The translations under genes and the position numbers were made by a program. 64,000 bases of DNA, taken from positions 1 through 64,000 of the forward strand of contig PLUF01000115.1 of the NCBI GenBank assembly GCA_003164815.1, read 5' to 3'. Origin of the DNA: Candidatus Gagatemarchaeum stordalenia (GTDB taxonomy: Archaea > Thermoproteota > Nitrososphaeria > Nitrososphaerales > Gagatemarchaeaceae). The notes beneath the pieces are model-generated. The model saw only the letters and a list, made by a program, of their open reading frames with translations, had not been told where the DNA came from and did not search any database. How positions within the stretch are numbered: the first letter of the stretch is position 1; every line of letters begins with the position of its first letter. Positions 1-64,000 of this stretch are shown piece by piece.

Positions 1-130
1 TCAGCTGAGCGACATAGGAGAACCGGTTCATCGCTGATTGGTTTCGGTCTGGGGTCGCCTCCATATCTATATTGTCAATATTGATAATGTTGCGAACGCT
101 TATACTCATCCCAAATGAATATGGCATTGA

Positions 131-391
131 GTGAAAAGAGAAATGGCAATGGAATCAGCAATGACCGAAGAGGAAGTCGGTCGGGTCCACGGAAGCAGCG
201 GCGCCGTCGATTTCGGCAGGATAGAGTTCCTCGAGATCATCAACGTGGAGAAGCCGAGAATAATATACAGGAGCCAGGGAAAGCACTTCTTCTTCCTCGC
301 AGGTCTTGCGGTCCGCACCTCGGAGTGCACGGATTCGGACTTCGAGTCCAGCCACGTGCTTCTTCCGTGGCTCTCCGAATCCGCTAACTAG
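131..391 (+). CDS. small hypothetical protein (86 aa)
   Basis: A GTG-started ORF of 86 residues. I recognise no family. The central part (about residues 28-60) has a regular alternation of hydrophobic and charged residues (RIEFLEIINVEKPRIIYRS), which looks more like a folded protein than the frames on the other strand. A TATA-like TTATAC at 100-105 lies about 28 bases before the GTG, which fits a leaderless transcript. In-frame ATG codons at 143, 149 and 161 are alternative starts. It converges with the AbrB-PhoU gene downstream. It could still be a chance ORF. Confidence 0.4.
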   Translation: MKREMAMESAMTEEEVGRVHGSSGAVDFGRIEFLEIINVEKPRIIYRSQGKHFFFLAGLAVRTSECTDSDFESSHVLLPWLSESAN

Positions 392-410
392 AGGTCTGCC
401 CTAGGGCTTC

Positions 411-1487
411 TCAAGACGCCCTGAGCAGATGGCCTTCAGCGGAGGCCGGCATCGAGCCCTCCGTGTTCATGTTTATCACTACCTCCGCGATGTCCGCCGC
501 GTACTCCGCCGTCCGTCGGATGTCCTCCACGATCAGAGGTAGAACCTGGTCCGACTCGCTCTCCTTCGTCTTCTCGATAAGGTTGAGGAGGTCCTCCTGC
601 AGGACTTCAGCCTCCTTGGCCTGTTCCACCACGTTGTCGGCCGACTCGTAGTCTCCCTTCGAAAGGGCGAGCCCCGCTTTCTCGAATAGCCCGACGCTGA
701 ACTCGCTCATCTTGAGGACCTTCTCGAGGATGGCCTGGCTCACCTGGCCGTCGATGTGCAGCACTCCCTCCGCTATCTTGTTGGCGTGGTCGGCGACACG
801 CTCCACGCTCTTGACTATGAGCCTGTAGTCGAGGCAGTCCCTCCTGTTCTTCAGCTCTATCTCCCGCAGGATGAAGTCGCTCTGGACCGCCATGTTGAGC
901 TGGCGGATTGCGTACAGGCTGAACCTGTCGACCTCGTCGTCCGACTTTGTCACCGCGCTCGCTGTGTCCATGTCCAGTTTGACCAGCGCGCGTATCGAGT
1001 CCCGGTGCATCGACTCGGCTATCAGGAACATCCGCTTCAGGACGTTCTTGACGCTTAGCTCAGGATAGCTCAGGAGGACCTGGAGGGTAATACCTTCCCT
1101 CGAGTCCGCGATAATCTCTGTCCCGATGAGGTGCCGGCGGGAGGCCTCCTTGACCGCGTCCCTCTGGGCCGAGGTGAGAAGCCCCTCTTTGGCCTTCACG
1201 TGGATGGTGCTATAGCCAAGGAGGTATATCGAGATCAGGCGCCTGACAATCGAGTCGGTCTTGTTCTTGGGAAGGACCTCCAAGATGGCCTCGGCTTTGG
1301 CCGTCGTGATCCTCCCTAGACGTGGGGTGATGATGAGTGACGAGTCTCCCTGCCTCTCCACCGCGACGGATTGCCCCCTTCCCAGTCCCATCTCATCCAC
1401 CCACTTCTTGGGCAGCGCGAGCATGTACGAGGACTTCCCGGAGAACTGAATCTTTCTAACTTCACTTTTTTCATGCTCTTTGGACAC
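411..1487 (-). CDS. AbrB/SpoVT-PhoU phosphate-uptake regulator
   Basis: The protein joins an N-terminal AbrB/SpoVT-like DNA-binding beta segment (VRKIQFSGKSSYMLALPKKW, beginning about residue 10) to a C-terminal region of two PhoU-type three-helix repeats (about residues 120-340, with motifs such as KSVERVADHANKIAE and VEDIRRTAEYAADIAE). This architecture is known in archaea as a phosphate-responsive regulator, so it probably senses phosphate or PstB status and controls the divergent pst operon. I chose the GTG at 1487 because a GGTG element lies about ten bases before it; an ATG at 1517 in the same frame is the longer alternative. A TATA-like AATTATAT about 20-30 bases upstream serves this strand. 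Regulation of pst is inferred from position. Confidence 0.85.
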   Translation of the reverse strand: MSKEHEKSEVRKIQFSGKSSYMLALPKKWVDEMGLGRGQSVAVERQGDSSLIITPRLGRITTAKAEAILEVLPKNKTDSIVRRLISIYLLGYSTIHVKAKEGLLTSAQRDAVKEASRRHLIGTEIIADSREGITLQVLLSYPELSVKNVLKRMFLIAESMHRDSIRALVKLDMDTASAVTKSDDEVDRFSLYAIRQLNMAVQSDFILREIELKNRRDCLDYRLIVKSVERVADHANKIAEGVLHIDGQVSQAILEKVLKMSEFSVGLFEKAGLALSKGDYESADNVVEQAKEAEVLQEDLLNLIEKTKESESDQVLPLIVEDIRRTAEYAADIAEVVINMNTEGSMPASAEGHLLRAS

Positions 1488-1593
1488 GACCAAAACACCT
1501 AGAAAATAGATGCCCATATGGTAGAAGACTTCAATATAATTCCCTTGCGCTTTTCACATATAGAGTAAAAACTGCCCCAAAACTACGAAAAAC

Positions 1594-2892
1594 ATGGCAT
1601 CTTTCTCTGAAAGATATCACAAAAGAAACGGTATGAGTGGAGCGGTCACGGGAATAGTGGTCGTCGTCCTGATAATAGTAGCCGCATTGGCAGGCTATTT
1701 CGCGGCGTCCTCGACTATCTCGGCCTCCACAACGACCTCAACCTCGTTAGTCACAACAACACTCCCCGCAGTCACTAGCACTCAAACTGAGGTGATCAAC
1801 GGCACAGTCACCAAGACCCTGACATCCACCACAACCAGCGTCTCGACCACCATCTCGACTACTACTAGCACCCCGTCCGTAACCGAGATCCTGACAGGCG
1901 CAGGGTCGACCTTCATCTACCCGGTCCTCTCGGCGATGATCGCTCAGTACCAACAGGGAACCCCCTCAGTCCAGATCAACTACCAGAGCATCGGCAGCGG
2001 CGGAGGCATCTCGGCCCTCGAAGGCAAGACGGTAGACTTCGCGGCCTCTGACGCTCCTCTGCAGGCGGCCGACATCGCAAAGGCCCCCAGCGCGCTCACC
2101 ATCCCGGCAACCATCGGAGCGGTCACGGTCGCGTACAACCTCCCCGGCATCAAGAGCAACCTCCACCTCACTGGCAGCGTCGTGGCGGACATCTTCCTCG
2201 GCAAGGTCACGATGTGGAACGACCCTGAGATCACAGCCCTCAACTCCAACGTAACGCTCCCGGCCAAGAGCATCCTCGTGGTGCACAGGTCCGACAGCTC
2301 GGGAACCACCTTCACCTTCACAGGCTATCTCAGCATAGTCAGCCCCGCCTGGAACTCCACCGTTGGCCAAGCAAAGAGCGTCGCATGGCCTGTCGGCCTG
2401 GGCTCTAACGGAAACGCCGGAGTCGCAGGAGTCGTGCAGGGCACCTCGTACACAATCGGGTACGTCGAGCTCGCCTATGCTCTCCAGAACTCAATGACCG
2501 TCGCAGCCATCCAGAACGCCGCAGGGACGTGGAAGCTACCGACTCTATCATCCACCGCCGCAGCTGTCCAAGGAGTCTCTGGCCTGCCCGCAGGCAACGG
2601 CGTCTGGTCTAGCATCAACCTCCTCAACGAGCCAGGAACAAACTCCTACCCGATAGTCACCTTCAGCTACATCATCGTCTACCAGGACCTCAGCGTCGTG
2701 AACGGGCAGTCTCTGGCCAAGGCAACAGCACTCGTCAACTTCCTATGGTGGGAAGTCGGCAACACAGCCCAGACCCTTGCAGGAAGCCTCTCGTACGTCC
2801 CTCTGCCCGCGAACGTCGTAGCACTGGACGAAGCGACAATCAAGACAATCACTTTCAACGGCCAAGCAATCTCGATCACGGCAACGCAGTAG
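1594..2892 (+). CDS. pstS: phosphate ABC transporter substrate-binding protein PstS
   Basis: This is the extracytoplasmic phosphate receptor of the PstSCAB transporter, 432 residues long. Residues 17-38 form one hydrophobic N-terminal anchor, followed by a Ser/Thr-rich linker (about 40-96) that probably spans the cell surface layer and may be glycosylated. The periplasmic-binding fold starts at the typical phosphate-contact motif GAGSTF (about residue 101), and a second ligand-side motif RSDSSGTT lies near residue 230. CATATAG at 1556-1562 lies about 32 bases before the ATG, so the message is probably leaderless. ATG 1633 is a possible internal start, but would leave less cytoplasmic sequence. 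The linker and anchor are typical of archaeal PstS. Confidence 0.95.
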   Translation: MASFSERYHKRNGMSGAVTGIVVVVLIIVAALAGYFAASSTISASTTTSTSLVTTTLPAVTSTQTEVINGTVTKTLTSTTTSVSTTISTTTSTPSVTEILTGAGSTFIYPVLSAMIAQYQQGTPSVQINYQSIGSGGGISALEGKTVDFAASDAPLQAADIAKAPSALTIPATIGAVTVAYNLPGIKSNLHLTGSVVADIFLGKVTMWNDPEITALNSNVTLPAKSILVVHRSDSSGTTFTFTGYLSIVSPAWNSTVGQAKSVAWPVGLGSNGNAGVAGVVQGTSYTIGYVELAYALQNSMTVAAIQNAAGTWKLPTLSSTAAAVQGVSGLPAGNGVWSSINLLNEPGTNSYPIVTFSYIIVYQDLSVVNGQSLAKATALVNFLWWEVGNTAQTLAGSLSYVPLPANVVALDEATIKTITFNGQAISITATQ

Positions 2893-2937
2893 TGGTGTCA
2901 GTGGAAACTACACCACCTCCCCTCTTAATTTTTTATT
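2892..2937 (+). terminator. hairpin plus T-rich tract between pstS and pstC
   Basis: GTGGTGT (2892-2898) pairs with ACACCAC (2910-2916) around an 11-base loop and is followed by a T-rich stretch at 2924-2937. This resembles an intrinsic terminator or attenuator and would let pstS be made in excess of the membrane genes. The same T-rich block lies about 30 bases before the pstC ATG, so it may also act as a TATA box for a second, leaderless pstCAB transcript. Confidence 0.5.
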
Positions 2938-2964
2938 CAGTCCCGAAGTGGAACTCCATTTGAC

Positions 2965-3909
2965 ATGAACCTTAGATTGACGGCGGACAATCTCTTCAAG
3001 GTCATCACGGGCGTTGTCGCGGCAGCGGCGCTGTTCATACTGCTTCTCACAGGAACGACCCTCCTCAACGGCGCGCTACCTGTAATCGAAAAGTTCGGCC
3101 TCTACTTCTTCTTCGGGACAAAGTGGAACCCCGTACCTGGTAGGTACATCTTCGGCGCCCTCCCCTATCTCGAGGGAACCCTCGTAACATCGGCGATAGC
3201 ACTGGTGGTGGGGGTTCCCGTCAGTCTCGGAATTGCGATCTTTGTCGTGGAGATGGCCCCTCGCAGTGTGAGGGTACCCGTATCTTACATGGTTGAGCTT
3301 CTTGCCGCGGTCCCGAGCGTAATCTACGGTCTTTGGGGGCTGTTCGTCTTTCGATTCTGGGTCGTCGACTACATCGAGAACCCGCTCCACAACTACCTGG
3401 GGTGGATTCCGGTCTTCAGCGGGACGCCCTTCGGACTCGACGTCCTGACGGCGGGGCTCATCCTCTCGATAATGATCATACCCACGGTCTCCTCGATATC
3501 GAGAGAGGTTATCTCCGCCGTTCCAAACTCAGTCAGGGAAGGCGCCTACAGCATCGGGGCAACCAAGTGGGAGGTCATCAGGAACTGGGTCATCACCTAC
3601 GGGCGCTCCGGCATATTCGGGGCGATAATCCTCGGCTTGGGGAGGGCGGTAGGAGAGACCATGGCGGTAACGATGGTCATCGGAAACACCGTAGGGCCGG
3701 CGGCGATTCCGTCCTCGCTCTTCAAGGGGAGCCAGACGATGGCCTCCCTCATCGCAAACGGGTTCCTCGAAGCGAGTCCAGGCACTCTGGAGATATCGGC
3801 CTACATCGGGGTCGGGCTCATCCTCCTGTTCCTCGGTCTCGCGATAAACATCTTCGCAGCAGTGCTCGTGACGAGAGTCCTCAAGGTCAAGGGAGGCGCG
3901 GTGGAGTAG
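2965..3909 (+). CDS. pstC: phosphate ABC transporter permease PstC
   Basis: One of the two membrane channel subunits of the PstSCAB phosphate importer, 314 residues with about six membrane helices. The ABC-permease EAA loop, which docks to PstB, is visible as VREGAYSIGATKWEVIRNWV around residues 190-210, followed by the IFGAIILGLGRAVGETMAV stretch typical of PstC. It follows pstS and ends 2 bases before pstA, so pstC, pstA and pstB form a tight unit. Confidence 0.95.
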   Translation: MNLRLTADNLFKVITGVVAAAALFILLLTGTTLLNGALPVIEKFGLYFFFGTKWNPVPGRYIFGALPYLEGTLVTSAIALVVGVPVSLGIAIFVVEMAPRSVRVPVSYMVELLAAVPSVIYGLWGLFVFRFWVVDYIENPLHNYLGWIPVFSGTPFGLDVLTAGLILSIMIIPTVSSISREVISAVPNSVREGAYSIGATKWEVIRNWVITYGRSGIFGAIILGLGRAVGETMAVTMVIGNTVGPAAIPSSLFKGSQTMASLIANGFLEASPGTLEISAYIGVGLILLFLGLAINIFAAVLVTRVLKVKGGAVE

Positions 3910-3911
3910 GA

Positions 3912-4754
3912 ATGTCCAGCTACGCCTTCCGGAAGTTCAAGAACAGGCTGTTCTTCTGCCTGGGCATCGTCGCCGTAGTTGTCGCCTTGGTCCCTCTCGG
4001 GAGCATCATCATCGAAGTCGTGGTCAAAGGCGCACCCGAGCTGAGCATCGGCTTCCTCACAGAGGCGCCGGGCGTAGTAGGCCAGAGCGCGGGAGGAATA
4101 GGGCCTGCGATCCAGGGAAGCCTGATTCTGATAGGCCTCACCAGCGCCATCGGAATCCCAATCGGCATACTCTCAGGGATATACCTCGCGGAGTTTGGGA
4201 ACAATATCTACGGGACGCTTATGAGGATGTTCAGCGACGTCCTCACGGAATTCCCCTCGATCGTGGTCGGGGTGACGATCTTTCTGGCCTTCGTCCTGTA
4301 TGTGGGGCACTTCTCCCCGCTGGCGGGGGCCTTCGCGCTCTCCTTCATTCTGATTCCAATAGTCTCCAGGACCACCGAGGAGTCGATGAAGCTCGTCCCC
4401 AATTCGATTCGGGAAGCATCTCTGGCCCTTGGGGTCCGGAGATGGAGGACGACAATCAGCGTGGTCCTGACGGCGGCCAAGGCGGGGCTCATCACCGGTG
4501 CGCTGCTGGCCGTCGCGAGGATCGCAGGAGAGACCGCGCCCCTGATCATGACGGTGCTCGGGAACTCGTACTTCTTCCAAGGGTTCAACGAACCCATCGA
4601 CGCGCTCCCCCTCCGAATCTGGCGCGACGCACTTCAACCGTACCCGGCTTTCATAGCGCAGGGGTGGGGCGCTGCCTTGGTCCTAATTTTAATAGTACTG
4701 ACCATAAACGTAGGTGTAAGAATTGCAAGCCGCGGCAGGCGCGGCTTCCGGTGA
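3912..4754 (+). CDS. pstA: phosphate ABC transporter permease PstA
   Basis: The second channel subunit of PstSCAB, 280 residues with about six membrane helices. The EAA loop reads [20 protein letters not shown], followed by [16 protein letters not shown], which is diagnostic for PstA. The ATG at 3912 lies 2 bases after the pstC stop and gives the normal family length; the reading frame stays open far upstream inside pstC, but that extension is only overlap. The last bases run into the ribosome-binding region of pstB. Confidence 0.95.
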
Positions 4755-4761
4755 TTCAATA

Positions 4762-5598
4762 GTGAGTACCACAATGGAGTCTGAAAAACGACCCGATAGA
4801 ATGCAGAAGGGGGACGACCGAAGCGTGACCTTCCAGAGCGGCAGCGAGAAGGTCAGGACCGTCGGCCTGAACGCCTGGTTCGGCACCAAGCAGGCCCTCA
4901 AGGGCATAACCGCGTCGTTCCAGGCCAACATGGTGACCGCCATAATCGGCCCCTCGGGATGCGGCAAGTCCACCTTCGTGAGGTGCTTGAACAGGATGCA
5001 CGAACTTACGCCGAATTCAAGAGTCACAGGGGACGTCCTGCTCGACGCGGAGAACATCTACGCGCCCAAGGTCGACCCGGTCCTTATTCGGCGACGCGTC
5101 GGCATGGTCTTCCAGAAACCCAACCCGTTCCCGACCATGACCATCTACGACAATGTCGCAGCGGGCCTGAAGCTAACCGGGATGAAGAAGGGGAAGAATC
5201 TGGACGAGGTAGTAGAGCGGTGCCTCCGCCAGGTCAGTCTCTGGGATGAAGTGAAGGACGACCTCAAGAAGCCTGGGACCAGCATATCCGGCGGCCAGCA
5301 GCAGCGCCTCTGCATCGCACGCGCGATCGCGATGGAGCCGGAAGTGATCCTAATGGACGAACCGTGTTCGGCGCTCGACCCGATAGCTACGGCCAAGATC
5401 GAGCAGCTCATGGTCCAACTGCAGGAGAAATACACGGTGATTGTGGTGACGCACAACATGCAACAGGCAGCGAGGGTCGCCGACTCGACAGCCTTCTTCT
5501 ATCTTGGAGAGCTGATAGAGTACGGTCCGACCACGCAGATCTTCGAGAATCCCAAGGAACAGCTGACCGAGCAGTACATCACGGGGAAGATGGGCTAG
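4762..5598 (+). CDS. pstB: phosphate ABC transporter ATPase PstB
   Basis: The cytoplasmic ATPase that powers phosphate import. Walker A is GPSGCGKST, the signature is SGGQQQR and Walker B is VILMDEP, with the PstB-specific phrase [11 protein letters not shown] following Walker A. I chose GTG 4762, just after the pstA stop, because a GGTGA element at 4750-4754 sits seven bases before it; ATG 4774 is an alternative. The first about 25 residues are polar and probably unstructured, giving a length slightly above a usual PstB. Confidence 0.95.
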
Positions 5599-5610
5599 GT
5601 GAACTGAGAA

Positions 5611-6243
5611 ATGCGCCTAATGGAAATCGGTCTGGACAAGTTGACCAAGCTGGTCCTCGAGATGGCCACGCTCTCGGAAGCCACTGTCAACAAGGCGATC
5701 GAAGCCTACTCCAGCGGCATAAACGTCCGGGACGAGGTGTACGCTAGGTCCGAGCAGCTGGAGCTCCTGCAGGACGACGTCAACGACCTGGCGACGGAGA
5801 TGATTGCCCGCTACCAGCCCGTCGCCACCGACCTCCGCTTCATCACCACGGCGATGGAGATAAGCTACGGGTACTCGAGGCTCGGACGCTACGCCTACGA
5901 CATCACCGACGTCCTCTCGCTGTTCGAAGACCTGACCTACTGTGACAAGAGCCAGGTCGTGCTGGCGGGAAAGACCGTAGCCGATATGATACGCATCAGC
6001 ATAAAGTCATTTGCGGAGCGCGATATCCTTCAAGCCGGACGGCTCAAGGCCATGGACAACATAGTCGACGACATATACCGCGGCTACCTCAAGACTCTGA
6101 CGAAGGGAGGCGCCGAAGATATGCGGTGCTATGTCTCCGGGACCTTGGTGCTCAGGTATCTGGAGCGGATCGCCGATCATGCCGAGGATGTCGGAGAAGC
6201 CGTCGTCTACACCGTTACTGGGAAGCGGGTATCGAAGAAATAG
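5611..6243 (+). CDS. phoU: phosphate signalling complex protein PhoU
   Basis: A PhoU of 210 residues with two three-helix repeats; metal-site motifs such as ATDLRFITTAMEISYGYSRLGRYA (first repeat) and LERIADHAEDVGE (second repeat) are clear. PhoU binds the transporter and turns down uptake when phosphate is plentiful. GGTGA lies about nine bases before the ATG, and the gene follows pstB by 12 bases, closing the pst operon. This locus therefore has two PhoU proteins: this stand-alone one and the AbrB fusion encoded divergently. Confidence 0.95.
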   Translation: MRLMEIGLDKLTKLVLEMATLSEATVNKAIEAYSSGINVRDEVYARSEQLELLQDDVNDLATEMIARYQPVATDLRFITTAMEISYGYSRLGRYAYDITDVLSLFEDLTYCDKSQVVLAGKTVADMIRISIKSFAERDILQAGRLKAMDNIVDDIYRGYLKTLTKGGAEDMRCYVSGTLVLRYLERIADHAEDVGEAVVYTVTGKRVSKK

Positions 6244-6465
6244 TCCCTACGGCGTCCGACAACGCTCCTCGAGCGCACTGGGTCCGAAGTCCCGTGGTTC
6301 CGCATGACGCCACTGGTCAGCGAGGATCCGGACTCAAGGCTGATGGATCGAGGTGCGTCAAAGAGTCTCGTTCCACCGAATCTTGCAAGCCCCTAGGGCA
6401 ACCGGGGATGATTGAGCTTTGGCGGTTCGACGAACAATTCCGTTGCTGGTTGAAGGAAAGTGAAG

Positions 6466-6586
6466 CGGCGTGGGACCGATTTGAACGGTCGACCAACAGG
6501 TTTCTATGGTTTTGCAGCCCTAACAGCCTGCTGCTCTACCATGTCTCCCAATTGCGCGCTGGTCGCAATTACTGAGCTACCACGCC
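6466..6586 (-). tRNA. tRNA-Asn (GTT) with canonical intron and extra D-loop insertion
   Basis: On the minus strand, acceptor arms GGCGTGG and CCACGCC pair fully, the D stem is GCTC/GAGC, the anticodon stem GCAGG/CCTGT and the T arm GACCG-TTCAAAT-CGGTC. The anticodon GTT lies at 6522-6524. A 19-base intron at 6502-6520 sits at the canonical 37/38 site, and its borders form a bulge-helix-bulge: helix CTGT/ATAG flanked by three-base bulges TAG and AAA. The D loop is 37 bases instead of the usual 7-11 and contains a perfect seven-pair hairpin AATTGCG/CGCAATT (6550-6570). This is probably a second, non-canonical intron. No CCA is encoded. Confidence 0.9.
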
Positions 6587-6615
6587 AAGCTTCAGCGGCG
6601 CTCTCCAGAGTATGT

Positions 6616-6623
6616 GTATATGA
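6616..6623 (-). promoter_or_regulatory. TATA-like box of tRNA-Asn
   Basis: On the minus strand this reads TCATATAC and is centred about 33 bases before the tRNA 5' end, the normal distance for an archaeal tRNA promoter. Confidence 0.5.
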
Positions 6624-6749
6624 AATTACCTGTGATTGAATCCCGCTCTGGCGAACCTCTCAGAGCTTCCTGCGTTCGACGCCGGGCGGGAGCGCCAGTT
6701 ATGCGGGGCAACCAATGCTTATAACACGTTACCACTGGCGCGTGATTAG

Positions 6750-7661
6750 ATGTCCGCGCTGCGACTCAGCGTATGGTTCAAGGAGGTCCGGGCGCCATTT
6801 CTGCTCCTTCCGACGATATTCGTGCCTCTTGGCGTGGCCGTCGCTTGGGTCCACGGCAGCTTCGACCTCTCCACTGCAATCCTGACGTTCGTCGCAGCGG
6901 TCTGCATGCACGCCAGTGTGAACGTCCTGAACGACTACTTTGACTTCAGGAGCGGTCTGGACCTCGCGACGACGCCCACACCCTTCAGCGGCGGCAGCAG
7001 GGTTCTCCCGGAGCGGGAGCTGACACCGAGGAGCGTGCTCCTCGCCGGCATCGCCTTCCTCGGCGTAGGCCTCGCGATAGGCGTCTACTTCCTGTTCCAG
7101 TTCGCCTTCAGTCCCGTGCTCCTTGCGATAATCGCCATCTCGTCGGTTGCTATAGTGGCCTATACCACGGTGCTCTCTCGCTGGGGGGTAGGCGAGCTCG
7201 TGGCCGGCCTGAACTTCGGACCGCTCCTTATCCTGGGGACTTACTTCCTCCAGACAGGGAGCTTGGCCGTCGAGCCCTTCGTTCTCGGGACGACGCTCGG
7301 CATCATGGTAGCGGGGATCCTCTACATCAACGAGTTCCCCGACACGTTCGCCGACATGGAGGTCGGAAGGCGGCATCTTGTCGTGAGGTGGGGCAAGGCA
7401 AAGGCCGCGGCCCGCTTCCGGGTCCTCGTCCTCGGCGCTTACGTCGTGCTTGTGGCCGGCGTGGTCACTGGTTTCGTTACGCCCGTGGCGCTGATCTCCC
7501 TCCTCGCCCTCCCCAAGGCGTGGGCCGCGACGAGGGTCCTGAGCCGCGAGCACGATAAGGTGATGGAGCTGATACCCGGCATGGCCAACATGGTGATGGC
7601 CACGCTCTGGACCGGCCTGCTCCTACTGGCCGGGTATGTAATAATGGGACTCTTCTTCTAG
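6750..7661 (+). CDS. UbiA-family prenyltransferase, MenA-like
   Basis: An integral-membrane aromatic prenyltransferase of 303 residues with about eight membrane helices. The first Asp-rich motif is NVLNDYFDFRSGLD (about residues 58-71) and the second is NEFPDTFADMEVGRRHLVVRWG (about 191-212). The latter closely resembles 1,4-dihydroxy-2-naphthoate prenyltransferase (MenA), so a role in menaquinone synthesis is the best guess; other UbiA substrates cannot be excluded because no other men gene is in the window. CTTATAAC at 6718-6725 lies about 28 bases before the ATG, suggesting a leaderless message. Confidence 0.8.
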   Translation: MSALRLSVWFKEVRAPFLLLPTIFVPLGVAVAWVHGSFDLSTAILTFVAAVCMHASVNVLNDYFDFRSGLDLATTPTPFSGGSRVLPERELTPRSVLLAGIAFLGVGLAIGVYFLFQFAFSPVLLAIIAISSVAIVAYTTVLSRWGVGELVAGLNFGPLLILGTYFLQTGSLAVEPFVLGTTLGIMVAGILYINEFPDTFADMEVGRRHLVVRWGKAKAAARFRVLVLGAYVVLVAGVVTGFVTPVALISLLALPKAWAATRVLSREHDKVMELIPGMANMVMATLWTGLLLLAGYVIMGLFF

Positions 7662-7715
7662 GCGCCCTTCCAGATGTTCTTGAGCGACTCCCTCACGGAT
7701 AAGGCGAACGACCAG

Positions 7716-7925
7716 TTATTTGTAACGCGCGATTAGGGCGATGGCTCCCACAATCACGAGCAGTCCCCCGCCCAAATAGAATACCGGGACAATCTGGGGA
7801 ACGATGCTGGCGCTGCTCGCTCCCTGGTAGGTGAAGTAAGTCAGTACGAGGCCCAGTACCAGCACGAGGATGCCGACTAGCCTTGTGATCATGCTCACCC
7901 TCGATCCCGGAGCGTCCAGAGTCAT
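7716..7925 (-). CDS. small two-helix membrane protein
   Basis: A 69-residue protein with two predicted membrane helices (about residues 15-34 and 46-66) ending in a short basic tail; no family recognised. The ATG at 7925 is preferred to the TTG at 7952 because a TTATTTAG box lies about 28 bases before it, fitting leaderless transcription. It converges with the prenyltransferase gene. Confidence 0.6.
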   Translation of the reverse strand: MTLDAPGSRVSMITRLVGILVLVLGLVLTYFTYQGASSASIVPQIVPVFYLGGGLLVIVGAIALIARYK

Positions 7926-8051
7926 GTCGCTGGTTCCGCGCGCCTTGGGCAACTAAATAAGCTGTTTGATGCTCCCAGGGGGCTCCTCAGAAGCCCGTCC
8001 AGTCCCCGGACGCGAATCATTTAACTGCCGTTTTGAGGAGGGGAACCGCAT

Positions 8052-8423
8052 ATGCCGACCAACGACGAAGAGATACTGGCGGAGCTTCGCGAGATAAAGA
8101 AACTACTGACCCCGGCCCCCGCGGCGGCTGCACCCAAGGGCCTCGTGAACGAGTTCAAGGCCTTCCTTGACAAATATGGGGTCCTCGGCTTGGCCGTCGC
8201 GTTCATCCTCGGCATCTACCTGGGGAACCTGGTCAAGGCGCTCGTGACCGATTTGATTCTCCCCATACTCGGGTACGCGCTTCCCAACATCAAAGACATC
8301 AACACGGTCATGGCGGGCCCCTTCGGCGTAGGCGATTTCGCGAACAACCTGCTGACCTTCATCATCGTCGCCCTGGTGATCTTCCTCATCGTGAAGCTCT
8401 CTACGAAGGCGAAGCTGAAGTAG
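8052..8423 (+). CDS. mscL: MscL-family large-conductance mechanosensitive channel
   Basis: A 123-residue protein with a short N-terminal helix (NDEEILAELREIKKLL), an Ala/Pro linker, and two membrane segments. The first, FLDKYGVLGLAVAFILG (about residues 38-55), and the following VTDLILPI match the MscL pore region; the second lies near 97-114. MscL channels open under membrane tension to release solutes. The extra N-terminal amphipathic helix before the pore segment and the short periplasmic loop differ from bacterial MscL. It stands alone, with a divergent small membrane gene upstream and RNA-like hairpins downstream. Confidence 0.8.
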   Translation: MPTNDEEILAELREIKKLLTPAPAAAAPKGLVNEFKAFLDKYGVLGLAVAFILGIYLGNLVKALVTDLILPILGYALPNIKDINTVMAGPFGVGDFANNLLTFIIVALVIFLIVKLSTKAKLK

Positions 8424-8450
8424 TCAAACCTCGGTAAGACGAAGCGCCAG

Positions 8451-8472
8451 GCCGGCGAGTTTATTCGCCGGC
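8451..8472. terminator. perfect 8-bp GC-rich hairpin downstream of mscL
   Basis: GCCGGCGA (8451-8458) and TCGCCGGC (8465-8472) are perfect inverted repeats around the six-base loop GTTTAT, 28 bases after the mscL stop. It could stop or stabilise the mscL transcript. There is no T-rich tail, so a classical terminator is not certain. Confidence 0.4.
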
Positions 8473-8496
8473 GGCTATGCTCTGAGTACCGGCGGC

Positions 8497-8529
8497 CCCC
8501 AAGACGAGGGTAGAATCCCTCTCTTGGGG
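8497..8529. other. long hairpin with structured-RNA character
   Basis: CCCCAAGA (8497-8504) pairs with TCTTGGGG (8522-8529), and inside it GAGGG (8506-8510) pairs with CCCTC (8517-8521) around TAGAAT, leaving one bulged C. The 13-pair stem lies between mscL and the topoisomerase VI operon, outside any credible reading frame. It may be a terminator structure or part of a small RNA. Confidence 0.4.
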
Positions 8530-8620
8530 TCGTCTAGACCTCACTGAAACTGTCATGATTATAATCTAATTCTTATAGAACCCCTGTGGCGAGACGCTAG
8601 AAAGGAGCTAATCAGGTAAC

Positions 8621-8821
8621 TTGGTAACATTTTCGGAGATTTCGCCATCGGAGTTGCCCTCGTCGTATGGGAGAGAGATGTTAACCAGCGAAATTGCATC
8701 CAAAGCAGAGGGGATTGCAAGGGCTCTAGTTCGGAGAGATTGCATTGAACGGTGCAGGACTATGGAAGATACGATGTCGCATCTGAACCAGCGGTACTGC
8801 GGCATTTCTGGAGGTGAGTGA
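8621..8821 (+). CDS. short ORF before top6B repeating the Top6B N-terminus
   Basis: A TTG-started ORF of 66 residues. Its first eleven residues, MVTFSEISPSE, are identical to those encoded at the top6B start at 8826, although several codons differ. The rest resembles nothing I know. A TATA-like TTATAG at 8573-8578 lies upstream, and its end (GGAGGTGAGTGA) supplies a strong ribosome-binding site for top6B nine bases further on. It may be a translated leader, a decayed partial duplication of top6B, or a small partner of Top6B. ATG 8681 is an alternative start, but would lose the shared N-terminus. Confidence 0.45.
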   Translation: MVTFSEISPSELPSSYGREMLTSEIASKAEGIARALVRRDCIERCRTMEDTMSHLNQRYCGISGGE

Positions 8822-8825
8822 ACAG

Positions 8826-10446
8826 ATGGTGACTTTCTCCGAGATTAGTCCGTCTGAATTCTTTCTACCGTAATCGCGATCTCGCTGGCTTCACCAACCC
8901 TGCCAGGGCGCTCTACATGGCGGTCAGAGAGCTCGTCGAGAACTCGCTCGACGCCACCGAGCTCGCTGGCATCCTCCCTGATATCTACGTGCGCATAGTG
9001 GCCGACGACCCCTCGGCAGAGAACGCGAACCAGGAGCCGAAGGCGTACCGGGTTACGGTCGCTGACAACGGGCCCGGAGTCGACCCTCACCATGTCCCGA
9101 GGGCGTTCGGGAAGGTCTTCTACGGTTCCAAGTACGTCCTGCGGCAGTCGAGAGGCATGTTCGGCATGGGCGGTACGATGGCAATACTCTACGGACAGAT
9201 CACGACCAACAAGCCAGTGAAGGTTACGACTTCCACGGACGGGAAGAGCAGGCACATCTTCGAGATGCTCATCGATATCTCCGAGAACAAGCCCATCATC
9301 CTCCGAAAGGACACCGAGGACGGCGCGGAGAAGACCGGGACGCGCGTCGACGTCACACTCGAGGGTGACTTCACCCGAGCGGCGCAGAAGATCAACGAGT
9401 ACTTCAAGCAGACGGCGCTCGTCGGCAGCTACGCGAACCTCACCTTCGTCGACCCGATAGGCAGGATCACGACCTACGAAAGGGCAACCGACTCGATGCC
9501 TCCTGCTCCCAAGGAGACGCTTCCTCATCCCTACGGTGTGGACGTCGAGGCGTTCAAGCGGATGATCAAGCTTACCGACGAGAAGACCATGGAGAAGTTC
9601 ATGGGCAACAAGCACTTCCACCGCGTCGGAGAGACCAACGCGAGGAAGTTCCTCAACTTCGCAGGCATCGAGACCAGGATCTCGCCCGAGAAGCTCTCGA
9701 ACGAGCAGATCGTCAGGATCGTCGACGCCCTCCAGCGGTATCCCGAGTTCCTCCCTCCGGACGCGTCCTGCCTGTCGCCGGTGGGTGAGGCGATACTCCA
9801 GACCGGGATAATGAAGGAGCTCCAGCCCGAGTTCTCCACTGTCGTAGTGAGGCCTCCTTCCTCCTACTCTGGCTTCCCCTTCCTTGTCGAGGTCGGGTTG
9901 GTCTACGGGGGGAAGCTCCTCGAGCCGGGACGGAAGCTCTTCAGGTTCGCTAACCGCATCCCGCTTCTCTACGACGAAGGCAACGACGTCTCGTTCAAGG
10001 TGCTGAACGAAGAGATTGACTGGAGGCGCTACCACGTCCCCGAGGACGCCCCCATCGGTATCATCACTCACATCTGCTCTACGAAGATCCCCTACAAGAC
10101 AGTGGGCAAGGAGTACATCGCAGACCGGCCCGAGATCGAGTCCGAGATCCGGAACGCCGTCAGGGAGTCCCTGAGGCGGCTCAGCCTCTTCCTCTCGAAG
10201 AAGGGTAGCATGGCCGCGGTGCAGAGGAAGATGAGCATCTACGGGCGGTACCTCCCCCTCATAGCGCAGTTCTCCACGGAATTGGCAGGACAGAAGAAGG
10301 AGCCGAGATACCACCAGCTGCTCAAGGAGGAGGAGGCAGAGGCGGAGGAGATCAAGGAGGAGATGGCCGAGAGGTCAGGCGCCCCTGACGCCGCCACGAA
10401 TGGTGAAAAGATAATTGAGCAAACCTCGATCGAAGACTACCGCTGA
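8826..10446 (+). CDS. top6B: DNA topoisomerase VI subunit B, 5' frameshift
   Basis: Top6B is the GHKL ATPase and transducer subunit of the type IIB topoisomerase that relaxes and decatenates DNA. Visible motifs are RELVENSLDATE (N box), DNGPGVDPHHVPRAF and GMFGMGGTMA (ATP lid), then a transducer domain. The natural start is ATG 8826, nine bases after GGAGGTGA, but the frame stops at TAA 8871. Removing one T from TTT at 8862-8864 joins the start to FYRNRDLAGFTNPARALY and the rest of the protein. Without that correction the first start is ATG 8917 (509 residues), which lacks the N-terminal strap. A sequence error, a mutation and a programmed shift are all possible. The 3' end overlaps top6A by 32 bases. 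Confidence 0.9.
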
Positions 10447-11512
10447 AGCGAGGAAGGACAAGGTCGAGAAGGCCCTGAAGGGCCTCGGCCAGAACGTCTA
10501 CGAGGAGCTCGACAACGGGCGGTTCCCGAGCGTGACCTTCGCGAGCAGGTCGGTCAGGAACATCGTCTACGACAAGAAGTTGCAGCAGTTCATCCTCGGA
10601 TCGAGCACGGTCAAGAGGTCGGCAGGGAACATCAAGCACATCAGGCCATTCACGCAGCTCCTCTGGCTGGCGTTCTTCACCAGGAAGCTGGTCTCGGAGA
10701 AGAGGACTTCGACCCTGAGAGACGTCTACTACTCAGCCCAGGCATTCAATGTGGAGTTCATGGACCAGGCCGAGTCAGACGAGCTCATCACCGACCTCGA
10801 GGTGCTCCTGGAGTCAGCGAGGGAGGAGTTCAATGTCTACCCGGAGGAGAGGTCAGCCATCTTCGGCAACCTCACCGTGGAGTACACAGTGAGAGGCTAC
10901 GAGGGAAAACGGCTCGACCTCTCGTCGCACCCGGACGGGATGATGATCGGTCCGGCCCTGACGACGGCCGAGTTCAGGGACACCGACGCCGAGATGGTGC
11001 TCGCCATAGAGAAGGGCGGCCTCTTCACGAGATTCATCGAAGAGAAGGTCCACGAGAAGTACAAGGCCATCCTCATCAACACCGCCGGGCAGCCCCCGCG
11101 CTCGACCCGCTACCTCCTGAGGAGGCTCCACGAAGAGCTCAAGCTCCCGATCGGAATCCTGTGCGACGCCGACCCGTGGGGCGCCCACATCGCAATGGTG
11201 ATCAAGAGCGGCTCGGCCGCAGCGGCCCACCTCAGGGACCTCACGACCCCATCAGCGGTCTGGCTGGGAGTCTGGGCTTCGGACATTGTGAAGTACAAGC
11301 TGCCTTCGGACCCACTCACCGAGATAGACATCAAGAGGCTCTACGAGCTCAAGGCGGACCCGCGTTACAAGGACAAGATGTGGCACGAGGAGCTCGACAC
11401 CTTCCTCAAGATCAAGAAGAAGAGCGAGCAGGAGGCGTTCTCCCGCTACGGCCTCAGCTACATCGTCGATACGTATCTTCCCGACAAGCTGCAGCTGCTC
11501 AAGAGCTACTGA
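10415..11512 (+). CDS. top6A: DNA topoisomerase VI subunit A
   Basis: The Spo11-like DNA-cleaving subunit, 365 residues. The catalytic tyrosine lies in TLRDVYYSAQ (about residues 103-112). The Toprim metal-binding parts are AIEKGG (about 195-200) and DADPWG (about 250-255). TTG 10415 is preceded by GGTGA with nine bases between and lies inside the end of top6B, so translation is coupled. The 3' end overlaps the convergent KH-protein gene by seven bases. Together with Top6B it forms the archaeal A2B2 topoisomerase. Confidence 0.95.
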   Translation: MSKPRSKTTAEARKDKVEKALKGLGQNVYEELDNGRFPSVTFASRSVRNIVYDKKLQQFILGSSTVKRSAGNIKHIRPFTQLLWLAFFTRKLVSEKRTSTLRDVYYSAQAFNVEFMDQAESDELITDLEVLLESAREEFNVYPEERSAIFGNLTVEYTVRGYEGKRLDLSSHPDGMMIGPALTTAEFRDTDAEMVLAIEKGGLFTRFIEEKVHEKYKAILINTAGQPPRSTRYLLRRLHEELKLPIGILCDADPWGAHIAMVIKSGSAAAAHLRDLTTPSAVWLGVWASDIVKYKLPSDPLTEIDIKRLYELKADPRYKDKMWHEELDTFLKIKKKSEQEAFSRYGLSYIVDTYLPDKLQLLKSY

Positions 11513-12084
11513 GGCTCGGCCTCAGGAGACTGGTCCTCCCAAAGGAGGACGCGGTCCATCTTCCTCTTCGTCCTCGCCCGTTGGAGCATGTTGTAGACCG
11601 AGCGGTGCCTGCTCCCGGAAGCGAGCATCGTGATGGCCTCCATGGCCAGCTTCGCCTCCGTGATTTCCCCGATTATCGAGACCGTTCGGCCATAGACGGA
11701 GACGTAGCACTTCGTCAGCTCCTCGATCACCCGCCTGGACTTGCCGTCCAGCCCGATGATCCTCCCCCTGATCCGTTCTAGGCTGTTGTCGCTCTTCCCG
11801 GCGAAGTCCCTGAGGTCCAGGACCTCGAGCGTCGTCTCCGGATCCAGCAGCTTGAGCGCCCTCTGCGGCGAGAACCCCCTCCCCACGGCCTCCACCACGT
11901 TCATCGCCCTGAAGGGGTCGCCTTCCTCGACCGACGCGCTCCTCACCGTTATCTCCCCGCTCTGGCTGTCGATCTCCAGCGAGATGTGACACGCCTCTTC
12001 GAGGTGCTTCTTGGTCTCGCCCTTCTTGCCGATGACGGCCGCGACCCTGTCAAGCGGCACTCTGACGGATTGCTCGAAACTCAT
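11506..12084 (-). CDS. KH-domain RNA-binding protein, Pno1/Dim2-like
   Basis: A 192-residue protein with two KH domains. The first has the GXXG loop IGKKGETKKHLEEACH (residues 18-33); the second contains RGRIIGLDGKSRRVIEEL (about 105-122). This is the pattern of archaeal Pno1/Dim2, which binds the 3' end of pre-16S rRNA during small-subunit maturation. Its ATG overlaps the stop of the upstream RIO1 kinase gene by four bases, the conserved archaeal pairing of these two biogenesis factors. The C-terminus is acidic. Confidence 0.9.
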   Translation of the reverse strand: MSFEQSVRVPLDRVAAVIGKKGETKKHLEEACHISLEIDSQSGEITVRSASVEEGDPFRAMNVVEAVGRGFSPQRALKLLDPETTLEVLDLRDFAGKSDNSLERIRGRIIGLDGKSRRVIEELTKCYVSVYGRTVSIIGEITEAKLAMEAITMLASGSRHRSVYNMLQRARTKRKMDRVLLWEDQSPEAEPQ

Positions 12085-12842
12085 GGTATTATCGACTCCA
12101 CTATCTCCTCGGGGGCCCTCTCATAAATTCCCCGTCTCTTGAAGAACCTCACAAGGTTGGTCACGTCCCTCAGGAGCAGCTCCCTGGACTCGGGATGCGT
12201 CGTCAGGACCGCAGACCCCATGTCGAAGAGGACGCGGTAGTCCTCGAGCTTGAAGATGTTGAACTCGGAGAGGTCCGCGTGCACAAGGCCGGCCTTCCTA
12301 TAGAGCGTCTTCACCATCTTCATCGTCCACCTGTAGTCTGCCTCGTCGACCTGCACCTCGGCGTAGATCGGTGCGTGGCCGGGAGGGACCCCTATGTACT
12401 CGGTAATCAGGACGTTCTCGTTGAAGGCAAACGGCTTCGGGACGCGTATCCCGGCCGCCTCGGCCAGCTGGAGGTTCTTGTACTCCTTCTGGACCCAGAG
12501 GTTGACGATGTCCCGAGTCGAGCTCGGGATCCTAGCGAACCTCCTGTCGCCGGCGATGTACCTCAGCCTCTTCTTGAACTCGGCCGAGGCGGTGAGGTAG
12601 ATCTTCACTGCCCGTGGTGACCCGTCGCCAGCGACGCCCCAGTAGACTCGCGCCTCTTTGCCCGTGTTGACTACGCCGTTGAGGTATTCTAGCTGTCCGT
12701 TGCTCAAGAGGCGATTGATCGCCCAGAGAGTCGCCCGGTCGAACACCTCCTCGATGACCTTCCGCTCGTTCGAGTCCTTGGTGAGGTGCCGGCTCTCACG
12801 CTCGAACCTCAGGAGCCTCTCTCTGAGCTGTTCCTCTTTCAA
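12081..12842 (-). CDS. rio1: RIO1-family serine protein kinase
   Basis: A 253-residue RIO kinase. The ATP-binding loop is NTGKEARVYWG, the ATP-lysine is in RAVKIY, the catalytic loop is HADLSEFNI and the metal-binding loop is FDMGSAV, the order and wording of RIO1. RIO1 acts in late maturation of the small ribosomal subunit. The upstream region contains a minus-strand start facing the heat-shock operon, so the two promoters share one intergenic space. The downstream KH gene is translationally coupled. Confidence 0.92.
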   Translation of the reverse strand: MKEEQLRERLLRFERESRHLTKDSNERKVIEEVFDRATLWAINRLLSNGQLEYLNGVVNTGKEARVYWGVAGDGSPRAVKIYLTASAEFKKRLRYIAGDRRFARIPSSTRDIVNLWVQKEYKNLQLAEAAGIRVPKPFAFNENVLITEYIGVPPGHAPIYAEVQVDEADYRWTMKMVKTLYRKAGLVHADLSEFNIFKLEDYRVLFDMGSAVLTTHPESRELLLRDVTNLVRFFKRRGIYERAPEEIVESIIP

Positions 12843-12920
12843 GCTGGACCGTCGAGAGGGGAGCGCCGCTTAAGGCTTGTGCATCACGGTCCGCCTTGGC
12901 GAAAAACAGAAAATTTATTA

Positions 12921-12943
12921 GTATACAACGTTGTGTTGTATAC
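12921..12943. promoter_or_regulatory. perfect inverted repeat in front of the heat-shock operon
   Basis: GTATACAAC (12921-12929) and GTTGTATAC (12935-12943) form a perfect 9-bp inverted repeat with a five-base spacer. It lies directly after a TATA-like AATTTATTAG (12911-12920), near the expected transcription start of grpE-dnaK-dnaJ. A repressor bound here would block transcription, as archaeal heat-shock repressors do. It lies about 58 bases before the grpE start, so the message has an untranslated leader, unlike many neighbours. The regulator is not identified. Confidence 0.6.
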
Positions 12944-13001
12944 TGTCCGATTACCATGGGTTGCGCTGTTAATTACCTGAACGTTTCTCTGGGTGGGCTG
13001 A

Positions 13002-13628
13002 ATGATAGATGAGACCGGCCCCTCGGGAGAAGGGGGCGAGGTGGGCAAGCTGAAGCAGGAGCTCAAGAAGCGGGAGCAGGAGATCAAAGAACTGAGAGAA
13101 AAGTTCGACTCTCTGAAGGAATCGGACTTCGAGGCGGACCTCGATAAGGCCCAGAAGCTCATGGACGAGGAGAAGCGGAGGAGCGAAGATTACCTCACCC
13201 GCCTGACGTACCTGCAGGCGGACTTTGAGAACTACAGGAAGCGCGTGGACCGTGAGATGCGCGATGTTGAAGCCTACTCCACGAGCGAGCTGATGAAGAA
13301 GCTGCTGCCTGTCGTTGACGACCTCGACCTTGCGGTCGCGACCCTAGAGTCCACCCCCGAGGCGAAGGACCTGCTCGAGGGCGTGGGCATGGTCCGCAAG
13401 AACTTGGGCACCGTTTTGCAGAGCGAGGGGCTCGAGGCGATCGAGGCCGTCGGCTACCCGTTCAACCCCGAGGTTCACGAGGCCGTGGAGAGGGTCGACG
13501 GGAAGGAGAACAAGGTCGACATGGTGATAGGCGAGACCAGAAAAGGCTACATCTTCAAAGACAGGGTCCTACGCCCCAGCATGGTGAAGGTAGAGTCGGC
13601 CGCAAAAAGTGATAGTGAAATAGAATGA
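13002..13628 (+). CDS. grpE: nucleotide exchange factor GrpE
   Basis: GrpE releases ADP from DnaK. The 208-residue protein begins with a long coiled coil (about residues 10-80, rich in Lys/Glu) and ends with the beta domain carrying [13 protein letters not shown] and a terminal [12 protein letters not shown]. The ATG at 13002 is preceded by a GGTGGG element. The stop overlaps the dnaK ATG by four bases. Confidence 0.95.
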
Positions 13629-15511
13629 GCACACCAAGAGAGAAGATAATAGGAATCGACCTCGGCACGACCAACTCGGCCGCCGCGGTCCTGGAAGCCG
13701 GACGCCCGGTAGTGATACCGAGCGCCGAAGGCCCGACTGCGGCCGGGAAGATGTTCCCGTCTGTGGTCGCGTTCACGGCTGACGGCACCTTGCTCGTAGG
13801 CGAGCCAGCGAAGAGACAGGTGGTGGCCAACCCTGAGGGGACGGTCTTCGAGATAAAGAGGAAGATGGGGACCGACTACACAATACGCCTCCAGGGCAAG
13901 GTCTTCAACCCGCAACAGATCAGCTCGTTCATACTCCAGAAGATCAAGAAGGACGCCGAGACGTTCCTGGGCTACCCGGTCAAGAAGGCGGTGATCACCG
14001 TCCCCGCGCACTTCAACGACAACCAGAGGCAGGCGACGAAGGACGCAGGCGAGATCGCGGGCCTCGACGTGGTCCGCATCATAAACGAGCCGACTGCCGC
14101 GTGCCTCGCGTTCGGCCTGGACAAGACTGAGAAGGAGATGAAGGTGCTCGTCTTCAGCTTCGGGGGAGGAACCCACGATGTGACGGTCATGGAGTTCGGG
14201 GGAGGGGTCTTCCAGGTCCTCGCAACCAGCGGAGACACTCAGACGGGCGGAGCGGACATCGACTACGTGATCGTCAACCTCCTGCTCGACGACTTCAAGG
14301 CGAAGATGGGCATCGACCTGAAGAACGACCGGACGGCGATGGCGCGCCTCAAGGAGGCCGCCGAGAGGGCGAAGATAGAGCTCTCGAACGTGATAACCAC
14401 GGACATCGACCTCCCGTTCATCGCGAGCGACTCGACGGGCGCGAAGAACCTCCACTACACGCTGACCCGGTCGAAGCTCGAGGAGCTCGCCAGACCGATC
14501 GTGGAGAAGATCCAGTCCCCAATCAAGAAGGTCGTCCAGGATGCGAAGCTCGAGATCAAGGACATCCAGAAGGTCATACTCATCGGCGGCATGACGCGCA
14601 TGCCCCTGGTCAGGAAGACCGTCGAGGACGTGATGGGCAAATCGGCCGAGAGGGGCGTCGACCCAATGGAGGCGGTGGCGATCGGCGCTGCTATCCAGGG
14701 AGGGGTCCTCGCGGGCGAGGTGAAGGACATACTCCTCCTCGACGTGACTCCTCTTTCTCTCGGCGTAGAGACGCTCGGCGGTATCATGACGAAGGTCGTG
14801 GAGAAGAACACGACGATCCCCACTAAGAGGACCCAGGTCTTCTCCACAGCGGCCGACTTCCAGACCACCGTGACCATCCACGTCCTGCAGGGAGAACGCG
14901 CCATGGCGTCAGACAACATCTCGCTGGGTATGTTCAACCTCGCGGGAATCCCACCCTCACCCAGAGGCGTGCCTCAGGTCGAGGTAGGGTTCGAGATCGA
15001 CGCTAGCGGGATTCTCAACGTCGCGGCCAAGGACCTCGGGACGGGCAAGGAGGCGAAGATAACCATCAGCGCCTCGACCAAGCTCTCGAAGGAAGACAAG
15101 GAGAAGATGGTGAGAGACGCCGAGCAGTACGCTGACCAGGACAAGAAGAAGATGGACGAGGCGCAGCAGCTCAACGACGCCGACACGATGCTCTACACCG
15201 CCGAGAAGACCAAGACCGACCTCACCGGGAAGATCAGCGAGGCGGACGTCGGCAAGATCGATGCCGGATCTAGGGATCTCAGGAAGGCGATCGAGAGCAA
15301 GGACTTTGGCGCGGTGAAGTCCAAGGCCGACGCCCTGCGGAAGATCCTCCAGGACGTCGGGTCCTCGGTCTACCAGCAGGCCGCCGAACAGGGCCAGGCG
15401 CCCGAACAGCCGAGCGCCGGGGGCGCCTCCCCCGAGGGGGCCCAGGGACCCCAGAGCGACGGCAAGGTCACAGACGCCGACTACAAGGTAGTCGAAGACG
15501 AGAAAAAATAG
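13625..15511 (+). CDS. dnaK: chaperone DnaK (Hsp70)
   Basis: The ATP-driven Hsp70 chaperone, 628 residues. The ATPase domain starts with [14 protein letters not shown] and contains [17 protein letters not shown] and [13 protein letters not shown]; the substrate-binding domain begins near residue 385 ([13 protein letters not shown]). The phosphate-binding motif reads [13 protein letters not shown], where bacterial DnaK usually has DLGGGTFDV; Ser/Phe and His replace common residues, so the ATPase details may differ. The tail ends in a Gly/Pro-rich stretch and VVEDEKK. It is the second gene of a grpE-dnaK-dnaJ operon. Confidence 0.97.
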
Positions 15512-15523
15512 GCGCCGGACTAA

Positions 15524-16618
15524 ATGAGCGGCTCCCCTTCCTCGGACTTCTATGAAATCCTAGGAGTTCAAAGGGGAGCCTCGAAGGACGACATCAAGGC
15601 GGCCTACCGCAAGCTCGCCCTGCAGTTCCATCCGGACCGGAACAAGGATCCCGGTGCCGAGGACAGGTTCAAGCAGATCTCCGAGGCCTATGCCGTCCTC
15701 TCGGACGACGACAAGCGCAAGCAGTATGACGTTTCGGGGAAGGAAGGAGTCTACCAGAAGTACGGCTCGGAGGAGGACATCTTCAGAGGGACCGACTTCT
15801 CGGACGTGTTCCGGGGCACCGGCTTCGGAGGGTTCGACGACATCTTCAGCCAGTTCTTCGGAGGAGGGGGGAGGCGCGGCCCTCAGCGAGGTAACGACCT
15901 GTCCGTACGCATTCAGCTGAGACTGGAGGAAGCGGTCCATGACACCTCCCGGGACATCGAGATCCCCCGCGACGAGAAGTGCCCCGTCTGTTCGGGGAGC
16001 GGCGCCGCGCCCGGGACGTCTCCACGGACGTGCTCACAGTGCGGGGGCGCGGGCCAGGTCCAGCGGATGCAGAACGCAGGGTTCGCCCGCTTCATCAGAC
16101 TCGAGACCTGCAACAAGTGCGGCGGCCGAGGCTCGATAATCGACACCCCCTGCAAGGAGTGCAGGGGTCGCGGGACCGTTCGCCGGACTAGGACGCTCAG
16201 GATCGAGATTCCTGCTGGCGTGAACGAGGGTCATACCCTCCGGCTGAGGGGCGAAGGCGAGGCGGGGGCGAGGGGTACTCCACCCGGGGACCTCTATGTC
16301 GTGATCAGCATGCCCGAAAACCCGATCTACAAGAGGCGTGACGCAGACCTGTACACCGAGGCGCGCCTGAACGCCGTCGAGGCCATGCTAGGGACGAACG
16401 TGAGGGTGCCTACCCTCTACGGCGACGTCAACCTCGACATCCCCCCAGGGACGCCGCACGGCCACCAGTTCAGGATCAAGGGCAAGGGCCTTCCGAGGCT
16501 GGGCCATCACGGGAGCGGCGACGAGTACGTCATCGCGAACATATTCATCCCGAAGAGCCTGAGCGGCAGGCAGAGGGACCTCCTGCGCAAGGTACTGGAA
16601 GAAGGCAAGCTTCAGTAA
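15524..16618 (+). CDS. dnaJ: chaperone DnaJ (Hsp40)
   Basis: A type I DnaJ of 364 residues. The J domain (about residues 7-70) has the HPD motif in QFHPDRNKD, followed by a Gly/Phe-rich region and a zinc domain with four CXXCXGXG-like repeats: [24 protein letters not shown] and CKECRGRG. It brings substrates to DnaK and stimulates its ATPase. The gene follows dnaK by 12 bases, and its end overlaps the convergent DUF424 gene by seven bases. Confidence 0.97.
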
Positions 16619-16923
16619 GAGAACTTGTAGATCATCAGGAACGGCACGCCCTCGATCAGCCTCACGGCCTGCTCCGCCGCCATCTTGTTCGCAAGTGCAA
16701 TCTCAACCGCCCTCTTCCCCGCAAGGTTGATGATCGACGATTGCTTCATCATCCGCAGAGCCTCGCCGTCGTCGACGATCTTCCCGCCGTAGTAGTCGCG
16801 GGAGATGTGCATCCGCAGCTTCCCCTCGCTCAGGGTCTTACCGATGAGGTCGAGGTCGCAGATGTTGATCATCGCGGTATCCTTCCAGCTCATGCTCCTG
16901 ACCGAGAACCCGCCGTCAGTCAT
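16612..16923 (-). CDS. DUF424 family protein
   Basis: A 103-residue protein with the DUF424 core [20 protein letters not shown] and [13 protein letters not shown], ending [15 protein letters not shown]424 is an archaeal family of unknown function that often sits with translation genes. Here its ATG follows the aIF2-beta stop after one base, so the two are co-translated, which supports a translation-linked role. The first about 17 residues precede the family core, so an internal start is possible. Confidence 0.85.
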
Positions 16924-16924
16924 G

Positions 16925-17341
16925 TTAGTTTACCTTGGCTGATGAGCGTGCCCCGCACGCCTCGCAGACCCTGAAGTGGAGCCTGCTGACCGTCTCTATG
17001 CGTGTGTCCGGGCTGCCGCAGACCGGACAGGTCACGTTGTCCGACATATACTTCTGGAAGAGCTGCATGAACGAAGCCTTGTCCTTCCTCCCGATGAAGA
17101 TGGCCCTCTCGCCGTCGATCGAGGCCGCCGTCGCGAGCTCCTTTGCAAGGTACATGAGCACCCTGTCGGGGTCCCGCCTGAAGAGCTTCGGGAACTCGGA
17201 GTAGTTCCTGAGGATGGTCTTCTTCCCCACCCAGATGACCTGGGGTTCGGGGAGCTCCAGCCTGTTGAGGGAGGACTTCGTGGAGATCTTCTGCAGCCCT
17301 GCCTGCGCCCTCGTAAGGAGCTCGTCGTACTCTCTGCTCAT
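16925..17341 (-). CDS. translation initiation factor aIF2 subunit beta
   Basis: A 138-residue aIF2-beta/eIF5-type protein. The core domain includes RKDKASFMQLFQKYMSDNV, followed by a zinc ribbon with CPVCGSPDT and CEACGA. It is a subunit of the aIF2 heterotrimer that brings initiator tRNA to the ribosome. The ATG at 17341 gives the normal family length; a GAAATACTC box about 30 bases upstream fits a leaderless start. The frame stays open further upstream, but that part is Pro/Arg-rich and unlike the family. Confidence 0.92.
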   Translation of the reverse strand: MSREYDELLTRAQAGLQKISTKSSLNRLELPEPQVIWVGKKTILRNYSEFPKLFRRDPDRVLMYLAKELATAASIDGERAIFIGRKDKASFMQLFQKYMSDNVTCPVCGSPDTRIETVSRLHFRVCEACGARSSAKVN

Positions 17342-17418
17342 CGGATTTTCGTTCCTCGCCGGCGAGTATTTCAACCCTTCTGGGTCCGAGCCACCCGGGC
17401 CCCGCGGCACGAACGCCC

Positions 17419-18165
17419 TCACGGGCCGAGGCTGGCTTCCCGAAGGTCCCCGGCAGACCAGACGGCGAACTCGATTCGCACGCGAGTCCGCAGAGTCATC
17501 CCTCCGTAGATCGAGCTGAGGGTCTCGATTATCTCCAGGTGGGCATCCTCGGGGACGTCCCACGTCAGGGACTGCCCCCGCTCTCGCAGGTGTTTGATCT
17601 CCGCGTCGGCAGGTGACGAGCGCTCGGACTCGGCGATCACGGTCACCTCCAGGGGCTTAACCCTCCCCACCAGGCCCCGCTCGCCCCTCTCGAAGCGGAC
17701 CAAGGGCAGCCCCATCTCTGAGCGAAGATGGCGGTATTCCTCTCTCAGGTTCGTCCCTTCCGCGACCTCGAAGACCGACATCACCGTCTCCCTGGCGACG
17801 CGCGCCGACTCGCGGACGACGGCTGCCCAGTCGCCCACAAGATGGAGGATGTGCACGAGGAGCGCCGTCTGGAAGGTCCCATCCCTGAAGGGGATGCGTT
17901 GGACGTCAGCGTAGACGAGCTGCTCCGCCCCCTTCTCCCTAGCCTTCGCCATCATCCCCCTCGAGACGTCGATACCAACGACGTCGACACCGGCCCTCTG
18001 CAGGGGGAGCGCGAACCGCCCGGTGCCGACTCCGACATCGAGAAGGGGGCCCTTCCCGCCGACATGACCTCTCATTGCCTCTATGAGCCGGGTCATCTCT
18101 GGCTCGGGTATCGACCTCGTCGCGTCGTAGATGTCGGCGACCCTCCCGAAGTCCTTGACCTGCAA
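17419..18165 (-). CDS. class I SAM-dependent methyltransferase
   Basis: A 248-residue protein of the UbiE/Methyltransf_11 type. Motif I, LLDVGVGTGRFALPL (about residues 40-54), binds S-adenosylmethionine; VVGIDVSRGMMAKAREKG is motif II and ADVQRIPFRDGTFQTALLVHILHL covers motifs III-IV. The substrate is unknown. It is read away from the MTAP gene; the intergenic gap of about 115 bases holds both promoters. Confidence 0.8.
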   Translation of the reverse strand: MQVKDFGRVADIYDATRSIPEPEMTRLIEAMRGHVGGKGPLLDVGVGTGRFALPLQRAGVDVVGIDVSRGMMAKAREKGAEQLVYADVQRIPFRDGTFQTALLVHILHLVGDWAAVVRESARVARETVMSVFEVAEGTNLREEYRHLRSEMGLPLVRFERGERGLVGRVKPLEVTVIAESERSSPADAEIKHLRERGQSLTWDVPEDAHLEIIETLSSIYGGMTLRTRVRIEFAVWSAGDLREASLGP

Positions 18166-18281
18166 CCGGTGCAGGTTGCGGGAGGGGCCGGATAAAGCAT
18201 CGCGAACGAAGGCACCCTCGTGCGCTGCGCTTCACCGGCGCCCGTTCAAAGAATTTAAGCCCTGAAACTCGAAGGCCGAAT

Positions 18282-19085
18282 GTGAAACGGGCGAAAGTGG
18301 GGATATTCGGAGGTTCTGGCTTCTACAAGTTCCTAAAGGAGTACGAGGAGCTGGACGTTCAGACGCCCTACGGGGCGCCGAGCGCGTCTCTCAAGCTCTC
18401 GAGCATAGGCTCTCACGCTGTCGCGTTCCTCCCGAGGCATGGCGAGCACCACCAGTTCCCGCCGCACATGGTCCCCTACAGGGCCAACCTCTCTGCCTTC
18501 AGCCAGGTCGGGGTCGAGCGGGTGATCGGCCCCTGCGCTGTGGGGAGCCTCGACCCGAGGAGGAAGCCGGGCGAGTTCGTGATCTGCGACCAGTTCGTGC
18601 ACTTCACCACGGGCCGGAGGGACACCTTCTACGACGGGCCAGAGACGACGCACATCAGCACGGCGGACCCCTACTGCCCGGAGCTGCGGAAGATCGCTTC
18701 CGAGAGCGCCGGGAGGCTGGGCATCCCCTTCCACTCTGGGGGGACCGTGGTGGTCATCCAGGGGCCTCGCTTCTCGACGAGGTCGGAGAGCCGGTTCTTC
18801 AGGGCGCAGGGATGGGACGTGATCAACATGACGCAGTACCCCGAGGTCGTGCTCGCGAGGGAGCTCGAGATGTGCTACGTCAACATCTCCCTGGTCACCG
18901 ACTACGACTCGGGGCTGGAGGGAGACCCGAGCGTCAAGCCGGTCTCCCACGAGGGGGTCATCAAGATCTTCAACCAGAACCTCGAGAACCTGAGGAAGCT
19001 CATCATGGACATGGTCGGGGATATTCCGGAGAAGAGGTCCTGCGCCTGCGGGACTGCGCTCGAGAACGCGAGGCTGAAGGCTTGA
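18282..19085 (+). CDS. mtnP: S-methyl-5'-thioadenosine phosphorylase
   Basis: A 267-residue phosphorylase that splits methylthioadenosine into adenine and methylthioribose-1-phosphate. The phosphate loop GIFGGSGFY is at the N-terminus, followed by FLPRHGEHHQFPPHMVPYRAN and the purine-site region IQGPRFSTRSESRFFRAQGWDVINMTQYPEV, which is typical of MTAP rather than PNP. GTG 18282 lies about 27 bases after GAATTTAAG, so the message is probably leaderless. The stop overlaps the APRT start by one base, so the adenine it frees can pass directly to the next enzyme. Confidence 0.92.
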   Translation: MKRAKVGIFGGSGFYKFLKEYEELDVQTPYGAPSASLKLSSIGSHAVAFLPRHGEHHQFPPHMVPYRANLSAFSQVGVERVIGPCAVGSLDPRRKPGEFVICDQFVHFTTGRRDTFYDGPETTHISTADPYCPELRKIASESAGRLGIPFHSGGTVVVIQGPRFSTRSESRFFRAQGWDVINMTQYPEVVLARELEMCYVNISLVTDYDSGLEGDPSVKPVSHEGVIKIFNQNLENLRKLIMDMVGDIPEKRSCACGTALENARLKA

Positions 19086-19630
19086 TGGATGCGGCGCTCG
19101 CCCTAAGGATGAAGAACTCGATCCGCAGGATCCCCGACTTCCCCAAGGAGGGGATAGTCTTCAGGGACCTGACCACGCTCTGGAAGGACCCAGAGCTCCT
19201 CAGGGCAAGCGCCGACGCGATCTACGACCACTACAAGGGAAGGAAGGTCGACAAGGTTCTGGGAATCGAGGCCAGGGGCTTCGTCTTCGGCGCCCTCCTG
19301 GCGGAGCGGTTCGGGGTGGGGTTCATACCCGCGAGGAAGATGGGGAAGCTGCCGGGCGAAAAGATCACGGAGGAGTACCAGCTCGAGTACAGGATGGACG
19401 GCCTCGAGATGCACAAGGACGCGGTTGAATCCGGGGAACAGGTGCTGATAGTCGACGACCTCATGGCGACCGCCGGGACCGCGCTCGCGGCGACCAAGCT
19501 GGTCGAGAGGATGGGCGGGACGGTGCTCGGCCTGGCGTTCGTGGTCGAGCTCACCTTCCTTCTCGGGAGGGAGAAGCTCCGCGGCTACGAGATTCTGTCG
19601 CTCGTCCAGTATGCTTCAGAGGATGAGTAG
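19085..19630 (+). CDS. apt: adenine phosphoribosyltransferase
   Basis: A 181-residue type I phosphoribosyltransferase. FPKEGIVFRDLTTLWKDP is typical of APRT and the PRPP loop is VLIVDDLMATAGTALAA. It recycles adenine, released by the MTAP encoded just upstream, into AMP. Its ATG shares one base with the MTAP stop codon (TGATG), so translation is coupled. IEARGFVFGALLAERFGVGF confirms the family. Confidence 0.93.
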   Translation: MDAALALRMKNSIRRIPDFPKEGIVFRDLTTLWKDPELLRASADAIYDHYKGRKVDKVLGIEARGFVFGALLAERFGVGFIPARKMGKLPGEKITEEYQLEYRMDGLEMHKDAVESGEQVLIVDDLMATAGTALAATKLVERMGGTVLGLAFVVELTFLLGREKLRGYEILSLVQYASEDE

Positions 19631-19699
19631 GGCCTGAAGAGTCGCCAGCGTCAGAGGGGCACCCGGGATACTCAGATCGCCGTCATAACTGGGAGCGGG

Positions 19700-20380
19700 A
19701 TGGACGACCTCTTCCCGACCCAGGAGGAGGTGGGCGTCCGGACGCGCTTTGGGAGGGTAACGCTATACCGCTGCAGGTCCGGAAGGAGGGAGTTCCTCTT
19801 CCTGCCGCGGCACGGGGCCGACCACTCGGTGCCCCCCCACCACATCAACTTCAAGGCCAACCTCCAGGCCCTGAAGGACGCCGGAGTTGAGCGCGTTGTC
19901 GCCACGTCGGCCGTGGGGTCCATAAGCGAGAAGCTCCCGGTGGGAGGGCTGGGTCTGCTGGACCAGTTCATCGACCTCTCGAAGAGGCACCTCACCTACT
20001 TCGACCTTCGGCCAGTCCACGTCGACATGACGCGCCCCTACGATCCCGGGCTGCAGCTGATCGTCGTCGAGTCTGCCGCCGCCCTCCGTGTGAGGCTGGC
20101 GACGGGGCTGGTGTACGCATCGGTCGACGGGCCCCGCTACGAGACCGCGGCCGAGATTCGGATGTTCGGGCTCCTCGGCGCCGACGTCGTGGGCATGACG
20201 GGGGCGCCCGAGGCCATACTCGCCAACGAGCTAGGGCTGAGGTATGCGTCCATCGTGGTCGGTACCAACCGTGCCGCCGGCCTGCAGGACCGGATCTCGC
20301 ACGATGAGGTCGTGGCAATGATGAGCCGGACGTCCCCTCTCATCAGGGGGCTCCTGGAACGAACGGTCGAGAGCACCTAA
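19700..20380 (+). CDS. second MTAP/PNP-family phosphorylase, start uncertain
   Basis: A purine-nucleoside-phosphorylase-type protein (about 226 residues from ATG 19700). FLPRHGADHSVPPHHINFKAN and VDGPRYETAAEIRMFGLLGADVVGMTGAPE place it in the MTAP/PNP family; the TGAPE wording differs from TQYPE of the upstream MTAP, so substrate choice may differ. The conserved phosphate loop is encoded upstream of the ATG (IAVITGSGMDDLFP), in a stretch open back to the APRT stop but with no ATG, GTG or TTG. The only start-like codon there is CTG 19634, three bases after the APRT stop. The true protein therefore probably begins at a non-standard codon. Confidence 0.85.
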   Translation: MDDLFPTQEEVGVRTRFGRVTLYRCRSGRREFLFLPRHGADHSVPPHHINFKANLQALKDAGVERVVATSAVGSISEKLPVGGLGLLDQFIDLSKRHLTYFDLRPVHVDMTRPYDPGLQLIVVESAAALRVRLATGLVYASVDGPRYETAAEIRMFGLLGADVVGMTGAPEAILANELGLRYASIVVGTNRAAGLQDRISHDEVVAMMSRTSPLIRGLLERTVEST

Positions 20381-20425
20381 TCGCATTTTAATAATGGTGG
20401 GCGCGCCGGATGCACGAACTTAGAT

Positions 20426-21658
20426 TTGGGCAAGATAGCCGATCCTAAACTCGCCGGAGAAGGGGAGAAGAACTTCCTCTGGGCGAAGAACCACATGGTC
20501 GCTCTCAACGCGCTTTCGGCGAAGTACGGCAAGGGGAAGCCGTTCAGCGGAGTGACCGTTGGGGTCTGCCTCCACGTCACCAAGGAGACTTCGGTCCTCG
20601 TCGACGCACTGGTGAAGGCTGGGGCTGACGTGAAGCTGGCGGCCGCGAACCCCCTCTCTACCCAGGATGACATCGCCGCGTTTCTCGCTCGGGAGGCGGA
20701 GGTCTGGGCCTGGAAGGGGCAGACCGCGAAGGAGTACGAGTGGTGCATCAGGCAGGTCGTGGCCCAGAAGCCGGCCATACTGATAGACGACGGCGCCGAC
20801 CTCCACGTGGCCGCGATGACCGCGAGGCTCGAAAGCGTGCTGGGCGGCTGCGAGGAGACCACCACGGGCGTGGTCAGGATAACCGCGCTCGAGAGGGAGG
20901 GGAAGCTTGGCTACCCGATCATAGCGATAAACAACGCCAAGACGAAGCACCTCTTTGACAACCGCTACGGGACCGGGCAGAGCACCTTCGACGGCATACT
21001 GAGGGCGACCGCTCTCCTCATCGCCGGGAAGATGGTCGTGGTCGTCGGCTACGGGTGGGTTGGGAAGGGAGTGGCCCGGAGGGCAGCGGGGCTGGGCGCA
21101 AGAGTCACCGTCGTCGAGATCGACCCGATAAAGGCTCTCGAGGCGCACCTCGACGGCTTCGAGGTCTCCTCGATAAGCGAGGCCGCCCGCCGCGGAGAGA
21201 TATTCATCACCTGCACGGGGATGAAGGGCGTAATCCCGTACTCCTCGATCGAGCTGATGAGGGAAGGCGCGATCCTCTCGAACGCGGGCCACTTCGACGT
21301 CGAGATAGACGTGAAGACCCTTCTGGCAAGGGCGAAGTCGGTGAGGGGAGTCAGACCGAACGTGGACGAGGTCGTCCTGCCAGACGGCAAGAAGGTCTAC
21401 CTGCTCGCAAAGGGACGGATCGTGAACCTCGTGGCTGCCGAGGGGCACCCCCCGGAGGTCATGCAGATGTCCTTCGCGAACCAGTTCATGTCGGCGCTCT
21501 ACCTCCTGAAGAACCACTCGAACCTGGTCACCCGGGTCCTTGACGTACCTCCGGAGATAGAGAGCCAGGTGGCTCTGGCGACCCTCGAATCGCTCGGGAT
21601 ATCGATAGACAGGGCGACAAAGGCGCAGCTGAAGTACGCCGAGAGCTGGAAGATATAG
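20426..21658 (+). CDS. ahcY: adenosylhomocysteinase
   Basis: A 410-residue S-adenosyl-L-homocysteine hydrolase, which removes the inhibitory product of methyltransferases. NAD-binding motif VVGYGWVGKGVARRAAGLGARVTVVE is intact, as are DDGADLH, ETTTGVVR and NNAKTKHLFDNRYGTGQST; the C-terminus ends LKYAESWKI, close to the usual KPDHYRY-like tail position but shorter, as in archaeal enzymes. The start is TTG 20426. A TTTTAATA box at 20385-20392 would place the transcript start near 20412. The gene follows other salvage genes, so the block recovers adenine and methionine from SAM use. Confidence 0.95.
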   Translation: MGKIADPKLAGEGEKNFLWAKNHMVALNALSAKYGKGKPFSGVTVGVCLHVTKETSVLVDALVKAGADVKLAAANPLSTQDDIAAFLAREAEVWAWKGQTAKEYEWCIRQVVAQKPAILIDDGADLHVAAMTARLESVLGGCEETTTGVVRITALEREGKLGYPIIAINNAKTKHLFDNRYGTGQSTFDGILRATALLIAGKMVVVVGYGWVGKGVARRAAGLGARVTVVEIDPIKALEAHLDGFEVSSISEAARRGEIFITCTGMKGVIPYSSIELMREGAILSNAGHFDVEIDVKTLLARAKSVRGVRPNVDEVVLPDGKKVYLLAKGRIVNLVAAEGHPPEVMQMSFANQFMSALYLLKNHSNLVTRVLDVPPEIESQVALATLESLGISIDRATKAQLKYAESWKI

Positions 21659-21672
21659 GAATAAGGGTCCGA

Positions 21673-23373
21673 TTGTCGAGCGAGAGCGGGAAGAAGAGGG
21701 TACTCGTCCTCTGCGCCCTCCCGTACACGAACGCGGTCCCCCACGTCGGCAACATAGTGGGCTCGCACCTCCCGGCGGACATCTTCGCGAGGTACTGCAG
21801 GCTAAAGGGATACCAGACGCTGCTCATCGGCGGAGCCGACGAGAACGGGACCCCCACCGAGGTCGCTGCGCTTGAGCTCAAGGTAACCACGCAGAGGCTC
21901 ACAGACGTCTTCTACGCGGTCCACAAGCGCATCTACGACTGGTTCGAGATATCGTACGACAACTTCTCGAGGACGTCGCTGCCTGTCCACCACAGGACCA
22001 CGCAGGACTTCTTCCTGAGGATCTACGAGAAGGGCTTCGTCTCGGCCGGCGTCCTCCGCCTCCCCTACTGCGAGAACGACAAGCTCTTCCTCGCTGACCG
22101 CTACATCCTGGGCACTTGCCCGGTCTGCGGGTACGGGTTCGCCCGCGGCGACCAGTGCGAGAACTGCGCCACGCTCCTCGAGCCGTCGCAGCTCATCAAC
22201 CCGAAGTGCAAGATAGACGGCAGCACGCCCGTCTTTCGGGACAGCGAGAACCTGTTCCTCGAGCTCGGGAAGGTGGAGGGCGCCCTCCAGACCTGGATAA
22301 AGTCGAAGGAGGCGTGGAGGAGGCAGGTGACCTCGCTCGCGCTCTCGTGGATAGACGAGGGCCTGAAGAAGAGGAGCATCACAAGGGACCTGAAGTGGGG
22401 GGTCCCAGTCCCCCTGAAGGGTTACGAGAACAAGATATTTTATGTCTGGTTCGACGCGCCTATCGGGTACATCTCCTCGACCAAGGAGTGGGCCGAGAGG
22501 TCCGGGGATCCCGAGGCCTGGAAGACATACTGGCTCGACCCAAGCACCACGATCTACAACTTTCTCGGGAAGGACAACATCCCGTTCCACACGATCTTCT
22601 GGCCGGGGATGCTGATGGCCCACGGCGACTTCAATCTCCCCTCGGAAGTGGTCGGTCTGCAGTACTGCAACTACGAGGGCGACAAGATCTCCAAGTCGCG
22701 GAACTGGGGGATCTTCTGCGAGAAGGTCGTGGAGTCGGGCCTCGCGCCCGACATCTGGAGGTACTACCTCACCTACCTCATCCCTGAGACCAAGGACACC
22801 GAGTTCAAATGGGACGAGTTCGAGAGCAGGGTCAACAACGAGCTCGTGGCCAACATCGGGAACTTCGTCCACAGGACGCTCACCTTCACCTCGAACTTCC
22901 TCTCCGGCGTGGTCGAGCCGGTCGAGCTAGGGGAGGAGGACGAGGCGGTCCATGCGAAGGTCCTCGCCGAGGTGGACGAGGCCGACCGCGCGCTCCGAGA
23001 CGTCAGGATTCGAGACGCCATGAAGAACATCCTGCAGGTCGCGACCATCGGGAACGAGTACTTCCAGAGAAGCCAGCCATGGGTTCTGATAAAGCAGGAC
23101 CCTGCGAGGTGCAGACAGGTGATCTACTCCTGCGTGAGCATCTGCAGGATACTCGCCGTCCTGCTCGACCCGTACCTGCCGGAATCTTCGAAGAAGATCT
23201 ACGGCTTCCTCAAGCTCGAAGGGCGCCCCAGGTGGGACGACGTGTCTCTCCCGTTGGGCAGGACCGTGATCGAGAAGCCCGAGATACTCTTCAGGAAGCT
23301 CGAGAAGCCGGAGCTCGAGCGGGTAAAGTCGATAGTGACGAAGAGCACCGACGCCAAGGACTACTTCCGCTAG
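21673..23373 (+). CDS. metG: methionyl-tRNA synthetase
   Basis: A class I synthetase of 566 residues. The HIGH-type motif is PHVGN in LPYTNAVPHVGNIVGSHLP, a zinc-binding knuckle has CPVCGYGFARGDQCENC, and the KMSKS motif reads DKISKSRNWG. It charges tRNA-Met. The C-terminal EMAP-type tRNA-binding domain found in many MetRS proteins is absent, so it would have to be a separate protein or missing. The start is TTG 21673, 14 bases after the ahcY stop, so the two are probably co-transcribed. Confidence 0.95.
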   Translation: MSSESGKKRVLVLCALPYTNAVPHVGNIVGSHLPADIFARYCRLKGYQTLLIGGADENGTPTEVAALELKVTTQRLTDVFYAVHKRIYDWFEISYDNFSRTSLPVHHRTTQDFFLRIYEKGFVSAGVLRLPYCENDKLFLADRYILGTCPVCGYGFARGDQCENCATLLEPSQLINPKCKIDGSTPVFRDSENLFLELGKVEGALQTWIKSKEAWRRQVTSLALSWIDEGLKKRSITRDLKWGVPVPLKGYENKIFYVWFDAPIGYISSTKEWAERSGDPEAWKTYWLDPSTTIYNFLGKDNIPFHTIFWPGMLMAHGDFNLPSEVVGLQYCNYEGDKISKSRNWGIFCEKVVESGLAPDIWRYYLTYLIPETKDTEFKWDEFESRVNNELVANIGNFVHRTLTFTSNFLSGVVEPVELGEEDEAVHAKVLAEVDEADRALRDVRIRDAMKNILQVATIGNEYFQRSQPWVLIKQDPARCRQVIYSCVSICRILAVLLDPYLPESSKKIYGFLKLEGRPRWDDVSLPLGRTVIEKPEILFRKLEKPELERVKSIVTKSTDAKDYFR

Positions 23374-23383
23374 AGCGCCTTTC

Positions 23384-24403
23384 TCACTCGCACGACGGAA
23401 CCCCCTCGAGCCCCGAGGGCAGAGAGTATTCCATGCTGTCGTCCATCACCGTCCTCAAGGACGCCAGCGGATCGTATTCATCGTACCTGGTCGCCTTGAA
23501 CCCGGATGCGAGCACGCTAACCTGGAGCTGCGAGCCGCCCCTGTAGCTCACGCTGTACTCGACGTCTATGGCGCCGTTCCCGAACATCGAGCCCAGGCGC
23601 TTGACAGCGGTGGCGGTCTCTCCGGCCCTGAGGGCCGAGTCGCCGGTGAGGACCACGACGGCGTGGTTCGCCTCCTTGGTCTCCGCCCTCTTGCTGATCC
23701 CGATGACGGCCCGCGAGAGCGCCTCCTCGGTCTTGTCAACCGAGCCCGATGAAGCGGAGCTTAGGAAGGAGTAGCCGTCCTCGAAGACGGTCCCGAGGAC
23801 CTTGTTGAGGCCCACCGGGATCGAGTCGTCCGACTGCCTCGAGAGCAGGGATCCGAGTGCGGTGACCGCCTCGGAGTTTGCCAGATCGTAGATCTCTTTC
23901 AGCGTCGCGTCCGACGTGCTCTTGAGCAGGGTATCGTTATCCACGACTACCACGCCCCTGGAGACGCCCCTCAGTCGCCTGAGCGCTAGGCCGGCGTAGA
24001 ATCGCAACTTCTCCTCGAAGCCGAACGGCATCACTGCGATGCTGACCGTGTCGGCACCGCTATCCTTGGCGAGCTCAGCCACGACTGGCGCAAGGCCGGA
24101 CCCTGTCGCGCGCCCGAGGCCTGCAACTATGAACACGACCTTCGCGCCTTCCACCAGCCTCCGCATCTCGGACTGGTAGCGGATTGAGAGTCCCCTCACC
24201 ATCGCCGGCGTCAGCTTCTGGTCGATGGGGCCCTCGATGAGGAGCTTCTCGCCTCCGTCGACCGACTCAAGGTCTGCCGGGTCGCATGACAGATACGCGA
24301 ACCTGTCGACCAGCGTCGTCTCCTTGCTTAGCGCGGATACGATTCTTGCCCCGGCGCTTCCTATTCCGAGAGCCAAAACTTGACCAGAAGAGGCGGTTGA
24401 CAT
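23384..24403 (-). CDS. divergent FtsZ/tubulin-superfamily GTPase
   Basis: A 339-residue protein with the FtsZ N-terminal pattern LALGIGSAGARIVSAL and a degenerate tubulin signature GLGRATGSGLAPVVAELA in place of GGGTGTG. VDNDTLL matches the FtsZ T6/H7 region. It probably belongs to the FtsZ/CetZ superfamily but with altered nucleotide contacts, as in thaumarchaeal FtsZ-like proteins. The C-terminal tail (DDSMEYSLPSGLEG) could be a short interaction peptide. It is convergent with metG and alone in its strand block. Whether it acts in division or cell shape cannot be told. Confidence 0.8.
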   Translation of the reverse strand: MSTASSGQVLALGIGSAGARIVSALSKETTLVDRFAYLSCDPADLESVDGGEKLLIEGPIDQKLTPAMVRGLSIRYQSEMRRLVEGAKVVFIVAGLGRATGSGLAPVVAELAKDSGADTVSIAVMPFGFEEKLRFYAGLALRRLRGVSRGVVVVDNDTLLKSTSDATLKEIYDLANSEAVTALGSLLSRQSDDSIPVGLNKVLGTVFEDGYSFLSSASSGSVDKTEEALSRAVIGISKRAETKEANHAVVVLTGDSALRAGETATAVKRLGSMFGNGAIDVEYSVSYRGGSQLQVSVLASGFKATRYDEYDPLASLRTVMDDSMEYSLPSGLEGVPSCE

Positions 24404-24510
24404 CTTGCAAGGCTATCCTTGACGACCTCCAGATTAATCAGCCTCGGGGTCAAAACCTTCCACCAATGGTTGACATTATGTACACTAAGAATCGAGGATG
24501 CGAGTATACT

Positions 24511-24810
24511 CTAAGGTGCCTTCGGATGATTCACTAGCGTGTTGACGAGTTCGTCCTGCATGTGGCCGTCGCATTCCACGACCGTGGTGGTAACGCCTTC
24601 CACCTTTCCCGCCGCCTCCCTTATCCTCCTTCCGAGGTCGACTGCGGTGGGGCTGTAGGCAGAGAGGGGTGTGAACCTTACCTTTATCGAGCCGGGAGCG
24701 ATCTCCACGACCTCCGTGACGATCGTCAGCTCCCCCAGCTTCCTCCCGGTCTCCTCCTCGACGAGACCGTAGATGGCCTCCTTAGTCCTCGTCGCTAGTT
24801 CTTCGGCCAT
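24511..24810 (-). CDS. MIP18/DUF59 family metal-sulfur cluster protein
   Basis: A 99-residue protein with the MIP18 (DUF59/PaaD-like) layout: an N-terminal helix RTKEAIYGLVEEETG, a strand VTEVVEIAPGSIKVRFTPLSAYSPTA and a second helical part. Family members act in iron-sulfur cluster assembly or insertion. The usual Cys in the loop after the second strand (often TSPxCP) is not in the corresponding PLSAYSPTA, and the only Cys is in VVECDGHMQ. That could mean a changed role. It lies just after gcvPB on the same strand with 19 bases between. Confidence 0.7.
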   Translation of the reverse strand: MAEELATRTKEAIYGLVEEETGRKLGELTIVTEVVEIAPGSIKVRFTPLSAYSPTAVDLGRRIREAAGKVEGVTTTVVECDGHMQDELVNTLVNHPKAP

Positions 24811-24829
24811 GCGCAGTCTTGCTCCCGCC

Positions 24830-26305
24830 TCACCACTTAACCTTAAGGGAAAGCGGGTGGGAAGCCTTCACCTCGTCGATTCTGCCCACCGTCGTGTTCA
24901 TCGGCTCATGCTCGAGCTCGCCCCGCTCAAGTCTCCCGTAGAGGTCGTTGAGGAGGTCGGCGTACTCGTCGAGCGCCTCGAGGGTCTCGGTCTCGGTAGG
25001 CTCTATCATCAGAGCCTCCTCCACCGTCAGGGGGAAGTAGACCGTCGGGGAGTGCACGCCGTAGTCCAGGAGGGCTTTTGCGACCTTCATCGCGCCCCCG
25101 CTGTGCAGGCTGTTGACCGAGACCACCACCTCGTGCTTCCTCCTGAGCCCCTTGCCCTGGAGGACCGGGTATGCGTTCGGATCCAGTTTCGAGAGCAGGT
25201 AGTTGGCGGCGAGGACGGAGAGGCTCGAGACGGAGTCGAGCCCGCTCGAACCCAGCAGGCTGATGTAGCAGTACGCCCTGAGCAGGATGGCCGAGTTGGC
25301 GTAGCTTCCCTTGAGCCTGCCGATGCTCTTGGGAAGGTCGTAGTCCAGGTGGTAGCCTTCGCTCGTCTTCGTGACCACGGGGACAGGGAGGTATCCCCTA
25401 AGCCGCTCGGTGACCCCGACCGGTCCGGCACCGGGCCCTCCGCCGCCGTGCGGCGTGGCGAACGTCTTGTGAAGGTTGAGGTGGACGATGTCGAATCCCA
25501 TGTCTCCGGGGCGCGCCTTGCCCAGGAGGGCGTTCATGTTCGCACCGTCGTAGTACATGAGGCCCCCGGCGTCGTGGACCACCCGGGATACCTCTCCCAC
25601 CTCGCTCTCGAAGAGGCCGAGGGTGTTGGGGACCGTGAGCATCATCCCGGCGGTCCTCGAGGAGACCAGCCTCCGCACCACGTCCGCCCTGACCAGGCCC
25701 CTCTCGTCGGAGGCGACCTTGACCACCTTGAAACCGCCCATCGCGGCGCTCGCGGGGTTGGTCCCGTGGGCTGAGTCGGGCACGAGGATTTCGTCCCTTT
25801 CGGCGCCTCCGTTGTCACGGAGGTAGTTCCTCATCATCAGGACACCTGCGAACTCACCCTGGGCTCCGGCGGCGGGGCTCAGCGCGAACCCGCTCATCCC
25901 GGTTATCTCGCAGAGCATCTGCGAGAGGTCGTAGAAGATCCCCAGGAGGCCCTGCAGGGTCTCTTCGGGCTGGAGCGGGTGCGCCTCCCTCATCCCGGGC
26001 GATCCCGCGATATACTCGGAGACCTTCGGGTTGTACTTCATGGTACAGCTCCCCAGCGGGTAGGTCCCGGTCTCCACGGAGAAGTTCATCTGTGAGAGCC
26101 TGTTGAAGTGTCTCAGGACCTGAAGCTCGGCTATCTCTGGAAGCTTGAGTTCCCCCCTCCTGAGGTTCGACGGCAGTATCTCCCTGCCCTTCTTCCAAGC
26201 CTCGATCTTGGGGTCGGTCGGCGGGACGAACCCTGCCCGACCGCTCCTGCTCAGCTCAGAGATCAGGGGCTCGTCCCAGCGGGCCTGCCTGTACCGCCGG
26301 GCCAC
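24830..26305 (-). CDS. gcvPB: glycine dehydrogenase (decarboxylating) subunit 2
   Basis: The PLP-carrying half of split glycine dehydrogenase (P-protein), 491 residues. The PLP lysine lies in DIVHLNLHKTFATPHGGGGPG. Other matches are GTYPLGSCTMKYNP and PDSAHGTNPASAAMGGF. With subunit 1 it decarboxylates glycine and passes the aminomethyl group to the H protein. H, T and L proteins are not in this window. The GTG start follows the gcvPA stop directly. Confidence 0.95.
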   Translation of the reverse strand: MARRYRQARWDEPLISELSRSGRAGFVPPTDPKIEAWKKGREILPSNLRRGELKLPEIAELQVLRHFNRLSQMNFSVETGTYPLGSCTMKYNPKVSEYIAGSPGMREAHPLQPEETLQGLLGIFYDLSQMLCEITGMSGFALSPAAGAQGEFAGVLMMRNYLRDNGGAERDEILVPDSAHGTNPASAAMGGFKVVKVASDERGLVRADVVRRLVSSRTAGMMLTVPNTLGLFESEVGEVSRVVHDAGGLMYYDGANMNALLGKARPGDMGFDIVHLNLHKTFATPHGGGGPGAGPVGVTERLRGYLPVPVVTKTSEGYHLDYDLPKSIGRLKGSYANSAILLRAYCYISLLGSSGLDSVSSLSVLAANYLLSKLDPNAYPVLQGKGLRRKHEVVVSVNSLHSGGAMKVAKALLDYGVHSPTVYFPLTVEEALMIEPTETETLEALDEYADLLNDLYGRLERGELEHEPMNTTVGRIDEVKASHPLSLKVKW

Positions 26306-27688
26306 TCAGAGCACCTCCCTCAAAGCGCCGACCAGCTGCGAGATGTCGTCCGACGAGTGGACCTCCGTGACGCAGTACCCCCCGGCCTCGCCGATACCGG
26401 GGAAGTCCTTGGTTAGGGGATATCCGCCTAGGATGCCCTTCTGCGAGAGCCTCATGAAGACGTCGCTCGCCTTGGAGCTCTTGTAGCGGACGGCGAACTC
26501 CTTGAAGAACGGACCTTCGAAGAGTGGGGACTCGACACCGGCAACCTCGCCGATCGCCTCTGCGGCGTAGTGTGAGTTTCCGAGAATCACCTCTCCGAGC
26601 CTGGAGAAGCCGCTCTTCCCGAGGAGGGACAGGTAGCTCGCCGCGGCGACGGCGAGGAGCGCCTGGTTCGTGCAGATGTTGGAAGAGGCGTGCTCTCTCC
26701 TGATGTGCTGCTCCCTCGTCTGCAGGACCATGCAGTAGGCCCGGTCGCCCCCCTCCTTCGTGGTGGTCATCCCTATCATCCTCCCGGGCATGCTCCTGGC
26801 GAGGCTCATCTCCCGGACCGCGAAGATGCCTAGGTGCGGACCCCCGAAGTTCATCGGTATCCCCAGGGGCTGACCCTCACCCACGACCACGTCTACTCCG
26901 TAGCTTCCGGGCTCTCTGAGCACCGAGAGCGATATCGGGTCGACGCCGACGACGCCGAGTCCCCCAGCCCTGTGGACCTTCTCGACCGCCTCCTCGGCTC
27001 CTTCCTCTATCACGCCGAAGAAGTTCGGGTTCTCGAAGTAGATCCCGGCAACGTCGGGGCCGAGCCATTCGTCCAGCGACTTCTGGTCCAGACCTCCCGT
27101 CACCCTGTCGAACTTCACCGTGCGCAGCGCGAGCCCCATCGGCTCGATGTAGGACTTGATTACCGCCAGCCGCTGGGGGCCGATGCTCTCGGCTACCAGG
27201 AAGACGTCCCTGTTCTTGACCCGGGCCGCCATCCTCACCGCCTCGGCGGCGCCCGAGGCCCAGTCGTACATCGAGCTGTTGCAGGCCTGCATGCCGAGGA
27301 GGTCGCACATCAGGCTCTGGTACTCGAAGAGTGCCTGGAGGATACCCTGGCTTATCTCAGGCTGATACGGTGTGTAGCTCGTGTAGAACTCCTGCCTCGA
27401 GACGATTGACTCGACGGCGGCAGGGATGTAGTGTGGCCAGACCCCACCCCCGAGGAAGCAGAGGGCCTGAGGTGGCGTCACGTCCAGCGACAGCCTCCGG
27501 CCGACCTCCCTCCGCACCGTGGCCTCCGGCTTGCCCTCGGGTATCGCGAGCTTCCGCCCGAGCGCGAACTCCGGCGGGATGTCCGAGAAGAGGTCTGAGA
27601 CCGAAGAAGCACCGACGCGCTTGAGCATTTCTTTGACTATCTCCTCGTCGAGGTTCGGAAGGAATGGGTGCGGCCCCTGCATAGTCAT
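26306..27688 (-). CDS. gcvPA: glycine dehydrogenase (decarboxylating) subunit 1
   Basis: The first half of split glycine dehydrogenase, 460 residues, with the typical N-terminus HPFLPNLDEEIVKEMLKRVG and the motifs FLGGGVWPHYIPAAVE and YTPYQPEISQG. It forms an alpha2-beta2 enzyme with the product of gcvPB, encoded immediately downstream. I chose ATG 27688 (GTG-ATG-ACT-ATG) because the family N-terminus begins right after it and a GTATTTTAACC box sits about 30 bases upstream; the frame remains open to 27799, but that part is unlike the family and runs into the next gene. Confidence 0.95.
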   Translation of the reverse strand: MTMQGPHPFLPNLDEEIVKEMLKRVGASSVSDLFSDIPPEFALGRKLAIPEGKPEATVRREVGRRLSLDVTPPQALCFLGGGVWPHYIPAAVESIVSRQEFYTSYTPYQPEISQGILQALFEYQSLMCDLLGMQACNSSMYDWASGAAEAVRMAARVKNRDVFLVAESIGPQRLAVIKSYIEPMGLALRTVKFDRVTGGLDQKSLDEWLGPDVAGIYFENPNFFGVIEEGAEEAVEKVHRAGGLGVVGVDPISLSVLREPGSYGVDVVVGEGQPLGIPMNFGGPHLGIFAVREMSLARSMPGRMIGMTTTKEGGDRAYCMVLQTREQHIRREHASSNICTNQALLAVAAASYLSLLGKSGFSRLGEVILGNSHYAAEAIGEVAGVESPLFEGPFFKEFAVRYKSSKASDVFMRLSQKGILGGYPLTKDFPGIGEAGGYCVTEVHSSDDISQLVGALREVL

Positions 27689-27744
27689 CACTTCGGGCCG
27701 ACAAAAATGGTTAAAATACATATTCAATGGGGCTATGAACTCCG

Positions 27745-29433
27745 TTGATTCGGAGATTCCTGCTCGGGAGCACTGTACTGCTGCTTCTGCTCGTTTCATT
27801 GGCAGCCCCAGTGGGCGCCCAGACGAGTGGAACTCCGATCGTTACGCTCGACCACGAGTATTACATCAACGAGTTCGGCGCCGGCCTCCTGAACGACACT
27901 TTCATCTTCCAGAACAACGGCACCTCGACCATCCAGGTCCCGTCGGTCCAACTAGGTATCCCTGACACCGTCTACTCCCACGCGGTCGCGTACGCGGTAC
28001 TACCCGCGTCGGGTTACAGCTTGTCCTCGCCGGCCGACAACGGCACGGTGACGACCTTCACGATTACGCCTGACTCGCCCTCGCTCTCCGCCGGTGCGCA
28101 CACCAGGGTCGAGCTAGAGACCTACCTCAACAACATTCTCAACATAACAGCGGGCTCCACGACGCCGTTCGGCTCACTGCTGCTCCTGAGCCCCTCGGTC
28201 AACATGAAAGTGAACAGCCTCAATCTCGTCGTGGTCCTCCCGAACGGGGCCACACTCTTGACCCCCCCTAAGAGCTTCATTGCAGCTCCTACCAGCTCGC
28301 CGCCGACCTACTCGATCACAGAACCTAACGTGACTCCGACCATCTCGACCTGGTACTCGTCGCTCAATGCCACCAACCAGGCGTACTTCCTGCCCGTCAA
28401 GGTCACGAGCATCGTCAGCACGATTATCCCGAACTCGAACGGGTACCCGCAGATCCAGGAGCTTGTGACGTTCAGGAACCTCGCATCCTACACCATCTCC
28501 GACCTGCCAGTCTCACTTCTCTCGGGGAGCATAACCAGTGTGACGATAGTTCCGTGGAGCACCCCTCCGACCATCGATCCCACCTTGGTGTCGGTCACCA
28601 ACGGGGCAATCGCCCTGACTAGCGCGCCGTTCTCTGCTCCGATCCAGGCTGGCGACAACTTCACATTCGCGATGGAGTATAGCGTGCCGAGTTCCCTCGT
28701 CAAGACCTCGGGGAGCACTGTCACGGTCTCGGTACCCTACACACTCCCGATCCAGGCAGTCGTCGGCAGTTACACGGTTACCAGCCTCCTCCCAAGCGGG
28801 ATGCACTCCGTTGGGACCAGCAAGACAGTGGTCACCAATGCCACGCCGATTACTCAGGGCTCAATCTCCATCAGCTACTCCGTCAGCACAGGATGGGGCG
28901 CTGACCAGGCGGTCCCCGCCGCTTCCCTCCTCTTCGCAGCCGTCTTCATCATCCTGGCTCTGAAGCGTCCGGAGAGCAAGAAGAAGGACGAGGACGAGGA
29001 AGAGGAGATGACAGTCACGGGAATGCTGCCCGACCTCATAAAGGGACTCGAGGACAAGGTGGCTCTCTTCGGCCAGTTCCAGTCCGATGTCGCTGGCAAG
29101 GCCCAAGGGGCCGTAACGAAGGCCGAGCTCGTAAAGGTCAGGAACGAGATCGACTCGCTGAAGACGCGGGCCATCAACAGGCTCAACGAGATCAGGCAGA
29201 CGGCCGGCTCGAAGAGATTCCTCGAACTGATCGGTCAGATACAGGATGCCGAGAGGGAAGAGGATCGTTCGGCCAAGGACCTTCTGAACCTCTACGACCA
29301 GTACCATGGCAGGAGGATGAAGGAAGAGACCTTCCGCAGGCTGCTCTCGAACTACAGGAAGCGCTGGGACGCCTCCACAGACCACCTCTCCGACCTTCTC
29401 AATCTGGCCCAGCGCGAAGGAAAGCAGGCCTAG
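27745..29433 (+). CDS. membrane-anchored surface protein with cytoplasmic helical domain
   Basis: A 562-residue protein. A signal peptide (residues 1-25, ending AAPVGA-QT) leads into a large Ser/Thr-rich extracellular domain (26-385) with many possible N-glycosylation sites (NNT, NGT, NDT type). One membrane helix (about 388-406) follows, then an acidic linker DEDEEEE and a charged helical or coiled-coil cytoplasmic domain (about 425-562). I do not recognise a family. The layout, with an ectodomain of immunoglobulin-like strand content and a helical cytoplasmic tail, recalls ribophorin-like or secretion-sensor proteins, but this is only a resemblance. The start is TTG 27745, with ACATATTC about 27 bases before it. 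Confidence 0.8.
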   Translation: MIRRFLLGSTVLLLLLVSLAAPVGAQTSGTPIVTLDHEYYINEFGAGLLNDTFIFQNNGTSTIQVPSVQLGIPDTVYSHAVAYAVLPASGYSLSSPADNGTVTTFTITPDSPSLSAGAHTRVELETYLNNILNITAGSTTPFGSLLLLSPSVNMKVNSLNLVVVLPNGATLLTPPKSFIAAPTSSPPTYSITEPNVTPTISTWYSSLNATNQAYFLPVKVTSIVSTIIPNSNGYPQIQELVTFRNLASYTISDLPVSLLSGSITSVTIVPWSTPPTIDPTLVSVTNGAIALTSAPFSAPIQAGDNFTFAMEYSVPSSLVKTSGSTVTVSVPYTLPIQAVVGSYTVTSLLPSGMHSVGTSKTVVTNATPITQGSISISYSVSTGWGADQAVPAASLLFAAVFIILALKRPESKKKDEDEEEEMTVTGMLPDLIKGLEDKVALFGQFQSDVAGKAQGAVTKAELVKVRNEIDSLKTRAINRLNEIRQTAGSKRFLELIGQIQDAEREEDRSAKDLLNLYDQYHGRRMKEETFRRLLSNYRKRWDASTDHLSDLLNLAQREGKQA

Positions 29434-29506
29434 GCTTCCCTCGGCCGGCGGCCCTCGAATAGGTTTATCAAGGACTCCCGGAGCTTTCGGACCAAGGGAG
29501 TTTTCT

Positions 29507-30445
29507 TTGGAGCAAGACGTCAGCAACGTAGTGATTATTGGTTCGGGACCGGCCGGCCTCACCGCCGGGATCTACTGTGCGAGAGCAGGGCTGAGCCCGG
29601 TCGTCTACATGGGGTCGAGGTACGGCGGCCAGCTCATGCTTACCAGCGACGTAGAGAACTATCCCGGGTTCAAGGACCCTGTGACGGGACCCGACCTGAT
29701 GGAGCAGATGAGATCCCAGGCCGAGAGGGTGGGCACGAAGATGATCCAGGACGACGTGACCGAGGTAGACCTCAGGACATACCCGTTCGTGGTGAAGACC
29801 CCGAGCGAGGAGCGACGGGCCCTGAGCGTGATCGTAGCGAGCGGCGCTAACCCTCGCAGGCTGAACCTGGAATCGGAGATGAGGCTAATGGGAAAGGGCG
29901 TCTCCAACTGCGCGGTCTGCGATGGCTTCTTCTTCAAGGGGAAGAAGCTGGCGGTAGTCGGCGGCGGTGACACGGCGCTCGAGGAGGCGACCTACCTCAG
30001 CCAGCTGGCGAGCAGCGTGACTGTGATCCACAGAAGGGACGCTCTGCGCGCCTCGAACGCCCTGCAGAAGGAGGCCTTCTCCGACCCTAAGCTGAGCTTC
30101 ATCTGGGACTCGGCCGTGACCGAGGTCACGGGAGAGAGGAAGGTCGACGGGGTCAAGGTGAGGAACCTCAAGACCGGAGAGGAGCGCTCGCTCCCCTTCG
30201 ACGGCCTCTTCGTGGCGATAGGCTACGATCCCAACACCGAGATCTTCAAGGGGCAGCTAGACATGGACGCCAACGGCTACCTCATCGCGAAGAACGAGAC
30301 CGAGACCAACGTCAGGGGGGTATTCGTCGCCGGAGACGTCAGGGACTTCCGTTACAGGCAGGCGGTGACCGCGGCCGCCGACGGATGCAAGGCCGCGCTC
30401 GACGCTGAGCGGTTCCTCAAGGAGTCGCCCGCGGTCATCCGATGA
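29507..30445 (+). CDS. trxB: thioredoxin-disulfide reductase
   Basis: A 312-residue flavoprotein that reduces thioredoxin with NAD(P)H. FAD-binding GSGPAGLTAGIYCARAG is at the N-terminus, the redox motif CAVC is in NCAVCDGFFF, the NAD(P) motif is VVGGGDTALEEATYL, and the FAD end motif is GVFVAGDVRD. The residues after the NAD(P) motif, VIHRRDALRAS, contain the paired Arg typical of NADPH use. The start is TTG 29507 with GGGAG about eight bases before it. It converges with the radical SAM gene and overlaps it by 11 bases. Confidence 0.95.
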   Translation: MEQDVSNVVIIGSGPAGLTAGIYCARAGLSPVVYMGSRYGGQLMLTSDVENYPGFKDPVTGPDLMEQMRSQAERVGTKMIQDDVTEVDLRTYPFVVKTPSEERRALSVIVASGANPRRLNLESEMRLMGKGVSNCAVCDGFFFKGKKLAVVGGGDTALEEATYLSQLASSVTVIHRRDALRASNALQKEAFSDPKLSFIWDSAVTEVTGERKVDGVKVRNLKTGEERSLPFDGLFVAIGYDPNTEIFKGQLDMDANGYLIAKNETETNVRGVFVAGDVRDFRYRQAVTAAADGCKAALDAERFLKESPAVIR

Positions 30446-31529
30446 CCGGGATGAACCTGTACTCTCGAGCCGACTTGCTCAGCGGCCCCACGATCGGCGT
30501 CTGATAGCCGCACGACCTGCACCTCCCTTTGTCGTCGAGCGAGTAGGTCCCGATGTCGTAGCCCGTCCTCTCGATAAGGAGCGCCTTGCACCCTGGGCAG
30601 TACGTGTTCTCGGCGGGATGGCCCGGGACATTCCCGATGTAGACGTACCTCAGCCCCTCCTTCTTCGCTATCTCCAGGTGCTCCTCCAGCGTCTTGACCG
30701 GCGTGACGGGCAGGTCCATCATCTTGTAGTCGGGGTGGAACCTCAGGAAGTGGATGGGCGTGTCAGGGCCCAGGTTGTCATAGACCCACCTCGCGAGTTT
30801 GCGGGCGCTCTCCTGGTTGTCGCCCACCCCTGGGACGATGAGATCAGTGATCTCGACGTGAATCTTCGTCCTCTGCTTCACTTCTAGGAGGGTCTGGAAG
30901 ATCGGCTCTGCGTCGGGGATGCCGATGTACTTCCTGACGAATCCGGTCTCACCGCTGCCCTTGAAGTCGACGGTGAGGCAGTCGAGGAACTCGCCCATAG
31001 CCCCGACGGACTCGGGGGTGTCATAGCCGTTGGAGACGAAGATGTTGAAGATGCCCTTCTTGTGTGCGAGCTTTCCGACGTCCCGCGCGTACTCGATGAA
31101 GACCGAGGGCTCGTTGTAGGTGTAGGCGATTCCTTCGCACCCGTTCTCAAGGGCGAGATCGACGACTCCCTGGGGGGCCATCTCGACGCCCTCGGTCTTT
31201 CTCCGCTGGCTGATGTCGAAGTTCTGACAATACCGGCATAACCATGAACAACCATTGGTGGCTATGGAGAATATCTTCGACCCAGGCCTGTAGTGGATCA
31301 CGGGTTTCTTCTCGATGGGGTCGACGTGCCCGGCGATGATCCTACCATAGTTCAGCAGGTAGAGCTTGCCGCCGACTACTCCCCTTACGCCGCACAAGCC
31401 GATCTGGCCTTCTCCGATCTGGCAGCGTCGAGCACACGCGGTGCACTGGACGCGCCCGTTCTTCAGCGGGGAGAAGAGATCCGCCTCTTTGCCGGTGGCG
31501 ACCGAGAGCCCGGACCTATCTGCGAACAT
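30435..31529 (-). CDS. amrS: AmmeMemoRadiSam system radical SAM enzyme
   Basis: A 364-residue radical SAM protein. The cluster-binding motif is NGCSWLCRYCQN (CX3CX2C). An N-terminal CTACARRCQIGEGQIGLCGVR and a C-terminal zinc-like pair CPGCKALL and CRSCGYQ flank it, a layout of the AmmeMemoRadiSam and PflA-like family. The biological substrate of this family is unknown; the usual partner proteins AMMECR1 and Memo are not in this window. I chose ATG 31529, because an AGATAAAG box lies about 27 bases before it; the frame extends further to 31604. Confidence 0.85.
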   Translation of the reverse strand: MFADRSGLSVATGKEADLFSPLKNGRVQCTACARRCQIGEGQIGLCGVRGVVGGKLYLLNYGRIIAGHVDPIEKKPVIHYRPGSKIFSIATNGCSWLCRYCQNFDISQRRKTEGVEMAPQGVVDLALENGCEGIAYTYNEPSVFIEYARDVGKLAHKKGIFNIFVSNGYDTPESVGAMGEFLDCLTVDFKGSGETGFVRKYIGIPDAEPIFQTLLEVKQRTKIHVEITDLIVPGVGDNQESARKLARWVYDNLGPDTPIHFLRFHPDYKMMDLPVTPVKTLEEHLEIAKKEGLRYVYIGNVPGHPAENTYCPGCKALLIERTGYDIGTYSLDDKGRCRSCGYQTPIVGPLSKSAREYRFIPVIG

Positions 31530-31654
31530 GATTTCTGAGGGCCGTCCCTTCGCTTTATCTCTTCTGTAGCATGCCGCCCGGGGAAGATCAGACGGTTGGC
31601 TCACCTAGAATCGGAGGCCGACCCTCTGCCTTGAGCAGCGGACCGGATTGTGGC

Positions 31655-32590
31655 CTACGGAGGGAGGTAGATCGGGCTTCCGCTCTTTGCCGACGCGAGG
31701 ACCGCCTCTGCTATCCTTATCACGCTGAGCCCGTCCTTGCCTGTCACGAGCGGCTGCCTCTTCTCCTCTATCGCCGATACGAACTCCTTCAGCTCTAGTA
31801 CGAGAGGCTCAGTGAAGACATGCGCCGGAACGCGGGTCCCCTCCTCTTCGTGTATCTGCATCTCCTGGCTGATGAAGTTCACCGTCACGACCCCCTTGGT
31901 GAAGATCGCGTTCAGCTGCCTGACTCGCATGGGAGTGACCCAGTTGGTGGTGATGAACGCCGTCCTCTCGTCCCCGAAGCCCAGGAGTATGGTCGCAAAG
32001 TCCTCGTTCTTCCCCATCACGCTGCCGACCCGGGCGTAGACCGTCTTCGGCTCCTCGCCGAAGAGCCACCTTGCGGTGTCGATGTCGTGCACCGAGGCGT
32101 CCTTCACCACCCCGACGTCGGTGATGTTGTCTCCCCTCCTGTTCTCCCTGTCGTACTGGAAGAGTATCGGCCTGCCGAGGCTGCCCTCCTTGGTCAGCTT
32201 CTTCAGCTCCGAGATGGCAGGATTGAACCTCTCGATGAACCCCACGGTGAGTATCTTCCCGGAGGCCTCCGCGATTTTGATCAGTTCCTCGCCCTCTTGG
32301 ACCGAGCTCGTCATCGGCTTCTCGACGAAAGTGTTGATACCAGCGCGGAGAGTCTTCGACGCCACGGAGACGTGGGTGGAGGCCGGCGTGGCGATGGTGA
32401 CCCCATCCAGCGCTTCGCTCCGGATCATCTCGTCGACGTCGCTGTATCCATTGATCCCGAACTTCTTCGCGTAGACCTCGGACCTGGACGGGTCCAGGTC
32501 GCAGACGGCGACCAGCACTCCGAGCTCGCTCATCACCCGGACGTGGTTCTTCCCCCATCCTCCGGTACCGATGACAGCTATCCTTGTCAA
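31655..32590 (-). CDS. Gfo/Idh/MocA-family oxidoreductase
   Basis: A 311-residue NAD(P)-dependent dehydrogenase. RIAVIGTGGWGKNHVRVM is the Rossmann motif, VEKPMTSSVQEGEEL contains the EKP catalytic-region signature, and GVVKDASVHDIDTARWL has the Asp/His pair typical of sugar-dehydrogenase members. UDP-GlcNAc 3-dehydrogenase is a plausible activity, because the acyltransferase at 44 kb and the neighbouring nucleotide-sugar dehydrogenase-like gene also fit surface-glycan synthesis, but the substrate is inferred. Confidence 0.85.
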   Translation of the reverse strand: MTRIAVIGTGGWGKNHVRVMSELGVLVAVCDLDPSRSEVYAKKFGINGYSDVDEMIRSEALDGVTIATPASTHVSVASKTLRAGINTFVEKPMTSSVQEGEELIKIAEASGKILTVGFIERFNPAISELKKLTKEGSLGRPILFQYDRENRRGDNITDVGVVKDASVHDIDTARWLFGEEPKTVYARVGSVMGKNEDFATILLGFGDERTAFITTNWVTPMRVRQLNAIFTKGVVTVNFISQEMQIHEEEGTRVPAHVFTEPLVLELKEFVSAIEEKRQPLVTGKDGLSVIRIAEAVLASAKSGSPIYLPP

Positions 32591-32648
32591 GCGACCATCA
32601 CAGACCGGTTTGCACCCTCAGCCAAGTCCTCTTAACACTTTGCGGCGT

Positions 32649-33773
32649 CTAGCCCCTCTGCAGCGCAGGGGTCGCCCTCAGCAGGGAGATCTCGGACGAT
32701 CTCGAGCCAGTCTTCAGACTCTTCATCCATTCGAGGTCACGCTGGGAGCAGACGATCGCGACATTGTGCTTGTACGAATCGATGACCTCGTCGCGCCCGG
32801 CGCTCACCTGGGCCTGCTTGACGTCGGTGACGTAGTCCCGGAGCCTCTCGACGAGGCTCTCGGCGGTCTTCATCCGGTCGGCGCGCATCTCGTACTTGTC
32901 GACAGTCCACGCCACGAGGACCCTGGTCCTGCTGGCCTTCAGCTGGAGCTCCCTAAGAAGCTCCCTCGTCTCGTCTACGATGTACCTGACGTGGTTCTCG
33001 AGGCTCTTGATCGATGCCCCAGCCAGGTAAGTCAGGGGCTCGCCGACGTCCTCACTCGCCTGGATCGCCGTCAGGTCGTAGATGTGGGCGGCAAGGTCGT
33101 CGATGTACCTCTCTCCTGCCCTCCCGGCGATCGGCTTCAGCCCCTTGGCCTTTCTCATCAGCTCCACCTCCGTCGCTATCGAGGTGCTCTCGTTCAGGAC
33201 CGAGGAGGCGTAGTCGAGCTCGGTCGCGATGATGTCCCCGTAGCTGGTCCGCATCCCCAGGTCCTCCAGGCTCCCCGAGTCCTTGACCTTCGCGAAGCAC
33301 GCGATCGTCCCCGCCGCCGCCCGGGGCCGCAGTGGGCAGTAACCGTAGTTCAGGTTCTCCCCGACTTTCAGCCCCGTCTGCTTCTCGATGAGCGCGATGT
33401 AGTCGTTGTTCCCACCCACCCCGACGGGTAGGCCGTTCACGACGGTGGTGCCCTTGGTGACGTTCTTGGCGACCTCCCGGAGCTTGGCGTTCGCCTCTAT
33501 GATTGACTCGTCCCCGGTCTTCCTCAGTTTCGGCGCGAAGAAGACGACGCGCGCCTCCGTTAGCACCTGGGAGACCGGCTTCAGTCCCATCAGCGACTCC
33601 CCGCCCACGAGCTCCTGCAGCGTCGGGTTGCTCTGGACGGTGCCCGGGTCCAGCTCCATCGCCATCTGGAGCGTGTCGTCGACGATCGTGACCGAGGCGT
33701 TCTCGACGATCTTCGATGCGATGCCGTACCCCTCAGTCGTGAGGCCGTAGACCGCGACCCTGATCTTCTGCAA
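32649..33773 (-). CDS. nucleotide-sugar dehydrogenase-like protein
   Basis: A 374-residue protein with a short Rossmann start (RVAVYGLTTEGYGIASKIVE) in which the glycine pattern is degenerate. The central part (LNYGYCPLRPRAAAGTIACFAKV, STSIATEVELMRKAKGLKPI) resembles the UDP-glucose/GDP-mannose dehydrogenase superfamily, but the catalytic Cys context of that family is not obvious. It may be a non-canonical dehydrogenase or a regulatory relative. It lies 58 bases upstream of the Gfo/Idh gene on the same strand and divergently from the DUF354 gene. Confidence 0.55.
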   Translation of the reverse strand: MQKIRVAVYGLTTEGYGIASKIVENASVTIVDDTLQMAMELDPGTVQSNPTLQELVGGESLMGLKPVSQVLTEARVVFFAPKLRKTGDESIIEANAKLREVAKNVTKGTTVVNGLPVGVGGNNDYIALIEKQTGLKVGENLNYGYCPLRPRAAAGTIACFAKVKDSGSLEDLGMRTSYGDIIATELDYASSVLNESTSIATEVELMRKAKGLKPIAGRAGERYIDDLAAHIYDLTAIQASEDVGEPLTYLAGASIKSLENHVRYIVDETRELLRELQLKASRTRVLVAWTVDKYEMRADRMKTAESLVERLRDYVTDVKQAQVSAGRDEVIDSYKHNVAIVCSQRDLEWMKSLKTGSRSSEISLLRATPALQRG

Positions 33774-33924
33774 CTCGATGAACTCGGCACCACCTCAATC
33801 CTCGTAGCGCATATAGCCTTTCAAGCGGGCCCGGCGACCCCCGAAGTCCGACGGAGGGTCTCGGGAGGGGGTAAACGAGACCCCTAGGAATAATTTTTAA
33901 CCGTCGACTTTCAGGAACGACGCC

Positions 33925-34986
33925 TTGCGTTTCTGGTTTGACGTGCTGACGCCCAAGCAGCTGCTCTTCTTCAACCCCGTGATGGAGGAGCTGAGGGCGA
34001 GGGGGCACGAAGTCCTTGCCACCTCCAGGCACTACCGTGAGGTCGAGCAGCTCGCGTCTCTGCTGGGGGTGGAGCTCAAGTTCGTGGGTTCCAGAGGAGG
34101 GAAGGAGACCATCGACCAGCTCAGGTCGAGCCTAGAGCGGATGAACTCCCTGCTCCCGATGGTGGCGGGGTTCCAGCCGGACGCCTCGGTCTCCGTCGCG
34201 TCGGCGGACTGCGCCAGGATTTCCTTCGGCATCAGGGTGAAGCACGTCGCCGTCAGCGATTCCCCACACTCCGTCATCGCGGGCAAGCTCTCGCTCCCGT
34301 TCTCGAGCCACCTGCTCACTCCGTGGATCATCCCCTACATCGCGTGGTACCGCTTCGGGCTGCAGAGGAGCGAGATAACCAAGTATCACGCTCTGGACCC
34401 TGCGGCGTGGCTGAAGAGGGAGTCGAGGCCGAGCTCGCCCGAGGAGAAGACCAAGCCGGGTCGTCCGACTATTCTGGTGCGGCTCGAGGAGTCGTACGCC
34501 CCCTACATGATCGGGACCGACGAGTCGTGGACGAGCAAGGTCCTCCAGCGCCTCTCGGACGACTTCAAGGACTGCAACATAATCGCGCTCTGCAGATACC
34601 AGGACCAGCTCGAGATGGTCAAGCAGAGGTTCGGGGAAACTATGCACGTGCCCGAGCGCGTGGTTGACGGGGCCGGTCTCATCAGGAGGTCGGACGTATT
34701 CATCGGGATGGGTGGGACCATGACGACGGAGGCGGCCCTCATAGGGGTCCCGACGATCTCTGCATACCAGGGGTCGGGCCTCTACACCGAGCGATATCTA
34801 CTCTCGATGGGGCTCCTGCTCAAGACCCACAACCTCGACGCCCTCTCGCGGCTCGTGCGCAAGTCGCTGACCAAGAAGTACCACAATCACTGCCACAGGA
34901 AAGCCAAGAAGCTTCTCGATTCGATGGAGGACCCGGCCGAGAAGATCGTGGGCTACCTTACTGCACCCAGAATGTCGGCTCACTGA
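33925..34986 (+). CDS. DUF354 family glycosyltransferase-like protein
   Basis: A 353-residue protein of the DUF354 family, which has a GT-B-like fold and resembles UDP-GlcNAc 2-epimerase and MurG. The N-terminus FWFDVLTPKQLLFFNPVMEEL RGHEVLATSRH-like pattern and the late GMGGTMTTEAALIGVPTIS motif, equivalent to the sugar-nucleotide site, are clear. It probably modifies or transfers a nucleotide sugar in surface-glycan synthesis. TTG 33925 lies about 29 bases after AATTTTTAA, fitting a leaderless start. Confidence 0.75.
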   Translation: MRFWFDVLTPKQLLFFNPVMEELRARGHEVLATSRHYREVEQLASLLGVELKFVGSRGGKETIDQLRSSLERMNSLLPMVAGFQPDASVSVASADCARISFGIRVKHVAVSDSPHSVIAGKLSLPFSSHLLTPWIIPYIAWYRFGLQRSEITKYHALDPAAWLKRESRPSSPEEKTKPGRPTILVRLEESYAPYMIGTDESWTSKVLQRLSDDFKDCNIIALCRYQDQLEMVKQRFGETMHVPERVVDGAGLIRRSDVFIGMGGTMTTEAALIGVPTISAYQGSGLYTERYLLSMGLLLKTHNLDALSRLVRKSLTKKYHNHCHRKAKKLLDSMEDPAEKIVGYLTAPRMSAH

Positions 34987-35099
34987 AGACTCAGAAACTC
35001 GGACGTTCGTGTCACATGCACATAGCCGCCGGCCATTGGTTCTCCTCGCTAGTCCAGTGAGACTTATCTAGCTCATCGGGAGATGACGGAGGACAGCCT

Positions 35100-35172
35100 A
35101 GCCCGGTGGTGTAGTGGCCAAGCATACTGGCCTTTGGAGCCGGTGACCTCAGTTCGAATCTGAGCCGGGCTA
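35100..35172 (+). tRNA. tRNA-Gln (TTG)
   Basis: Acceptor arms AGCCCGG and CCGGGCT pair fully, D stem GTGT/GCAT (one G-T pair), anticodon stem CTGGC/GCCGG, loop CTTTGGA with anticodon TTG, and T arm CTCAG-TTCGAAT-CTGAG. The gene has no intron and no encoded CCA. A TATA-like CTTATC at 35062-35067 lies about 35 bases upstream, and TTTTT follows at 35176-35180. It is also the left boundary of an AT-richer cassette (see mobile element). Confidence 0.95.
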
Positions 35173-35400
35173 CCTCTTTTTCATCTCGAACACGTCCGTC
35201 CGCAATTCTCCAGACTCAATATACGATAAGGAAACATATCCAAGTCTGGCAGCATTGTAGTACGACAAATCTGACTTGAGACGAGCCCTCATTCTTCCAA
35301 GTTGAAACGCAACCTGTCGCTCCAGTAATTTGGCCGGCATCGACCCAGTAATTGTAAGGAGTCTGTTTTCAAATATGACCCTGCCATCTCGGGACATCAT
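35170..35400 (-). CDS. cassette protein A, unknown (76 aa)
   Basis: A 76-residue protein with a helical centre (MPAKLLERQVAFQLGRMRAR) and a beta-rich C-terminal part with YVSLSYIESGELRTDVFEMKKR. No family recognised. Its ATG overlaps the end of the 309-residue gene by four bases, so both are translated together. Its stop codon lies at the edge of tRNA-Gln. The partner arrangement, a small protein with a larger one in a tRNA-bounded cassette, recalls toxin-antitoxin or small defence modules, but the sequence gives no function. Confidence 0.6.
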   Translation of the reverse strand: MMSRDGRVIFENRLLTITGSMPAKLLERQVAFQLGRMRARLKSDLSYYNAARLGYVSLSYIESGELRTDVFEMKKR

Positions 35401-36326
35401 GTCCGCCCCCCTTCCGAGGGATCATTGAGGATAAGATCCTCGATTCCCATGTGATTCCGTGCAATCGAATACGCGATTTCAGACCCAAGCCTGCCGTGTG
35501 GATACCTGTATCGAGTCATTAGCATTTCCCTCTCCGTCTCTCTCCTAAGTCTAGTTTTGTAGGTCGACAGAGGAGCCAAGAGAGAATTCTTGGACGCTAT
35601 CGGCCCACGGCGCTCATCCTTCTCAATCGAGTATAGCTGCGCAGGGTCGGCAAGGTAAATAGATGCGACTCTGATTTCGGGCGATCCATAAGCGAGTCTC
35701 AATCGGACACCGTCATACGACACTAATGTAATCCTAGGATACCGCTTCCCTCGTCGAAGTCCCAGCCAAGCTTCGTAATGACCATCGTGATACACTCGCA
35801 GTTTCCTCGACCGGCCAAAGAAATCGCCAATACCCATCTCCAAATGACAACCCCATCCTGGAACAAATCCAAGTTTCTCTGAAGGCTGCACTGACACACT
35901 GAATCTCGAGATGCCTTCCGAAGCCGGTACCTGTTCGACTTCGAAATGGGGATTCCCGGCATCTGAAAGATCCAAGATTCTGCTTCGCGAAGGCAACCAA
36001 GAAAAGCCAGCCTCGTTTTTCATGATGATGTCTGGCATGCTGGTCATGAATTCGCCTCTTGTGAGTAGCTTCGGAAGAATTGTCAAGTTCTGACCTTCGT
36101 GGCCGGCGTCATTCGGCGCGGTGGCCATCCACGTCGACCCTCCCTCATATCGATGGTAGACGGATTTCCCCGACTCGAGATAACTCACATTGAGCAAGGT
36201 TTTTTCGCCCGGTCTAAACCCCGAAACTAAGGTCTGAAGCAGAGATGCTGGCAAGAATGACATCGTTCCTTGATCAGTCCGTAGGTACATTCGGTTCTGA
36301 GTACCAATGGATACCTTCAGCAACAA
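35397..36326 (-). CDS. cassette protein B, unknown (309 aa)
   Basis: A 309-residue protein without a recognised domain. It looks predominantly beta-rich in residues 1-200, with repeated short strands such as RKLRVYHDGHYEAWLGLRRG, and ends in a helical Arg/Glu-rich part (ETEREMLMTRYRYPHGRLGSEIAYSIARNHM). It has no signal peptide or membrane segment, so it should act in the cytoplasm. Codon use is AT-richer than in neighbouring operons, which supports transfer. It could be a DNA- or RNA-directed defence effector, but that is only a guess from context. Confidence 0.65.
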   Translation of the reverse strand: MLLKVSIGTQNRMYLRTDQGTMSFLPASLLQTLVSGFRPGEKTLLNVSYLESGKSVYHRYEGGSTWMATAPNDAGHEGQNLTILPKLLTRGEFMTSMPDIIMKNEAGFSWLPSRSRILDLSDAGNPHFEVEQVPASEGISRFSVSVQPSEKLGFVPGWGCHLEMGIGDFFGRSRKLRVYHDGHYEAWLGLRRGKRYPRITLVSYDGVRLRLAYGSPEIRVASIYLADPAQLYSIEKDERRGPIASKNSLLAPLSTYKTRLRRETEREMLMTRYRYPHGRLGSEIAYSIARNHMGIEDLILNDPSEGGRT

Positions 36327-36367
36327 GAAAGAGACTCGAATGAGTAGATAAGCACCCGGATGAGTTA

Positions 36368-36396
36368 TGACCCAGGTTCGAATCCTGGCCGGGCTA
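36368..36396 (+). repeat. tRNA 3'-end fragment (att-like)
   Basis: The sequence runs from the variable loop (TGAC) through a complete T arm CCAGG-TTCGAAT-CCTGG to acceptor strand CCGGGCT and discriminator A. No 5' half precedes it. Compared with the tRNA-Gln end at 35144-35172, only the six T-stem positions differ, and all differences keep base pairing. It therefore looks like the end of a functional, different tRNA that was carried in. Confidence 0.75.
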
Positions 36397-36435
36397 CCTA
36401 TCTCTGAGCACTTATCTGACCCGAGAGGTTGACCA

Positions 36436-36735
36436 TTGCCCTATGGGCAGGCAGTCTCAGGAGGAAGACGGAACCTATTGACCGCTCAGAAACCTGCCCG
36501 GCGGCTAAGAAAGGCGCTAGATGCGCTGGCCTACGCCTCGCTGGTCTTTGACATCTGCATCGCCGTGGTCACCTCCGTGCGGGCCCTGGGGATCGGAGAC
36601 TTCCAGTCGCTTCTCATACCGGTGAACTACGCCCTCACGGCCGTCGTTGTCCTCTCGGCGGTGGTGCTCATCATACTCTTGATCGAGAGGGCCTTCCGTC
36701 GCGACAGTGCGCCAACCGCCGCGCCGACACCATAG
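36436..36735 (+). CDS. small two-helix membrane protein
   Basis: A 99-residue protein with a basic N-terminus, two membrane helices (about residues 30-48 and 62-84) and a short polar C-terminus. No family recognised. The start TTG 36436 lies about 27 bases after an ACTTATC box, fitting leaderless transcription from just right of the tRNA fragment. Confidence 0.5.
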   Translation: MPYGQAVSGGRRNLLTAQKPARRLRKALDALAYASLVFDICIAVVTSVRALGIGDFQSLLIPVNYALTAVVVLSAVVLIILLIERAFRRDSAPTAAPTP

Positions 36736-36791
36736 GCTAGCAACGGAAGACGGAACTTTCGCAGCCTCGCGTCCGACTCAGACGGCCCGGA

Positions 36792-38147
36792 TCATAGCGG
36801 GATCGACTTTCCCTTTGTTGGCAGCACGACGTCCCCCTTCTTTGCGAGCTTGCGGAACATGTCGGGTCTCCCGGTGTGGATCGGGATGACCTTCTTCCCA
36901 CCGATCCGGTTCACGAGGCCACCCACCCTCTCCATGGGCGCGTGGCCCGAGGCGTGGATCTGGTGGTAGTCGAACCCGAAGTGGTCGACCCAGTTCCTGA
37001 TGATCTTCTCGTCCTGCTCGCCCTCTTCGTTGAATGCCTCCGTGGTCGCGTGGATGTACACGCCTCCTTTCTCTGGTCTGATGTCTATCAGCTCAGGTAG
37101 GTACCACCGGTCTAGGTGGAGCAACACCTTCCCCTCCTGCTTCTTCACGTCTTCGGCCGTGAATCCGTGGTCGAGGAACCTCCTTTCCCACTTGTAGTAG
37201 TCCGAGTCGTCGTAGCCTCCTTTGCCCTTCCTCCTGAGGTAGACGGAGACGTCCCTGCCGACCCGTGGCACCTTGAGTCTCTTGTCGACCTTGAGCTCCT
37301 CGAGGAGGAGTGCGACCTTCATCGAGACTACCAGGCGTCGGCCCGTGGCCTCGCATGCCCTGTAGAACGACAGGACCCTGTCGACGTCGTTCCCCCTGAA
37401 AGATGAGAAGACGAGGTGTGGGTTCGCCTCGAGCAGCCTGGTGGTCTCCTCGGCCACCTCGGCCTCGCCCATCTCCCGCTTCTTGTCACCTGTCGAGACC
37501 CTCGTGCCTTCGGTGATCAGAGCGACCGGACGCGCTTCCTGGGCGGCCTCGACGAAGTCGTCGGTCATGGACCCCATCGGGCCGTGGAACCTGAAGTCTC
37601 CAGTGTAGGCGATGGGGCCTTCCGAAGTCTGCAGGACGAAACCGTAGGCCCCCGGGATAGAATGGTCGACGTGCACGGGCTGCACCTCGATCGCGCCTAC
37701 CTTGAACCGGTCTCCGGTACGGAACGTCCTGATCTCACGCCCATCGAGGGAGGACCCGCCAGACGCGCTCGAAGCCTGGTGTATGAGGGCCGTCGTCGCG
37801 CCGCAGTAGACGGGGATGTCCGGGTCGACCAGTGAAATCCTCCCCATGTGGTCGGAGTGGTAGTGGCTCAGTATTATCGCGTCTATCTCCGGAGGGGCGT
37901 GCCGGAGCCCGGTGTTCTTGAGGGACGTCTCGGAATAGAGGCCCGGGAGCTCGGGCAGCAGGCCGAACTCGAAATAGTCGCCTGCCCCGTTGACGTGCCT
38001 CGGGTCGATCCCCGAGTCGAAGTAATCCAACCCCTCGGAGAAGCCCGCCCCAAAGTCGAGCAGGACCTTTGTGTCCCCGTCGGAGACGAGTATCTTGTTA
38101 CCCCCGATCTCGTTCACTCCGCCATAGCAGGTGATCTCGACTGTCAC
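36792..38147 (-). CDS. RNase J-like metallo-beta-lactamase family ribonuclease
   Basis: A 451-residue metallo-beta-lactamase/beta-CASP protein. The first zinc motif is ILSHYHSDHMG, later metal ligands lie in VHVDHSIPGAYGF and YTGDFRFHG, and the C-terminal SGHAPMERV matches the beta-CASP His motif. Archaeal RNase J removes nucleotides from RNA 5' ends, so a role in RNA decay or maturation is likely. The Tyr in HYHSDH is normal variation. The start is GTG 38147, divergent from the pyrophosphatase gene. Confidence 0.85.
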   Translation of the reverse strand: MTVEITCYGGVNEIGGNKILVSDGDTKVLLDFGAGFSEGLDYFDSGIDPRHVNGAGDYFEFGLLPELPGLYSETSLKNTGLRHAPPEIDAIILSHYHSDHMGRISLVDPDIPVYCGATTALIHQASSASGGSSLDGREIRTFRTGDRFKVGAIEVQPVHVDHSIPGAYGFVLQTSEGPIAYTGDFRFHGPMGSMTDDFVEAAQEARPVALITEGTRVSTGDKKREMGEAEVAEETTRLLEANPHLVFSSFRGNDVDRVLSFYRACEATGRRLVVSMKVALLLEELKVDKRLKVPRVGRDVSVYLRRKGKGGYDDSDYYKWERRFLDHGFTAEDVKKQEGKVLLHLDRWYLPELIDIRPEKGGVYIHATTEAFNEEGEQDEKIIRNWVDHFGFDYHQIHASGHAPMERVGGLVNRIGGKKVIPIHTGRPDMFRKLAKKGDVVLPTKGKSIPL

Positions 38148-38329
38148 GAGCGAAGCGTGAGACTCCTGACCATATAAGACTCCCCCGAATCTCGGCTTCG
38201 GATTAGCCGATTCTGATACCCGTAGAACCTGGCAAGTTCCTTCCTGCGCCGCTCCCGCATCGCCTGGGGGCGCCGCCCGGATTCCAGTTTAAAACCACAG
38301 ACAACGTTGCTCACCACGGTGTAGGCTGG

Positions 38330-38920
38330 GTGCCAAAGAAATTGACCGTCGGAGCCGACGCGCCAGAGCAGGTGAACGTGGTCGTGGAGATTCCGAGGGG
38401 CAGCAACGTGAAGTACGAGATCGACGAGGAGACGGGTTTTGTCTTCGTCGACCGCTTCCTCTACACTCCGACCTACTACCCGTTCAACTACGGCTTCATC
38501 CCGCAGACCAGGGGCGACGATGGCGACCCGCTCGACGCGCTCGTCGTGACCGAGGAGCCGGTCTTCCCTATGTCGGTCATCCGATCTCGCCCGATAGGGG
38601 TCCTGCTGATGGTGGATGAGAAGGGCCCCGACGCGAAGATCGTCGCGGTCCCGGCACGCCACGTCGACCCAAACTACTCGGACGTCGACTCGGTCGAGCA
38701 GCTCCCTGAGTTCACAAGGAAGCAGATAGAGCACTTCTTCCAGCACTACAAGGAATCGGAGCCTGGCAAGTTCGTCACGATAGGCGGATGGAAGGACAGC
38801 AAGCACGCGAAGGATCTGATTAACCGGGCCATTGGGATGTACGGCCGTTCGGCACCCTCGCTCAGAAGACGCCCCTCGCCAGCAGGAAAGAGAGCCCGAA
38901 GGACACCGCGAACCCGATGA
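38330..38920 (+). CDS. ppa: inorganic pyrophosphatase
   Basis: A family I soluble pyrophosphatase; the core contains EIPRGSNVKYEIDEETG and the metal site DDGDPLDALVV. It splits pyrophosphate from biosynthesis. The start is GTG 38330, with a TTTAAAA box about 40 bases upstream. The last about 20 residues are Arg/Pro/Ser-rich (RRRPSPAGKRARR), unlike the family, and are read through the 3' end of the convergent PiT gene with a 59-base overlap. This tail may be a real extension or the result of a lost stop or small frameshift. Confidence 0.93.
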   Translation: MPKKLTVGADAPEQVNVVVEIPRGSNVKYEIDEETGFVFVDRFLYTPTYYPFNYGFIPQTRGDDGDPLDALVVTEEPVFPMSVIRSRPIGVLLMVDEKGPDAKIVAVPARHVDPNYSDVDSVEQLPEFTRKQIEHFFQHYKESEPGKFVTIGGWKDSKHAKDLINRAIGMYGRSAPSLRRRPSPAGKRARRTPRTR

Positions 38921-39749
38921 CCGGGCTGTAGACCCAGCCCAGGATGATGCTCTTCAGGACCTTCTTCCTGGCTCCCATCGACGCGAGGGCCGCCACTATC
39001 GTCTGGTTCATTGACGCGTTCACGCCGAAGATGTTCAACGCCGATATCACCACCGACTTTGTCAGCTGGGCGGCGGCGGCCTTCCTGAGGTCAAGTTGCA
39101 CCAGGTCTTCGCCGACCCTCTTGGCTAACCTGGACCCCCAGGTGACCATCCCTATCATCATCGCCACCCCGCACGCCAGCTTGGCAGGGAGGAGGGCGAC
39201 TCCCGAGACGACCAGGCTCGTGGCCGCGTTGCTCACGTCGTTGAGGCCGAGAACTAAAGCAGAGTAAAGCATCGCCCCCAGGATGAGGTACCGCAAGTGC
39301 TCCGACTGGGGAATGTACCTGTAGACGACCCGGCCCAGTGCATAGCCGAGGGTGGGCGCGATCGCCCAGGAGACCACTATGATCGCCAGCGTCGGGTAGC
39401 TGATGGCCGTCCCCGAGGCGAGGGCGGCGCCAAGTATGCCGAACGTGTAGAGCTGTATCGTCGAGGTGGGTATCTTCAGGTATGTGGTCACGTTGCTCAT
39501 CAGTATGAACGAGATCAGCACCACGACGCTGTACTCGCCTCCCACCTTCGCAAGGTTGGCATATGTCTGTACGACGTTGCTGAGGACCGCACCAAGAATC
39601 ACGAACAGGCCAGAGACAATCAGCCCCTTCCTCAGGGTTATGGACTTCGACCCGAACGCGGTACCGACGACCGCTCCCGAGTAGTGGTGACCCATGCTCC
39701 ACGCCGCGACGAGAGCGAGGACGATGATGGAGCCGTCGACGGGTCCCAT
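38862..39749 (-). CDS. PiT-family inorganic phosphate transporter
   Basis: A 295-residue membrane protein with about eight to ten helices. The second PiT signature is clear as LGLNDVSNAATS. At the place of the first (GANDVANAFGTSVGSK type) the protein has GHHYSGAVVGTAFGSKSITL, so Asn and Asp there are replaced by His, His and Tyr. It is probably a phosphate or related anion transporter, but the changed first signature could alter ion coupling. It adds a low-affinity route beside the Pst system and lies next to pyrophosphatase, which yields phosphate. Confidence 0.8.
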   Translation of the reverse strand: MGPVDGSIIVLALVAAWSMGHHYSGAVVGTAFGSKSITLRKGLIVSGLFVILGAVLSNVVQTYANLAKVGGEYSVVVLISFILMSNVTTYLKIPTSTIQLYTFGILGAALASGTAISYPTLAIIVVSWAIAPTLGYALGRVVYRYIPQSEHLRYLILGAMLYSALVLGLNDVSNAATSLVVSGVALLPAKLACGVAMMIGMVTWGSRLAKRVGEDLVQLDLRKAAAAQLTKSVVISALNIFGVNASMNQTIVAALASMGARKKVLKSIILGWVYSPVIGFAVSFGLSFLLARGVF

Positions 39750-39892
39750 AAGGCGAGCTCAGACGCACAATGTTATCTGCGTTGCGAACTTTAATGAGGC
39801 CGCAGTCCGTCGCGCGCCCCTGCACCGTCAAGGAACCCGGGGGAGAGAAAACGACTTTTAACTCGCCTCCAGTTGGCCTACAAGAGAGACAT

Positions 39893-40363
39893 TTGGAAGA
39901 AGCGAGCAACCGAAGCCATGTGCAGCGCAAGAGGACGCGGATAAGCGAGGAGAACCTGCACATCTCCGCCTTTGCGGTCGTGGGCGACGGCAAGGGCTCG
40001 ATACTGCTGCTGAAGGCAGGTCAGGCCCACCCGCTCTCCTTCAGGCGCGGAAACCTGCTCCTGCCGGCGGTAATCCTCGAGTTCGGGGAGTGGCCTTTCA
40101 CGGCAGCGAAGAGGGCCGTGACAGCGCAGCTCGACGGCGCGGAGCTCTTGGAACCTAAGTTCAGGGAGATCCAGTCATACATGGGAAGCCACTGGGATTT
40201 GTGCTTCGTCTACGATTTCGACGGGAGAAAGGCCCAGAAGCTCTCGGCAAGGCCCCCCTACGTCGAAGCATCGTACTATCGCCTGAGCGCGCTACCCCGC
40301 GACGCGATAGCCCCGGATCACCTTGAAGTGATCGAAGGCTCAGCCGCCTCCAAGCGGGCCTAG
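39893..40363 (+). CDS. Nudix-like protein with degenerate catalytic box
   Basis: A 156-residue protein from TTG 39893. Its strand order (ISAFAVVGDGKGSILLLKAG, then PLSFRRGNLLLPAVILEFGEWPFTAAKRAVTAQLDG, then WDLCFVYDF) follows the Nudix fold, but the GX5EX7REUXEEXGU catalytic box is not preserved: the expected REXXEE positions read KRAVTAQ. It is probably a non-catalytic Nudix relative, a sensor or regulator. A CTTTTAACT box lies about 35 bases before the TTG. The frame remains open to 39770, upstream of that box. Confidence 0.55.
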   Translation: MEEASNRSHVQRKRTRISEENLHISAFAVVGDGKGSILLLKAGQAHPLSFRRGNLLLPAVILEFGEWPFTAAKRAVTAQLDGAELLEPKFREIQSYMGSHWDLCFVYDFDGRKAQKLSARPPYVEASYYRLSALPRDAIAPDHLEVIEGSAASKRA

Positions 40364-40387
40364 ATCGGCGCGCCCATAGCGTCCGGG

Positions 40388-40897
40388 TCACTCGATGGCG
40401 TACTTCTTCTTGAGCCGGCCGACGCCCGACCTGTTCACAAGCGGTCCGTTGGAGAGAGAGGTGTTGCTCACGACCGCGATGCTTCCGTCATCCTCCATTA
40501 TCCAGGTGTTCCTCAGGGCGATTCTCACGATCTTCCCCTTCACCCCGCCGTACTCCACGACGTCGCCGAGATGAATGACGCCGTCGCTCAGAAGGAGAAT
40601 CCCCGAGATGACGTTCGAGAGCGTCGTCTGGAGCGCTAGCGAGAGGGCGAGGGCCCCTATGCCGGACACGGTCAGCGTGGTGAAGAGCGAGCTCTCTCCG
40701 GAGATCTGGGCGATTGAGACCGCTATGAGCACGACCTCCAGAATCCGCGCGAAGGCACCCAGGTCGCGTATGGTGACCCGGCCTGCGCCTGCGGCCTTCG
40801 CCGCGCGCCTGGCGAGGAAGCTGACGAACTCGACCCCTACTATGATGATTACCGCCGCGACAAAGGTTCCAGACACGATGTACTCGAGCGACTGCAT
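40388..40897 (-). CDS. small MscS-family mechanosensitive channel
   Basis: A 169-residue protein of the compact MscS type with three membrane helices. The pore helix region is GIGALALSLALQTTLSNVISGI, followed by the beta domain VIHLGDVVEYGGVKGKIVRIALRNTWIMEDDG, which closely matches MscS. It probably relieves osmotic stress. Its ATG abuts the stop of the upstream surface protein, so the pair is co-transcribed. Confidence 0.9.
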   Translation of the reverse strand: MQSLEYIVSGTFVAAVIIIVGVEFVSFLARRAAKAAGAGRVTIRDLGAFARILEVVLIAVSIAQISGESSLFTTLTVSGIGALALSLALQTTLSNVISGILLLSDGVIHLGDVVEYGGVKGKIVRIALRNTWIMEDDGSIAVVSNTSLSNGPLVNRSGVGRLKKKYAIE

Positions 40898-41724
40898 CAG
40901 GAGTTCACCAGAGCGATCTGGACGGTATATCCGAACGGCTGCCCGCCTTGGAACTGCCCATCTATCGCCATATCGTATACTCCGCCGGCAACGAAACTCG
41001 CCGGCCCTGTTATTATGCTGATTTGGGACGCAGCACGGCCGGGCGGAAGGGGCTTGCCGCCTGTCACGCCGGTGAATGCGATCGTCTGGTTCCCACCTGG
41101 TACCACTATCACAGCCGTCAACTGGGTCACGGCGAGCGGCGCGAAGCGGGCGTCCAGCGTCAGGTTGACCTCGAGGACGGCGGGTATGGTCACCTCGACC
41201 AGCTGGGCACTGACCACCGAGACGACGGGCGGATTTGGTCCGCAGACGGGGCCCGAGTTAAGAGTGGTCGTGCCGTTGACCAGACTGGCGCTCTGGACCG
41301 ACAGGAGGGAACCGTTGGTCACCACGTCTGCCCGAATCTGGCTCGCGACAAGCGCTTCGGGGAACGTCCCGCAGGGATAGAAGACCGAGCCGTTGTAATA
41401 ATCGAAGGTGTAGGCCGACGTGGTGCCCGAGGTTCCGGCGGCCGTATCGTTCACTCCTACGAAGTTGTAGCAGAGCCCGTCGCTGAGCTGCGTGAACCTC
41501 GGGTCAGTCTCCACCTGGGCGGCCGCCGCCGACAGCGACGGGTCTTCACAGGAAACCCCCGGAGTGGCTACCGTCCCGACAGACGCGGTGGATGTCCCCG
41601 TAGCGGGCGACGACCCGTATAGGAGATACCCGAAGACTGCCGCGACGACCACGACCAGTGCGACCGCGAAGACGACCACCGTTCTTCTCTTTCCGACGCG
41701 TGTGCCTTCCATAGCGGTCTTCAT
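40897..41724 (-). CDS. membrane-anchored extracellular protein of unknown function
   Basis: A 275-residue protein with a basic N-terminus and one hydrophobic anchor (about residues 16-36), followed by a Ser/Thr-rich exterior domain with four Cys (VSCEDP, GLCYNF, FYPCGTF, GPVCGPN), probably forming two disulfides outside the cell. No family recognised. It sits directly upstream of the MscS gene with one base shared, so it may modulate that channel or be anchored beside it. Confidence 0.65.
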   Translation of the reverse strand: MKTAMEGTRVGKRRTVVVFAVALVVVVAAVFGYLLYGSSPATGTSTASVGTVATPGVSCEDPSLSAAAAQVETDPRFTQLSDGLCYNFVGVNDTAAGTSGTTSAYTFDYYNGSVFYPCGTFPEALVASQIRADVVTNGSLLSVQSASLVNGTTTLNSGPVCGPNPPVVSVVSAQLVEVTIPAVLEVNLTLDARFAPLAVTQLTAVIVVPGGNQTIAFTGVTGGKPLPPGRAASQISIITGPASFVAGGVYDMAIDGQFQGGQPFGYTVQIALVNS

Positions 41725-41823
41725 CCCTTCCTCCAGCCGAGGGGATGGGGCGTGTTAAGCATGCCTCCTGGCTTCTGGAGCCGGGTCAATCCAGAAGTTG
41801 CATAAATTTCATCTGACCCAACC

Positions 41824-41837
41824 TAAGCATATGCTTA
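41824..41837. promoter_or_regulatory. perfect palindrome TAAGCATATGCTTA at a promoter
   Basis: A 14-base perfect palindrome lies immediately before the TATA-like TTAAAT (41835-41840) and about 27 bases before the ATG of the next small ORF. It is a good candidate operator for a dimeric regulator, perhaps the convergent tandem winged-helix protein. Confidence 0.5.
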
Positions 41838-41863
41838 AATCCGATTTCCGTTTTTCTAATATC

Positions 41864-41986
41864 ATGACAATCGACGACAAAGTCCGGTACGGAATGATGG
41901 CGCTCGGTGGGGCGAGCCTGGTCTTCGCCGCTATGGGCCTGCACATTGGCCCGCTCGAGACCCTCGCCGGCTCCGGTACTATGTAG
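41864..41986 (+). CDS. 40-residue leaderless small membrane peptide
   Basis: An ATG ORF of 40 residues with one hydrophobic stretch, YGMMALGGASLVFAAMGLH (residues 9-27), ending in a short polar tail. No family recognised. A TATA-like TTAAAT is centred about 26 bases before the ATG, the distance for leaderless transcription, and a perfect palindrome lies beside it. The upstream in-frame extension to 41798 would cross the promoter and is unlikely. Confidence 0.5.
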   Translation: MTIDDKVRYGMMALGGASLVFAAMGLHIGPLETLAGSGTM

Positions 41987-41992
41987 GGGACT

Positions 41993-43168
41993 CTAGTTCC
42001 GCGGAAGTCCGGAACTCTCTCTTATCTTGATGATCAGGTTCTCGAACCTGCTCATGAGTTCCGGACCGCTGAACGCCCACGCCTTGGTCTCTTCATCGAA
42101 CAGCGTATAGGAGAATGTGAAGCTGAGGGCGTTGGTCTGATCGAGCACGCTGTACGAAGCTCTGGGCCCGAATGGCGCCAGCGCGTCCTTGAGAAACGAG
42201 AATGCATCATTCACCGTCTCGACAGGGAATGCCAGCTGGGCATGGTAGTCTTTTCCTCCTGCCTCGCACCAGAGGAAGGGGAGCTTGTTCATCGCCCCTA
42301 TCAGTGAAATGCGCTCCGCATCGCTTACCCCTCGCACGAAGACTGGTATCATGATGTACTTGTGCTGCCTGTGCTTCGCCCGGTCCGAGACGGAGTCGTA
42401 GGTCGTCCCCATCCATCTGAGCGCGTATCCGTTGATCATCCCCTTCTCCTTTACGTGCCTCGACCAGTGCCAAGCAAGGGTCTTGTAGTTGATGTCCTGG
42501 CCGTTGTTCGCCTTTATCGACTCCCTTATCTCGCTCAGCGACCTGCTGGCGTCCACCTGCAGCTCCTTCAGGATGAGAAGGTCCAGCTTGTCGAACTTGA
42601 AGGGCTCTGAGATCCTAATTTCGTCGTCCTTGCCTGGCCCCACCGTCTTCGTCCAGTCGAAGTCCCAGTTTCCGTGCTCAAAGTCGAAGAACTCCGCTCT
42701 CATTGGCGTGTTTGTGAACCAGTCAAAGGTGTAAAACTCCAGAGAATCGAAGATCCCTAGCTCTTTCAGGTGCTTCATCAGGTCGATGAATCCCTGTTTG
42801 TGCTCCTTCGGGACGCTCGCGTGCACCATGTAGCTGCTATCCGGGAGCAGCTGGTTGAACGAGATGACGTAACACAGTTTGTTCATGGCGATAAACATCT
42901 CCCTCGCGTAGCGGGAGTACGTCTCGTTCAGACTGACCTTCATGATGACCCTCTGAAGCCCCAGGCCTTCGTAGTTCACGCGGGCATGGATGGCGAAGCC
43001 CTTCCCAAGGATCTTCTCCTTGTACCTGTAACGGATCGTCTCCTTGTATTGTCCGGATATCCGAGCGATGAGGTCGATGTCAGGGCCCATCTTCATTATC
43101 AGGTTTGCCAACTGAGCCATCTCGGGGAGCGCGGTTCCCGAGTTCTTGCCGGTGGGCTCCTTGACCAT
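41993..43168 (-). CDS. tandem winged-helix regulator, archaeal type
   Basis: A 391-residue protein with two similar halves. Each has a HTH-like segment (LIMKMGPDIDLIARISGQYKETIRYRYKEKI near the N-terminus; DLLILKELQVDASRSLSEIRESI in the middle) followed by a beta-alpha domain that recalls the Lrp/AsnC RAM ligand domain. This duplicated layout occurs in thaumarchaeal regulators of unknown target. It has no signal or membrane segment. It converges with the 40-residue gene. Confidence 0.7.
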   Translation of the reverse strand: MVKEPTGKNSGTALPEMAQLANLIMKMGPDIDLIARISGQYKETIRYRYKEKILGKGFAIHARVNYEGLGLQRVIMKVSLNETYSRYAREMFIAMNKLCYVISFNQLLPDSSYMVHASVPKEHKQGFIDLMKHLKELGIFDSLEFYTFDWFTNTPMRAEFFDFEHGNWDFDWTKTVGPGKDDEIRISEPFKFDKLDLLILKELQVDASRSLSEIRESIKANNGQDINYKTLAWHWSRHVKEKGMINGYALRWMGTTYDSVSDRAKHRQHKYIMIPVFVRGVSDAERISLIGAMNKLPFLWCEAGGKDYHAQLAFPVETVNDAFSFLKDALAPFGPRASYSVLDQTNALSFTFSYTLFDEETKAWAFSGPELMSRFENLIIKIRESSGLPRN

Positions 43169-43351
43169 TACAGCTGGCGATGTCCAAGGTCTTTGTATTT
43201 AAGATTATGAAGCGGGCTCTTGCGGAATTGCGGGAGAGGCGCCCGAAACTACCGCCCGCTCGGGAGGCGTCCCCGTCCGCTGTGGAGATTCCTCATGGGA
43301 GCCTGCAAGATGGTGTTTATCTAGTCCTCGGCGAAAAACTCCCCGAGTACC

Positions 43352-43450
43352 TTGGAAACCGGGCGTGGACCCCTCAACTACATAGCCGACGATGCCAAGC
43401 TGGGGAAGAACGTCAAGATCTGGAATTTCGCCTACCACATCTGTGCTTAA
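43352..43450 (+). pseudogene. 5' stub of the acyltransferase gene
   Basis: The reading frame from TTG 43352 encodes a GPLNYIADDAKLGKNVKIWNFAY segment, the normal start of a hexapeptide acyltransferase, then breaks to HICA and a stop. The matching intact gene lies at 44130-44624 and carries a similar start (AVIARNAKIGKGVSVWNLAYVG). A TATA-like GTTTATC box at 43315-43321 serves the stub. It looks like the original 5' end, cut off by the endonuclease insertion. Confidence 0.7.
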
Positions 43451-43473
43451 AGAAGTCAAGCAACTAGAAGAGC

Positions 43474-44133
43474 ATGCCCGAAGGCTCTGGGAACAACAAG
43501 GTTCGAAAAGAAGAGGACTCTCCGGACTCTCCGCACAGAAGGAAGATAGTGTGGTCGGTGGAGGAATTACTTCGGTTGAGAAGCGTGTATCCGACCCAAC
43601 CAATCGAGACCGTGATTGAGGCTTTTCCGATGCGTAATTGGAATTCTATCCAAGCCATGGCCAGAAAGTTGGACCTACACCGACCTCGCCCCCCTCTTCT
43701 GAGCGCGACTTTGAACTCGGAAGGAGACGTGGGATGCTGCGCTGGGATGATAATCGCTGATGGGTGTGTCCTAGAAACGTGCGTTGATTCGGGCAACAGG
43801 AGGGGAAGAAGAGAGGGTGGTGGTCCAAGACCGCGACGATATTATAGCATGCCACAGGTCAGAAGAGGGATGGAAGACAAGGAATCTCTCGAACGCGTTG
43901 GAAGGCTTTGGGGTAGGAAGGTTACATTGTCTGGCAAGAGCAGTTCCGGAAATGATTATTGGACCGTTCAGATCGGTGAGAGAAAAGCTAATGATCTCTT
44001 GAGACTCGTTTTGCCGTACTCCGAAGGAGTGAAGAAGAAGAAAGCTATGTACCTACTGAACAAGTACGGAGAACGAACGCCGCTGCCGGTAGCGAAAAAA
44101 GAGGATTTTCGGCCTTTCGGTGGGCTGTCTTGA
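43474..44133 (+). CDS. LAGLIDADG homing endonuclease-like protein with Myb-type N-terminus
   Basis: A 219-residue protein. Residues about 24-70 look like a SANT/Myb-type helix-turn-helix (VWSVEELLRLRSVYPTQPIE, FPMRNWNSIQAMARKL), then a single LAGLIDADG-like motif CCAGMIIADGCV (residues 88-99). Later segments such as DKESLERVGRLWGRKV and GERKANDLLRLVLPY match the typical second half of such domains. With one motif it would act as a homodimer. The gene lies exactly between the broken 5' stub and the intact acyltransferase and overlaps the latter by four bases, so it both interrupts and is coupled to the host gene. Confidence 0.75.
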   Translation: MPEGSGNNKVRKEEDSPDSPHRRKIVWSVEELLRLRSVYPTQPIETVIEAFPMRNWNSIQAMARKLDLHRPRPPLLSATLNSEGDVGCCAGMIIADGCVLETCVDSGNRRGRREGGGPRPRRYYSMPQVRRGMEDKESLERVGRLWGRKVTLSGKSSSGNDYWTVQIGERKANDLLRLVLPYSEGVKKKKAMYLLNKYGERTPLPVAKKEDFRPFGGLS

Positions 44134-44624
44134 AGCCCGCAAAGTTAGGTGAGGGAGCAGTCATCGCGAGGAACGCCAAGATCGGCAAAGGGGTCTCCGT
44201 TTGGAATCTTGCTTATGTTGGCAATGACACCGTTCTTGGTGACAACGTCATGATCGGCTCGCTCGCCCACGTGGACTACAAGGTGACCATAGGCGCGAAC
44301 ACCAGGGTGGAAGGTTCCGTCTACATCCCACCCCTTACGAAGATAGGGAAAGGTGTCTTCATAGGCCCTGCGGCGGTCATGACCAACGACCCGTACCCGA
44401 TGGGAAAGAAGATGATCGGAGTCACGATCGAGGACGGTGCCATCATATGCGGGGGGTCGGTGATCAAGGCTGGCGTCAGGATCGGTAAGAACAGCGTTGT
44501 CGCCATGGGCGCGGTGGTCACCAAGGACGTGCCTCCCAACACCGTGGTGATGGGCGTGCCCGCGAGGGTCGTGTACACCCGAAAGGAGTACGACGCTAAG
44601 AAGCTGAAGTGGGAGTCCTCGTGA
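44130..44624 (+). CDS. hexapeptide-repeat acyltransferase
   Basis: A 164-residue left-handed beta-helix protein with repeated hexapeptides (GEGAVI, GKGVSV, GDNVMIG, GKGVFIG, GKNSVVAM), ending AMGAVVTKDVPPNTVVMGVPARVV, the usual signature. Members N- or O-acetylate nucleotide sugars. Start TTG 44130 lies in TTGA shared with the endonuclease stop, and a GGTG element sits about eight bases before it. The first third has AT-richer codons than the rest and replaces the 5' stub at 43352, which suggests that the inserted element brought this part. Confidence 0.85.
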   Translation: MKPAKLGEGAVIARNAKIGKGVSVWNLAYVGNDTVLGDNVMIGSLAHVDYKVTIGANTRVEGSVYIPPLTKIGKGVFIGPAAVMTNDPYPMGKKMIGVTIEDGAIICGGSVIKAGVRIGKNSVVAMGAVVTKDVPPNTVVMGVPARVVYTRKEYDAKKLKWESS

Positions 44625-44844
44625 ACTTGGTGTGGAGTGAATCCATCGCGAACATCACTCCCACCCACAGGATGCCGAGCCCCGCGGTGATCAGGACCTT
44701 GAGAACCGTGGAGGGAAGGTCAGCGAGGTGCAGCGGGGGTCCGAGAGGCCTTACGATGACTATGAAGAAGTAGCTCTCCCCTAGGATCAGCAACCAGGCT
44801 ACTGTGACGATGACGAGGAGGCCGTAGATGCTCTTCACTGTCAT
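44596..44844 (-). CDS. small two-helix membrane protein coupled to GPT gene
   Basis: An 82-residue protein with two membrane helices (about residues 7-29 and 46-66). No family recognised. ATG 44844 overlaps the stop of the GlcNAc-1-phosphate transferase-like gene by four bases; an upstream GTG-type start at 44853 is less likely. Coupling suggests that it works with, or folds beside, that membrane enzyme. It converges with the acyltransferase gene, overlapping by 29 bases. Confidence 0.6.
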   Translation of the reverse strand: MTVKSIYGLLVIVTVAWLLILGESYFFIVIVRPLGPPLHLADLPSTVLKVLITAGLGILWVGVMFAMDSLHTKFTRTPTSAS

Positions 44845-45875
44845 ACGAACCACGTCATCCCAGAAGTGATCACCGAGAGGATGCAGGCAAAAGCCGCGAG
44901 CATCAGTATGCCTCTCACCAGGTCGCTCTCGCGCATCGGCTCCCGCGTCAAGATCATCTTAACTAGGGTCGTGGGCGCCCCAGCCGCGGCGGAGGCGTGG
45001 AGTCTGCCGTCCTCTCCCAGATAGGTGGGTCTGGCGGCCATCTTCTTGTGCTCCACGAACCCCCTGATGCTCGACAGGATGTAATACGAGTTAAGGACTG
45101 CCGGGATGGCGGCGACGAGGGCCGCAATCTCGACGCCACCCATGATCGCGAGCGTCGCAAAGAGCGCCCCGAACATCAGGCTGCCGCTGTCCCCGTCAAA
45201 GATCCTGGAGGGGTACCTGTTGTAGAAGTAGAAGCAGAGCGCTGCCGCAGCGAGCGGGAGGGTCGCGGCGAGTCTGATGTAGTCGAACGAGCTCGACGAG
45301 ACGGCGCGGAACACTATCGCGATCAGGAGAGCTGCTGTGGCTATTACGGTGAACCCGGAGAGCTCCCCGTTGAACGCGTCGAGCATGTTGAACGCGTTGG
45401 ACGCCACGGGCATGGCGGCGACGATTAGGATCGCGAAGATGATGTAGTGCGTGCCCGTTCCTCCGAAGAGCGGGAAGTAGAGCTGGGCGTTGTAGAGGCT
45501 CTGGTGCACCATCTCAAGGAGGATGAGAGGCACCGCGGCAAAGCAGAGCAGGAGGGGCTTCACAATCCCTCCCAGTCCCCGGATATCATCGTAGAAACCC
45601 ACGCCCCCGGCGACGAGCGTCACTGCGATGGCCGCGAGAGGTATCGAAGACTCTGCGACCAGATAGATGCCTGCCTCCCCAGCGACGATCGCGAGGATAA
45701 GGAGAGGGCCAGCGGGGGTTGGCACCTTTACTCCCCCCACCTTGTGAACGTCGTTGGCCAATCTCCCCCTCGAGGTGAGCATTCGCATGTAGCCTGGCAT
45801 CAGTGCGAAGATGACGATGCAGGGAACTGCAAAAGCCACTGCGAAGAGAAAGAGGTCTTCGAATGACGGGAGCAA
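44841..45875 (-). CDS. MraY/WecA/GPT-family glycosyl-1-phosphate transferase
   Basis: A 344-residue protein with about ten membrane helices and the family catalytic motifs YDDIRGL (DDxxG), NMLDAFNG and IFDGDSGS. In archaea such enzymes transfer GlcNAc-1-phosphate or a related sugar phosphate to dolichyl phosphate, starting N-glycan assembly (AglH/Alg7 type). The exact sugar is unknown. The neighbouring acyltransferase and distant sugar dehydrogenase-like genes fit the same pathway. Confidence 0.85.
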   Translation of the reverse strand: MLPSFEDLFLFAVAFAVPCIVIFALMPGYMRMLTSRGRLANDVHKVGGVKVPTPAGPLLILAIVAGEAGIYLVAESSIPLAAIAVTLVAGGVGFYDDIRGLGGIVKPLLLCFAAVPLILLEMVHQSLYNAQLYFPLFGGTGTHYIIFAILIVAAMPVASNAFNMLDAFNGELSGFTVIATAALLIAIVFRAVSSSSFDYIRLAATLPLAAAALCFYFYNRYPSRIFDGDSGSLMFGALFATLAIMGGVEIAALVAAIPAVLNSYYILSSIRGFVEHKKMAARPTYLGEDGRLHASAAAGAPTTLVKMILTREPMRESDLVRGILMLAAFACILSVITSGMTWFV

Positions 45876-45957
45876 TTCGTTTCCACCGCGGTCGGATTCC
45901 TCGTCTTAAGGATTCCAAGAACGAGAGCAGCGTGTAGCTCCGTAAGGAGTCCTAGCT

Positions 45958-46959
45958 TCAGGACTTGGGAGGCGGGCCGACGAACTTGGCGATCTCGTCG
46001 AACCGTCTCGCAGTCTCATGCGTCCCGTCCTCGGGGTTCGTGCCTTCGGCGACGAGAGCAGCGCGGACCATCACGCCGAGCAGCTCTTTCTCGAATTCCG
46101 GACCTTCGACCGAGTACTCCTTGTCCCTGAAAGATTCGCTGACCCAGATTTCCCCCAGCTCCGGGTGCAGTTCCATGGTGTCGGAACCACGGACCTGCTT
46201 GAACAGGACGCGGTACTTGGGAATCCTGACCGGGAGTCTGAGGCTCAGGTCATCGAAGTGGTAGTTCATCAGCATCTCGTCTATGCGGACGACGCCGTCG
46301 AGCCCGAGGGCCGACCATCGCCGTCCGGCATACGCCGCTGTCGCGGTCACTGCGAAGAGGAATCCGAACTCGTGAACCCTCCAGTTGTAGAGCAGCGTGG
46401 GGATGAATATCGGCTCGAGCGAAAGGACGAACCAGAGCGAGGTCAGGATCAGGGTGGAGTAGATTATCGCGAAAGAGTACCACCAGTGGCTGCTTAGCGT
46501 TCCCAGACGCCGGGTATCTTGTCGCGCCAGCCTCACTAGCCCGAGGAGAGAGAGCGCGAAGATGACCCCCTGGGCGGAGATCGCTATTGACGATGATCCC
46601 GACCCGTAGAGGCCGGTGTTGTCGTAGAACGCGTCCCAAAGGAGCGCCGCGAAGACCCCTATCGCGATGCTAGACGTCACGAAGAAGACGGAGAGCGACC
46701 TCCGCTGGGAGACGGGCGTCCCGAAGAGAACGGGCGAGAAGAGCAGCACCACGCCGCCGAGCCCGCCGATGGTCCCCCAGGAGTCATAGACGAAGGGGGC
46801 TAGCAAGGCGCCGAAGGGGCTCGAGTTAAGGACATCCAAGACCTCTGTCCGCCCGATTGCGAACGTGGCAAGGTTGACGACGATCAGAGCGAGGAAGGCC
46901 ACGATCACCCAGCTCAGGCCGGATTTTGAGAGCTCGGGGAAGTATCTCCTGATGCCCAA
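45958..46959 (-). CDS. multi-pass membrane protein with soluble C-terminal domain
   Basis: A 333-residue protein with about six membrane helices in residues 15-235, then a soluble C-terminal part (about 240-333) with strands (LSLRLPVRIPKYRVLFK, SDTMELHPELGEIWVS) and an acidic, Pro-ending tail. No family recognised. The upstream region of about 150 bases has no other gene and contains the divergent SSB promoter. Confidence 0.65.
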   Translation of the reverse strand: MGIRRYFPELSKSGLSWVIVAFLALIVVNLATFAIGRTEVLDVLNSSPFGALLAPFVYDSWGTIGGLGGVVLLFSPVLFGTPVSQRRSLSVFFVTSSIAIGVFAALLWDAFYDNTGLYGSGSSSIAISAQGVIFALSLLGLVRLARQDTRRLGTLSSHWWYSFAIIYSTLILTSLWFVLSLEPIFIPTLLYNWRVHEFGFLFAVTATAAYAGRRWSALGLDGVVRIDEMLMNYHFDDLSLRLPVRIPKYRVLFKQVRGSDTMELHPELGEIWVSESFRDKEYSVEGPEFEKELLGVMVRAALVAEGTNPEDGTHETARRFDEIAKFVGPPPKS

Positions 46960-47110
46960 CCTGATTAGATGCTCCAGGGGTACCAGGCGAGCTGCCGAAT
47001 GAACTCGGGATGACTACTCAATCGCTCGGAGACCTCGGCCAGATGCCTCGACGCCGCCTTATCAACGATTAAATATATCCATGGAATGGGTGGTAGCGAG
47101 TTAGCTACAG

Positions 47111-47404
47111 TTGAACATCAAGGATCTACGTGACGGAATGCGAACGGTCGAGGTAGAGGGAGAGATTGTGGACATTTCGTCGCCTCGCGAAGTCAGCTTG
47201 AGGACCGGAGGTCAGGCGAGGGTGGCGGACGCCACACTGCGGGACGAGAGCGGGACGATCAAGCTGTCGCTGTGGGACGCCCAGATCGACGCGGTCACAA
47301 AGGGCGCGAAGGTCAAAGTATCCAACGGGTACATCAACACCTTCAGGGGCGAGCGCCAGCTCAACATCGGGCGGTACGGCAAGCTCGATATCGTCGAAAG
47401 CTGA
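47111..47404 (+). CDS. single-OB-fold SSB/RPA-like protein
   Basis: A 97-residue OB-fold protein: IKDLRDGMRTVEVEGEIVDISSPREV, then VADATLRDESGTIKLSLWDAQID, then VKVSNGYINTFRGERQLNIG. This is the pattern of the crenarchaeal/thaumarchaeal SSB core, which binds single-stranded DNA; the acidic flexible tail seen in Sulfolobus SSB is missing. The start is TTG 47111. A TTAAATATA box at 47069-47077 lies about 38 bases upstream. Confidence 0.85.
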   Translation: MNIKDLRDGMRTVEVEGEIVDISSPREVSLRTGGQARVADATLRDESGTIKLSLWDAQIDAVTKGAKVKVSNGYINTFRGERQLNIGRYGKLDIVES

Positions 47405-47519
47405 GCGTCAGCCTAACTAGTTCCGCCAGACCGAAAAGCGTATCTTCATTACGCATCCCCTACGGTGAAGTATTTTCGCCTTGGGAAGAACCGGATCCGC
47501 TTACAGGAGAATCCGCTCC

Positions 47520-47987
47520 GTGGTTACGGACAAGCCCACTTTCTTTGGCTGGGTCATAGAGGGGCGGCTGGCTGCCTCGGGGCTACCCTCTTCCGAAGGG
47601 CAGCTCAAGTGGCTCGAAAGCCACGGCGTGGACTCGGTCCTGACCCTCAGAGAAACGCCGCTCCCTGGGGAATGGGTCGCGTCGACCAAGCTGTCGGTCA
47701 AACAAGTCAAGATGCTCGATCACGCGCCTCCGACACCGGAGGCCCTCGAGGAGGCGACCGGTTTCATCTCGGCACAGCTCAAGGACGGCAGGTCCGTGCT
47801 CGTCCACTGCCTGGCCGGTATCGGAAGGACGGGGAGCGTCCTGGCGGCGTACATGATAGAATACGAGGGAAAGACGGCAGACGACGCCATCGCCCGGCTC
47901 AGGGTGATTCGCCCCGGCTCCGTCGAGGGGGCCCAGGAGGTTGCCGTCCGTCAGTACGAGCAGAGGGTCAGACGAGCGAAGAGATAG
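47520..47987 (+). CDS. dual-specificity protein phosphatase-like protein
   Basis: A 155-residue protein with the Cys-phosphatase loop VHCLAGIGRTGSV and the Asp-containing region LDHAPPTPEALEEA. It probably removes phosphate from protein or small phosphorylated molecules. I chose GTG 47520 because AGGAG lies about ten bases upstream and the family start TFFGWVIEGRLAASGLP follows; TTG 47481 is the longer option. Its end overlaps the convergent LysE gene by 20 bases. Confidence 0.85.
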   Translation: MVTDKPTFFGWVIEGRLAASGLPSSEGQLKWLESHGVDSVLTLRETPLPGEWVASTKLSVKQVKMLDHAPPTPEALEEATGFISAQLKDGRSVLVHCLAGIGRTGSVLAAYMIEYEGKTADDAIARLRVIRPGSVEGAQEVAVRQYEQRVRRAKR

Positions 47988-48567
47988 CGGAATACAGGAA
48001 CCAGACACCGAAAAGGACCAGGATAGCTCCAGACGCATACACAAGGACGGGGTAGATCCTCTGGTACCTTGTGAGCCCAGCTCTTAGAATCGTCGAAAGG
48101 AACAGCGTCCAGGCGATTATGCCTGCGAAGAACCCCGCGACTATGTTCAGCCCGAAGGTGGAGATCATCCCTACTCCTACCGCGATCCACCACGCCAGCT
48201 GGAACGGGTTCGTGAGGCCGATGGTGAGGCCAAGAAGGTAGGGGAACCTTCCTCCCCGCACGGGGCCCGAAGCTGGCTTCACCTTCGCCCGCCTGAGCGT
48301 AGAGTACGCAATGTAGAGCATGAAGACGCCGCCCACCACGAAGAGGAGGTCCCGCGCCTCCCCACTGGCTATCAAGGAGGTCAGCCCGAAGTACGTCAGC
48401 ACGAAGAAGATCGCATCGGCTGTGGTGGCGCCGAGGAGGGTCAGCTCGCCCGCCAGCCACGACTTTGTCACCTGATACGTCGCCGCGGCGTTGACCGGTC
48501 CGGGAGGGGCGGCGATAGAGACACCCAGAATCGCCCCGGTAAGGAAGGTTTGCCAGCTCTCGAGCAA
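47968..48567 (-). CDS. LysE/RhtB-family exporter
   Basis: A 199-residue membrane protein with about six helices. The N-terminal signature GVSIAAPPGPVNAAATYQV and the GLTNPFQLAWWIAVG region are typical of LysE/RhtB amino-acid exporters. The substrate is unknown. It converges with the phosphatase gene, with no partner gene beside it. Confidence 0.85.
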   Translation of the reverse strand: MLESWQTFLTGAILGVSIAAPPGPVNAAATYQVTKSWLAGELTLLGATTADAIFFVLTYFGLTSLIASGEARDLLFVVGGVFMLYIAYSTLRRAKVKPASGPVRGGRFPYLLGLTIGLTNPFQLAWWIAVGVGMISTFGLNIVAGFFAGIIAWTLFLSTILRAGLTRYQRIYPVLVYASGAILVLFGVWFLYSAISSLV

Positions 48568-48673
48568 CGCCCCTGCGACCAGAGGTTGAACTATATCCTT
48601 TCATACGCCGCTCTCGAAAGCCTTAAGAAATTGGCGACTGCATTAGCCCATCTCCGCTTGTGCAACGGCGAAG

Positions 48674-49234
48674 ATGACCATGGAACTTGAGAACTGCTAT
48701 CGTATCCTAGGCATCCGTTCAGACGCAGACTTCTCAGAGGTGAAGTCTGCCTTCCGACGCCTAGCGCTGCAATATCACCCGGACAGGAATAAGGGCGCGG
48801 AGGCCGAGGCCAAGTTCAACGCAATCACCGAGGCCTATAGCACGATCATGATTTCTCAGGGTTACCAGGTACGGCCGCGCGCCATCGAACTGAAGGACGC
48901 GCCCGTCGAGCAACCCGGAGGAAAGCTGCCCTTCACGGTCTTTGCCGATAGGGAGATCGTCCACAACGTCTCGCCGAGGGTCTACGAGGGCGAAGTCCGC
49001 AAGCACTTCAATCCGAGTCTCGAACCCGGTACCTCCTGCAAGATCGGGAGCAGGTGGTTCGAGATCGACGTCGAGGCTCAGCAGAGCATTCCCCTGATAG
49101 GCAAACATCTGGGCAAGCACAAGATTCTCATCGAGTGGTACAAGACCACCGAGGGAACTGACAAGTGGAAGTCCATCCCGTGGGATGACTTCTGGGCCTA
49201 CGTCCGACGATACGCATCCCTGGCGTCTACGTGA
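48674..49234 (+). CDS. J-domain protein with unknown C-terminal domain
   Basis: A 186-residue protein with a J domain (about residues 3-60: NCYRILGIRSDADFSEVKSAFRR, with HPD in QYHPDRNKG). It lacks zinc and Gly/Phe regions, so it is a type III J-protein that would direct DnaK to a special substrate. The C-terminal part (about 85-180) is unrecognised, with EVRKHFNPSLEPGTSCKIGSRWFEIDVE. The second J-protein in the window suggests a dedicated client. Confidence 0.8.
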   Translation: MTMELENCYRILGIRSDADFSEVKSAFRRLALQYHPDRNKGAEAEAKFNAITEAYSTIMISQGYQVRPRAIELKDAPVEQPGGKLPFTVFADREIVHNVSPRVYEGEVRKHFNPSLEPGTSCKIGSRWFEIDVEAQQSIPLIGKHLGKHKILIEWYKTTEGTDKWKSIPWDDFWAYVRRYASLAST

Positions 49235-49320
49235 GGGCGAAGGACAATCGCCCTCCGGAACTTCCGGCGGGGAAGCACACCAAGCTATATTGAAGGGATG
49301 CCGGGTCTGTTGGCATAGCG

Positions 49321-49725
49321 ATGAAGCAGAGAGCACCGGCGACGACAACGAAGAGGCTCCAACACCTGCGGTGGGCGGACATGGAAGAGGAGTGGCTGAA
49401 CCCGAGAATCTCAAGGCGACTCGCCGTCGGGGAGCGGGAGATGCTGGGGTGGATCTGGCTGAAGAAGGGCGCCGTCGTGCCGGCCCACAAGCACCTCAGC
49501 GAGCAGATTACCTTCATCATGAGGGGCGCCCTGAAGTTCACGATTCTCGGTGAGGATTACACGGTAAGGTCGGGAGAGGTCCTGATAATCCCTTCGAACG
49601 TGGTTCACGAGGCTGTCGCGCTCGAGGACACAGACGACTTCGACTGTTTCTCGCCCCTCAGGAAGGACTGGCTCACCGGGAAGGACCTCTATCTCAGGAC
49701 AGGTCGCTCGTATCTGAGGAAGTAG
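49321..49725 (+). CDS. cupin-domain protein
   Basis: A 134-residue single cupin. Motif 1 reads VVPAHKHLSEQITFIMRGALKF, with His-X-His and Glu metal ligands, and motif 2 is VLIIPSNVVHEAVALED with the last His. Sequence of this type may bind a metal and a small ligand, but the ligand is unknown. AGCTATATTG at 49282-49291 lies about 34 bases before the ATG, so the start is plausible. Confidence 0.85.
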   Translation: MKQRAPATTTKRLQHLRWADMEEEWLNPRISRRLAVGEREMLGWIWLKKGAVVPAHKHLSEQITFIMRGALKFTILGEDYTVRSGEVLIIPSNVVHEAVALEDTDDFDCFSPLRKDWLTGKDLYLRTGRSYLRK

Positions 49726-49784
49726 CTGCACAGGAGAAGCGTGGGGTAGCGGGCCGAAGGCCGGTAAAGGGGTGACGCGAGAAG

Positions 49785-50375
49785 ATGCCTAGCAAACTTG
49801 CCCTCTACTCGACCCTGACGCTCACCGCGTTCGTGATGCTCTCGGTCCTCGTCGCCTTCTTCAATCCTGTCCCCTACGGAATGCTGTACCAGGGCACCCT
49901 GCTGGCGAACGTCGCAGGGTTCCTGGCGTTCTTTCTGATCGCAGCGAGCGGGGGGATGATGATCTTCCGCCGCAGCCTCCTCCGGCGGTTCCGGAACCCT
50001 GACCTCCTGAGGGGGATACACGTGTGGGTCGCGGCCGCGGCGGGTGTCTTCCTGATTATCCACGTGGTCTTCTTCCTCCTCTTCCCCGTGACGCTGCCGG
50101 TCCTCTTCGGCTACGTCGCGACCTACGCCGCCTTCGTCATCTGGGTGTCGGGCCTCCTCTTCATGGAAGGGCTGAGATCGTCCCTCTTCTACCATGGCAT
50201 CCTCTCCCTCATCGGGGCCTCACTGATCCTCGGGCACGTCTTCGGCGCGGGGAGGAGCGTCCCGGTCGCAATCTCGGGGATCGCCCTCGTGCTCACCGCC
50301 GCGGTGGTGCTCGGAACCGCGGTATGGCAGTTCGTCCGGCTCTCCAAGAGCGGGACCCCTCAGAGCACCGCATAG
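49785..50375 (+). CDS. membrane protein with ferric-reductase/cytochrome b-like features
   Basis: A 196-residue protein with five to six membrane helices. Histidines appear in helices (IHVWVAAAAGVFLIIHVVFF; FYHGILSLIGASLILGHVF) in the spacing found in ferric reductase-like or cytochrome b561-like haem proteins. Haem binding is an inference from these His residues. It follows the cupin gene by about 60 bases. GTGACG before the ATG offers a weak ribosome-binding site. Confidence 0.55.
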   Translation: MPSKLALYSTLTLTAFVMLSVLVAFFNPVPYGMLYQGTLLANVAGFLAFFLIAASGGMMIFRRSLLRRFRNPDLLRGIHVWVAAAAGVFLIIHVVFFLLFPVTLPVLFGYVATYAAFVIWVSGLLFMEGLRSSLFYHGILSLIGASLILGHVFGAGRSVPVAISGIALVLTAAVVLGTAVWQFVRLSKSGTPQSTA

Positions 50376-50497
50376 ACCTAGCTATGGGGAAGTGAATCTG
50401 CCGAGGTGCACTCCGCCGGCTCATTTCCTGCAGGGTTACCGTAAGCGCGCGGAGGGAACGGAAATCGTTTTAAGAGGACGAGCCGTCGACCTCGATT

Positions 50498-50806
50498 ATG
50501 CAGGAGAGTGAAGTCGACGTTGACTCTGTATCAGAGGAAGATTCGAACGGTTTTGTGGATGCTCCTCAGCCCTCTCCAACAAGCCCCGAGGGTCCGGCAG
50601 AGGCCCCCGGCGCGGTTACGGACGAGTTGAAGGACACCGCTCCTGACATAGCCAAACCCGCCGAGCCCGTGGTAATCTGCGACTTCTGTGGACCCGTCAA
50701 GGGGCCCAAGGCCGAGGTCTACCAGTGCCAGCTGTGCATGAAGTCTTTTTGCATCAAGCACGTGGACCCATTCTTCCACATGTGCCCCTCCTCAAGGCAG
50801 AGCTGA
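50498..50806 (+). CDS. AN1-type zinc-finger protein
   Basis: A 102-residue protein. The first 60 residues are acidic, Pro/Glu-rich and probably disordered. The C-terminus is a zinc finger with spacing C-x2-C-x12-C-x2-C-x4-C-x2-H-x5-H-x-C (CDFC, CQLC, then C, H, H, C), which is the AN1 pattern known from eukaryotic stress and ubiquitin-linked proteins and from some archaea. A GTTTTAAG box (50467-50474) lies about 28 bases before the ATG, suggesting leaderless transcription. Confidence 0.75.
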   Translation: MQESEVDVDSVSEEDSNGFVDAPQPSPTSPEGPAEAPGAVTDELKDTAPDIAKPAEPVVICDFCGPVKGPKAEVYQCQLCMKSFCIKHVDPFFHMCPSSRQS

Positions 50807-50948
50807 CCGCCGATTCTCAACGAGGCCCGCGTCGCTTCGAGCTCGCGGGAACAGGGAGGCAGGTCGCCTCTGACCAGGGCACCCGGAGAGCCGCGTTGAC
50901 CTCGTCCAAGACTTCGTCGCCGTCCAGGCCGATCGCTAGAGGTCCCCG

Positions 50949-51800
50949 TTGAGCTTCCTTCTCGACCCGCTGGCGCTCCTCATGCTGGGGTTCTTGGCTG
51001 GGAAGGCCTACCATCTCCTCACCGTCTTCGGCGACCGCGTGTTCTCGAGGGGGGCGGACCGCAGAGGACTCCTGATTGTGGGTCTGTTCATCGTGGCCGT
51101 CTTCTGGGCGTACAGCGCCCTCCTCTTCGTCAACGCGATCTACTTCCCATGGCCTCTGCCGAGATGGTTCGGCGGAACGGACTGGATGCTCAACTCCGGC
51201 CTTCCCCTGGGACTGACCAGGAGCACAGCCACTGACCTCGCCGCGCTGGTGATTTTTGCGATTTATCCTCTTTGGTTCTATCTCGGGACGGAGCTCGGGG
51301 TCGCGGGCCATAGGGTTACGAACGCGCAAAGGCAGAGGGAGCGAGATCGGATAATCCGGGACCTGGCAGCGACCATGTTCCCGAGGGGCGGCGCGATCAC
51401 TCCCGGGGCCGGCGATGTCGACAGTTCGGCAGTGATTGAGCGTCTCCTAGGTGTCATCCCTCCTCTCTTTGATGACGCCCTGACAGTGCTCCTCTTCGCG
51501 TTCGACTCCAGGTTCCTCGTTCTCGCCTTCACGGGCAAGTGGAAGCGCTTCGTCGACCTCGACGCCGACGAGAGCTCTGTCTGGGAGAAGGGCAGGTACC
51601 TCGCCGCTTGGCAGTCTAACACCTACCTCCTCTCGGTCGCCGAGATCTTGAAGACGACCGTGTCCTACGGGTACTACACGAGGCCTCCGGTCTATGTCGC
51701 GGTGGGCTACAACGGTCCGATGGTCCCAGACCTCCCGAGCTGGTACAATCCAGGCCCGGTCCCCGCGCCGTCATCCCCCGGAGAGGAGGCGATCCCGTGA
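50949..51800 (+). CDS. membrane protein with gluconate 2-dehydrogenase subunit 3-type domain
   Basis: A 283-residue protein. Three membrane helices occupy about residues 5-22, 42-66 and 95-117. The soluble C-terminal part (about 155-260) follows the gluconate 2-dehydrogenase subunit 3 pattern, ending TRPPVYVAVGYNGPMVPDLP. In bacteria that subunit is a periplasmic partner of a GMC dehydrogenase; here it is fused to membrane helices, which would tether the enzyme. The start is TTG 50949 with GAGGT six bases before. The end overlaps the GMC gene by four bases. Confidence 0.75.
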   Translation: MSFLLDPLALLMLGFLAGKAYHLLTVFGDRVFSRGADRRGLLIVGLFIVAVFWAYSALLFVNAIYFPWPLPRWFGGTDWMLNSGLPLGLTRSTATDLAALVIFAIYPLWFYLGTELGVAGHRVTNAQRQRERDRIIRDLAATMFPRGGAITPGAGDVDSSAVIERLLGVIPPLFDDALTVLLFAFDSRFLVLAFTGKWKRFVDLDADESSVWEKGRYLAAWQSNTYLLSVAEILKTTVSYGYYTRPPVYVAVGYNGPMVPDLPSWYNPGPVPAPSSPGEEAIP

Positions 51801-53335
51801 TCGTCCAGGGGAAGGATATCGCCCAGTCCGTACTCGAGAGAGCAGACGTGTGCATCGTGGGCTCGGGCGCCGCAGGGGCGATACTGGCCTGGGAGATGGC
51901 CGAGATGGGTCGGAGCGTGGTCCTCCTCGAGAAGGGGGGCTACCATCCCCGCAACGACTTCAACCAGCGAGAGGAGGATATGATCCCGATGCTCTACAAG
52001 AACTCGGGACTCCAGTTCACGCTCCCGACCGGCTTCGCAGTGGCTCAGGGAAGCTGCGTCGGAGGGTCCACGGTCGTGAACGACGCGGTCTGCTTCAGGA
52101 CGCCGGACGCGGTCCTTGGATGGTGGACGGACCAGTACAAGGTCGATGGGGTGGATCCCGGGACCATGAAGAGGTACTTTGAGAAGGTCGAGCCCAGGAT
52201 CTCGGTCGGGGTCGTTCAGCCCTTCGAGCTGAACAGGAACAACCTCATCCTCAAGCAAGGGTCCGAGAAGCTGGGGTGGTCCGGCGCGCCAAACTCCAGG
52301 AACTGCAAGAACTGCAGGCAGTGCGGCCTCTGCCACCTCGGCTGTTCCTACGGCACAAAGCAGAGCATGCTGGAGACTTACATCCCAGACACCCAGAGCA
52401 AGCACGGCGACCTGGTGAAAATCTACGCCGACACCACCGCAACCTCGGTCACACGGTCCGGCAGCAGAGCGACTGGCGTGATTGCAACCGTCGCGGGCAC
52501 CGGCGACAGGACCTTCAGCCTGAGCGTGAAGGCGAAGCTGGTCTTCGTCTCCGCCGGGACGGTGGCCTCTTCCGAGCTGCTACTCAGGAGCGGTCTGAAC
52601 ATCAACGGGCTGGTCGGGAAGGGTGTCGCCATACACCCGTCGCCCGGCGTGGTGGGCGACTTCGCGGAGACCGTGAACGGACACGAGGGGATTCCCATGG
52701 CCTACCATTGCGACGAGTTCAGCGTGGTGAAGACCGGCAAGCGCGGCTATATGATCGAGTCGATCTTCCTCGCCCCGTACCAGTTCTCGCTCTCCCTTCC
52801 AGGTTTCGATTATGATGTGAAGCAGCTGATGTCGCGCTACAACCACTACGCTCTCCTTGGCTCTCTCCTTCACGACGAGAACGTGGGCACGGTACGGCTC
52901 GGCGGCCCCCTGGGTGCTGTTCTGGAGTACGGGCTCACTTCGGCGGATGCCAAACTGATGATAGAGGGCATGAAGAACTCCGCGAGGGTCCTCCTCGCCG
53001 CTGGTGCGACGCAGGTCATTACGTCCCACAGAAAGAAGACCGTGATCTACTCAGAGGACGACCTAGACCTCATCGAGAGCAGGGGTGTGGGCCCGACCGA
53101 GATTAATGTGGCCTCGGCCCATCCCCAGGGCGGGAACCGGATGGGCGGAAAGCCCGAAGGAGCCGTCGTCGACTCCTACTCGAAGGTCTACGGGTTCGAG
53201 AACCTGTTCGTCTGCGACGCGAGCGTCTTTCCAACTTCCCTGGGCGTGAACCCACAGCTCACCGTGATGGCGCTCGCCACAAGAGCGGCAGAGCACGTGG
53301 GGGAGAACTGGGCCAAGTACGCAGGGGGGAGCTGA
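51797..53335 (+). CDS. GMC-family oxidoreductase
   Basis: A 512-residue FAD enzyme. The Rossmann motif CIVGSGAAGAILAWEM is at residues 15-30. A Cys-rich segment NCKNCRQCGLCHLGC (about 170-185) and the C-terminal HPQGGNRMGG and GVNPQLTVMALA are typical of glucose-methanol-choline dehydrogenases that use a membrane or subunit acceptor. It would oxidise an alcohol or sugar and pass electrons to the co-encoded subunit-3-type protein. No twin-arginine signal is visible, so its compartment is unclear. GTG 51797 lies in GTGA shared with the previous stop. Confidence 0.88.
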   Translation: MIVQGKDIAQSVLERADVCIVGSGAAGAILAWEMAEMGRSVVLLEKGGYHPRNDFNQREEDMIPMLYKNSGLQFTLPTGFAVAQGSCVGGSTVVNDAVCFRTPDAVLGWWTDQYKVDGVDPGTMKRYFEKVEPRISVGVVQPFELNRNNLILKQGSEKLGWSGAPNSRNCKNCRQCGLCHLGCSYGTKQSMLETYIPDTQSKHGDLVKIYADTTATSVTRSGSRATGVIATVAGTGDRTFSLSVKAKLVFVSAGTVASSELLLRSGLNINGLVGKGVAIHPSPGVVGDFAETVNGHEGIPMAYHCDEFSVVKTGKRGYMIESIFLAPYQFSLSLPGFDYDVKQLMSRYNHYALLGSLLHDENVGTVRLGGPLGAVLEYGLTSADAKLMIEGMKNSARVLLAAGATQVITSHRKKTVIYSEDDLDLIESRGVGPTEINVASAHPQGGNRMGGKPEGAVVDSYSKVYGFENLFVCDASVFPTSLGVNPQLTVMALATRAAEHVGENWAKYAGGS

Positions 53336-53364
53336 AGGGCCTGGCCTCCGACCGGCGCGCCTTC

Positions 53365-54459
53365 ATGGCAGGAGTCAACGTGGACGGGGGTCTCCTAAGG
53401 GAGTCCCCGAAGTGGGTCACCGAGACGCTGGCCTCCACTCCGATACGGTGGCTCAGGATACACACCCTGCCCACCCGATCGCTTGACCAGAAGGGCCCAG
53501 GCGGACTGTCATACCTCGACGCGATAGAGCAAGTCTGCCGCAGCGGCCTGAACATAGTGACCCCCATCGACGTCGGCTACACCGAGGTGGTCGGGTCAGT
53601 CCCACGCGCCGGGCTCGACGCGTTCATCGAGGAGTCGTACGGCTACTCCTCCAAGGCCGCAAGGCTGATCGCCGAGACGGCCTCGAGATACAACGTCGAG
53701 GCGGTCTTCGGGATCGAGAACGAGATAGACATGAAGTCCTGGATCATGCAATCGCTCCCCGGGATCGCGTGGCGGGAGTCGTCGGAGGCGTGGATCTCGT
53801 TCGCGCTTGATTCCTCTCTGAAGTACCAGCGGCTCAACAACATCCTCAGGGGGGTGAAGGACTCGGTCCCCGCCGCCCGGACGATGGTCAACGTCTCGGC
53901 GGAGGACGCAGAAGACCTTCTCGGCCTGCTGCGGAGACGACCAAGGGACCTGCCTGCCCAGAGGGGTGCCCTGGAGACCTTCTCCGACAAGATGGTGGAC
54001 TGGAAGGTCGAGCTAGCGCACGTCAAGGAGCGTCTTGACGTGGATCTGGTGGGGGTAGACACCTATCCTAACTACTTTCTCAAGTTCCCAATAATGGGCC
54101 AGGATACCGCAAACAAGGTCGCGCAGGCCGCCGCCATCAGCGGGAAGCCCATCTTCAACCCGGAGTTCGGCTACAGCACCTACAGGAGCATCCTCGAGCG
54201 CTTCTCCGCGGGGCTCCTTCTGAAGCCCTCTGCTTCACGCATGCAGGTCGAGTTCTTCAGGAACACCCTCGCGTCGATAGAGACCTCCCAGTCTGTCGGC
54301 ACATTCCCGTGGCTCCTCATGACCCAGACCGACAGGGTCGAGGTTCCCAGGCAGGAGAGCTATTTCGGGCTCTTCCAGATGCACGGGAGGGCGGTCAGGA
54401 AGCAGCCTGCCTTCGACTACTATGTTGATTGGCTCCAGAGGAGGGACGGGAAAAAATGA
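53365..54459 (+). CDS. GH-A clan-like glycoside hydrolase, start uncertain
   Basis: A 364-residue TIM-barrel protein. GVNVDGGLLRESPKW is the first strand, FGIENEIDM (Asn-Glu at about 119-120) matches the acid/base of clan GH-A, and IFNPEFGYST contains the late Glu nucleophile. It probably cleaves a glycosidic bond; the sugar may feed the GMC dehydrogenase encoded before it. The ATG at 53365 cuts into the conserved first strand (RRAFMAGVNVDGG). An in-frame CTG at 53332 overlaps the GMC stop (CTGA), exactly like the other couplings in this operon, and would give a complete strand. Confidence 0.75.
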   Translation: MAGVNVDGGLLRESPKWVTETLASTPIRWLRIHTLPTRSLDQKGPGGLSYLDAIEQVCRSGLNIVTPIDVGYTEVVGSVPRAGLDAFIEESYGYSSKAARLIAETASRYNVEAVFGIENEIDMKSWIMQSLPGIAWRESSEAWISFALDSSLKYQRLNNILRGVKDSVPAARTMVNVSAEDAEDLLGLLRRRPRDLPAQRGALETFSDKMVDWKVELAHVKERLDVDLVGVDTYPNYFLKFPIMGQDTANKVAQAAAISGKPIFNPEFGYSTYRSILERFSAGLLLKPSASRMQVEFFRNTLASIETSQSVGTFPWLLMTQTDRVEVPRQESYFGLFQMHGRAVRKQPAFDYYVDWLQRRDGKK

Positions 54460-54857
54460 CCGCCCCGAAGCAGACCAACCTCCTCACGCGTATCTTCCTG
54501 CTGACCTGGCTCTGGTCGATCTTCGCCGGGTTCTACCTCGTCGCCTATGCATTCTGGGTACCGGCCCTTTTCTCGAGCGTCGCGGTCACCCTCCCGGTAA
54601 CCGCGGTGACGCTCGTCCTCGGGTTTGCCCTCCTCTACGACGGCTTCGGGGCCGCTCTGAGCCTAGGCGGTGGTTCCCCCCAGCGGGCGCTTCCGGGCAG
54701 GCGATTTTGGAGGATTGCGGGGGGCCTCATACTCCTCGCCTACGTCTCGGTCTACCTGCCCGCGAGCGGAAGAGTGGTCGCCCACTGGCCTCTCGACCTC
54801 GCGATAACCGTGGTGGCTGGGGTGGTCATGGTCGCCTACGCTATCGCCGACACCTGA
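54456..54857 (+). CDS. four-helix membrane protein of the GMC operon
   Basis: A 133-residue protein with about four membrane helices and no recognised family. ATG 54456 shares four bases with the glycoside hydrolase stop. The operon order is membrane/subunit-3 protein, GMC oxidoreductase, glycoside hydrolase and this protein, so it may help transport or electron transfer. Confidence 0.65.
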   Translation: MTAPKQTNLLTRIFLLTWLWSIFAGFYLVAYAFWVPALFSSVAVTLPVTAVTLVLGFALLYDGFGAALSLGGGSPQRALPGRRFWRIAGGLILLAYVSVYLPASGRVVAHWPLDLAITVVAGVVMVAYAIADT

Positions 54858-54949
54858 ACCCTAACGCATCAGGGCGACGCAATTCCCTCCGTCGATCTCT
54901 GGATAACGGTACTGAAACGGATATTAGCTGCTACGAGATTAGCACTTCG

Positions 54950-55063
54950 ATGTCACTCGGCGCGCTCCCATCGTCCTCCTGCCTTTCCTGCGGATGTGAC
55001 GAGTTCTCGTGCGCACCCTGCAAGAACCAGGCTGAGTGCTCAAACTGCTCCTCGTGCTGCTGA
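54950..55063 (+). CDS. 37-residue Cys-rich metallothionein-like peptide
   Basis: The ORF from ATG 54950 to TGA 55061-55063 encodes 37 residues, nine of them Cys, at positions 11, 14, 16, 21, 24, 30, 33, 36 and 37, in CxxC, CxC and CC groupings with no His. This dense Cys pattern is that of metallothioneins or small zinc/copper scavengers. A TATA-like GATATTA (54919-54925) lies about 27 bases before the ATG, so it has its own leaderless promoter. A cation-transporter gene follows 24 bases later. Metal binding is an inference. Confidence 0.7.
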   Translation: MSLGALPSSSCLSCGCDEFSCAPCKNQAECSNCSSCC

Positions 55064-55087
55064 AGCGCCAGCCATAGCACCTGGAGG

Positions 55088-55677
55088 ATGACGGGCGCGG
55101 CAATGGGAATCAGGCTGGAGTATCTCGGTTCGGCGTGGATGACCGTAGAGGCCGTCGCCTCGATCGAGTTCGGGCTTATCGCCGGAAGCCTCGCGCTGAT
55201 TGCGTTCGGGGGAGACAGCGTTATCGAGCTTATCTCCGGCTTTGTGGTGCTGTCACATTTGCGCGACGATACCAGCGGCCCCGGGGAGGAGGGGAGGAGG
55301 GCCGAGCAGCTGACGAGCGCGCTCCTCTTCGCACTGATCCCGGTCATCGGCCTCGGGGCCGTCTATTCGTACACAGCGGGGCTTCGGCCTGAGGCGTCGT
55401 CCTTCGGAATCCTCGTGGCCTTGGGCGCGGTCGTGATGTGCCATATCTGTACTCGAGGAAGAAGAGGATCGGCGAGGAGACGCGATGTCTGCCCTTGAAG
55501 ATGGACGCAATCGAGTCCGTCACCTGCTTCTTCATGGCCGCGGTGCTTCTCGGTGGCCTACTGGCGGAGTACTTCCTCGGGCTCTGGTGGGCCGACTATC
55601 TCGCCACTGGGGTGATTCTGGTTTTCGTCGCAAGAGAAGCGATCGAGTCATATCGTGAGCTTCACGAAGTCGAGTAG
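55088..55677 (+). pseudogene. cation efflux (CDF-like) transporter, frameshifted
   Basis: The first part (from ATG 55088) reads like a cation transporter: RLEYLGSAWMTVEAVASIEFGLIAGSLALIAFGGDSVIELISGFVVL, with D and E pairs in helices where metal may bind. Near 55436-55441 the frame shifts: the correct continuation is PYLYSRKKRIGEETRCLPLKMDAIESVTCFFMA, which needs removal of two bases from the TGTG at 55437-55440. Both halves together give the normal length for small CDF-type transporters (about 195 residues). It may be a real pseudogene, a phase-variable gene or a sequencing error. Confidence 0.75.
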
Positions 55678-55861
55678 ACTGGACGTTGGCTGCTTCGGGG
55701 CCTTTGAAGGCATAAGCTCGTAGAACGTCCGCGGGAACTAGGAATCGCCGAGCATGCTTTTCTAGTATGGAATTGCAGTCTTCGTAATCCGAGAAGGTCG
55801 CCTCTGAACGTTCACTTGCTTGGGATGTGCGTTGCTCTTCAGATGTAGGATCCGTAAGGGT

Positions 55862-56548
55862 TCAGGTCTTGGTCTTGATGTTGTTCGTCGAATCGAGGAG
55901 CGCCGACTTCAAGCCGCTGACAATTATTCGTAATCCCCAATCGAACTTCTCTGCCGAGCTGAGGATGTCAATTTCGGTCATGAATGCGTCCATCATGCCC
56001 GACCCGAATGTGGACGCGCCCCCTGATCTTCGTAGGGAGGTGGGTTCAGATTCCGGCCCTTCTCCGGCTTGCTCTGCCGTGACGTACCCCCAAACGTAGT
56101 CGAAGGTGGTCACCGTCGCCAGGGCTGCGTGAAGAAGGTCGAAACCAGCGTCGTTGAGAACCTGCATCGTGAGAGTCGCCGCTTCCGCGAGGATACGTGC
56201 GCGGAAGGGTGAGGCGCCTGACACGACGCGGGCGCCGTCCTTGTGGGATAGCACAGCCTTGCGCACAACGTGGGCCGTTTCGACCATCCAGTCTGCCCAG
56301 GCCGCAGCGTCTGCTGGGCGTTTGATCTCCTCCAGTCCGCCTTCCACCAAGATTGCCTGTGCCATGTCGTCGATGATGTCCTGCTTGTCCTTGAAGTGCC
56401 AGTACAGCGCCGGAGCTTGGACACCGAGCTTCGACGCTATCCGTCGCAGCGTGACATGCTCGAGGCCTTCTGAATCGAGGATTTCCAGGGCCGCTCTAAT
56501 GACCGCTTCAGGTTCAATGTGAGGGGCTCTGGCTGCTCGAACTCGCAT
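55862..56548 (-). CDS. TetR/AcrR-family repressor
   Basis: A 228-residue regulator. The HTH near the N-terminus is VTLRRIASKLGVQAPALYWHFKDKQDIIDDM, typical of TetR. The C-terminal domain should bind a drug-like ligand. It is transcribed divergently from an ABC exporter, and the intervening 75 bases hold a perfect GTTAAG/CTTAAC repeat over the exporter transcription start. Negative control of the exporter is inferred from this arrangement. Confidence 0.9.
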   Translation of the reverse strand: MRVRAARAPHIEPEAVIRAALEILDSEGLEHVTLRRIASKLGVQAPALYWHFKDKQDIIDDMAQAILVEGGLEEIKRPADAAAWADWMVETAHVVRKAVLSHKDGARVVSGASPFRARILAEAATLTMQVLNDAGFDLLHAALATVTTFDYVWGYVTAEQAGEGPESEPTSLRRSGGASTFGSGMMDAFMTEIDILSSAEKFDWGLRIIVSGLKSALLDSTNNIKTKT

Positions 56549-56606
56549 AGCTTACACCATGTAACGAGTCTATATACGCTATACGTCGATAAGTATATTT
56601 AGTATT

Positions 56607-56622
56607 GTTAAGTGCCCTTAAC
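56607..56622. promoter_or_regulatory. candidate TetR operator GTTAAG-N4-CTTAAC
   Basis: GTTAAG (56607-56612) and CTTAAC (56617-56622) form a perfect 6-bp inverted repeat. It lies after the exporter TATA box (AAGTATATTT, 56591-56600) and directly before its ATG, where bound repressor would cover the transcription start. A third GTTAAG begins at 56626. Confidence 0.6.
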
Positions 56623-56623
56623 T

Positions 56624-57613
56624 ATGTTAAGGACTGAGTTCAAAGTTTCGGGTCAAGATCACGAACCAGTTATCCATGTAGAGAATCTGGTCAAGCGCTA
56701 TCGCCGAGGCGAGGCGGCCGCCGTCGACGGCCTCAGCTTCGATGTTCGTCCAGGCGAGTTCTTCGCGCTTCTCGGGCCCAACGGCGCCGGAAAGACCACG
56801 ACGATTTCCATCCTGACCACGACGCTAGCGATGACGAGCGGCACCGTAAGCATCGGCGGATATGATTTGGACAGGCAGGCCAAGAATGTCCGCCAGAGCA
56901 TCGGAATCATCTTCCAGAACCCGAGCCTTGACCTTAACCTGACTGCAGAAGAGAACATCCGCTTTCACGTATGCCTTTACGGAATCTACGGCTACAGGCC
57001 AACCTACGGCCTGATGCCGAGAAGCTACCGAGATAAGGTGATGGAGCTTGCGGAGGTGCTGGGCATCACCAAGGAGATCTTCAAGCCGGTCAAGACCTTC
57101 TCGGGGGGAATGAAGCGCAAGTTGGAGATAATCCGCAGCCTAATGCACGACCCGAAGATACTCTTCTTGGACGAGCCGACCACCGGGCTGGACGCCGTTG
57201 GCCGGGCCTCGCTTTGGGACTATCTGCAGAAGGTCCACAGAGAGAAGAAGACGACGATCTTCCTGACCACCCACTACATCGAAGAAGCGGAGAGCGCGGA
57301 CCGGATTTGCATCGTCAACCACGGCAAGATGCTGTTTTCAGGCTCGCCCGAGTCCATGAAGAGCCTGATGGTCGGCAACTATCTGCTGCTCGATGCCGAG
57401 GATCGCGATTCCCTGAGGGGCGAGCTGGCTGGGTTTGGACCAGAGATGATGGAAGACGGCCGTCTCAAGGTCCGCTTCAGCGGGAGCACGCCGCAGAACA
57501 TCCTGTCTCAAATCAAGACCCCGCTCTCCTTCATGCGCCTACACGAGCCCACGCTCGAGGAGGCGTACATCGACCTGGTCAGCAGCGGGCAAGAGGAAGA
57601 GGAGGCGGCATGA
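56624..57613 (+). CDS. ABC exporter ATPase (drug-efflux type)
   Basis: A 329-residue ATPase with Walker A GPNGAGKTTT, signature SGGMKRKLEI and Walker B ILFLDEPTTGLD, followed by a C-terminal extension usual for DrrA/CcmA-like exporters. With the following permease it probably exports a drug or lipid. ATG 56624 lies about 28 bases from the TATA box, so the message is leaderless; GTG 56612 is less likely because it would lie inside the operator. Its stop overlaps the permease ATG. Confidence 0.9.
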   Translation: MLRTEFKVSGQDHEPVIHVENLVKRYRRGEAAAVDGLSFDVRPGEFFALLGPNGAGKTTTISILTTTLAMTSGTVSIGGYDLDRQAKNVRQSIGIIFQNPSLDLNLTAEENIRFHVCLYGIYGYRPTYGLMPRSYRDKVMELAEVLGITKEIFKPVKTFSGGMKRKLEIIRSLMHDPKILFLDEPTTGLDAVGRASLWDYLQKVHREKKTTIFLTTHYIEEAESADRICIVNHGKMLFSGSPESMKSLMVGNYLLLDAEDRDSLRGELAGFGPEMMEDGRLKVRFSGSTPQNILSQIKTPLSFMRLHEPTLEEAYIDLVSSGQEEEEAA

Positions 57614-58410
57614 AGGTGTCGCTTCAAAGGGAGTTCAACGCGTCGCTGACCATCGCCGCCCGGGACGTGCTGCGCTACATTCGAGATTGGAAGACCAGCC
57701 TCCTGTTCAGCTTCTTCTTCCCGATTGCGTTCCTGGGGATACTGGGAGGCACCATCGGGCAGAACCTGAGCGCCGGACTGGGATACGACTACATGCAGTT
57801 CGCGCTGCTGGGGATGGTCGCCAACCTGCTCGTCCAATTCACGATGATGGGGGTGACCTCGCTCATCGAAGAGCGCGAGAACGGCTTCACGCAGGAGATC
57901 TTCGTCTCACCCGTGTCGAGATACTCGATCCTGATCGGGAAGATAATCGGTGGCAGCTTCGCGGGCGCGGTGGCGCTGATGGCGCTCTTCGTAGTGGCAT
58001 TCGCCATGGGCATACCTCTCAGCTTGGTGGACATAGGGCGGATACTGCTTGTATGCCCGATAGTGTTCCTGCTGGGCGGTGCCTTTGGCGTCCTCCTGTG
58101 CGGCATCTTCGGCTCCAGCCCAAAGGGAGTGGACCGTGCGACGATCATGGTCATGTTCCCCCAGATGTTCCTCTCGGGCGCTCTCATTCCAGTGAAGAAC
58201 TCAACGGGGATGCTGGGCGTCCTCGTTCACCTGATGCCCGCCACCTATCTCGTTGACTTGCTGAGGGGAGTCTTCTACCAGGGTAGTCCAGTGTACGGGC
58301 AGATGATCCTGTACAACCCGATATTTGACCTGATGATCAGCATAGCCCTCGCCGTAGCATTCTTGGTCGCTGGAGCCCACCTATTCGTGCGAAGCGAACG
58401 CAACAGATGA
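57610..58410 (+). CDS. ABC-2 type exporter permease
   Basis: A 266-residue membrane protein with six helices of the ABC-2 (DrrB-like) type. SLIEERENGFTQEIFVSPVSRYSILIGKIIGG is the typical cytoplasmic segment, and FPQMFLSGALIPV lies in the last helices. ATG 57610 shares four bases with the ATPase stop. It forms the channel of the exporter controlled by the TetR gene. Confidence 0.9.
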   Translation: MKVSLQREFNASLTIAARDVLRYIRDWKTSLLFSFFFPIAFLGILGGTIGQNLSAGLGYDYMQFALLGMVANLLVQFTMMGVTSLIEERENGFTQEIFVSPVSRYSILIGKIIGGSFAGAVALMALFVVAFAMGIPLSLVDIGRILLVCPIVFLLGGAFGVLLCGIFGSSPKGVDRATIMVMFPQMFLSGALIPVKNSTGMLGVLVHLMPATYLVDLLRGVFYQGSPVYGQMILYNPIFDLMISIALAVAFLVAGAHLFVRSERNR

Positions 58411-58446
58411 GCCTTTGCTACTCGAGCTCCGGTCCCGCATGATGAT

Positions 58447-58722
58447 ATGCACTGGCAGTCCAACGGAGAGCTGCTCAAGGAACTCAGAGACCTGACGCAA
58501 TACCGGGCTGAAATGGGTGAGAATCCGCAGACGCTTCTGGATGAGCTGACGGCGGACCGCTGGGTTATCGGGGCATCCGAATCGGCAAGAGAAAGTTCGG
58601 GGTTGGTGGGATGGACTAGGCCACTCCGGCAGGCTGCTCCTTTTGAACCTCGTGCCGCGCTTCTGATTCGACCAAGTATTCTCTCATTTCCAGTTCTTCA
58701 ATCCGCCCAGTCTTCCTCCTGA
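58447..58722 (+). CDS. possible small ORF after the exporter
   Basis: A 91-residue ORF with a helical, polar N-terminus (NGELLKELRDLTQYRAEMGE) and a less protein-like C-terminus that overlaps the convergent winged-helix gene. It may be the degraded end of a longer protein. Evidence is weak. Confidence 0.2.
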   Translation: MHWQSNGELLKELRDLTQYRAEMGENPQTLLDELTADRWVIGASESARESSGLVGWTRPLRQAAPFEPRAALLIRPSILSFPVLQSAQSSS

Positions 58723-59179
58723 GATTCTCTAGTCTGAACTCCTCCATGAATGCCTCGCTGATTCTGAATCCGCCCTCCTCGCTCCTTACAACAACCCCCA
58801 TCTCCTCCAGCTTGCTCACACGCTCTTCAGTGAAGCCCATCAATCTCGAGATCGCTTCGAGATTCGCTCCCGGGGCGTCCCTGAGCAAGACGAACAACTC
58901 CGAATCAAACGAAGGTGGAAGACCAGAAGTGGCTTTCTTTCGCCTAGCTTCCAGCCCTTTTCTTGGCCTCTCGCTTGGCGCTCGGACCTGTCTGCGTTTG
59001 GTCTTCGCCGCTTTCCGTGCGACGTTGGTCGGGCGGCTGGCTTCCTGGGGCCCTGTTCTGCGCGCCTTCTTGGCTGGCTTTGACACATCCGCTGTGCCCT
59101 CTTGCTGTCTAATAAAGAAATGACAAATCAGTCCCGTAGAGTTGTTGGGTGATGACGAATGACTCACACTCCAAGTCAC
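58616..59179 (-). CDS. basic-tailed winged-helix DNA-binding protein
   Basis: A 187-residue protein. Residues about 30-85 are Lys/Arg/Pro-rich and probably bind DNA non-specifically. The following part (FVLLRDAPGANLEAISRLMGFTEERVSKLEEMGVV, about 95-130) looks like a winged helix. It may be a small chromatin or regulatory protein. Its start faces the ATPase remnant at 59238, and the two share a palindromic TATA box. Confidence 0.6.
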   Translation of the reverse strand: MTWSVSHSSSPNNSTGLICHFFIRQQEGTADVSKPAKKARRTGPQEASRPTNVARKAAKTKRRQVRAPSERPRKGLEARRKKATSGLPPSFDSELFVLLRDAPGANLEAISRLMGFTEERVSKLEEMGVVVRSEEGGFRISEAFMEEFRLENLRRKTGRIEELEMREYLVESEARHEVQKEQPAGVA

Positions 59180-59207
59180 CCAAGGACCCAGGTGCTGCCA
59201 GAACTCC

Positions 59208-59218
59208 GCATTATAAGC
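59208..59218. promoter_or_regulatory. shared bidirectional TATA box
   Basis: GCATTATAAGC reads GCTTATAATGC on the other strand, so it is TATA-like in both directions. It is centred about 24 bases before the plus-strand ATG at 59238 and about 35 bases before the minus-strand GTG at 59179. Confidence 0.45.
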
Positions 59219-59237
59219 AGCCGAATCCCCTCATCTT

Positions 59238-59402
59238 ATGTCTCGCACCATGGACGACGATGAAATGACGTTCCATGCGCTCTTCATCGGATCAACAGGG
59301 GCCGGAAAGACAAACGCGATGCTGTTCTGCCTGCGCAGGCGGCGGGAATCGAGGTCAAGGACGAGACCAAATGGACAACAATCATATAGAACGCCAAATT
59401 GA
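59238..59402 (+). pseudogene. P-loop ATPase remnant, HerA/FtsK-like start
   Basis: A 54-residue frame from ATG 59238 carries a Walker A motif, FIGSTGAGKTNAMLF (residues 16-30), as in HerA/VirB4-type ATPases, then turns Arg-rich and stops. In the next frame the sequence continues AAGIEVKDETKWTTII before a stop, so an additional small frameshift is likely. It is a remnant of an ATPase gene, perhaps from a conjugative or viral element. It has a TATA box and would be transcribed. Confidence 0.5.
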
Positions 59403-59423
59403 ATCGAAAAGGAGATTGAGCCT

Positions 59424-59843
59424 ATGGTCGAAGTGAAGTATGAGCCGTACAGAGAACTGATACTCCATGAGGTCAAGAAGTTGACCCTTCCGGACTTTCT
59501 ACTCATGGTCGCATCTCAAGTTGAAGCACAGAGACAGGGAGGAACTCCCGCTGTCGATTGGATTGACGGAATAGCTTTTGTAAAAGGAGAATACGCGCCA
59601 CCCGTCCCTCAACAAGTGACCGACGACCAGTTCAAAGGGCGACTCCATTATCCGATCGTGTTTTTCACAGAGACGACCTACGAAACTCAAAAGCGAGTGA
59701 CACTGAACGGAAGAGACGTCACAGTCAGATTGAACAAGGTAGAGGACAATCCCGTCTTCAAGGACATGGCCAAATTCTTGAAGACTTTCAATACGGCATC
59801 CGACGAGAGTTTACAAGATGAGAATCATGCAAAATCTGACTAA
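59424..59843 (+). CDS. hypothetical protein (139 aa) in accessory region
   Basis: A 139-residue soluble protein with AT-richer codons than the core genes. AAGGAG lies about ten bases before the ATG at 59424. It has helical N-terminus LILHEVKKLTLPDFLLMVASQVEAQ and a beta-rich middle, no recognised family. It probably belongs to the same imported segment as the ATPase remnant. Confidence 0.6.
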   Translation: MVEVKYEPYRELILHEVKKLTLPDFLLMVASQVEAQRQGGTPAVDWIDGIAFVKGEYAPPVPQQVTDDQFKGRLHYPIVFFTETTYETQKRVTLNGRDVTVRLNKVEDNPVFKDMAKFLKTFNTASDESLQDENHAKSD

Positions 59844-59901
59844 GACTTGGCAATCCCGTGGATGGGATTGCTTAAGAACGCGTTGAGCGACTAACGGAAG
59901 C

Positions 59902-60180
59902 ATGAGGCGTAGGACGGGCATCATCATCGCCGTAGTCGTGGGCCTGTTCGCATTTTTCGTGCCAGTGATTCCGAATTCTGAATTTCCAGCGAGTCTGTTT
60001 TGCTCCTACCTTTGCCACTCGATTGACTGCAACTTCTGCGGGAGCTCGGGAGGGCCGCCGAACGTCTTTGGCTCTCTCATCTACAATTTCTTTGGGTATG
60101 GAGGGGTGGTGTTGCCAAATCACACCTACCAAATTGTCACACAGACGGATATGGCTCAGTACCGACTTGTGCTAAGATAG
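59902..60180 (+). CDS. small secreted or anchored Cys-containing protein
   Basis: A 92-residue protein with a basic start MRRRTG and a hydrophobic segment (about 6-25) that is a signal peptide or anchor, followed by a short exterior part with four Cys (FCSYLCHS, DCNFCGSS). The Cys pairs may bind metal or form disulfides. A GCTTAAG box lies about 30 bases before the ATG. Confidence 0.55.
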   Translation: MRRRTGIIIAVVVGLFAFFVPVIPNSEFPASLFCSYLCHSIDCNFCGSSGGPPNVFGSLIYNFFGYGGVVLPNHTYQIVTQTDMAQYRLVLR

Positions 60181-60378
60181 TCCGTCGCCCGCGATGTCGC
60201 ACCAGTTCAAATCACACGGAGTTGAAGCAACACCAGGTCTTCTCGTTCCGTAATTAGCGTTCATAGCGTCTCCGCCGGTGCTGTGCCATAGCACCCTGAA
60301 ATCAGCTAGGGTACCGTTCAGTTCTCTGCGGCGTTTCACGAGTCAAACTTTTCTATAGGGCTGAGAACTTTTCTGGGC

Positions 60379-60755
60379 ATGAAACCGACACGCACACCGA
60401 AACTTGCCCCTTATCTGGTTGCGAAGGTCCCCCCGACTTCGTCCGCTTCCTTGAGCGAGCTCTGGGAGTCAAGCTCGCTTTCGAGGTGAAGGGGGAAGAC
60501 GGAAGACTGCACCATGCCGAGGTCCGCATCGCCGATTCCATAGTCATGCTCGCAGACACGCCTTCTGGGCGCGCGCCATTCCCGGCGATGCTTCATCTCT
60601 ACGTACCCGACGTTGACGCATCGTATGACCTTGCGTTGAAGGGAGGCGCGCCTAGCATCAGTCCGCCTACGGACGCGCCTGACGGCGACCGGCGCGGCGG
60701 AGTACGCGACCCGTGGGGAAATGAGTGGTGGTTCACGACTCCGCCGAACAAGTGA
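60379..60755 (+). pseudogene. glyoxalase/VOC (PhnB-like) protein, frameshifted in poly-C
   Basis: ATG 60379 starts KPTRTPKLAPYLVAKVPP, the beginning of a PhnB-like VOC protein, 26 bases after TTCTATAG (60350-60357). The frame is then broken at CCCCCC (60429-60434); adding one C continues as DFVRFLERALGVKLAFEVKGEDG and the conserved end DPWGNEWWF. The whole protein would be about 125 residues, the normal family size. The short frame from GTG 60486 alone lacks the first strand. The shift may be a sequence error in the C run or a true mutation. Confidence 0.65.
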
Positions 60756-60820
60756 TCTAACGGGAACTGTAGGAGGCGCACATAGACAATCCCGGACGCC
60801 CAAAGAAATAGGAGCTCGTA

Positions 60821-62023
60821 TTAGCTCAGCTTTAGGGAGACGAGTAATGCGTTTCCACCTTCGCCGAGAGAAACAATCTTCTGCCGGACAAAGGTCTGAT
60901 TAAGGGCCTCTTCACTATCAGAAGAGGCGCTGCCTTCACCGATAGAACCTCCTTGGCCTAAGGCCGCTTCGACCTCTGGTTCGATTATCCCCCACGCCTT
61001 TCTAAGGAATAGTGACACATCGAGCTTTCCCTCCTCAAAAACCACAGCTCCATCCGAGATGAGTTTCACAAGATCTATCTTGTAGTTCTCAAGCTCCAGA
61101 ATCGATTGACCGAGCGCCTCCGAGGATTTGTCTATCTGCTCAGAGTTCAGAAATTTGTTCAGGGCAGGTTCGGAAGTGATGTTTATCTTTGCGTCGGGCG
61201 ACTGGTATTCCACGGTGAGGGAAGCATGAGAGTCCCGCTTGGAGCTGATTATGCTGATCTTGCTTGATTTTTCAGGGTATTCGTATGTAGAACCCATGTG
61301 CGCCTCTGTCACCTCAGCAACAGACAGAATGTAATGATCCAGTCCTTCATACTCCGGAGATGGCTCCTTCTTAAGCCAGCTCTTCCCCAGAGAAAGTGGC
61401 ACCTTGATTTCCCCGTCTGGTGAAGTAAGCTTGAATTCCTTGTTGAGGACCGTGCTTCTCTTGCAATCAAGGGAGAACTCAATCTGAATGTCGTCAGCGC
61501 AGTTGTATCTCGCGTTGGCTGCGTATGCTCCGCTTAGTAACTTCAGATTTATGGACTTGTCCAGCAATGAGAAAGGCAGCGTCGCGAGGAAGGCCTCCAG
61601 GCTCTTGAAGGTCTTCGTCCTTTCAGACTCTAACGCGAGCTGACTATCCTTGAGCTCCGTAGAGTATCTCCCCTCGATCTTTTTCCTCGCTAGATCCAGG
61701 GCCACAAGAGTAAGAGTTGAGACTTGTTTCTCCAGGTCTCCAGCCAACTCCGTGCCCAAAGCGTCCTGGTGGGACATCACGACATTTGTGAACTCCCCCC
61801 TCAGCTTGTCGAGGGAAGCATTTTGTCTTTTGTTCTTCTCCTCGATTTCCTGAATCTTTTCCTTTCTTTCTTGCATGCGCTGAGCGTCCCTCATTGTGTC
61901 GATAAGGCTGGAAAAAGTCTGCTTCAGGTTCCGCTTGCTCCCGGGTCGAACCAGTTCCTCCTCCGAACTCAAGGTCTCTTTTAGAGCTGGAGCTCGGTAA
62001 TAAATCATATCATCTTCGCGCAT
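60821..62023 (-). CDS. coiled-coil protein of unknown function (400 aa)
   Basis: A 400-residue protein. Residues about 30-160 are strongly helical and charged (RMQERKEKIQEIEEKNKRQ, DKLRGEFTNVV), suggesting a coiled coil. The middle (about 165-290) is beta-rich, with one Cys pair region. The C-terminus is acidic and ends in a Gly/Ser-rich tail. No family recognised. With the 101-residue gene upstream on the same strand it forms a two-gene unit. Confidence 0.6.
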   Translation of the reverse strand: MREDDMIYYRAPALKETLSSEEELVRPGSKRNLKQTFSSLIDTMRDAQRMQERKEKIQEIEEKNKRQNASLDKLRGEFTNVVMSHQDALGTELAGDLEKQVSTLTLVALDLARKKIEGRYSTELKDSQLALESERTKTFKSLEAFLATLPFSLLDKSINLKLLSGAYAANARYNCADDIQIEFSLDCKRSTVLNKEFKLTSPDGEIKVPLSLGKSWLKKEPSPEYEGLDHYILSVAEVTEAHMGSTYEYPEKSSKISIISSKRDSHASLTVEYQSPDAKINITSEPALNKFLNSEQIDKSSEALGQSILELENYKIDLVKLISDGAVVFEEGKLDVSLFLRKAWGIIEPEVEAALGQGGSIGEGSASSDSEEALNQTFVRQKIVSLGEGGNALLVSLKLS

Positions 62024-62205
62024 TTCATCCTGAAGACCTCGGCTGCTGTTTTTGCGCTTGCCAACATCCCTACCTGACCAAGGTTATTCAATTACATCGC
62101 GTGGCCAACAAACCTCTCGGTGACATGTTAGCCAGTGGTTTCCAGTAGGTCCTCGATGCGGACACCCTGTTTTCTTACGACACGTGTGTGAACAGATTCT
62201 CGCGC

Positions 62206-62511
62206 TTATTTCGCTTTGTCTCTCTTCATCAGCACGACATAGACCTCGTTTTGGAACAAGGTCGTATCCGGAATAATTGCGTAACCCGCCGAGGAGAACT
62301 CCGCTATGGCACTGACAAAACCCGCTTCTTCCGTCTTGAATATGATCTGATACTCGTAACCGTTCGTCTGACTTCTTATTTCGGCCAGCGCTTTATCGGC
62401 CCATTGTTTGTTCTCCAGCTCCGCAAGTTTCTTGAGCAGTTCTTGATCTTCCATACGGGCGAGATGCTCGATCTCCTCGTAAGTATAAAACTTGCGCGAG
62501 CTTCTCGGCAT
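62206..62511 (-). CDS. small helical protein of unknown function (101 aa)
   Basis: A 101-residue protein: a basic N-terminus, a helix (EEIEHLARMEDQELLKKLAELENKQ) and a strand-rich end with YEYQIIFKTEEAGFVSAIAEF and VYVVLMKRDK. No family recognised. It is encoded upstream of the 400-residue coiled-coil gene, with about 180 bases between them, and is AT-richer than the core genes. Their shared strand and unusual composition suggest a module. Confidence 0.55.
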   Translation of the reverse strand: MPRSSRKFYTYEEIEHLARMEDQELLKKLAELENKQWADKALAEIRSQTNGYEYQIIFKTEEAGFVSAIAEFSSAGYAIIPDTTLFQNEVYVVLMKRDKAK

Positions 62512-62576
62512 CCTCTCCGCATAACTTTATCTCAGGCTTTTCATTAATAGCATTGAATTTTTTGGAGGCTGAGAAA

Positions 62577-64000
62577 ATGACGAGCGAGTATCAGCTCCCA
62601 AAGTCGGTGATGAAATGGGTCGCTCTAGGGCTGCTCCTCAGCTCCGGCGTTGTCATCGCAATCTCGATACTCTCGGGCGTGAAGTTTTCAGACCTTACCA
62701 AGCTCGGCTATTTGTCGTTCGCTCTTGCCGCTGGACTGGCTTCGTCTAGGCTGCTGGTCCAAATACTCAGGTTCAGAGTGATTACGCTCGGTCTCGCGGG
62801 GGACCCTAAACCCAATCTTAGGGGGTTGGCGCTCGCCAGGGTTGCCAGCGAGTTCGTTTCTATCTCGACACCTGCCGAACTCGGCGTCTTCATACGCACC
62901 GCCTGGTTGAAGGGAAAGGGAATAGACGGGGGAAAGGCTCTCTCGATTAGCTACTTCGAGGTGCTGATCGAGGTATATGTCGGCGCCGGCCTCGCCCTTA
63001 TCGCGGCGGTCTACGCCCTGACGAGGGGAGCTCTGGTCATCGGGTCGACGATCATCATGGTCGCGACGGTCCTGATCGTCGGGTACACGATCGTCTTCAT
63101 AATACCGGCTCTAAGGGGCGTCAAGGTCCCCCACTTTGTCTTCACGATATCGAGCTATCTGATAGGGGGGCCAAGAGCAAACGACCTCTATCTCCGCGCC
63201 GTCGTCGGTTCCCTGAATTTTTCCCTCTCCGCCCGGGCGATAGTCAGCAGAAGCAACGTGCCCGTCTTGATCAAGGCCGTCGGCCTAACCATCGTCGAGG
63301 ACTTCTTGAGTGGTGCGGCTCTCTGGATCGTCTTGAACGCGTCAGGCCTGAAGATCGACCTGGTCTCCTCTACCCTGGCAGCCGAGGGTGCGGCCGCCAT
63401 CGCCCAGATCCCGGTGACGATAGGAGGCGCTGGGATCACCGAGCTCACGATGAAGTCCTACCTCACCGCCGTCTACGGATTCTCCTCATGGGCGCCCATC
63501 GTGTTGTGGCGGATCGCCTCATATCAGGTCCTTCTGGCGATAACCGGCGTAGTCTTCATCTTGTTCGTCCGCAAAGCCACCGGAGCTTCCAATACGACGC
63601 TTCAGAAGACTGATTCGAACATGGGTGTGAGTACGCATCCGGGTTTGACCGCGGCCCAACTCGAGAAGGAGATCAGGAAGCTGGAGCCCCGGTATGGTAT
63701 GGTGAACACCTTCAGGTTCGCAATCGCGGGCGCAGTGGGCTTTGGGGTCACAGAAGCCGTGCTGACCGTCAGACTCCTCTTCTTCTACGGAAGGCTGAGT
63801 ATCCCGCATGCGAGCTTCGCGTCACCGGCGCTGCTCGGGTTGGACGTTCTCTCACTCGTAATTGGCGTCTCCGCTTCGTTCTTCATCAACGAACGAATCA
63901 CAGTTCACGTGCCGAAGACTGTGAAGAGCGAGGAGGCGAACAGGTTCAAGAGATTTCTGAAGTTCCAGGCCGTGAGCGGGGTCGGAAACGCCGGCATCAT
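62577..64000 (+). CDS. LPG-synthase/UPF0104-type flippase domain fused to GtrA-like domain (partial)
   Basis: The gene starts at ATG 62577 (GGAGG about nine bases before) and runs open past the window end, at least 474 residues. The first about 330 residues form many membrane helices with the UPF0104/lysylphosphatidylglycerol-synthase membrane pattern, including EFVSISTPAELGVFIRTAWL and AAIAQIPVTIGGAGITELTM. The last visible part (from about residue 375: YGMVNTFRFAIAGAVGFGVTEA, then LLGLDVLSLVIGVSASFFINERITV) resembles the GtrA family of polyprenyl-sugar flippases. A lipid or glycolipid translocation role is inferred. The C-terminus is outside the window. Confidence 0.75.
   Translation, partial: MTSEYQLPKSVMKWVALGLLLSSGVVIAISILSGVKFSDLTKLGYLSFALAAGLASSRLLVQILRFRVITLGLAGDPKPNLRGLALARVASEFVSISTPAELGVFIRTAWLKGKGIDGGKALSISYFEVLIEVYVGAGLALIAAVYALTRGALVIGSTIIMVATVLIVGYTIVFIIPALRGVKVPHFVFTISSYLIGGPRANDLYLRAVVGSLNFSLSARAIVSRSNVPVLIKAVGLTIVEDFLSGAALWIVLNASGLKIDLVSSTLAAEGAAAIAQIPVTIGGAGITELTMKSYLTAVYGFSSWAPIVLWRIASYQVLLAITGVVFILFVRKATGASNTTLQKTDSNMGVSTHPGLTAAQLEKEIRKLEPRYGMVNTFRFAIAGAVGFGVTEAVLTVRLLFFYGRLSIPHASFASPALLGLDVLSLVIGVSASFFINERITVHVPKTVKSEEANRFKRFLKFQAVSGVGNAGI

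Follow-up and report, generated by a model that had tools for sequence, protein, structure and literature searches.

An acyltransferase gene of a soil-type archaeon of the Nitrososphaerota has very probably been split and rescued by a mobile homing element of about 0.78 kb (positions 43436-44216), which comprises an endonuclease gene together with diverged first 29 codons of its own target and is inserted between the codons for FAY and VG. The window, that is, the whole 64,000-nucleotide stretch of DNA that was analysed, contains a stub of the original 5' end, the endonuclease gene and an intact acyltransferase gene that starts with the replacement codons (Table 1). Stub and gene body are homologous to one native gene, the 5' segment and the body have separate histories, the replacement start has been acquired repeatedly, and the endonuclease decays with retention of that start. 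The original prediction, which read the locus as a homing endonuclease gene that interrupts a host gene and restores it with a new 5' end, is largely supported; its proposals of a cleavage site masked by the replacement and of coupled translation remain inferences.

Table 1. Coordinates of the features of the interrupted acyltransferase locus in the window
Feature	Position	Strand	Description
Candidate TATA-like element TTTATCTA	43316..43323	+	About 30 bases upstream of the stub start, within native upstream sequence retained ahead of the insertion; promoter function inferred
Stub ORF, original acyltransferase 5' end	43352..43450	+	TTG 43352 to TAA 43450; homology to 43435
Insertion junction	43435..43436	+	Native gene would continue from TAC to GTN GG (FAY to VG)
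Homing endonuclease gene	43474..44133	+	ATG 43474 to TGA 44131-44133, 219 aa
Acyltransferase gene, intact	44130..44624	+	TTG 44130 to TGA 44624, 164 aa, hexapeptide type
TTGA overlap of acyltransferase start TTG and endonuclease stop TGA	44130..44133	+	Read from the sequence
Replacement 5' end carried by the element	44130..44216	+	29 codons, to ..WNLAY
Native body of the hexapeptide acyltransferase gene	44217..44624	+	Hexapep PF00132, E=1.3e-20

Stub, junction and replacement start

The full reading of the stub ORF is LETGRGPLNYIADDAKLGKNVKIWNFAYHICA, followed by a stop. It resolves into LETGRGPLNYIADDAKLGKNVKIWNFAY and a tail, HICA, that has no homology to the native gene, and the last codon with native homology is TAC at 43433-43435. 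The last 24 residues of the stub share 70-79% identity with the native starts of uninterrupted congeners (G001, G003, G006 and G007), and over 22 residues the stub is 86% identical to that of G001, as against 50% identity to the replacement start within its own genome. Every uninterrupted relative examined in the Nitrososphaerota has one continuous acyltransferase gene with a stub-type start of the form ..xxNFIAEDAKLGKNVKIWHFAYVG, which corresponds to the stub joined without a break to the body. Because the stub resembles native starts more closely than it resembles the replacement start, and because relatives read stub and body unbroken, it was concluded that the stub represents the gene's original 5' end.

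The acyltransferase was present in 51 of the 61 genomes of the group, and a scan of all GTDB species yielded 80 loci, from genomes that partly overlap with this set. A stub-type start was found at all loci read, with the exception of five genomes. Those relatives that carry names are entered as metagenome genomes of Thaumarchaeota or Nitrososphaerales. Two outcomes that would have refuted the original prediction are absent: the stub is homologous to acyltransferase starts, and relatives that lack the insertion have a single gene and never two separate ORFs.

An 11-mer, TGTTTATCTAG, is common to the window and to uninterrupted G001, where it aligns just upstream of the native start. Because the region upstream of the stub resembles the corresponding region of G001, it is inferred that the native promoter probably drives the stub, the endonuclease gene and the host gene together. 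The window acyltransferase is flanked by genes on the minus strand, encoding a regulator-like protein with a weak match to an AsnC-type HTH (41993-43168) on one side and an MraY/WecA-like glycosyltransferase (44841-45875) on the other.

From position 44217 on, the body matches the remainder of the native gene in uninterrupted relatives, and it is 79-82% identical to the bodies of uninterrupted congeners. The sequence at the junction is ..TGGCACTTCGCCTACGTGGGC.. in uninterrupted relatives and ..TGGAATCTTGCTTATGTTGGC.. at the replacement junction of the window, and 4 of the 15 bases before the junction differ between the stub (TGGAATTTCGCCTAC) and the replacement start (TGGAATCTTGCTTAT) of the window. 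It is inferred that such differences could shield the gene from cutting. Resistance cannot be read from every copy, since the junctions of G002 and G004 carry GCCTACGTGGGC, which is near the native codons. Dyad symmetry centred on the junction, as would be expected of the target of a homodimer, ranked second among 300 positions with 6-base half-sites and 34th with 11-base half-sites; this signal varies with half-site length and is suggestive only.

Differences among replacement segments are distributed over the three codon positions as 0.29/0.24/0.61, and the segment is under purifying selection. The overlap between the endonuclease stop and the acyltransferase start was correctly anticipated. 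The replacement start had further been described as AT-richer in its codons, which holds for the window copy (GC3 of 62% versus 81% in the body) and does not extend to every copy (79% in G002 and 86% in G004). A GC3 boundary, visible in G000, was rejected as a general marker of the transferred tract.

Conflicting histories of the 5' segment and the gene body

The carriers of the replacement start are five genomes, namely that of the window (G000), three others of the same genus (G002, G004 and G005) and one of another genus (G010). The carrier start has the form xKPxRLGxGAVIGxNxxIGKGVSIWNLAYVG and is more diverged in G010. In a tree of the 5' segment (22 residues), the replacement starts of all five carriers cluster as one clade (99/97). 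Both readable stubs, those of G000 and G010, are placed among the native starts, and that of G000 groups with its own genus. The neighbouring genes (GT4, OB and TPase) reject a clade of the five carriers (AU test, p=2e-5) and likewise one of the four congeners (3e-10). The tree of the gene body also rejects the five-genome clade (p=1.6e-5); no rejection is obtained from the short body when only the four congeners are considered (p=0.22). Because the clade formed by the replacement starts is rejected by both bodies and neighbours, it was concluded that the 5' piece moved with the endonuclease and that the rest of the gene did not, in keeping with the prediction that the element brings its own replacement for the lost start. 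The neighbour-gene tree requires four changes between native and replaced start, all of them forced by well-supported branches, and those in G000 and G010 are gains, because stubs are present there.

Site-wise mosaic tests gave Fisher p values of 0.0006-0.03, with the same mosaic in each carrier tested. The first 25 residues of the body are 88% identical to those of native G018 in the case of G010, and 88-92% identical to those of natives G006 and G007 in the case of G005. Judged from these sequence comparisons, the switch of history sits at the insertion point.

Ordinary homologous recombination might instead have exchanged the 5' portion of the gene among distant lineages, with a free-standing endonuclease as a mere passenger, and it is true that recombination is needed in any model and that cleavage has not been demonstrated. 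However, the switch of history and the insertion junction coincide, the old start survives as a stub, and each of the five carriers has the endonuclease or relics of it beside the new start, although the relic in G004 is very short, so this explanation is regarded as improbable. A second possibility is that the locus once held tandem acyltransferase paralogues, the first of which was invaded by the endonuclease and lost its 3' part, in which case the downstream gene would be the second paralogue. The replacement start is indeed about 50% identical to the stub, as in old paralogues, but no relative has two copies at the acyl-TM-GT4-OB-phosphatase locus, the gene order of which is conserved across the family. 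Furthermore, the bodies of the carriers fall with the native bodies of their own relatives and not together, and the history switch falls at the insertion point; the paralogue explanation is thus strongly disfavoured.

Removal of the insert by RNA or protein splicing, which would join stub to body, is scarcely tenable: introns or inteins are the usual location of homing endonucleases, and archaeal rRNA genes contain group I introns (PMC6125680), but the stub ends in a stop, that of G010 (LKPTNYVAPDAKLGKNVGI) is intact to KNV and then broken by a stop, that of G005 is present and frameshifted, the insert ends in a conserved, selected coding start that splicing would not need, no match to the Intron_gpI covariance model was found around the endonuclease ORF, and the region 43250-44400 has no match to a group I intron or any other RNA family at E values up to 10, apart from one snoRNA match at chance level. 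An intein, which would require an in-frame insertion with a splicing domain, was rejected because the stub stops and the endonuclease ORF and host gene lie in different frames.

A homing element that carries a replacement 5' end remains the preferred reading. All genomes are draft metagenome assemblies, and an assembly artefact can be excluded because the arrangement recurs in separate assemblies.

The endonuclease, its decay and a proposed mechanism

The endonuclease contains a single LAGLIDADG motif, AGMIIADG (residues 90-97) with the catalytic acidic residue D96, conserved in G010 and aligned to the AGFVDADG of I-CvuI. An N-terminal HTH/SANT-like domain (residues ~27-65) forms a confident three-helix unit in the model. 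Among solved structures, a profile of the LAGLIDADG-like domain and five others of this kind matched I-CvuI (E=5e-5) and more weakly I-CreI, and the endonuclease family phrog_5046 was matched by the proteins of both the window (E=6e-5) and G010 (E=2e-8). The AF2 model of the domain (pLDDT 71.5) is predicted to follow the order helix-strand-strand-helix-strand-strand-helix-helix, which fits the alpha-beta-beta-alpha-beta-beta-alpha fold of LAGLIDADG homing endonucleases, and its best structural matches in Foldseek were I-MsoI (E=7e-6), I-CvuI and I-CreI, with a probability of 1.0; the full-length protein, modelled by AF2 with two sequences, was poor (pLDDT 49). Pfam and NCBIfam assigned no LAGLIDADG family to the endonuclease, and PADLOC gave it no LAGLIDADG name. 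The Pfam cut-off is a convenience and not a biological defining feature, and the modelled fold and the structural profile agree on membership of the LAGLIDADG family, so the original assignment finds support even though Pfam misses the family. Differences between the G000 and G010 endonucleases at the three codon positions (0.43/0.35/0.65) follow a pattern indicative of purifying selection.

A scan of the endonuclease alignment against genome-contig and viral-contig collections revealed no relatives. When 400 genomes of the class and 400 of the order were scanned, only the carriers contained the endonuclease, which is therefore, as far as sampled, a rare element of one archaeal family. A few weak matches in these scans are other LAGLIDADG-like proteins. 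The weak matches L002, L039, L042, L043 and L141 have no evident host-gene duplication of this kind. L042, a distant relative, matches LAGLIDADG_3 at E=0.0046, below the cut-off. L002, which lies in the same genome as the window (G000:C6:1167-1442, minus strand), is a 295-codon frame with two tandem LAGLIDADG-like domains. The N-terminal HTH/SANT-like domain (FWNNQEINVLRRYYP..FPNRT) recurs in L141 (G425:C318), where fragments resembling an endonuclease come after it in several frames; L141 is perhaps a decaying homing endonuclease.

The recurrence of the endonuclease with a similar host fragment, proposed as a check of the original prediction, was found in G010, where the same endonuclease (47% identity) lies directly upstream of the acyltransferase, and relics are present in the three congeners. 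Because the G010 copy has an in-frame TAG and lacks a usual start, with no ATG, GTG or TTG ahead of the HTH domain, only the window copy is plainly whole. Relics of the endonuclease remain in G002, which has lost the LAGLIDADG motif, and in G005, and only about nine residues resembling it remain in G004. Whatever the state of the endonuclease, the (A/T)TGA overlap persists in all five carriers, and their acyltransferase is intact and begins with the replacement start. In G004 (L127), rearrangement has affected the sequence ahead of the replacement start: the HTH gene does not lie next to it any more, and the short relic borders on unrelated sequence.

In dead copies, the open frame that leads to the overlapping stop exceeds its expected length, with 186 codons in G002 (P=0.0016) and 152 codons in G005 (P=0.005) under a simple first-order model. 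These long frames could reflect either slow decay or a dependence on coupled translation; the host gene may have come to depend on translation from the endonuclease frame. The frame in G002 (L007, minus strand, 1992-2549) ends at the acyltransferase start and has similarity to the endonuclease, and it may serve only as a translated leader.

The proposed sequence of events begins with the endonuclease, probably a homodimer like I-CreI, which would cut the native gene between FAY and VG. The break would be repaired from an element-bearing donor, for which the stub and body sides would act as homology arms, and the native 5' end would persist behind the native promoter as a dead stub. The body would be fused to the 5' segment of the donor, yielding an intact enzyme gene with a junction unlike the cut site, which would be read from the same transcript from a start that overlaps the endonuclease stop. 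Finally, the endonuclease would decay, and the replacement 5' end would be kept because the host gene now depends on it. Cleavage, its site, the repair route, resistance, co-transcription and coupling are all inferred, and there is no biochemical evidence of cleavage.

Relation to known homing systems

The endonucleases I-CreI, I-CvuI and I-MsoI have one LAGLIDADG motif, like that of the window, and sit in group I introns of algal organelle rRNA genes. Unlike the archaeal element, they carry no host-gene segment.

The original prediction rightly pointed to fungal mitochondrial insertions that duplicate a 3' host segment; a closer parallel, which it did not name, is provided by the nuclear WHO elements of Torulaspora and Lachancea yeasts (Coughlan et al., 2020; PMC7282813). 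Both WHO and the archaeal element have a LAGLIDADG-type endonuclease beside its target gene that is not spliced out; homing, inferred for the archaeal element, swaps one end of the host gene for a diverged donor copy, of the old end only a decaying fragment is left, trees of the two gene parts conflict, and endonucleases decay with the host gene intact. The archaeal element fits the description of a WHO-like element, with a carried, diverged gene end, a fragment of the old end and histories that switch at the insertion site. However, WHO elements replace the 3' end of FBA1 and form clusters in eukaryotic nuclear genomes, and their endonucleases are intein-derived, related to HO/VDE, equipped with a zinc finger, located downstream of the target and transcribed independently, whereas in the archaeon the 5' end of an acyltransferase gene is replaced and an endonuclease with one LAGLIDADG motif and an HTH/SANT-like domain lies upstream, with overlapping stop and start. 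On these grounds, the single motif, the HTH/SANT-like N-terminus and the 5' position, membership of the WHO family proper was rejected.

In fungal mitochondria, mobile ORFs bring foreign C-termini to atp6, atp9, cox2 and nad3 in Glomus and to atp6 in Allomyces (PMC3630166). Here too, an endonuclease ORF interrupts a protein gene and brings a diverged version of the end that is displaced, and the fragment of the native end matches relatives; in contrast to the archaeal arrangement, the 3' (C-terminal) end is affected, and the endonuclease lies downstream of the rescued gene, with which it may form an in-frame fusion. The "N-terminal duplication" introns of Tremella (PMC7315562) were considered as a 5' precedent and rejected, as the intron, according to the text, has at its 5' end a copy of the exon that comes after it, and hence of the downstream side. 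No prokaryotic or 5' example was found in the literature searched, which did not cover most subscription journals.

On balance, though without great confidence, the archaeal element is viewed as a new structural kind of prokaryotic homing element, in which an endonuclease travels with a recoded 5' segment of its target, the split gene is rescued through a stop/start overlap, and the N-terminus remains permanently replaced after the endonuclease has died. If this is true, selfish elements of prokaryotes are able to bring along a recoded rescue for the gene that they break, and the third class of homing elements proposed for yeast WHO, neither intron nor intein, extends to archaea and to the 5' ends of genes. 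The element bears on how conserved protein genes are invaded without splicing and on the exchange of gene ends between lineages, and the presence of living, decaying and nearly vanished copies at one site makes its life cycle directly testable. It also bears on natural precedents for recoded-rescue gene drives. In synthetic homing drives of that kind, the nuclease is carried with a recoded part of the target, which keeps the target gene alive; those are engineered CRISPR systems, whereas the archaeal element is natural and evolved. With its mechanism inferred, the archaeal element is the mirror image, 5' rather than 3', of the yeast WHO elements and the fungal mitochondrial mobile ORFs.
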